Positions 1-25,766 of a stretch of 25,766 nucleotides of DNA are shown here, piece after piece. The stretch lies in the IMG/VR virus record IMGVR_UViG_3300030102_003688, positions 1 to 25,766 of that record; one strand, given 5' to 3'. The notes beneath the pieces were generated by a model. It saw nothing but the letters and a program-made list of their open reading frames with translations, ran no database searches and had not been told where the DNA came from. The translations under genes and the position numbers were made by a program. The first letter of the stretch is position 1, and every line of letters starts with the position of its first letter. The stretch comes from a virus.

Positions 1-151
1 CATAATAGTCATAAACTTATTATACAATATTTACAGGTATTGTGTCAATTATTATGTAATAGTTGTTTTTCCAAAAAAAAAGAAGCACACAGAGACCTTT
101 TAAAGGGGGTCTAAAGGGATTGGTGGGGTGTTTGTATACGGGTAAAAACCG
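1..151. other. Non-coding AT-rich left end
   Basis: No convincing gene is seen here. The first 65 bases are almost all A/T and carry a small inverted repeat (ATAATA at about 3-8 with TATTAT at about 19-24). Bases 95-114 can form AGACC...GGTCT. On the leftward strand this lies downstream of the last gene of the cluster and before a T-rich run (the A-run at about 73-82), so it may act as a weak transcription end. This is inference only. Confidence 0.4.
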
Positions 152-424
152 TTATAATTTGAAATCTTTCTTCCAAGTCTGTAATGACCAATATGCTGGT
201 GATAAAGTCTTTTGTCCTTTGACATCATCTAATATAGCACCCATCCTAGCATTGAAACTTCTACGTCTAGCTGGATTGTTTCTGCCAATGCTCATACCTT
301 TTTGCCCAAAATTTACTTTCTTGATATTGCCAGTTGATCTATCTCTGACAAACACTTTGAACTTCTTGACGTCACCTCTCATCACCTTGTTCAATTTTAC
401 TTCTCTACCTTGATACTTTGGCAT
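152..424 (-). CDS. Small basic phage protein (VKKVxFG / NPxRRxSFxAR family), cysteines lost
   Basis: This 90-residue, Lys/Arg-rich protein ends the leftward cluster. Residues about 25-60 carry the pattern VFVRD..TG.IKKVNFG, then M.I.RNNPARRRSFNAR, then YW...W near the end. I recall this pattern from small uncharacterised proteins of large marine phages, where the last third usually reads ARHxC...YWSC..W. Both of those cysteines are replaced here (ARMGA and YWSLQ), so any metal or disulfide function is probably gone. The start overlaps the stop of the upstream gene by one base (TAATG) and follows an AAGGAAAAG stretch, which suggests translational coupling. Function unknown. Confidence 0.75.
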   Translation of the reverse strand: MPKYQGREVKLNKVMRGDVKKFKVFVRDRSTGNIKKVNFGQKGMSIGRNNPARRRSFNARMGAILDDVKGQKTLSPAYWSLQTWKKDFKL

Positions 425-675
425 TATTTTCTTTTCCTTGCTCTGGCTCTTATGTCCAAGTCGTGTTTCCTGCTACCTCTCAACAAACTATTGACTCTGC
501 CCATTGCCCATTGTGCCATACCAACACCAGGTCTTGATCCTGCTCCAAGGAATGCACCTTGTCCCCTACGATATACTGCCTTTAGATCTGCAAGGTTAAA
601 AGTTTTACTTTTCTTTGCCTTTGCTTTCAGTGTGTTCACAGTTGAAGCTGATAATGGTTTACTTTTTTTTGCCAA
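424..675 (-). CDS. Small basic phage protein, DUF5824-like, TTG start
   Basis: This 83-residue protein is rich in Lys, Arg and Ala. Its core, residues about 30-75, reads LKAVYRRGQGAFLGAGSRPG, then MAQWAMGRVNSLLRG and RKHDLD. It resembles the DUF5824-type proteins of T4-like marine phages (recalled, not searched), whose role is unknown. There is no ATG near the N terminus, and the first internal ATG would remove the conserved core. The start is a TTG at 675-673 with a clear AGGAG at 688-684, 8 nt away. It overlaps the end of the upstream gene by 17 bases across a run of eight A residues. It belongs to the leftward six-gene cluster and its stop overlaps the next start. Confidence 0.72.
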   Translation of the reverse strand: MAKKSKPLSASTVNTLKAKAKKSKTFNLADLKAVYRRGQGAFLGAGSRPGVGMAQWAMGRVNSLLRGSRKHDLDIRARARKRK

Positions 676-850
676 GTTTAACTCTCCTATCTATCAGGCT
701 TTGAGGTATTCTCTTACCTGCTTTATACAAGTTTGATATCCTTGTTATTACACTTGCTAATTCTGATCTCTTACCACCCTTGACACCAGATAGGTATTTC
801 TTTGCTATACCTGTCTTTTTGTCTTTTGCTACTTTTCTTTGTTTTGCCAT
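659..850 (-). CDS. Small basic phage protein (KKYLSGVKGGKR motif)
   Basis: This 63-residue, strongly basic protein has the motif AKKYLSG..GGKR.E....I......YK.GK near its middle and a Lys-rich end. Similar short basic proteins occur in marine phages and some giant viruses (DUF5872-like, recalled loosely). Function unknown; nucleic-acid or capsid binding is possible because of the charge. The ATG at 850-848 lies exactly 5 nt after a late-promoter-like octamer (863-856) and has no Shine-Dalgarno sequence, so its mRNA may be leaderless. It overlaps the next gene by 17 bases. Confidence 0.7.
   Translation of the reverse strand: MAKQRKVAKDKKTGIAKKYLSGVKGGKRSELASVITRISNLYKAGKRIPQSLIDRRVKLGKKK
684..688 (-). 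promoter_or_regulatory. Shine-Dalgarno AGGAG that fixes a TTG start
   Basis: On the leftward strand AGGAG is followed by 8 nt and then TTG, the start of the DUF5824-like gene. No ATG or GTG in that frame lies close by, so this site decides the start. Confidence 0.6.
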
Positions 851-855
851 ACTAA

Positions 856-863
856 TATTTATT
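856..863 (-). promoter_or_regulatory. Late-promoter-like octamer AATAAATA
   Basis: On the leftward strand it reads AATAAATA-TTAGT-ATG, matching the NATAAATA late-promoter consensus of T4-like cyanophages. It stands before the three-gene group 850-152. A start point 5-7 nt downstream would fall at the ATG. Confidence 0.6.
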
Positions 864-869
864 TGTTGT

Positions 870-1055
870 TTATTTTGCTAGACGATCCATATGTGCATAG
901 ATACGACCAATAACTTTGTCCAATGATAATAGTTCTTGTTGCATCATTGCCACCATTGTCTGTAATTCTATGATTGTTATCAAAGCCCAAGTTGATAATC
1001 CCATTAATATAGTTCCCAACAAGGCGATCAATGCAGTATTTGTTTTTCTTGTCAT
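870..1055 (-). CDS. Small membrane protein with one transmembrane segment
   Basis: This 61-residue protein has a short basic N terminus (TRKTNT) and one hydrophobic segment at about residues 7-30. A C-terminal half with regularly spaced hydrophobic residues follows, probably an amphipathic helix or coiled coil. It most likely sits in the inner membrane with the C-terminal part exposed. Size and layout would suit a holin, a spanin-like or superinfection-related protein, but no family motif decides this. Its ATG overlaps the stop of the 44-residue gene upstream (ATGA), and the GAGGTCAAGG just before it can serve as ribosome-binding site. Confidence 0.65.
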   Translation of the reverse strand: MTRKTNTALIALLGTILMGLSTWALITIIELQTMVAMMQQELLSLDKVIGRIYAHMDRLAK

Positions 1056-1186
1056 TTGCCTTGACCTCTATATTTTTTGAAACTTCTTCTTTTTGATTTG
1101 TTCATTTTACAAGTTGAAGGCTTCCTACCTATGCTTGTTTTATGAAAAGTTGGTTCGTGTGTTATCTGTTCTTTAACCTTTGCCAT
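1052..1186 (-). CDS. 44-residue basic protein (HKTSIG...KRRSFKKYRGQG)
   Basis: This gene is short and easily missed. It starts ATG GCA AAG GTT at 1186 and ends TGA at 1054-1052. The N-terminal part is MAKVKEQITHEPTFHKTSIG and the end reads NKSKRRSFKKYRGQGK. I recall very similar short proteins ending in KRR..KKYRGQG(R/K) in many marine T4-like and T7-like phages, which is the main support; their role is unknown. It overlaps the upstream gene by 14 bases and the downstream membrane-protein gene by ATGA, so the whole leftward cluster is tightly coupled. It has one cysteine and a highly basic C terminus that could bind nucleic acid. Confidence 0.72.
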   Translation of the reverse strand: MAKVKEQITHEPTFHKTSIGRKPSTCKMNKSKRRSFKKYRGQGK

Positions 1187-1469
1187 ATATTTGAATGTAT
1201 CCAAATTTGTCTGTTCTAAATGCTCTATTTAATTTTGCAACCTGTGTCTTTGCGGTGGCTTCAGTTGACCAAGTGTTTTTGTTGTATTTGAAAGTTGACG
1301 AGCTGAATTGTGTGTAATCACTCAAAGCATTTGATCTCTTGTTGATTCTGATCTTTGCCAGTTTGCCATCGTAGGTCAACATCCATATGGTGTCCACGGT
1401 CTGGACTTCTTGCACATAACCTAGTCGTGTGTATGCTTCTGCTTCTATTTTAAGTTCTTTTCTTGCCAT
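1173..1469 (-). CDS. Hypothetical small protein, first gene of the leftward cluster
   Basis: This 98-residue protein begins MARKELKIEAEAYTRLGY and continues with alternating hydrophobic and polar stretches (TIWMLTYDGKLAKIRINKRS), so a small beta-rich fold is likely. I do not recognise the family. The frame is open further upstream to 1520, but the start at 1469 is preferred: it gives the usual MARK-type N terminus and lies exactly 5 nt after an AATAAATA octamer (1482-1475). No Shine-Dalgarno sequence is visible. Its end overlaps the 44-residue gene by 14 bases. Confidence 0.65.
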   Translation of the reverse strand: MARKELKIEAEAYTRLGYVQEVQTVDTIWMLTYDGKLAKIRINKRSNALSDYTQFSSSTFKYNKNTWSTEATAKTQVAKLNRAFRTDKFGYIQIYGKG

Positions 1470-1474
1470 GCAAA

Positions 1475-1482
1475 TATTTATT
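1475..1482 (-). promoter_or_regulatory. Late-promoter-like octamer AATAAATA before the leftward cluster
   Basis: On the leftward strand the sequence is AATAAATA-TTTGC-ATG. The 5-nt gap to the ATG is the same as before the genes at 850 and 2400. Confidence 0.6.
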
Positions 1483-1488
1483 GAGTTG

Positions 1489-1526
1489 TAAAAAAGGTGA
1501 ACCCTGCTGTCGCAAAACAACAGGGT
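1489..1526 (-). terminator. Possible leftward terminator or attenuator hairpin
   Basis: ACCCTG (1501-1506) pairs with CAGGGT (1521-1526), and TGT/ACA extends the stem past one mismatch. Read leftward, the stem is followed by TCACC and six T residues (1495-1490). It lies just before the promoter octamer of the leftward cluster. It could insulate the cluster or attenuate a transcript starting near 1588. Confidence 0.45.
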
Positions 1527-1580
1527 CCTATCGCATTTTAAGGAGCATTACCGCTATGTCAATAACAAGTAATACAATGA

Positions 1581-1588
1581 TATTTATC
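1581..1588 (-). promoter_or_regulatory. Weak late-promoter-like octamer GATAAATA
   Basis: This leftward GATAAATA lies in the divergent intergenic region, upstream of the hairpin at 1526-1501. It fits NATAAATA but has no gene immediately after it, so it is a weaker candidate. Confidence 0.3.
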
Positions 1589-1635
1589 TAAAAATGTAAA
1601 AAAACACCTCAACTTGAAGATTTTGGAATCAAAAT

Positions 1636-1643
1636 TATAAATA
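1636..1643 (+). promoter_or_regulatory. Late-promoter-like octamer TATAAATA
   Basis: A perfect T4 late consensus lies 77 nt before the ATG at 1721 and upstream of the sigma70-like promoter of the same gene. It would give a longer leader that includes the palindrome at 1683-1701. Confidence 0.5.
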
Positions 1644-1677
1644 TCACAAAGGGTAGAAGCAATTCCCATTTTAAAAC

Positions 1678-1706
1678 TTGACAGCAAATCTTAGATTTGC
1701 TATTAT
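1678..1706 (+). promoter_or_regulatory. Sigma70-type promoter, TTGACA-N17-TATTAT
   Basis: The -35 box is a perfect TTGACA (1678-1683), the spacer is 17 nt, and the -10 box TATTAT (1701-1706) matches TATAAT at five of six positions. The predicted start near 1713 leaves a leader of only about 8 nt before the ATG at 1721. It drives the gene at 1721 and possibly read-through into terS. It is the best host-type promoter in the window. Confidence 0.7.
1683..1701 (+). promoter_or_regulatory. Candidate operator: perfect palindrome filling the promoter spacer
   Basis: AGCAAATCT-T-AGATTTGCT is a perfect inverted repeat (9-bp arms, 1-nt centre). Its inner 17 bp exactly occupy the spacer between the -35 and -10 boxes. 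A dimeric repressor bound here would block RNA polymerase. No repressor gene is recognisable nearby apart from the unknown basic protein at 1721, so autoregulation is only a guess. Confidence 0.6.
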
Positions 1707-1720
1707 TGTATTATCGCATT

Positions 1721-2059
1721 ATGAAAACAAAAAACATAACACATAACCAATTGGTTGGCTACTGGGCTAAGACAAAAGGTATAACATCAAAAGATTTGGA
1801 AACACATAAACAAATCAATGACGTTGTATTGTTGCTTCAGTTCAAAGATCATTTCAATGTTTATTTTACAAAGAGTGAAACAGCCAGTTGGGGTGCGATA
1901 TGGGGAATAGTTTATCATAAGAAAAGATCCCTAAAACAAAAACATCTACACACACTGGCTAACATAGGCAAAAGAATAAAACACAGGCAAGAAAAAATAA
2001 AACAACTCAGGCAACAAAACAGAGACCACTCAGTCAATAAAACTCAGGGTGTAATATGA
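1721..2059 (+). CDS. Hypothetical basic protein
   Basis: This 112-residue protein begins MKTKNITHNQLVGYWAKTKG. A central part contains VVLLLQFKDHFNVYFTKSE and SWGAIWGIVYHKK. A long basic, Gln/Lys/Arg-rich helix follows from about residue 70 to 100 and is probably exposed or nucleic-acid binding. I do not recognise the family. The start at 1721 is chosen because the promoter's -10 box ends at 1706 and upstream codons of this frame lie inside the promoter. There is no Shine-Dalgarno sequence, so translation may be near-leaderless. It is the only rightward gene before the terminase, and its promoter carries a palindrome, so it could be an early or regulatory gene. Its stop lies in a long-range pairing segment (2056-2065). 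Confidence 0.65.
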   Translation: MKTKNITHNQLVGYWAKTKGITSKDLETHKQINDVVLLLQFKDHFNVYFTKSETASWGAIWGIVYHKKRSLKQKHLHTLANIGKRIKHRQEKIKQLRQQNRDHSVNKTQGVI

Positions 2060-2357
2060 CGGCTAATGACCTTGATGCGGTATATGATTCTTGTTTATCA
2101 TGTACAATCGTAAGTGCCGCTCCTACCCTTTAAAGGGTTGCAGTTCCAATACATCAGTCTGCACAAAGGAGAAACAAGTCGTGTGTGAGTCATCCAAGAC
2201 CACATCGTAAGGCGGTTATGAAGTAGTATTTTTTTTAGATACTATTTCGCATAGCCGTCGTGCGATCAAACATCCAAGTATCTCTCTAGATCATATAGAA
2301 AAAGATAATAGTAATCACTGAAGGTGATTACTTGATTGACAACGAAGTTGTTGATCA
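2056..2357 (+). other. Gene-free, hairpin-rich region before terS (candidate cos/pac site or structured RNA)
   Basis: This stretch holds no convincing gene but many inverted repeats. (a) TATATGAT 2081-2088 pairs with ATCATGTA 2097-2104. (b) ACCCTTTAAAGGGT at 2125-2138 is a perfect palindrome. (c) TGCAG 2139-2143 pairs with CTGCA 2159-2163. (d) A hairpin of about 19 bp has arms 2211-2229 and 2239-2259, a T-rich loop and a 2-nt bulge. (e) AGTAATCAC 2310-2318 pairs with GTGATTACT 2324-2332. (f) The adjacent 11-bp hairpin 2333-2357 has loop GAA. GACGGCTA 2058-2065 is also complementary to TAGCCGTC 2252-2259, competing with hairpin (d). Phage packaging sites often lie next to terS, so a terminase recognition region is plausible. 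An RNA element in the read-through transcript is the alternative. Confidence 0.5.
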
Positions 2358-2386
2358 GACCTAGATCAAAGTGAATCAAACAAATT

Positions 2387-2394
2387 AATAAATA
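2387..2394 (+). promoter_or_regulatory. Late-promoter-like octamer AATAAATA before terS
   Basis: The sequence reads AATAAATA-ACAGT-ATG, with a 5-nt gap and no Shine-Dalgarno sequence. It is a candidate start of the terS-terL late transcript. Confidence 0.6.
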
Positions 2395-2399
2395 ACAGT

Positions 2400-2852
2400 A
2401 TGCCAAAACAGACCAAGTTAAATCCCAAACAGAAACATTTCGTAGAAGAATATCTAAAGTCTTACAACGCCTCAGAGGCTTGTAGACTGGTAGGATTCAG
2501 TGAATCAATGGCCAATAAACTGATGCAGAACCCATTGGTATCAAATGAGATCAACAAGGGCATTGACATCAGTTTGAAGAAAGCCAAGATAGATAACAGA
2601 TCTGTGTTGGGTCAATTGGCTCAGATTGCAATGGAGCAGGATCCTGTCACGAAAGGTATGCGATGGAGTGATAAATTGAGAGCCTTAGAACTATTGGGCA
2701 AACACCTAGGAATGTTCAAAGAGCAAGAAACAGATCAAGGCAAGATTCCTCAAGTCACTATCAATTTTGAAGGTGAAAAGGAAAAACTAGACAAGCCTTC
2801 TTTTGAGGTAGTAGACTATGAAGCAGAAAAAGTCAAACGAAGAGACAACTAA
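2400..2852 (+). CDS. terS: Terminase small subunit
   Basis: This 150-residue protein recognises phage DNA and starts packaging together with the large subunit. The N terminus LNPKQKHFVEEYLKSYNASE followed by ACRLVGFSES.ANKLMQNP is the helix-turn-helix region typical of Terminase_2-type small subunits. Later parts contain a helical oligomerisation region (DKLRALELLGKHLGMF) and a charged C terminus that would contact TerL. Length fits the family. The ATG lies 5 nt after an AATAAATA octamer without a Shine-Dalgarno sequence. The end overlaps terL by 35 bases. The preceding hairpin-rich stretch is a natural candidate for its binding site. Confidence 0.9.
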   Translation: MPKQTKLNPKQKHFVEEYLKSYNASEACRLVGFSESMANKLMQNPLVSNEINKGIDISLKKAKIDNRSVLGQLAQIAMEQDPVTKGMRWSDKLRALELLGKHLGMFKEQETDQGKIPQVTINFEGEKEKLDKPSFEVVDYEAEKVKRRDN

Positions 2853-4272
2853 CAACACCAACAATCTCAAAGTTTCCTTCACACCAAACCAACAGCTCTG
2901 GTACCAGACACCAGCCACGGAAGTGTTGATTGGAGGATCATTTGGATCAGGCAAGTCATTCTTCCTGAGATGGGCGTCAATACTTTGGGCCATGGAGATC
3001 CCTGGGATCAACATATTCCTTTTCAGACGTACATTCCCAGATCTGAGGATAAACCATTTGGTTGGACCACAGAGCTATCTCTCAATATTGGAACCATTGA
3101 TATCAGGTGGGTGGGTCAAATACAACTCTGCCCATAACACATTCAAATTTTGGAATGGATCTGTTATCACATTATCACATCTTCAACAAGAAGCAGATAT
3201 GTACAGATGGCAAGGTTCAGAGATCCACTGTTTATTATTAGATGAAGGAACAACATTCACGGAAGCACAATACAAGTTCATGAGATCAAGGGTCAGGATG
3301 AGTGGTGTCAAGATACCAGAAAAATGGAAAGGCTATTTTCCAAGGATTATGACCAGTTCCAATCCAGGTGGTATTTCACACAATTTCTTCAAGATGGGAT
3401 TTGTTGATCTATGTCCAAATAATAGGATAGTTAAGATGCCAGATGATGAAGGTGGATTGTTGAGGCAGTATCTTCCAGCAAAACTCGTAGACAATCCATA
3501 TCTAATGAAAGAAGATCCTGACTATGTCAAAAGGATCATGGGTATGGGAAACACAGAATTGGTCACAGCCATGTTGGAAGGAGATTGGAACATTCCTTCT
3601 GGTCAGATGTTCTCAGATGTCATGGATGGTGTGAAATGCCTAGTTGGAGATTTTAGATTGCCAGAACATTGGACATTGAAGAGGGGATTTGACTATGGTT
3701 ATTCTGCTCCTTTTTCAGTGTTATGGTATGCCATAGCAGATGACACACCTTGCACGATTGACGGTAAACAGAAGACATTCACGCCTGGTACAATAGTGAT
3801 AGTGGATGAATTGTATGGTTCAAAGCCAAATAAACCCGCAGAAGGTGTGAGATGGTCACCAGGAGATATAGCAAGAGCCATAAAAGAACAAGAGAGACAC
3901 TATGATAGACCAGTGAGACCAGGCCCCGCTGATAATTCAATCTATGATGGTGATAGCAAAATAGCAGAAGAGATGGCCGTTCATGGTGTTGAATGGTCTA
4001 GATCAAACAAAGCCCCAGGTTCTAGAAAGATAGGTTGGCAACAGATAAGACAGAAATTCAATGCTATGTTGCCTGAAACACAAGAAGAACCAGGATTAGT
4101 AATAACAAACAAATGCCAAATGCTTTGGAGGAACCTTACAGGTTTGCCAAGAGATACCAACAATCTAGATGATGTTGACACCAAAGCAATAGATCATGAT
4201 GCTGATACTTTGAGATATATTGTCTTAGACAAGCCAAAAACAGCAAAAATGATTCCGCTACAAGGGTATTAA
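2818..4272 (+). CDS. terL: Terminase large subunit
   Basis: This 484-residue protein is the ATP-driven packaging motor and nuclease that fills proheads through the portal. The Walker A motif is GGSFGSGKS (residues 39-47). Walker B is CLLLDE (138-143), with acidic residues at 142-143. The coupling motif is TSSNPGG (179-185). The C-terminal RNase H-like nuclease has acidic clusters at GFDYG (D292), ADNSIYDGD (371-379) and DHDADTLRY (459-467), which suit metal binding. Length is normal. The start at 2818 overlaps the end of terS. All catalytic motifs appear intact, so the gene should be functional. Confidence 0.95.
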   Translation: MKQKKSNEETTNNTNNLKVSFTPNQQLWYQTPATEVLIGGSFGSGKSFFLRWASILWAMEIPGINIFLFRRTFPDLRINHLVGPQSYLSILEPLISGGWVKYNSAHNTFKFWNGSVITLSHLQQEADMYRWQGSEIHCLLLDEGTTFTEAQYKFMRSRVRMSGVKIPEKWKGYFPRIMTSSNPGGISHNFFKMGFVDLCPNNRIVKMPDDEGGLLRQYLPAKLVDNPYLMKEDPDYVKRIMGMGNTELVTAMLEGDWNIPSGQMFSDVMDGVKCLVGDFRLPEHWTLKRGFDYGYSAPFSVLWYAIADDTPCTIDGKQKTFTPGTIVIVDELYGSKPNKPAEGVRWSPGDIARAIKEQERHYDRPVRPGPADNSIYDGDSKIAEEMAVHGVEWSRSNKAPGSRKIGWQQIRQKFNAMLPETQEEPGLVITNKCQMLWRNLTGLPRDTNNLDDVDTKAIDHDADTLRYIVLDKPKTAKMIPLQGY

Positions 4273-4273
4273 C

Positions 4274-4281
4274 AATAAATA
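4274..4281 (+). promoter_or_regulatory. Late-promoter-like octamer AATAAATA before the portal gene
   Basis: It sits in the short gap between terL and the portal gene, 24 nt before the ATG at 4306. Room remains for the AGGA-type ribosome-binding site at about 4293-4296. Confidence 0.6.
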
Positions 4282-4305
4282 TGATTATAGATCAGGAAAA
4301 CTTAT

Positions 4306-5841
4306 ATGCCAGCAAATAATACACATCCAAATTATAACAATTGGGCTCACAAGGCCGTAAAAACAAGAACAGTGATCGCAGGAGAAGAAGAAGTAAAATC
4401 CGCGGGACAAATGTTCCTACCACATCTTAATGGTTTATCCAGAGAAGAATATGAAGATTACAAAGATAGAGCTCAGTTCTACAATGCAAGTAGAAGGACT
4501 CTTTCTGCATTGGTTGGCTCAGTTTTCAGAAGAGGTGCCACATTCACAAGACCCACAGAACTAGATGATGTGATCAATGACATTGATCTTGATGGTACTT
4601 CAGCAAATCACTTCACAAAACAGATTCTAAAAGAAGTGCTAACAGTTGGCAGACACGGTGTTCTAGTTGATTATGATGAAACACAGAAAAGACCATATTG
4701 TAATCATTACATTGGTGAAACAATAATAAACCACAGAATGGGTATGCACAATGGCATATTACAATTGGAAATGGTGGTGTTGGCAGAAAACAAAGAAACA
4801 ATTGATCCACAAGACGAATTTGAAACAAGTCATCAAACTTGTTATAGGGTGTTGAGACTACAAGAAGGAGTCTATACCCAACAGATATATTACGTTGATG
4901 GTAATAGAACAAATGCAGGTGAAATAACAATTCCAACAATACAAGGAAGAACATTAGATTACATTCCTTTTGTTATCATAAACACAACTTCTTTAGGTTG
5001 TGATTATGAAGATTCACCATTGTTAGATTTAGTGAACATGAATATCAATCATTATAAGTTTTCAGCAGACATTGGTCATTCACTTCACTTTACAGCTTTG
5101 CCTACTCCATTCGCTACTGGTGTAGACAATTATGGAGGTGAAAGCAAAGAGGCAACCCCGTTAAGGATTGGTTCAACAAATATGCTTATGCTACCCCAAG
5201 GTTCAACCGTGGGTATGTTAGAATTCAGTGGCGCAGGGGTGAACAGTCTAAGGCAATACTTGAATGATTGTGAAGGCAAGATGGGAAAACTGGGAGCGAG
5301 ACTTCTAGAGAAACCATCTGCTCAACCAGAGACAGCAGAAACAACTTCTATCAGACAAGCGGCAGAAGGATCTGCTCTTATCACAGTAGTAGAATCAGTA
5401 GATGCTGGTATCACAATGGCATTGAAATATTGTGCTGATTACATGAACATAGATATTGATTCAGTAGATGCTGAATTGAACAGAGACTTCATTGATGCTA
5501 AAATGAATTCTAAATCATTGATAGAATTGATACAGGCATATCAAACTGGCGGTATATCAGAAGAAACTTTATACTACAATCTACACAAAGGTGAAATACT
5601 ACCACCTGATCATAACAGAACAGAAGAGATCACAAGATTACAAGGGCTGAAAGAAACAGTGGAGCAACCATCACAGCCTAAGAACCTTGATCAACCACAT
5701 CCACCAATGCAAGACACAGATTCATTGGTCAGTCATATGAGAGAGATGATTGAACAAGGATACACAGACGAAGAAATCAAACAAATACATCCAGAAATGG
5801 ATAGTTATTTTAATGGAGGAAATGACAATGGCAATGACTAA
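4306..5841 (+). CDS. Portal protein (DUF4055-like)
   Basis: This 511-residue protein would form the dodecameric ring at the capsid vertex through which TerL pumps DNA and to which the connector binds. The N-terminal part matches my recall of DUF4055 portals. It has HPNYNNWAHKA, then a segment with FLPHLNGLSREEYEDYKDRAQFYN and RTLSALVGSVFRRG, then IDLDGTSA and GRHGVLVDYD. A long C-terminal helical region (residues about 350-480) would form the stem and crown, and the extreme C terminus is Gly/Asn/Asp-rich. The position directly after terL fits. It ends only 17 bases before the next start. Confidence 0.88.
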   Translation: MPANNTHPNYNNWAHKAVKTRTVIAGEEEVKSAGQMFLPHLNGLSREEYEDYKDRAQFYNASRRTLSALVGSVFRRGATFTRPTELDDVINDIDLDGTSANHFTKQILKEVLTVGRHGVLVDYDETQKRPYCNHYIGETIINHRMGMHNGILQLEMVVLAENKETIDPQDEFETSHQTCYRVLRLQEGVYTQQIYYVDGNRTNAGEITIPTIQGRTLDYIPFVIINTTSLGCDYEDSPLLDLVNMNINHYKFSADIGHSLHFTALPTPFATGVDNYGGESKEATPLRIGSTNMLMLPQGSTVGMLEFSGAGVNSLRQYLNDCEGKMGKLGARLLEKPSAQPETAETTSIRQAAEGSALITVVESVDAGITMALKYCADYMNIDIDSVDAELNRDFIDAKMNSKSLIELIQAYQTGGISEETLYYNLHKGEILPPDHNRTEEITRLQGLKETVEQPSQPKNLDQPHPPMQDTDSLVSHMREMIEQGYTDEEIKQIHPEMDSYFNGGNDNGND

Positions 5842-5858
5842 AAAGAAAAAGAAAAAAG

Positions 5859-6218
5859 GTGGCAAAAGAGGCGGAAAAAAAGGCGGCAGACGAGGTTAAT
5901 TGGTCTGATTATTTTGCATCTATTGTTTCAGTATGTCCCTGGTCTAAAGCATACTGGAAAAAACAAAAGATAGATATTTGCGAATGGCAAGAACAGATAC
6001 ATCCATTGGGTGATTATGTTGCCCGTGTTTATAAATTACCAAATGCAAGTGCCTACAAGTTGAACAAGTTAATGAAACAGTTCAACGAAGATAGACCCAA
6101 AGAAGAATGGTTGTATTCACATCCAAAGTTTGGAAGACATTCAACTCCAATACCAGTGTTGATACAACAAGATCATCAATTGCTTTCTGACATAAGAAAC
6201 AACTTAAAAAAAAGATAG
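5859..6218 (+). CDS. Hypothetical protein between portal and scaffold, GTG start
   Basis: This 119-residue protein has a basic, Ala/Glu/Lys-rich N terminus. The body has WSDYFASIVSVCPWSKAYWKKQKI, then a Trp/Tyr/Pro-rich part and a Lys-rich end. It is not recognised. The frame has no ATG near the start; GTG at 5859 is the only reasonable initiator, after an A/G-rich stretch. Upstream in another frame, ATG at 5828 opens a 23-codon Lys/Gly/Arg-only peptide across the same A-run. This raises the possibility of slippage or a sequencing indel in the A-run. The position suggests a head-assembly or minor capsid role. Confidence 0.65.
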   Translation: MAKEAEKKAADEVNWSDYFASIVSVCPWSKAYWKKQKIDICEWQEQIHPLGDYVARVYKLPNASAYKLNKLMKQFNEDRPKEEWLYSHPKFGRHSTPIPVLIQQDHQLLSDIRNNLKKR

Positions 6219-6226
6219 CAATTGAT

Positions 6227-6234
6227 AATAAATA
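6227..6234 (+). promoter_or_regulatory. Late-promoter-like octamer AATAAATA before the scaffold gene
   Basis: It is 44 nt before the ATG at 6279. The leader contains GTTAA/TTAAC (6247-6251 with 6258-6262) and ends in a strong AGGAGG Shine-Dalgarno sequence. Confidence 0.6.
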
Positions 6235-6278
6235 CAATTATAATAAGTTAACCGTGTTTAACAAATAGGAGGACTCGT

Positions 6279-7034
6279 ATGTCTAAAGAAGAAGCAAACA
6301 CACAATCAAACGAACAATCAACTCAACCAACTCAACCTTTAACATTATTTGTAGATTCATTAGAATCAATTCCTGAATCATTACATTCACACTATGAACA
6401 AATGGAAGATGGATACAAATTGAATGTCAAGAATGTAGTACCATCTGCAAAATTAGATGAGTTCAGAACCAACAACAGAAAACTAAATGCTGAACTAGAA
6501 GATCTAAGAAAACAGATGAGCTATGTTGATATAGATGAATACAACAGATTGAAAGATCAGTATTCAAAAGAAAAAACAAAAGGTTCAATACCTGAAACTG
6601 ATGTTGAACAAACTCTATCAAAAAGAACTGCTGAAATGAAAGCAGAATATGAGAAGAAGTTAGAAGAGTTGAACAATCAATATACGTCAACAAACCAAAA
6701 GTTATCAACTGTCTTGATTGACAATCAAGTTCAATCAAGTGCAACCAAATACAATGTCAAAGCATCAGCAATGGAAGATGTTCTATTAAGAGCAAAAACT
6801 TCATTTGTTTTAGAAGAAGGTAAAGCCGTTGCCAAAGATGACAAAGGTGAAACAATTTATAATTCACAAGGTGAACCTTTGACTGTTGAAGAATGGGTGT
6901 CTAGATTACAAAAATCAGCAGGACATCTATTTGAAGAGTCTACAGGCACTGGTGCTAGAGGACAAAGAAAAGTAGTCCAAACACAAAACCAAATGAGTGC
7001 ATTAGACAAGATATCTCAAGGTTTGAAAAGATAA
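6279..7034 (+). CDS. Head scaffolding protein
   Basis: This 251-residue acidic/basic mixed protein has a long predicted coiled coil from about residue 60 to 145 (AKLDEFRTNNRKLNAELEDL, later EYEKKLEELNNQY). The C-terminal part has VEEWVSRLQKSAGHLFEEST and G.GARG, typical of phage scaffolds placed directly before the major capsid gene. It would direct prohead assembly and leave before DNA filling. It has its own late-promoter-like octamer and an AGGAGG ribosome-binding site 6 nt before the ATG, so high expression is expected. No protease motif is visible. Confidence 0.82.
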   Translation: MSKEEANTQSNEQSTQPTQPLTLFVDSLESIPESLHSHYEQMEDGYKLNVKNVVPSAKLDEFRTNNRKLNAELEDLRKQMSYVDIDEYNRLKDQYSKEKTKGSIPETDVEQTLSKRTAEMKAEYEKKLEELNNQYTSTNQKLSTVLIDNQVQSSATKYNVKASAMEDVLLRAKTSFVLEEGKAVAKDDKGETIYNSQGEPLTVEEWVSRLQKSAGHLFEESTGTGARGQRKVVQTQNQMSALDKISQGLKR

Positions 7035-7042
7035 CATAAATA
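7035..7042 (+). promoter_or_regulatory. Late-promoter-like octamer CATAAATA before the capsid gene
   Basis: It starts at the base after the scaffold stop and is 79 nt before the capsid ATG, the longest leader among the late units. Confidence 0.6.
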
Positions 7043-7049
7043 ACACTAA

Positions 7050-7065
7050 GATTACCGTAGTAATC
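7050..7065 (+). promoter_or_regulatory. 5' hairpin of the capsid mRNA leader
   Basis: GATTAC (7050-7055), loop CGTA, GTAATC (7060-7065). With the promoter at 7035-7042 the transcript would begin at about 7048, so the hairpin would sit at its very 5' end. It is a possible mRNA stabiliser. Confidence 0.45.
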
Positions 7066-7121
7066 AATTCTGGACGATCTGGAAAAATTAACTTCAACCA
7101 TTTAAAACAGGAGAAAATAAA

Positions 7122-8099
7122 ATGGCAAATTTAGCAGGTGGAACAGACCTTACAGGTCTGACACAAGCAGTAAAACACTTCAACAATCCAATTGCTGATG
7201 GTGTTGCTGACACAATCGTAACCGTTGCTCCTTTTTACGAAGTGATTCCTTTCAGACCAATTGCAGGGCAATCATTAATCGTAAACCAAGATGCAACAAC
7301 AGGTATGGTAAAGTTCGCGGCAGAAGGCTTAGATCTTGCAACTGATAACACAGTTTCAAAACCAATGTCAACTACTCAAAGAACTTTCACATTAAAAGCA
7401 ATCTTAGGTCAAGCTAATGTTGACAGATTTGCACAAGCAGTATCACCTGCAGGTGTAGATCAAATGGCATTACAAGTGGCTTCAAAATCAAGAAACATCG
7501 CAAGAAAAGCCTATGCACAGGTGGCATTAGGAACTACTTTAACTGGTGGTGATTCAGATGGTTTTGCAGGTGCTTACGAAATTGCAAATGACACTAACTC
7601 AAACTCAACATCAACAGTAGACATCTCTGGTTCAAACCACGCGGATGTTTTTGCTCTTTTTGATGATATGAAAGATCTTGTGACATCAAAAGATGGTCAA
7701 GTAGACTTCATTATGTGTTCATCAAATGTATTGAACATTTTCAAAAAAGCAGTAAGATCAGTTGGTGCTGGTTTTGACTACTTCACTTCACCAATCACAA
7801 ATAGAACAGTTCTTGCTTACGAAGGAACACCTATCTACACAAACAATCACTTAAAAGGTGTAGATATCTCAGGTGGTGCTTCAGGAACACAAGAAGCTCT
7901 ATTTGCAGGTTGTTTTGAAGATGGTGGCAACAATGGTATTGCTATGATATACCCAGATGGAACACCAGCTGGTATTGATGTAAGACCATTAGGTGAATCA
8001 GAACTTTACAATGCTGACATTACTAGAGTCGCTATGTATACGGCTTTATCAGTATACAACGACAAAGGTCTATCAGTAGGTAAAGCGACTGTTGCCTAA
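7122..8099 (+). CDS. Major capsid protein (HK97 fold)
   Basis: This 325-residue protein is the expected main shell subunit. Its position after the scaffold, its length and its C-terminal part (IAMIYPDGTPAGIDVRPLGE, then TRVAMYTALSVYNDKGLSVG) fit HK97-fold major capsid proteins. The N-terminal part has no long processed delta domain, in line with a separate scaffold gene. Control is distinctive: its own late-promoter-like octamer, a leader with a 5' hairpin, an AGGAG ribosome-binding site, and a strong terminator after the stop. This makes it a single-gene unit suited to high output. Confidence 0.9.
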   Translation: MANLAGGTDLTGLTQAVKHFNNPIADGVADTIVTVAPFYEVIPFRPIAGQSLIVNQDATTGMVKFAAEGLDLATDNTVSKPMSTTQRTFTLKAILGQANVDRFAQAVSPAGVDQMALQVASKSRNIARKAYAQVALGTTLTGGDSDGFAGAYEIANDTNSNSTSTVDISGSNHADVFALFDDMKDLVTSKDGQVDFIMCSSNVLNIFKKAVRSVGAGFDYFTSPITNRTVLAYEGTPIYTNNHLKGVDISGGASGTQEALFAGCFEDGGNNGIAMIYPDGTPAGIDVRPLGESELYNADITRVAMYTALSVYNDKGLSVGKATVA

Positions 8100-8124
8100 T
8101 ACCAACTAAGATCACAGACTATAG

Positions 8125-8149
8125 ACAAGGCCCCTAGGGGCCTTGTTTT
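8125..8149 (+). terminator. Rho-independent terminator after the capsid gene
   Basis: ACAAGGCCC (8125-8133), loop CTAG, GGGCCTTGT (8138-8146), followed by TTT and CCC. The 9-bp GC-rich stem with a short T-run is the clearest terminator in the window, 26 nt after the capsid stop. Confidence 0.85.
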
Positions 8150-8159
8150 CCCTATAATC

Positions 8160-8167
8160 ACTAAATA
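8160..8167 (+). promoter_or_regulatory. Late-promoter-like octamer ACTAAATA
   Basis: It lies right after the capsid terminator and 19 nt before the next ATG, restarting transcription for the connector genes. The second base deviates from NATAAATA. Confidence 0.5.
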
Positions 8168-8186
8168 CAAGTGAGGATCAAATTAT

Positions 8187-8744
8187 ATGGCTTTAACATT
8201 AATCACAACACCAGGTGCAACCAATTCAAACTCATATGCCACAGTAGCTGAGGCAAATACCTATCATGATTCAATCAGAGAACAAGCAGACCAAACTTGG
8301 TCAGCATTACATGATGGCAAGAAAGAAAGACTTCTTGCTATGGCAACAAGACTGATTGATGAACATTTTATATTTTTAGGTTATAAAAAGAATCACGATC
8401 AAGCATTACAATGGCCAAGAGTAGGTGTATTGAAAGATGGAAAATATGCACAAGGTTTATTTGACACATTAGACAGAGATACCATTCCACAATTTGTAAA
8501 AGAAGCAACATCAGAATTTGCTAGAATACTACATTCAGAAGACACAACAGCTGATGATGATACTGCTGGATTCAAACAACTAATGGTCCAAGGTATCAGT
8601 TTGACAATGGATCAGAGTTCAAGGATTTCAAAAGGTGTTATCAGATCAAGTGTATTTTCAATGTTAAGAAAATATGGAGATTACATTCCATCATTGAATG
8701 CAGGCACATCTGGTATAGGTCAAAATAGATTAGTAAGGAGTTAG
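8187..8744 (+). CDS. Head-tail connector, DnaT-like ssDNA-binding family
   Basis: This 185-residue protein matches the phage family annotated as putative DnaT-like ssDNA-binding protein. The N terminus has TTPGATNSNSYATVAEANTY, then LL.MATRLIDE, and the typical LQWPR motif at about residues 74-78. Despite the name, in phages this gene sits after the capsid gene and most likely encodes the adaptor ring between portal and tail. GAGG precedes the ATG and the promoter-like octamer is just upstream. It starts a tight run of four connector genes (8187-9856). Confidence 0.85.
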   Translation: MALTLITTPGATNSNSYATVAEANTYHDSIREQADQTWSALHDGKKERLLAMATRLIDEHFIFLGYKKNHDQALQWPRVGVLKDGKYAQGLFDTLDRDTIPQFVKEATSEFARILHSEDTTADDDTAGFKQLMVQGISLTMDQSSRISKGVIRSSVFSMLRKYGDYIPSLNAGTSGIGQNRLVRS

Positions 8745-8748
8745 TCCA

Positions 8749-9111
8749 ATGGGATTAAGGTCTGCTATACAATCAGCAACAAATAGTGCCTTTAGTGCTT
8801 TAGGTGATATACCTATTTCAGTCACGTACACTCAAGTTTCATCAGGTGGATACAATGCCACAACAGGTTCAACAACTGAGACAACAACTGAAACAACATT
8901 GACAGCATTGATAACAAAATTTGAACAAGAAAACATAAATGCAGGATTGGCACAGACAACAGACAGACAGATGTTGATACCTGGCAAAGATTTATCATTA
9001 ACACCAAAGCCACAAGACAGGGTAAATTTTGATTCAAGAGATTATGAAGTTTATAAGGTTGAAAGAGATCCTGTGTCAGCTTTACATAAATTACATATAA
9101 GGGAAAGATAA
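8749..9111 (+). CDS. Head closure / head-tail stopper protein
   Basis: This 120-residue protein starts 4 nt after the previous stop with AAGGAG as ribosome-binding site. The N-terminal helix is followed by a beta-rich, Thr-rich part (YTQVSSGGYNATTGSTTETT). A C-terminal part with DRQMLIPGKDL and DRVNFDSRDYEVYKVERDPV resembles phage stopper or completion proteins. Position between the connector and the HK97 gp10-like gene supports the assignment. No catalytic motif is expected. Confidence in the family is moderate. Confidence 0.75.
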   Translation: MGLRSAIQSATNSAFSALGDIPISVTYTQVSSGGYNATTGSTTETTTETTLTALITKFEQENINAGLAQTTDRQMLIPGKDLSLTPKPQDRVNFDSRDYEVYKVERDPVSALHKLHIRER

Positions 9112-9112
9112 C

Positions 9113-9421
9113 ATGGCTTTGACAATACCACAAGCATTGAAAAGAATTGATCAGATAATGAATCAAGTTCAAGAAGGTTTCACCAGTGATGGTAAAAAAA
9201 CAGTTCAATCTAAAACACCTGTTGATACTGGTAAATTAAAAAGTGCTTGGCAAACAAGAGATGCAAAATTTGGTCGTGTGTCAGAAATAACAAATGATAC
9301 ACCATATGCAGGATTCGTGGAGAATGGATCTGCAACAACAAGACCATCAAAGATGGCGGCACAGACTGTTCAAAGTTTAAGAACTAGAGCAGATTCAATC
9401 GTCAGAAAGGCAGTGAAATAG
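9113..9421 (+). CDS. HK97 gp10-like neck/tail-completion protein
   Basis: This 102-residue protein has the HK97 gp10 pattern: an N-terminal helix, then KTPVDTGKLKSAWQTR (about residues 38-53), then NDTPYAGFVENGSATTRPSK (63-82) and a final helix. Family members act at the head-tail junction or in tail completion. The ATG lies one base after the previous stop and the next gene begins directly at its own stop, so the four genes are translationally linked. Confidence 0.88.
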   Translation: MALTIPQALKRIDQIMNQVQEGFTSDGKKTVQSKTPVDTGKLKSAWQTRDAKFGRVSEITNDTPYAGFVENGSATTRPSKMAAQTVQSLRTRADSIVRKAVK

Positions 9422-9856
9422 ATGACCTTTCAAGCAGAGAGAGCCAGCATTGAACAGCGATTAGTTGACAACCTTTCTGGAACATATATCCAATTTGATA
9501 ATGTGCTTGGATTGGTTGACAATGCTGGTAATACTGTGAACACACCTGAAGCATTAGATGAATGGGTGAGCCTAACAATTTTAACCAATGATTCTGTCCA
9601 AGCTGAATTGGGTTCAAAGTTTTCAAGACAAGAAGGACTCATAAGTGTCCAAGTATTTGTTAAAACAGGAACAGGAACACAACGAGCAAGAACTTTGGCA
9701 GAATCAATTAGAACAATATATCATATAGTAAATTTCAGTGATATTACAACAAGAGCTTGTAGTATGACTGTGCTGGGTGAATCAGCGGGTAGTCAGGACA
9801 CAGATAACTTCTATCAGATCAATTTAGACATTCCGTATTTTCGTCATCAAGCATAA
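9422..9856 (+). CDS. Tail terminator protein (DUF4128-like)
   Basis: This 144-residue protein has an N-terminal helix with ERASIEQRLVDN, a middle segment SLTILTNDSVQAELGS, then ISVQVFVKTGTGTQRARTLAESIRT-type sequence. This matches the DUF4128/tail-terminator group that caps the tail tube and joins it to the head. The ATG directly abuts the previous TAG. The end overlaps the promoter-like octamer of the tail-tube gene, so the head and tail modules meet here. Confidence 0.82.
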   Translation: MTFQAERASIEQRLVDNLSGTYIQFDNVLGLVDNAGNTVNTPEALDEWVSLTILTNDSVQAELGSKFSRQEGLISVQVFVKTGTGTQRARTLAESIRTIYHIVNFSDITTRACSMTVLGESAGSQDTDNFYQINLDIPYFRHQA

Positions 9857-9859
9857 ATA
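9852..9859 (+). promoter_or_regulatory. Late-promoter-like octamer CATAAATA before the tail-tube gene
   Basis: It overlaps the stop codon of the tail terminator gene (TAA 9854-9856) and is 19 nt before the next ATG, which has AGGAG in front. Confidence 0.6.
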
Positions 9860-9878
9860 ATAGTAGGAGAACAAAACA

Positions 9879-10880
9879 ATGGGAATACCAAGTGCAAGTT
9901 TAACAACAATAGCAATTCGTAAAGAATTAACTCTAGCAGGTTTAGGAACAGACACAACAGCAAGTCTTAGAGTGACAGCTGAAAGTATAGTTCCAGCTGT
10001 TTCAACAATAGCTTCTGAAGAAATTGATTCATCTAGAAATGTTTCTGATTTAAACAAAGTATCATCACAAGCAGAAGGTGACATTGAATTTGAATTCTCA
10101 GCAGATGGTCCAATTGATGCATTGATAACATCAGTATTACAAGCAACTGGCTCAGGTGCAAATGATGTAGACAATATGGCAGATAACACTACATACTTCA
10201 ATGGCACGACTCAAACAAGTTATGCAATTGAAAAGAAAACATCAGATGGATCAACAAACTTCTTCCAACTATACCAAGGTATGGTTCCAAACACTTTAGA
10301 ACTAACAGCAGAGTCAGGTTCATTCGTGACAGGCACAGTTGGATTCGTAGGTTCTAAAATTAATGCTATGTCAGGTAGTGCAACACTGACATCATCATTG
10401 ACAACAACCACACAACCATTTTCAACAGTACACGCAGACACAAACATCAAATTCAACACTGGTGCCGCTTCTACAACAAATGCGGATTATGCAGAATTGA
10501 CTAATGTGGTTCCAACTGCTTTCTCATTAAATTTTGATAATGGTCTAAGAGCACAGACACAAATTGGTTCAACTGATTTGGCAGGAATTGGTGCAGGTAG
10601 ATTTACAGCAACAGGTTCGTTGACTGTGTATGCCAACCACGCAGACTCACAAACATTATTCAACAACTACATCAACACAACAAGATTTGGTATGTGTGTC
10701 CAAATAGGTGATTCAACAAACACTTACAGATTCTATATGCCAGAAGTTATCATCACATCAGCTCAAGTTTTAGCAGGTGGTAATGATGAAGATGTGTTAA
10801 TGGAACTTGAATTCCAGGCTGTTAAGACAACAGTTGGATCAGATGATTTCACAGTAGCTCTAGTTAAAAATCAATCATAA
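9879..10880 (+). CDS. Major tail tube protein
   Basis: This 333-residue protein is placed where the main tube subunit is expected, between terminator and chaperone. It is rich in Thr, Ser, Asn and Gly with alternating beta strands. The opening GIPSASLTTIAIRKE and RVTAESIVPAVST, then DIEFEFSADGPIDALI, resemble the Phage_tube_2 family. A likely C-terminal Ig-like or extra beta domain follows, with motifs such as VPTAFSLNFDNGLRAQTQIG. It stacks as hexamer rings around the tape measure. Its own late-promoter-like octamer and AGGAG fit strong late expression. Confidence 0.85.
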   Translation: MGIPSASLTTIAIRKELTLAGLGTDTTASLRVTAESIVPAVSTIASEEIDSSRNVSDLNKVSSQAEGDIEFEFSADGPIDALITSVLQATGSGANDVDNMADNTTYFNGTTQTSYAIEKKTSDGSTNFFQLYQGMVPNTLELTAESGSFVTGTVGFVGSKINAMSGSATLTSSLTTTTQPFSTVHADTNIKFNTGAASTTNADYAELTNVVPTAFSLNFDNGLRAQTQIGSTDLAGIGAGRFTATGSLTVYANHADSQTLFNNYINTTRFGMCVQIGDSTNTYRFYMPEVIITSAQVLAGGNDEDVLMELEFQAVKTTVGSDDFTVALVKNQS

Positions 10881-10888
10881 TAATACCA

Positions 10889-10896
10889 TATAAATA
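10889..10896 (+). promoter_or_regulatory. Late-promoter-like octamer TATAAATA before the tail chaperone gene
   Basis: An exact match to the T4 late consensus TATAAATA lies in the 43-bp gap after the tube gene, 27 nt before the ATG at 10924. Confidence 0.65.
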
Positions 10897-10923
10897 CTTG
10901 TCTAACAAACAAGGATTAGAAGT

Positions 10924-11316
10924 ATGGATTTTACAAAACAATATGGATCTACAGATCCAAAAACAAATGCACAATGGGTGGAGCACGAAGGTGCAAAATT
11001 CTTCATTGCTCCAGCAAACAACATAGCCTTCAAAAACAAAACTCTTGAGATGTTTAAAATGAATGAACTCCAAGGTGGAGGTTTAGACAAACTCACAGCA
11101 AAACAAGTGGTAGAAATTGAATCTGAAATCAAAGCTCACACTATCTTATTAGATTGGGAACAGGTTGAAGATCAAGGACAAACTTGTCAATATAGTCATG
11201 ACAAAGCCAAAGAGATGCTGACTAACTATGAACAATTCAGAAACTTTATAGATGCTGAATCAGTCAAAGTGGCAACTGCAATTAAAAAAGTAGTTGATGA
11301 CAAAAAAAAGTCCTAA
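10924..11316 (+). CDS. Tail assembly chaperone, short form (gpG-like)
   Basis: This 130-residue, helix-rich protein lies between the tail tube and tape measure genes, the position of lambda gpG. Its start is preceded by AAGGA. It ends DDKKKS at a run of eight A residues (11302-11309), which is where a -1 frameshift can join it to the following frame. The short form is expected to coat the tape measure during tail assembly. No domain is recognised by sequence alone; the assignment rests on position, size and the frameshift arrangement. Confidence 0.82.
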   Translation: MDFTKQYGSTDPKTNAQWVEHEGAKFFIAPANNIAFKNKTLEMFKMNELQGGGLDKLTAKQVVEIESEIKAHTILLDWEQVEDQGQTCQYSHDKAKEMLTNYEQFRNFIDAESVKVATAIKKVVDDKKKS

Positions 11317-11348
11317 CCTCACTCACTAAATGGATGGCAGAGTGGGGT
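11304..11348 (+). promoter_or_regulatory. Programmed -1 frameshift signal
   Basis: The slippery heptamer is A AAA AAG (11304-11310) in the gpG-like frame. After a 5-nt spacer, 11316-11324 (ACCTCACTC) pairs with 11340-11348 (GAGTGGGGT) to form a 9-bp stem with one G-U pair and a 15-nt loop. A ribosome slipping back one base bypasses the TAA at 11314 and reads on to 11639. Confidence 0.85.
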
Positions 11349-11639
11349 CCTCATAGTCATATACCAGCCATTCAAAATAGAGCACCTACATATCCAAAAC
11401 ATTTAGATATCTACGTGAGTGCTTATAACTCTTTAGCCAATGACAGGTTAAATACAAGCGGAGGAGTTGGATTTATTCCATTTCCTTCAATATTGCAATA
11501 TTGTAAATGGTGTGGCATAAAGGATCAACAAGAATTCATTGCTATTATCCAAGAAATGGATAGAGAGTATGTTTCTACTGCTCACAAACAGCAGGAGAAA
11601 CAAATGAAGAAGGATACTAAAAAATGGCAACAGAAGTAG
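11310..11639 (+). CDS. Tail assembly chaperone extension (T part of gpGT-like fusion)
   Basis: This frame is read by a -1 shift at 11304-11310 from the upstream chaperone. The fusion would be 238 residues: 129 from the first frame and 109 from this one. The frame is open right from the slip site with no stop. The first internal ATG (11334) has no Shine-Dalgarno sequence and would make a separate 101-residue protein, which is the less likely option. The C-terminal part is Gln/Lys-rich and highly charged. As in lambda, the fusion would recruit tube subunits to the chaperone-coated tape measure. The end overlaps the tape measure gene by 16 bases. Confidence 0.82.
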   Translation, partial: VLTSLTKWMAEWGPHSHIPAIQNRAPTYPKHLDIYVSAYNSLANDRLNTSGGVGFIPFPSILQYCKWCGIKDQQEFIAIIQEMDREYVSTAHKQQEKQMKKDTKKWQQK

Positions 11640-13393
11640 TAAATCTTAAGATAACCGTTGATAGTTCAGGTGCTGTAAATTCAGTCAATAAACTTAAAAC
11701 AAACTTAGGTGGTGTCAATAAGAGTTTTGGCAACACAGGAACAGCAGGTGCGTTAGCTTTTTCAAGAGTAAAAGGTGCCATTGCTGGTCTTGGTTTAGGT
11801 TTATTAATTAAAGAAGTAGCACAGACATCAGCAGAGTTTGAAGATTTACAATTGGCCTTAAACGCAGTTTTTGGCGGTGTAGAAGAAGGTGCCGCGGCAT
11901 TTGATAGAGTAAAAGATATTGCAGGTAAACTACCCTTAGATATTGATCTAATCACGTCAGCATTTACACAATTAAAAGGTGCAGGTATTGAACCAACTGA
12001 AGAACTATTATTAAGTTTCTCAGATGCGGCTTCCGTATCAACTGACAAGGTTGGTGCTTTCCAATCATCAATTGATTTGTTTACAAGAACGATGCAAGGT
12101 GGTTTGGGTCTTGAAGAATTACAAAGACTACAAGATAGAGGTCTTCCTGTATTTGACGTTCTAAATGAAAAACTAGGTATTACCAGATTAGAAGTTTCTA
12201 ACTTGGGTAAGACAGCAGAAGGTGCCAAACAGATCAGAGATGCTTTATTCCAAGGCTTTGATGAAAGATTTGGTGGTGCCACAGAGATAGCCTTAACTTC
12301 ATTATCAACAAGATTTTCAAACTTTGGTGACGCCATGAAGAAGGCGGCTGTTGCCTTTGGTGGTAAAGGACAAGGAGGTTTCTTAGATGGACTCGCAGAA
12401 GCAACTGGTGGATTGACAGATTTCATAGGAGAAAATGAAGACTTGATTGCGGCAATGGGTAGATTGTTAGGACAAGGTTTGAACCTTGTCATAGATGCAT
12501 TTGGTTTGTTATTTGATGCTATCAGAGTAGTGGTAGACATAGTGACGTCAACTGTGGATGCTTTTATTTCAATGAAGAACACTTTGGTAGAAGTGGCTAA
12601 TGGTGTAATAGAATTTAAAAACAAAGTCACAGGCAAATTTACTGAAATGAAAAATGAAGCTGTTGATTCTGCAAAAAGTTTATATGAAGGAGTCACAGGT
12701 TTTTTTAGCAAAACAGAAGAAGAAGTAGTTGGTGGTTCAATAGTTCCTGATATGGTTGATGGTGTATTGAGAGAATTTCATAGAATGGAGAGAGAAACTA
12801 TATCATCAACAAGATCAATGAGTGAAGGTACAACTAATATAATGAGAACAGAATTTAGTGATAGTAATTTACAACACATATTAGTTGATCCAGTTGATAG
12901 AGCAACAACATCAGTATCAGGTTCATTTAACAAAATGGAAAATTCTATATCAAATAATATTGCTGGAGTTTTAAAAGGCACAAAAAGTTTCAAAGATGCT
13001 TTGATTGATTTAGGTTCACAAGCCATCACAGGAGGTCTTGGCAACATTATCTCAGGTGGAGGAATTGGCGGTGGCGGTGGAGGACTTGGCGGTATAATAA
13101 GTTCTGTTGCTGGCAGTTTCTTTGGAGGACTATTTGCTAATGGTGGAAAATTAGCCAAAAACAAATTTGGTATAGTTGGAGAAAAAGGACCAGAAATTAT
13201 AACAGGTCCTGCAACTATAACACCTTTATCAAAAGACCGTGGAGGTGTTTCACCTGTGTTTAATTTTAACATTACAGGAAACTTAGGAACACAAACATCA
13301 GGCACAGTCACACAAACTGATTTAAATAGAATGGCTGGTAGAGTACTAGAAGAAAGTATTAAAATAATGTCAACACAAGGGAGATTTGCTTAA
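11624..13393 (+). CDS. Tail tape measure protein
   Basis: This 589-residue protein sets tail length and helps DNA entry. The N terminus (MATEVVNLKITVD) is followed by long helical segments. Hydrophobic stretches at about residues 45-65 and 280-315 could insert into the host membrane. A Gly-rich part follows at about residues 470-500. The C-terminal FANGGKLAKNKFGIVGEKGP, then EIITGPATITPL, is typical of lambda-like tape measures. It is short for the family, which would mean a fairly short tail. AAGGA precedes the ATG inside the chaperone gene, and the stop overlaps the next start (TAATG). Confidence 0.92.
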   Translation: MATEVVNLKITVDSSGAVNSVNKLKTNLGGVNKSFGNTGTAGALAFSRVKGAIAGLGLGLLIKEVAQTSAEFEDLQLALNAVFGGVEEGAAAFDRVKDIAGKLPLDIDLITSAFTQLKGAGIEPTEELLLSFSDAASVSTDKVGAFQSSIDLFTRTMQGGLGLEELQRLQDRGLPVFDVLNEKLGITRLEVSNLGKTAEGAKQIRDALFQGFDERFGGATEIALTSLSTRFSNFGDAMKKAAVAFGGKGQGGFLDGLAEATGGLTDFIGENEDLIAAMGRLLGQGLNLVIDAFGLLFDAIRVVVDIVTSTVDAFISMKNTLVEVANGVIEFKNKVTGKFTEMKNEAVDSAKSLYEGVTGFFSKTEEEVVGGSIVPDMVDGVLREFHRMERETISSTRSMSEGTTNIMRTEFSDSNLQHILVDPVDRATTSVSGSFNKMENSISNNIAGVLKGTKSFKDALIDLGSQAITGGLGNIISGGGIGGGGGGLGGIISSVAGSFFGGLFANGGKLAKNKFGIVGEKGPEIITGPATITPLSKDRGGVSPVFNFNITGNLGTQTSGTVTQTDLNRMAGRVLEESIKIMSTQGRFA

Positions 13394-13779
13394 TGTCTGC
13401 TAACACTACGTCAACTGCACATCCATCACCTACTGATACAAATTCAAATGCTATATCTGTTGGACCAAGTGTAAATTCAACAGTTGAAACAGAAATAAGA
13501 ATGGACATATTAGAATTTGGAGATGGCTTTGCACAAAGGATACCAGATGGTCCAGATAATTTGAGAAGGATTTACACAATAGTTCATGAAAATTTAAACA
13601 CAACAGATGCCAACTTGTTAAGAGAATGGTATGAATTTTACAGCAAAGGTCAAACAATAACTGCACCTACAACTCCTACTGATGGAACAACTAGAAATTA
13701 TTACATTAGAGAATTTAATGAACAACGATCAGGTCCTTTGCTACACACATTCACGGCGGTGTTAGTAGAGGATCAATAA
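13393..13779 (+). CDS. Minor tail protein, lambda gpM-like
   Basis: This 128-residue protein contains ILEFGDGFAQRIPDG (residues about 38-52) and LREWYEFYSKGQTITAP, the pattern of the phage minor tail family (gpM). It sits at the tail tip, joining tube and tip. Its N-terminal 30 residues are Ser/Thr/Asn-rich and probably flexible. It shares its start with the tape measure stop and ends on the first base of the next start, so M-L coupling is tight, as in lambda. Confidence 0.87.
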   Translation: MSANTTSTAHPSPTDTNSNAISVGPSVNSTVETEIRMDILEFGDGFAQRIPDGPDNLRRIYTIVHENLNTTDANLLREWYEFYSKGQTITAPTTPTDGTTRNYYIREFNEQRSGPLLHTFTAVLVEDQ

Positions 13780-14666
13780 TGCCAAACTTTTTAAATGATT
13801 GTAAAAACATAAATGAATATACTCCTATTGAGTTATATAAATTTGATTTTTCTACAATCACTCCAAGATTCTTTTCAGCTGTTTCTACAACAGCTTTCTT
13901 GACACCACACAGACAAACAAATGGATCAAATATTGTAATGAATGGTCAAACATTCACTCATTGTGCAATGAACATTCAAGGCATATCAAGTGAACTTGGA
14001 GCAAGACCTTCAAGGCCAACTTTGAAAATTAACAGGAAAGTGTTTGAAGCATTGACTCCTGTTGCGGCCATTGAGACAAGCTGGACAGGGTTAGGAAACT
14101 TACCACCCTTTCCAATGAGAGGTGTTAAGATAGAAAGATTCTTAACTTTACATGATTACAATGCTGACAGCGATTGGACAATGACCAGTGACCAAAGTTC
14201 AGGCACAGCGGCACAGAAAGCCGCAAGGCATACTGCTGTTTTACAAAGTGGAGTGTTGCAAAGATATTTCGTAAATGGTATTTTAGATACCACAGGACAT
14301 TTATTAGAATTAGAATTAACACCAGCAATAGGTCTAGAACAAAGAACAACAGCAAACAGAAAAATGCCAACTGGTCTATGTAGTTTGAGATATAGAAGTT
14401 ATATGAATGCCGCTTTCGTTTACACACCAATTGAAGATGGTGGTTGTCCATATGGACAAGCAAACAACCAAGGCAATCAGGCAACATTCACAAACTATTT
14501 TGATAGAACAAATGCAACAACCAGTGACGCATCAAAAGACTATTGTAATAAAACAGCTAGAGCTTGTAAGCTGAGATGGGATCCTTCAAACAATGGAGCA
14601 CCTATACCATTTATGGGACAATTCAAAGCAGGAACACCAGGCACAAAAAGAAAGGACGATAGATAA
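13779..14666 (+). CDS. Minor tail protein, lambda gpL-like with four-cysteine (Fe-S) domain
   Basis: This 295-residue tail-tip protein follows gpM as in lambda. The N-terminal domain has YTPIELYKFDFS and MNIQGISSELG.RPSRPTLKI, and the middle has GVKIERFLTL. The C-terminal domain carries cysteines at 201 (GLCSLRYR), 223 (GGCPYG), 256 (DYCNK) and 263 (RACKLRW). Lambda gpL binds a 4Fe-4S cluster through four cysteines arranged in this way, so a cluster is likely here. It is a bit longer than the lambda protein. GAGG lies before the ATG, and the gene overlaps both neighbours by one base. Confidence 0.9.
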   Translation: MPNFLNDCKNINEYTPIELYKFDFSTITPRFFSAVSTTAFLTPHRQTNGSNIVMNGQTFTHCAMNIQGISSELGARPSRPTLKINRKVFEALTPVAAIETSWTGLGNLPPFPMRGVKIERFLTLHDYNADSDWTMTSDQSSGTAAQKAARHTAVLQSGVLQRYFVNGILDTTGHLLELELTPAIGLEQRTTANRKMPTGLCSLRYRSYMNAAFVYTPIEDGGCPYGQANNQGNQATFTNYFDRTNATTSDASKDYCNKTARACKLRWDPSNNGAPIPFMGQFKAGTPGTKRKDDR

Positions 14667-15823
14667 TGGCTAACATAAAATCATCAAATGATCCTTTTAA
14701 TACAGTAAAAACAACTGCCACAAGTTCAGCTAATGCTATCAAATCAAAAGACAGAGATGTTGTAGCAGGAGATCTTGTTGACAAACAATTTTACACAGGA
14801 CAAGCATCTGATACCACATCTGTAAAGATACCAATCGTTTATGGAACGGTCCTAACCAAAGGTGTCATTATAGATGAAAAGACTGTAAGTGACATTGGAG
14901 GATTTACTGGTGGTAATGAAAAAGATATTATCAATTATAAAAATTATAAGATATTGATCAGTGAAGGTGATTGCAATGGCATCAAATCAAATATTAAAAA
15001 TCACACAATCATCAATGGTGTTCCACTAGAAGACCCAGATGATTCAAGCATCGTAGAACTTGCAGGTGTAGAAGTCAAAGAACAAAAAACCACAACAAGT
15101 TCAACCTGGGGTGCTTCATCAAATCAATTCAGTAGTAGGAGCAAAGATATTGATATCAGTCCTTTTAAATCAGGAACGACCAATCTTGAAACTTCTATTG
15201 TGAACAAAGGTGGTTTCTTGCAAGGACTGGCAGATGTGTCAGTGACACTAACAAACAATCATATCTTAAAATTTGATACAGCTTCAGACAAGTTCGTATC
15301 TTCTCATTTCAATGATGCCATTAATGATGCAGGACTTTACATATCTGATGCAACAGCACCATATGGTGTTGTATCAAATCCATCAACTTGGGTATTGCCA
15401 ACAGCAGGAACATACACGGTCACAATGGCAACAGACAACAGAAAAAATGAAACACCATTTAGATGGTGGAAAGCTGGATCCAATGCAGGTGGGGCTGGGT
15501 TCTCAGTAAATACCTCAAACTATCAATCATCTGTTTTACATCTGGATGGATTGGCAAGACCAGATCTATTGATGTATGAAAATTCTACGTACACATTCAC
15601 TTGTGATAATCTAGGAACAAACAATGGTTTTTATATTAGTGAAGATAGCTCAGCTGAAATTACAGCAGGAGTTGAAAGTTCAGCTGTTGCAACAGGAGCC
15701 ACCAAAACAGAAAATGGAGTATTTACATTTACACCATCAGCATCAACACCAAGAATACTTTATTACAGAACTCATGCGGCAGTAAACACTGGTGGTAGAA
15801 TATTAGTGAAAGGAATAAGTTAA
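14666..15823 (+). CDS. Tail tip protein, gpJ N-terminal part with cupredoxin-like C-terminal domain
   Basis: This 385-residue protein has KIPIVYGTVLTKG at about residues 53-65 and NYKILISEGDCNGI further on. Such sequence is typical of the start of gpJ-type tip proteins (IPIVYG...). The part from about residue 298 to the end, with MYENSTYTFTCDN and a final ILYYRTHAAVNTGGRILV, resembles a small beta domain frequent in marine phage structural proteins. That domain usually ends LYYxCxxHxxMGGxI.V, but its Cys/His/Met ligand-like residues are altered here. With the next gene it seems to form a gpJ split in two. lambda K and I equivalents are not seen. It begins on the last base of gpL. Confidence 0.72.
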   Translation: MANIKSSNDPFNTVKTTATSSANAIKSKDRDVVAGDLVDKQFYTGQASDTTSVKIPIVYGTVLTKGVIIDEKTVSDIGGFTGGNEKDIINYKNYKILISEGDCNGIKSNIKNHTIINGVPLEDPDDSSIVELAGVEVKEQKTTTSSTWGASSNQFSSRSKDIDISPFKSGTTNLETSIVNKGGFLQGLADVSVTLTNNHILKFDTASDKFVSSHFNDAINDAGLYISDATAPYGVVSNPSTWVLPTAGTYTVTMATDNRKNETPFRWWKAGSNAGGAGFSVNTSNYQSSVLHLDGLARPDLLMYENSTYTFTCDNLGTNNGFYISEDSSAEITAGVESSAVATGATKTENGVFTFTPSASTPRILYYRTHAAVNTGGRILVKGIS

Positions 15824-15824
15824 T

Positions 15825-18056
15825 ATGCCAAGTTATGTAAGAGCCCCATCAAGTTCATCAGTAGTAGGATCATCACAATCATTAGATGTAAAATTTAATG
15901 AAGATGTTTTTATCCATACATCGTCAAGTTCTACTTCAGCTCAATTAAGTTCTCTAACAATTTCAGGAATGGAAGACTATGAACTCACATGGTTTGGTCT
16001 AGCAATTGGTGGAGATACAGTAAGCATGACTTCTACAACTTTTGATATAGATATAGATAACTCAGGTATGACCAAAGCATTTAGTAGTTTGACTGGATGC
16101 GATTTTGATTTTATAATTTCTAAAAGTTCTCCAAGTGATACAAATGCCCCAGATATGCTTGACAGAGTGTTTCCTATTGTGGAAAGTGATTATTTTACTT
16201 TTTCAAATGCAACTGCATCAACATATTCAGAAGCATTCAAAGAAATATGGGCAGGTGGTAAACTCACAAATGACACATCAGATGATGCCTATTCAAGTTA
16301 TAATCATAGTGGTATAAATCTTAATTTTACAACATCACCAATGGGCACAGGCGGCCACATATATCAAAATGATACAACCAATGTGTTGTTCTTAGGTTTT
16401 TGGGGACCTGGCAGATATGTCAGAGAAGCGGCCAAAAGAATTAAGATAAGACCCACAGCAAACACTGGCGATGAATATGTATTGATGGCCTGTGTGAGAA
16501 CAGAAACAACTGACACGGCATTTTCTCCTGTGGCAAGATTGAGAGAAGCAACAGGAACTTATGCATCATTGGGTGCCACAATACCTGGACAATCAGGTTC
16601 TTCATTTATATTTGACAAAGGTGAAGAGAATGACACATTCACAACAACACACAAAGACAGCACAACAGGTCTATTAGACAATGTGGTGTATCCACACACT
16701 TCATTGATCCAATTGAGTTATCCAAGACCTTCTACATTTACAGATGAAGATGACACGACAACATTTTCATTCATATACGAAGGAAAAAAGGTCACCAACT
16801 TCACAGCTGGTCCAAGCAATCCAGGTGAAGATCCTACAATAGGTTCTGATGCACATAGTTCAACAACTGGATTGGTGGCACATGATTACATAACCAACAA
16901 GAGATATGGTCTTGGTGAAATGATAATTGATGTCAACACAACAGGTCAAGCAAATGGCAATGAACAAGCGGCAAAGATAAACAATCAATTGTTTGAAGCC
17001 AAAGTTAGATGTGAAGATGCTTTGACCGTGACTGCAACAGATGGAACAACATCCACACAGAACAGATATGGTTTCAATAGTGTGATTGACAGTGATTCAG
17101 ACAAGTTTGAAACACTATCTAAGATATTGAACAATATGCACAGCCAATACTATTTCCATAATGGTTTCTTAAACATATATCAAGACAAACCAGCTGATCC
17201 TGTAAAGATCGTCAATCAATCAAATGCACAAAACATAAAATTCACAGGTAGAAATCATTTACCAGAAGTGAATACGATGTATGTCAAATATAACAATGAA
17301 AGAAAAATGTTTAGACAAGATATCGCATTTGATGAATTGAGAGATCAATTGAATACTGGTATGCCTGTGGTATCTAAAGAAGTTATCACTGAAGGTATAA
17401 CAAACAAACATCAAGCATTGAGGCACGCAAGATATCTACTTGAAAATGCAAGAACCAAAAATGAATTTGTATCATATACAGCAGGTGCGGATCACGTTTA
17501 TATGAAACCAGGAGATTTGATATATGCTGATTCAACAGAAGACAATGGTAAAAAACATTCAGGTAGGATTCTAAGTATATCAGGCACGACTGCCACGATA
17601 GATGGTGCTATTGAAATCAATGGTAGCAAAGGTTATAGGGTTTTAATTGAAAATGGATTCACTGGTTCAAATCAATACAATCCACATGAACAGACTGTGG
17701 TCAATAACACAATATTTGAAACAAATTTAGTGATTCCTTTTTCAGGAACAACAACAGCACAGACAACAATACAATTGGGTAGTGTGACAGGATTGAATGA
17801 CATCAATGCTGGTAAATCTGCTTTGACAGATTATAATGGACAGGCATTTATATTAATAGAAGATACTGTACCTGCAACAAAACCTTATCAACAAGAAAAG
17901 ATTTATAAAATTACAAGCATAACAGAAACTTCACCATTTGTTTATGAAGTGGTAGCACAAAGATATGATAGAAACAAATGGGACACTATAGATGAAGGTT
18001 ATTTCTTTGGATATGAATTAACAGAAAGTTTAGCATCAGGATACACGGAAACATAA
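15825..18056 (+). CDS. Tail tip attachment protein, gpJ-like
   Basis: This 743-residue protein corresponds to the central part of gpJ-type tip proteins. Residues about 350-365 hold the typical YITNKRYGLGEM, followed by a Cys-containing helical segment, TLSKILNNMHSQYYFHNGFL and NTMYVKYNNERKMF. The first 330 residues are beta-rich, with KRIKIRPTANTGDEYVLMAC and LIQLSYPRPSTFTDED. The last part (from about 540) contains MKPGDLIYADS, typical of the tip hub. It would form the trimeric hub at the tail end. It starts 1 nt after the previous stop. Host-recognition domains are probably in the following larger proteins. Confidence 0.85.
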   Translation: MPSYVRAPSSSSVVGSSQSLDVKFNEDVFIHTSSSSTSAQLSSLTISGMEDYELTWFGLAIGGDTVSMTSTTFDIDIDNSGMTKAFSSLTGCDFDFIISKSSPSDTNAPDMLDRVFPIVESDYFTFSNATASTYSEAFKEIWAGGKLTNDTSDDAYSSYNHSGINLNFTTSPMGTGGHIYQNDTTNVLFLGFWGPGRYVREAAKRIKIRPTANTGDEYVLMACVRTETTDTAFSPVARLREATGTYASLGATIPGQSGSSFIFDKGEENDTFTTTHKDSTTGLLDNVVYPHTSLIQLSYPRPSTFTDEDDTTTFSFIYEGKKVTNFTAGPSNPGEDPTIGSDAHSSTTGLVAHDYITNKRYGLGEMIIDVNTTGQANGNEQAAKINNQLFEAKVRCEDALTVTATDGTTSTQNRYGFNSVIDSDSDKFETLSKILNNMHSQYYFHNGFLNIYQDKPADPVKIVNQSNAQNIKFTGRNHLPEVNTMYVKYNNERKMFRQDIAFDELRDQLNTGMPVVSKEVITEGITNKHQALRHARYLLENARTKNEFVSYTAGADHVYMKPGDLIYADSTEDNGKKHSGRILSISGTTATIDGAIEINGSKGYRVLIENGFTGSNQYNPHEQTVVNNTIFETNLVIPFSGTTTAQTTIQLGSVTGLNDINAGKSALTDYNGQAFILIEDTVPATKPYQQEKIYKITSITETSPFVYEVVAQRYDRNKWDTIDEGYFFGYELTESLASGYTET

Positions 18057-18057
18057 T

Positions 18058-20781
18058 ATGGCAACACTCAACATACCAATTACATTTACACAATTTTCAC
18101 CTTACGTGAGAGGCACAGTGACTTATGAATGGACAGACACAGCGGCAGTGAGTGCTGTATCTGGTTTCAATGCCTCTGCAGATGGCATATCATCTGTGAC
18201 AACAAATCTATCAAGTGCCAATGTTGTTGTTGCATTTGATTCCAATGTTGATGCCACTGTTGATCTAACAGCCTGCACATCAGGAGCACAATTAACCGTG
18301 CCAGATGATTACAACACAGACATACTTTTAAAAATTACATCTGATTTAGAAGTTGGACAGATACATTCAGCTACATCATCAGTTAGACGAGTCTTAAGAC
18401 ACACTTTTGTAGGAACATCAGATTCAATATTCACAAGTTCACCTGCAAATCCTACATTCACTGACGTTGAAGCTCTAGCAGGAACAACAAAAAGTCTAGG
18501 AACATTTTCAGTGAATGATGTTGATGCAGGTTCTCCAACATACTCAGCAACATTGACATACAGGAAAGATCTAGGAACAATAACATATTCAGATGCAAGC
18601 CTTGTTGATTCAAGTAGTTCATCTAAAGATGTAATATCTTCAACAAATGTATCAGCTCTCAACACGGTGTTAAGCAATATGCAATATGTTCCAGATGTGA
18701 ATGGAAATCCTGCATTGAATCAAAATGCTATCGTAGGAGACACACTCACATTGTCAATAGAGTCAACTGCTGACAAAAAGATTATTGGTGGATCAGGTGT
18801 TAATATTACATCAACAGTATCAAACACCATACAATTAACCAATACTGCAAGTGCCTTATCATTTAGTGAAGCTGAAGTCACACAAAACACAAGAAAAGCA
18901 TTTGGCACAAACATTGGAGTCAGTCCTTTATTCAATAACGCAGGTGTCACAGTAAATTGTAAAATAACATATGACAAAACAAAAACAACCATAGTATATC
19001 CTGATACCAGCATTGTAGACACAACACAACCAACACACGACACAGTATCATCAACAGACGTTTCAAAAATTAATACTGCTTTACAGACCATGACAGTTCA
19101 ACCAATTGAACAACCAACAACAATTGATTTAGAAGGAAACTTTGATGGACAAACTTTGACAATAGATCTATCAACATCTCCTGTTGTGACCATTGGTTCA
19201 AGCACAACCACACTGAGCTACACAACAACAGTTGACGATGAGATTAGGAATGCTGATTTACCAGGTAATGTTATTAATGTTGCCACAGGGGAAAGACTCA
19301 ATATAAATTATGATAGAATGAAGCCAACCAAATTTACTTTTACTATTGAAGATGATGGTGGTGGATCAGGAGCTTCAGAAATATATGCTGTTGTGTTTGA
19401 TCCAAGTGAAAATGTAGGAACCGTTGAATTGGCAAAAAATGATCAAGCTGGCTTGACAGGTATGCCAACCACAATTGGTACCTTAGACACATTAGGAGTA
19501 AGTGCACCAACATTTAGTGTATATCAAGGAACAGGTGCTCAAAGTGAAATCAGTGCCAATGCCACAGTGATACAAGGAACCAAAGATGACATCAATGCTG
19601 TGACATCTATAAATTCTAGAGGCACAGAAACTTCTGAAACATATACCAATGGAATATTTCAACAGCATGGTGGAATACCATACAGAGTAAAAAAAGCCAC
19701 AGTTTCTGGAGCCACTCAAGCCAATCCTGTGGTCATAACAGCAACAGGTCATCCTTTTGTTAATGGTGAATTTGTTAGTTTTAAATCAATTGGGGGTATG
19801 GTTCAGCTGACTCCACAATTCTATGAAGCCTCAACCACAGAACCTCAGGGACATTGGACTGGAAGAACATTTTTTAAAGTGGCAAACAAAACCACAAACA
19901 CATTTGAATTACAATCTATAGATGGTGTTGATACAGATGGAACAGGTTTTACAGCTTACACGTCAGGTGGTGAAGTCACAGGTATATTCAATCCTGGCTT
20001 ATATTTTTGTCCTAAATTTAAAAATCAAAGTCAAAGTCTTACCAATGGAACATATGATTTTAGAATATATAGAGCCCCACATGGAACCAGTAGTTCAATA
20101 GACATCAACAGCAACATTGGAACTTTTGATAAGATATATGACAGATCATTAGCAACAAATACACATGGAACATTGATAGAAGCAGGAGTTGGGTTTGGTA
20201 TTAAAAGCGGTACAGATTTAACTGGAAATCCAATATTCACAGATGGAGCCAATGCTCATTCTATCTCTTTTAGTCGTTCTTCAGGAACAAATATTATTAT
20301 TCCAGTATCTCATGGATCAGGCACAAGTGCAAATAATATGTATAAATTTGTTTCTCCAGATTACTTCAGTCCAGATATGAGAGACAACACAACTTACGTT
20401 GGTAGATTGTTTGGATCTACAGATCAGCAATTATCAGGTGTGGCTCAAGACGCTATGTTATCATCTGCTGGTTCTGTGATTGATGGAGGAGGTGGTAATG
20501 GTTGGGACAATGGTGATGCAACATCTGGTGGCATATCAACAGTATTTGCCAGTGATGGATTCAATGAACTTGCAAGAAGAGGTGGTACACTTCCAGAAAT
20601 ATCATTATATTTGATGTCATTACAACACACAATAGGTGGTAATAGATCTGGTGCAAACACAGGCCCAGGAGTAGGGTCAACTTGGACGTATCGTTATTCA
20701 ATTGAAATAAACGAAGGTGGAGTACAAACAGATTTATCTAAAATAACTTTCTTTGACATAGATCTCACAGTAGTGTCATAA
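18058..20781 (+). CDS. Large distal tail protein with cadherin-like repeats
   Basis: This 907-residue, Thr/Ser-rich protein starts 1 nt after gpJ. Two tandem repeats of about 85 residues can be aligned by eye (residues about 133-217 and 268-352). Both contain ITYxDxSxVD, then SSTxVSxxNTxLxxM, and look like cadherin/Ig-type adhesion modules. Residues about 560-640 (ATGHPFVNGEFVSFKSIGGM... to ...TFELQSIDGVDTDGTGF) resemble the FCCH-type small domain seen in many phage tail proteins. The last 200 residues are Gly/Ser/Asn-rich and unmatched. Position and composition suggest a host-contact protein of the tail tip. No enzyme motif is seen. Confidence 0.75.
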   Translation: MATLNIPITFTQFSPYVRGTVTYEWTDTAAVSAVSGFNASADGISSVTTNLSSANVVVAFDSNVDATVDLTACTSGAQLTVPDDYNTDILLKITSDLEVGQIHSATSSVRRVLRHTFVGTSDSIFTSSPANPTFTDVEALAGTTKSLGTFSVNDVDAGSPTYSATLTYRKDLGTITYSDASLVDSSSSSKDVISSTNVSALNTVLSNMQYVPDVNGNPALNQNAIVGDTLTLSIESTADKKIIGGSGVNITSTVSNTIQLTNTASALSFSEAEVTQNTRKAFGTNIGVSPLFNNAGVTVNCKITYDKTKTTIVYPDTSIVDTTQPTHDTVSSTDVSKINTALQTMTVQPIEQPTTIDLEGNFDGQTLTIDLSTSPVVTIGSSTTTLSYTTTVDDEIRNADLPGNVINVATGERLNINYDRMKPTKFTFTIEDDGGGSGASEIYAVVFDPSENVGTVELAKNDQAGLTGMPTTIGTLDTLGVSAPTFSVYQGTGAQSEISANATVIQGTKDDINAVTSINSRGTETSETYTNGIFQQHGGIPYRVKKATVSGATQANPVVITATGHPFVNGEFVSFKSIGGMVQLTPQFYEASTTEPQGHWTGRTFFKVANKTTNTFELQSIDGVDTDGTGFTAYTSGGEVTGIFNPGLYFCPKFKNQSQSLTNGTYDFRIYRAPHGTSSSIDINSNIGTFDKIYDRSLATNTHGTLIEAGVGFGIKSGTDLTGNPIFTDGANAHSISFSRSSGTNIIIPVSHGSGTSANNMYKFVSPDYFSPDMRDNTTYVGRLFGSTDQQLSGVAQDAMLSSAGSVIDGGGGNGWDNGDATSGGISTVFASDGFNELARRGGTLPEISLYLMSLQHTIGGNRSGANTGPGVGSTWTYRYSIEINEGGVQTDLSKITFFDIDLTVVS

Positions 20782-20782
20782 A

Positions 20783-20790
20783 ACTAAATA
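20783..20790 (+). promoter_or_regulatory. Late-promoter-like octamer ACTAAATA before the fibre genes
   Basis: It lies one base after the stop of the large tail protein and 22 nt before the next ATG. It has the same ACTAAATA form as at 8160. Confidence 0.5.
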
Positions 20791-20812
20791 TATAATATAA
20801 CAGGAACAAATT

Positions 20813-21151
20813 ATGCCAGCAGGAACTTTAAATTTAACAGTAGAACAAGGAGCAACATTCGTTAACAACATGACGGCGAATGTAGACGGTTCTACAGACA
20901 TAACAAATTTCACTTTCACAAGTCAAATTAGAACAGAAGCCATAAGTGATCATGTTTTGGCCTCATTCACAGTCACAAAAACAAACAACTCAACAGGTGA
21001 ATTCAACATCAGCTTGACAGACACACAGACAGCGAGTTTACCAGTGGGAACACACAAATGGGACCTTGTATTTGTTAATTCTGCTGACAGTTCTAGAACA
21101 AGATTATTAGAAGGCAATTGCACGGTGACAGCACAGGTCACAAGGAGTTAA
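20813..21151 (+). CDS. Baseplate/fibre adaptor, BppU N-terminal-like
   Basis: This 112-residue beta-rich protein begins LNLTVEQGATFVNNMT. It continues with a strand region ending SQIRTEA, ASFTVT, GEFNISLTD.QTASLPVGTHKWDLVF and a final EGNCTVTAQVTRS. This order matches the small BppU N-terminal-like domain that attaches fibres to the tail tip. It has its own promoter-like octamer, an AGGAAC ribosome-binding region and a short gap to the fibre gene, which is read from AAGGAG at its end. Confidence 0.75.
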   Translation: MPAGTLNLTVEQGATFVNNMTANVDGSTDITNFTFTSQIRTEAISDHVLASFTVTKTNNSTGEFNISLTDTQTASLPVGTHKWDLVFVNSADSSRTRLLEGNCTVTAQVTRS

Positions 21152-21154
21152 TAT

Positions 21155-23938
21155 ATGGCAACAACAGTTTCTACAACAGGATCAGTCACTAACATCACAG
21201 TTCAAACAGGAACACAGAATCTATTTTCAAATGTTGCCGCAGACACAGGCACAGTGGTTGTTGACAACACCGTTGACACATTAACAATAGCAGGTGGCAC
21301 AGGTATTACCACAACAGGAACACCTGGCACAGACACAATTACAATAGCAGGATCAGATGCCTCAACAAGCAACAAAGGTATAGCAAGTTTTTCAAGTTCA
21401 AATTTTGATGTTAGCTCAGGTGCTGTTTCATTGAAAGCAAATGGTGTAAATGACACACATTTAGATTTTGGAACAGGAACAAATCAAATAAACACAGATG
21501 ACCTAACAGAAGGTTCTACAAACTTATATTTTACAAATGCCAGAGCAGATGCACGTATTGGTGCGGCAAGCATAAATGATTTAAGTGATGTGACAACAAC
21601 AGGTGTCAGCAATGGCAATGTGTTAGCATACAATTCATCAAGTGGTATTTTTGAACCAAGTTCTAACACACCTTTATCATTGATAGATGAAGATGACTTT
21701 TCTACTGATTCAGATTCAAGACCACCAAGTCAACAAAGTGTTAAGGCTTACATAGCAACTCAGATAGCCACAAAAGATAATTCAGATGAGATAACAGAAG
21801 GTTCAACTAATTTATATTTTACAAATGCCAGAGCAGATGCAAGATTTGATACAAAATTAGCCGCGGCAGACACAGACAATCTATCAGAAGGAAGTTCAAA
21901 TTTATACTTCACTAATGCTAGAGCAGATGCAAGAGCACAATTGAAAGTTGATGCTTTGGTTGACTCAGCACCTGGTGCCTTAGACACGTTAAATGAATTA
22001 GCGGCGGCACTTGGAGATGATGCAAACTTTTCAACAACTGTCACAAACTCAATTGCAACAAAATTAGCAACAGCAGATTTCAATAGTACATTTGACACAA
22101 GACTTGGAACAAAAGACACAGACAACTTGTCAGAAGGTTCAAGCAATCAATATTTCACAACAGCAAGAGCCAGAGCAAGTATATCAGCATCAGGATCATT
22201 GGCATACAACAGCTCAACAGGTGCTTTAACATATACACAAGGCAACACAGACACAGTAGCAGAAGGTTCAACAAATCTTTACTTCACAGATGCAAGGGCA
22301 AGAGCGGCCATATCAGCCAGTGGCAGTTTGTCATACAACAGCTCAACAGGTGCTTTGACATACACACAGGCGGCCATTGATGCTGACAGCACAACAATTT
22401 CAAATCTAGAAGTGGACAACTTCAAAGCGGCAACAATAGTATTAGAAGCAGAAGGTATTGGTAGCAATGACAATGACACCACATTACCAACAAGTGCGGC
22501 AGTAAAAGATTATGTAGATACCCAAGTGGCAGGTAAAGACAACACAGATGAGATAACAGAAGGTTCAACAAATTTATATTTCACAAATGCTAGAGCTGAA
22601 GCAGTTTCAATAAACAATGTTGTGGAAGACACCACACCACAACTGGGTGGATCATTAGATGTAAATGGCAACAAAATTGTGTCCACATCAGGTGCAGACA
22701 TTGACATTGAACCAAATGGAACAGGAGATGTCCTATTAGGAAACTTCAAGTTTGATGCAGATCAAACAGTGGGTGCATCACAAGACAACTTTGTTTTAAC
22801 ATATGACAACTCATCAGGCAAGATCAGTTTAGAAGCCGCATCAGGCGGTGGTGGCGGACTATCAGATGTGGTTTCAGATACATCTCCACAATTGGGTGCT
22901 GATTTGGATGTCAATGGTTTCAAAATCAAATCAGTTGGCAGTGGTGGAGACGTTGAGATAGAAGCCAGTAACAAAATGGATTTAGATAGTGTTGATGACA
23001 TGAGCCTTACGTCATCAGCTGGTAATGTAGAAATCAGATCAAGAAAATCAAATGGTAGAGTTAGAATCAGAGCAAATAACGACATCGTGTTGGATCCTCA
23101 AGATGATTTGGATTTAAGATCGCGAGATGATTTTATATTTAGAAAATTCAGAACTGGGATTGCAACATTGAGCATAACAGCAACAGTTGATGGTGATGGT
23201 GGTCCAGACGGCGTTGGTTCAGTCACAATCACAACAGGATCACTGGATACATTTTGGCAAACAGCAATTGATGAAGGTGTTGGTGTTTATTACACAGACT
23301 CAACAAACACAGACAAAATTTTTGTCTCAAGCAGATCAGGTACAACTGGTTTGACACTTGAAGAAAGTGCTTCAGACGCCACAGGTGTCAGTGCAACATT
23401 ACACTATGATGCACACGTGGTCAACACAGTTGTTGCGGGTGACAGTGGTGCAACAAAATTTGAACTTGTCAACAGAGCTGGTTATGAAGGACCACAAGCA
23501 AGAACTTTTGCTATACAGACTGGTCTAGAGTTTGCTGGAAGTGATGAACCATACTCAGTCGCGGCTGGCAGAAATGATGGTACAGGTGGTTACGCCAGCA
23601 AGTATGAATTCCATATGCCCAACAACGAAAGCACCATGCGTATCAGACACAAAAATTCACAATATGGTGGTTCTGAATCAACACAAGATTTAATAAGATT
23701 CCAAAACAGATCAAATACGTCAAGCACAATCGCAAGTGCGTCACATCCAGATCAGATGAGAATGTATGTCCCAATTAGATTGGTCAGCAACACCACAGCA
23801 GAGCTTAACAGCAGAGGTGGTAGCAGTGGTGAAATAGTTTTTTGCTCAGATGGTGATTCAGGTTCAGCTTGTTTGGCCGTCAACGATGGATCAGCATGGA
23901 AAAGAATTAGTTTTGGAGCTACTATTAGTTCAAGTTAA
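21155..23938 (+). CDS. Tail fibre protein with EGS(T/S)NLYFT repeats
   Basis: This 927-residue protein is the likely receptor-binding fibre. Six copies of an EGS(T/S)N(L/Q)YFT(N/T/D)AR(A/E) motif begin at residues about 119, 215, 245, 327, 370 and 469. Two copies of SGSLxYNSSTGALTYTQ lie among them. These repeats are typical of trimeric fibre shafts in marine and T4-like phages. Then come two PQLGxxLDVNGxKI blocks (about 495 and 580) and a run of short beta repeats (DMSLTSSAGNVEIRS). The C-terminal third is unique and ends with SGEIVFCSDGDSGSACLAVN and a short Trp-containing tail. The C-terminal part would bind the host surface. A possible self-cleaving chaperone is not evident. Confidence 0.85.
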   Translation: MATTVSTTGSVTNITVQTGTQNLFSNVAADTGTVVVDNTVDTLTIAGGTGITTTGTPGTDTITIAGSDASTSNKGIASFSSSNFDVSSGAVSLKANGVNDTHLDFGTGTNQINTDDLTEGSTNLYFTNARADARIGAASINDLSDVTTTGVSNGNVLAYNSSSGIFEPSSNTPLSLIDEDDFSTDSDSRPPSQQSVKAYIATQIATKDNSDEITEGSTNLYFTNARADARFDTKLAAADTDNLSEGSSNLYFTNARADARAQLKVDALVDSAPGALDTLNELAAALGDDANFSTTVTNSIATKLATADFNSTFDTRLGTKDTDNLSEGSSNQYFTTARARASISASGSLAYNSSTGALTYTQGNTDTVAEGSTNLYFTDARARAAISASGSLSYNSSTGALTYTQAAIDADSTTISNLEVDNFKAATIVLEAEGIGSNDNDTTLPTSAAVKDYVDTQVAGKDNTDEITEGSTNLYFTNARAEAVSINNVVEDTTPQLGGSLDVNGNKIVSTSGADIDIEPNGTGDVLLGNFKFDADQTVGASQDNFVLTYDNSSGKISLEAASGGGGGLSDVVSDTSPQLGADLDVNGFKIKSVGSGGDVEIEASNKMDLDSVDDMSLTSSAGNVEIRSRKSNGRVRIRANNDIVLDPQDDLDLRSRDDFIFRKFRTGIATLSITATVDGDGGPDGVGSVTITTGSLDTFWQTAIDEGVGVYYTDSTNTDKIFVSSRSGTTGLTLEESASDATGVSATLHYDAHVVNTVVAGDSGATKFELVNRAGYEGPQARTFAIQTGLEFAGSDEPYSVAAGRNDGTGGYASKYEFHMPNNESTMRIRHKNSQYGGSESTQDLIRFQNRSNTSSTIASASHPDQMRMYVPIRLVSNTTAELNSRGGSSGEIVFCSDGDSGSACLAVNDGSAWKRISFGATISSS
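21509..22600 (+). repeat. Six imperfect EGSTNLYFT-coding repeats in the fibre gene
   Basis: Copies start at 21509, 21797, 21887, 22133, 22262 and 22559, each about 45-50 nt and well matched at the DNA level (gaaggttc... tattt.ac...). Spacing is irregular, which would allow gain or loss of shaft units by recombination. Confidence 0.75.
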
Positions 23939-23956
23939 TAATCATGGAGACAGACA

Positions 23957-24061
23957 ATGGCCAAATACAAAATATGCAAATGTCCTTGTGTGATATGCTG
24001 GATAACTTGGCCTTTCAAGAAGTACTGGAAATGGACAATGGGTGGCTATGACAAAAAATAA
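23957..24061 (+). CDS. 34-residue cysteine-rich small protein
   Basis: This short gene follows the fibre gene. ATG at 23957 has GGAG 7 nt upstream. The product starts MAKYKICKCPCVICWITWPF and ends with a Trp/Lys-rich part (KKYWKWTMGGYDKK). Four cysteines lie within eight residues (CKCPCVIC), and four Trp residues follow. It could bind a metal or be a membrane-active peptide near the lysis genes. The family is not recognised. An overlapping frame from ATG 23944 gives a 35-residue acidic peptide with a poorer start. It overlaps the next gene by 14 bases. Confidence 0.5.
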   Translation: MAKYKICKCPCVICWITWPFKKYWKWTMGGYDKK

Positions 24062-24227
24062 AACTACATCAGAGAGATTAACCAAACTAGAAGTCAAAAT
24101 AGATCTCTTAATGAACAACCATATGCATCATTTTGAAAAAAGGATGACCAGATTGGAGGCAGGCATGATTGGTCTCTTGTGCTTTGCCATCACTAATTTG
24201 ATTGTGGTGGTATGGAACTTGATCTAA
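24048..24227 (+). CDS. Holin-like protein with coiled coil and C-terminal membrane segment (XhlA-like)
   Basis: This 59-residue protein has heptad-like residues 8-36 (SERLTKLEVKIDLL, then FEKRMTRLEAG) followed by one hydrophobic segment (about 39-58) at the end. This layout resembles XhlA-type haemolysin/holin-associated proteins of phages, in which a coiled coil in the cytoplasm precedes a C-terminal membrane anchor. A GTG at 24042 would add two residues, but ATG at 24048 is preferred. It may take part in lysis, but no endolysin is present in the window. It overlaps both neighbours. Confidence 0.65.
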   Translation: MTKNKTTSERLTKLEVKIDLLMNNHMHHFEKRMTRLEAGMIGLLCFAITNLIVVVWNLI

Positions 24228-24400
24228 GCTTCTGGCCCTGCACACCCAATATACAAGCAGTTCCAAACCTCAAATTTGCCGCACCACACTGGCGATTCAC
24301 CTTTGAACAATACCTTAAGGACTTCCTACATTATGATCCATGGGAATATGAACATCTGGATTGGTTATATGAAGAATATCAAGCAATACTCCAGTCATAA
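24212..24400 (+). CDS. Hypothetical acidic aromatic protein
   Basis: This 62-residue protein is rich in Trp, Tyr, Phe and acidic residues (FEQYLKDFLHYDPWEYEHLD). It has one Cys near the start (FWPCTPN). The start overlaps the previous gene by 16 bases. It is not recognised. The tight overlaps suggest one transcript running from the fibre gene through 24400. Confidence 0.55.
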   Translation: MELDLSFWPCTPNIQAVPNLKFAAPHWRFTFEQYLKDFLHYDPWEYEHLDWLYEEYQAILQS

Positions 24401-24451
24401 TCGCCTGTTTAAACCAATTTTAAGGGCTCTACAAGGGGGTCTAACATCATA

Positions 24452-24694
24452 ATGCAACACATATACCCATACAAGAAGAAAGTGTACGATTGCTGGTGCA
24501 TACACGACGTTGATCGCAGGGCGGATTGGTGTAGAACTTACTGTTTGAAGCCTTTCTTTGTGGATATGAGATACTGTGACAATCCACAATATGACATACA
24601 TCCACGCCAAGATCCAGATGGATACGTGGACGAAGTCACATTTGAATTCTCTGATCAGAAGGATCTGTTGTTGTTCTGTTTGGTATGGTGTTGA
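24452..24694 (+). CDS. Hypothetical cysteine-rich protein
   Basis: This 80-residue protein has cysteines at DCWCIHD, ADWCRTYC, RYCDN and in the C-terminal FCLVWC. The body also has many Asp, Tyr and Trp residues. Metal binding or disulfides are possible but the family is not recognised. The 51-bp gap before it holds only an AAGGGGG far (over 10 nt) from the ATG, so the ribosome-binding site is weak. Its stop is one base from the stop of the leftward HNH-like gene, so the two transcription units converge here. Confidence 0.55.
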   Translation: MQHIYPYKKKVYDCWCIHDVDRRADWCRTYCLKPFFVDMRYCDNPQYDIHPRQDPDGYVDEVTFEFSDQKDLLLFCLVWC

Positions 24695-24695
24695 T

Positions 24696-25052
24696 CTAAG
24701 GCTTCACGTGAGCCTGGGGCACCTGGATCTTGTCAAACTTGCGTTGTGATCTTGATGCCTGCCTACCCCATTCAGCCACCGTGGCGAACGGTCTCCATTC
24801 CATGTTGGCCCTGCGGAAGTCCTTTTTGTCCCCATTCTTGTGCCAACGCACATAGCCCTTGGGTGGACGTCCTATTATGAACCAGGCCAGATGCACCCGC
24901 TTGGGCCAATCTTGTGGATCACTGGGTAGCTTGAGTGCAGTCACTGAACCTGAATTGCTCTGTGTCCAACACCTACGGAACAGCTGATGATTGAGGTCTT
25001 CATCAACCCATATGGTGCTCTTGCTGTTGCTACATCTGATGTACTCTTCCAT
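24696..25052 (-). CDS. HNH-like homing endonuclease
   Basis: This 118-residue protein has VHLAWFIIGRPPKGYVRWHK, then NGDKKDFRRANMEWRPF (residues about 53-90). This is the pattern of HNH_3-type phage endonucleases (vH..v...F.G.PP.g..v.H.nGdk.dNr..NLew). The first His and the central His are present, but the usual DNR is DFR, so activity may be lowered. The start MEEYIRC at 25052 is chosen because the upstream codons of this frame overlap the preceding gene and the stop/start form TGATG. These genes are clearly GC-richer than the phage structural genes (33 of 60 bases G or C in 24781-24840), a sign of transfer as a mobile unit. Confidence 0.7.
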   Translation of the reverse strand: MEEYIRCSNSKSTIWVDEDLNHQLFRRCWTQSNSGSVTALKLPSDPQDWPKRVHLAWFIIGRPPKGYVRWHKNGDKKDFRRANMEWRPFATVAEWGRQASRSQRKFDKIQVPQAHVKP

Positions 25053-25456
25053 CAATACACGAACTCCCCTCCTGCCCAACCAATGGTGTCCTGCCACATC
25101 CGCTTGGCCTGTCTGTTCCTGTCCACTTGCCTGGTGAAGCCAATGACCATGGTACCTTGATGTTTGGTGTGTGCCTGGCCGTGTGAATCTAGACTGTATG
25201 CTTGTAAGTTGAAACAACAGGGTGTGATCAACGAATCCCAGTCAACAGGATCCTGACGCACAACTATGAGGAAATAACGATAAGGCCACATGGCCAACAT
25301 CATGCCACGGAATCCTGTGTGTTGCCACTGAGCCCTCTTGGATATATGTGCGGAATCACAATGCTTGTGTAAGTTGAATTGACTGTGTTTTATGGCTTTG
25401 ACCGCCTTGGGATACACATAACTTTTGGGTGCTTGAGTTCTTTTTGCTTGTGACAT
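25052..25456 (-). CDS. Hypothetical protein coupled to the HNH-like gene
   Basis: This 134-residue protein begins MSQAKRTQAPKSYVYPKAVK and is basic and rich in His, Trp and Gln. The middle has WPYRYFLIVVRQDPVDWDSL and the end TRQVDRNRQAKRMWQDTIG. I do not recognise it. It is GC-richer than the structural genes, as is its partner, and its TGA overlaps the partner's ATG (TGATG). It may be a DNA-binding or accessory part of the same mobile unit. An AATAAATA octamer lies 9 nt before its ATG. Confidence 0.6.
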   Translation of the reverse strand: MSQAKRTQAPKSYVYPKAVKAIKHSQFNLHKHCDSAHISKRAQWQHTGFRGMMLAMWPYRYFLIVVRQDPVDWDSLITPCCFNLQAYSLDSHGQAHTKHQGTMVIGFTRQVDRNRQAKRMWQDTIGWAGGEFVY

Positions 25457-25465
25457 TGTTAATTT

Positions 25466-25473
25466 TATTTATT
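25466..25473 (-). promoter_or_regulatory. Late-promoter-like octamer AATAAATA before the HNH pair
   Basis: On the leftward strand AATAAATA is followed by 9 nt and ATG at 25456. It suggests that the HNH-like pair is read as a late gene. Confidence 0.5.
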
Positions 25474-25656
25474 AAACAGATGCATTATCCTATCTACTTT
25501 GTATGTGCAAAGAGATATTGATCACTATAGAACACAATGGGAAAGATGGGTCATATGATTCTAGCGACCATGGTTGTGCAAAATAGGGGGCTACCCCCAT
25601 TGTAGAATAGTAAGGGAAACTATAGGCACAATGGACAAGGTGGTTATAGAATAGTA

Positions 25657-25664
25657 TATAAATC
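25657..25664 (+). promoter_or_regulatory. Possible late-promoter-like TATAAATC
   Basis: It differs from TATAAATA only in the last base and directly follows the second TAGAATAGTA repeat. No gene starts after it inside the window. Confidence 0.3.
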
Positions 25665-25766
25665 TAACGGCCCCGCCCCCATTGTGTCAACCTTTTCAAA
25701 ACAATTAATCAGTAAAAAAGATCTTTTATCTGGTTGACTGAACCCTAAGGTTCAAGTACAATTGAC

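Follow-up and report, generated by a model that had tools for sequence, protein, structure and literature searches.

An exchangeable RNA cassette in marine phages and the probable trans-acting structured RNA that occupies it upstream of terS

Structured RNAs in phages and the locus under study

Structured RNAs of phages are poorly known outside tRNA clusters. Phage T4 encodes two small stable RNAs, C and D, in its tRNA cluster, the function of which is unknown, and the packaging RNA of phi29 is also a phage RNA. GOLLD and ROOL are structured non-coding RNAs of phages and prophages with unknown function (PMC12286853). The manA and wcaG motifs, together with other marine and cyanophage motifs, are structured RNAs from marine metagenomes and phages and are represented in Rfam (PMC2864571).

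The locus described here belongs to the IMG/VR virus record IMGVR_UViG_3300030102_003688, positions 1 to 25,766; the whole 25,766-nt stretch is referred to as the window. This 25.8 kb record carries terS, terL, scaffold, capsid, tail tube and tape measure genes. TerL of its closest IMG/VR relatives is 93–97% identical, and no relatives of terL were found in bacterial genomes. Hairpins are clustered between divergent operons, in a stretch free of genes. Both ends of the window (1–48 and 25460–25766) are also gene-free, and a promoter with 12/12 consensus matches at position 48 on the − strand is directed off the contig.

The RNA of this locus is similar to GOLLD and ROOL in being a structured non-coding phage RNA without an assigned function. 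However, GOLLD and ROOL are larger (many GOLLD RNAs exceed 800 nt) and often lie near tRNA islands, while the window contains no tRNA and has no Rfam match. manA and wcaG have been proposed to regulate specific genes that lie downstream of them, whereas the module described below has no Rfam match and no consistent downstream gene. T4 RNAs C and D are likewise small and phage-encoded, but by description they are smaller and belong to a tRNA cluster. The phi29 packaging RNA was considered because terminase genes are nearby in the window. Unlike it, the RNA studied here has no Rfam match, TerS and TerL are both present, and the module is unlinked to terminase genes in relatives.

The cassette in the window and in its relatives

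In an alignment of the window with L001, L003, L004 and L012, the closest relatives match at 88–90% from about position 2307 onward, the match resumes upstream of about 1612, and there is none between. By this alignment the region from about 1613 to 2306 is an exchanged segment, and the relatives hold other sequence there. The features of the region are as follows.

1590–1612, + strand: left edge of the sequence common to the closest relatives; the exchanged segment begins after it
1623–1650, + strand: decayed version of the RNA promoter seen in relatives, recognised by alignment (TTGACA changed to TTGGAA, TATAAT to CACAAA)
1678–1706, + strand: predicted sigma70-type promoter, TTGACA-17-TATTAT, 11/12 consensus matches
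1721–2059, + strand: P0003, a small gene of 112 aa; in-frame coding score 0.20, similar to that of TerS (0.13)
2055–2306, + strand: RNA D, a structured non-coding segment with two near-equal folds according to folding energies; no homologue
2310–2332, + strand: hairpin 1 of the double hairpin, 2310–2319 pairing with 2323–2332, 10 bp, loop GAA; complementary in relatives
2333–2357, + strand: hairpin 2 (TGATTGA...TTGATCA), 2333–2343 pairing with 2347–2357, 11 bp, loop GAA

In relatives the module consists of a strong sigma70-type promoter, followed by about 300–400 nt of gene-free RNA and then by the double hairpin. Judged by sequence, 11 of 12 modules begin with a near-consensus promoter (10–12 of 12 consensus matches), the exception being L053. 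The slot between promoter and double hairpin holds RNA A, B or C where the window has P0003 and RNA D. These are three mutually unrelated sequence families: A (L001, L003–L006, L053), B (L007, L008, L012, L052) and C (L009, L010, L051/L057, L054). Near-identical phages have the same flanks and a different RNA. The window shares with these modules the conserved 3′ double hairpin and a near-consensus promoter upstream; the order is decayed promoter, new promoter at 1678, P0003 and RNA D, so that the new promoter sits about 350 nt before RNA D with one gene between. The decayed promoter retains TATAAATA at 1636–1643, and a TATAAATA-like sequence is also present inside the RNA promoters of relatives.

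The double hairpin was found in every module and forms its 3′ side. In the window it is unusually stable (z −5.57). The sequence of hairpin 1 varies among phages and its arms remain complementary. In hairpin 2, pairing is kept in 121/121 cells across 11 sequences, with three pairs altered on both sides. It is important to note that two wobble pairs in hairpin 2 are invariant; they are U–G and G–U on the + strand and would be A–C on the − strand, which indicates that the + strand is the structured one. Searching IMG/VR with the hairpin-2 pattern gave 13 contigs, all of them true modules and three of them new. The same pattern had 25 matches in bacterial genomes, all by chance and none with a module. 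In the window the double hairpin is not followed by a U-run terminator. In several of L012, L008, L052 and L053 a third hairpin (GGTCAA...TCAACC) comes just after it, and in several relatives a terminator-like hairpin, AAAAAGGC...GCCTTTTT, does; both are absent from the window.

Covariation had been proposed as a check of the locus. The double hairpin and families B and C show compensatory changes; in family A covariation is weak. For family B, both partners differ in 7 of the 10 pairs tested, and pairing is 100%. For family C, both partners differ in 6 of 38 pairs, or in 8 of 38 when a fifth copy is counted, which comes from G001, adjoins a run of N and may be a scaffolding effect. Since the sequences are few and the B and C structures were partly picked by eye on the same sequences used for counting, these counts are supportive but do not amount to a formal R-scape test. 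The N run in G001 lies within L057 3268–3710, where two family C RNAs stand in tandem around it, either by duplication or by a scaffolding join. Covariance models R1 (family C), R2 (B) and R3 (A) recover their own members at high scores and nothing else convincing. Altogether, the comparison yields three alignable families, two of them with covariation, and the double hairpin can serve as a tag for finding further RNA families.

Two further elements were noticed upstream of the module. At 1500–1591 there is a second conserved gene-free element with a hairpin (CCCTG...CAGGG), then AAGGAG and a short frame beginning with ATGTCA. It is kept in L001, L003, L004 and L012, and other relatives carry a different hairpin there. 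Directly before the module promoter in L009 (1117–1190), L010 (1731–1800) and L008 (upstream of the module) lies a long-loop hairpin of about 70 nt, the arms of which vary yet stay complementary.

Folding of RNA D and searches for related RNAs

The hairpins listed in the original prediction, including the back-to-back pair and the long hairpin, are where it had placed them. The claim that the region is gene-free holds for 2055–2357, where coding scores are negative in all six frames. Its start needs a small correction from 2056: the preceding ORF runs to 2059, and its stop codon is where the element begins. The total stability of the region is beyond chance, mainly on the + strand. Positions 2050–2400 fold with −99.4 kcal/mol and z −5.05 on the + strand, against z −2.8 on the opposite strand, and for the core 2055–2262 the values are −5.75 on the + and −3.1 on the − strand. 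When the whole window was scanned on both strands, the interval 2161–2360 (+) ranked first among 854 intervals of 200 nt (z −7.27), and the runner-up was 2101–2300 (+) with z −5.37. Folding z values of families A, B and C are about −1.3 to +0.5. They are thus not exceptionally stable, unlike RNA D, and D may belong to another class of element that occupies this slot.

RNA D has two fold options. In one, a closing helix joins 2055–2065 with 2252–2262; in the other, a long hairpin is formed by 2204–2231 and 2237–2266. The central observation behind this, that TAGCCGTC (2252–2259) is a perfect complement of GACGGCTA (2058–2065) and has an alternative partner, proved correct; the alternative partner is 2211–2219 (2211–2220 had been given), and two competing folds exist. 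The energy model gives −73.4 and −73.0 kcal/mol for the two folds and weights of 79% for the long hairpin and 21% for the closing helix. As one 8-nt complement inside 300 nt is about the chance expectation and near-equal folds are common at such length, these features by themselves do not demonstrate a switch, for which the modelled near-equal folds would be weak evidence.

That the region encodes an undescribed RNA is supported by the lack of an Rfam match, the stability of the + strand, the module in relatives and the compensatory changes. It also resembles no tRNA or known riboswitch, as had been claimed: no tRNA or tmRNA was found in the window, and no Rfam 15 family scored above its gathering score. 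Permissive Rfam scans gave just sub-threshold chance matches, and Rfam has no family for RNA A, B, C or D. A literature search for such an RNA in marine phages found none. The template repeat of a diversity-generating retroelement was tried as a candidate and rejected, there being no repeat between 1500–2400 and the rest of the window.

RNA D scored at noise level with models R1–R3 with filters off, and blastn gave no homology to A, B or C and no homologue in phages. An exact 18-mer search had a single match, in L020, which is unrelated, and a search with the 15-nt loop of RNA D had 104 matches, none with extended similarity to D or a matching stem. Searching via P0003 found no homologue of RNA D either. 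By these sequence comparisons RNA D is a singleton so far, and since no homologue was found, covariation does not extend to it.

Possible roles of the cassette and its relation to terS

The gene downstream of the module is inconsistent: it is terS in some phages and various unrelated small ORFs in others. Two features mark the terS side of the locus in the window.

2387–2394, + strand: AATAAATA, just 5′ of the terS start; stays with terS when the module sits elsewhere
2400–2852, + strand: terS (phrog_51, E 8.5e-26; PF03592), a neighbour outside the module

The module lies directly upstream of terS in the window, L001–L006 and L009. In L010 and L008 it is 0.5 kb and 1.2 kb upstream, respectively, with genes between, and the intervening ORFs have their own promoters. 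The RNA or the module is also present in G001–G004, which lack this TerL. In G002 the module is at 0.7–1.0 kb and the terminase at 12.2 kb, about 11 kb away; in G004 the module co-occurs with a terminase of another PHROG; and in G002–G004 it precedes unrelated ORFs. As the downstream genes vary, control in cis is argued against.

The module and the exchange of its RNA are seen directly in the comparison of relatives. We consider it probable that the segment in the window is one form of this exchangeable cassette and that RNA D is a structured RNA acting in trans. RNA D would be transcribed and would function as an RNA. If this is true, a host-type promoter at 1678 would start a transcript containing P0003 and then RNA D, and this transcript would end near the double hairpin or run through it. 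The RNA may then act in trans on a target that is a host or a phage factor, with the double hairpin as a common 3′ element that serves stability, processing or protein binding. That near-identical phages swap unrelated RNAs suggests a role in which variety is an advantage, for example in dealing with host defence or rival phages, and turnover of the slot may reflect interaction with the host or with other phages. A slot with different RNAs and a common 3′ element in near-identical phages would indicate RNA-level functions under turnover. It is unlikely, though conceivable, that the locus goes further and is a hypervariable one, where marine phages swap at least four unrelated structured RNAs, one of them with a basic protein, between strong promoters and the common double hairpin; these RNAs would be interchangeable trans effectors that counter host defence or phage competitors.

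Another way to see RNA D is as a structured 3′ UTR of the P0003 mRNA, or as an RNA that works with the basic protein P0003, and not as a free small RNA. P0003, which looks coding, is the sole gene separating RNA D from the promoter, and the family A RNA of L053 likewise follows a small basic ORF with no adjacent promoter. The C-terminal half of P0003 is rich in Lys and Arg, and we suggest from its sequence that it could bind RNA D; no relatives of P0003 were found, and Pfam gave just one weak sub-threshold match. In most relatives, however, the RNA comes straight after the promoter with no ORF, which makes this explanation rather improbable.

A cis-acting leader or attenuator, in which the two folds of RNA D toggle terS expression, we hold to be less probable again. 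The near-equal folds and the position directly upstream of terS would suit it. However, L008 and L010 have separately promoted ORFs between module and terS, the module precedes unrelated ORFs in G002–G004, and terS has a AATAAATA signal of its own whatever the position of the module. A riboswitch or cis leader would have a consistent type of downstream gene, which the module lacks. Because AATAAATA is kept with terS regardless of the place of the module, it is likely a separate signal for terS expression.

A cos or pac packaging site with TerS-binding palindromes, which the original prediction had named as an alternative to an undescribed RNA, would account for palindromic DNA adjoining terS. 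Such a site would stay with its terminase genes; the module lies apart from terS in L008 and L010 and from terL in G002, and occurs with a different terminase family in G004, and its conserved G–U pairs suit RNA, not DNA. Since the module and terS are not linked in relatives, the packaging-site reading, like that of a terS leader, is unlikely, and we regard it as highly improbable. A replication origin, or another kind of DNA hairpin region, would fit gene-free hairpins clustered between divergent operons, but is just as improbable, as the strand-biased stability, the promoters, the conserved G–U pairs and the complete replacement of helices within families B and C all favour RNA.

AATAAATA is also found on the − strand at 850–863, 1463–1482 and 25456–25473. 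Several genes without a clear Shine–Dalgarno sequence have it a few bases 5′ of their start codons, and it may be a late promoter of the phage that gives very short leaders.
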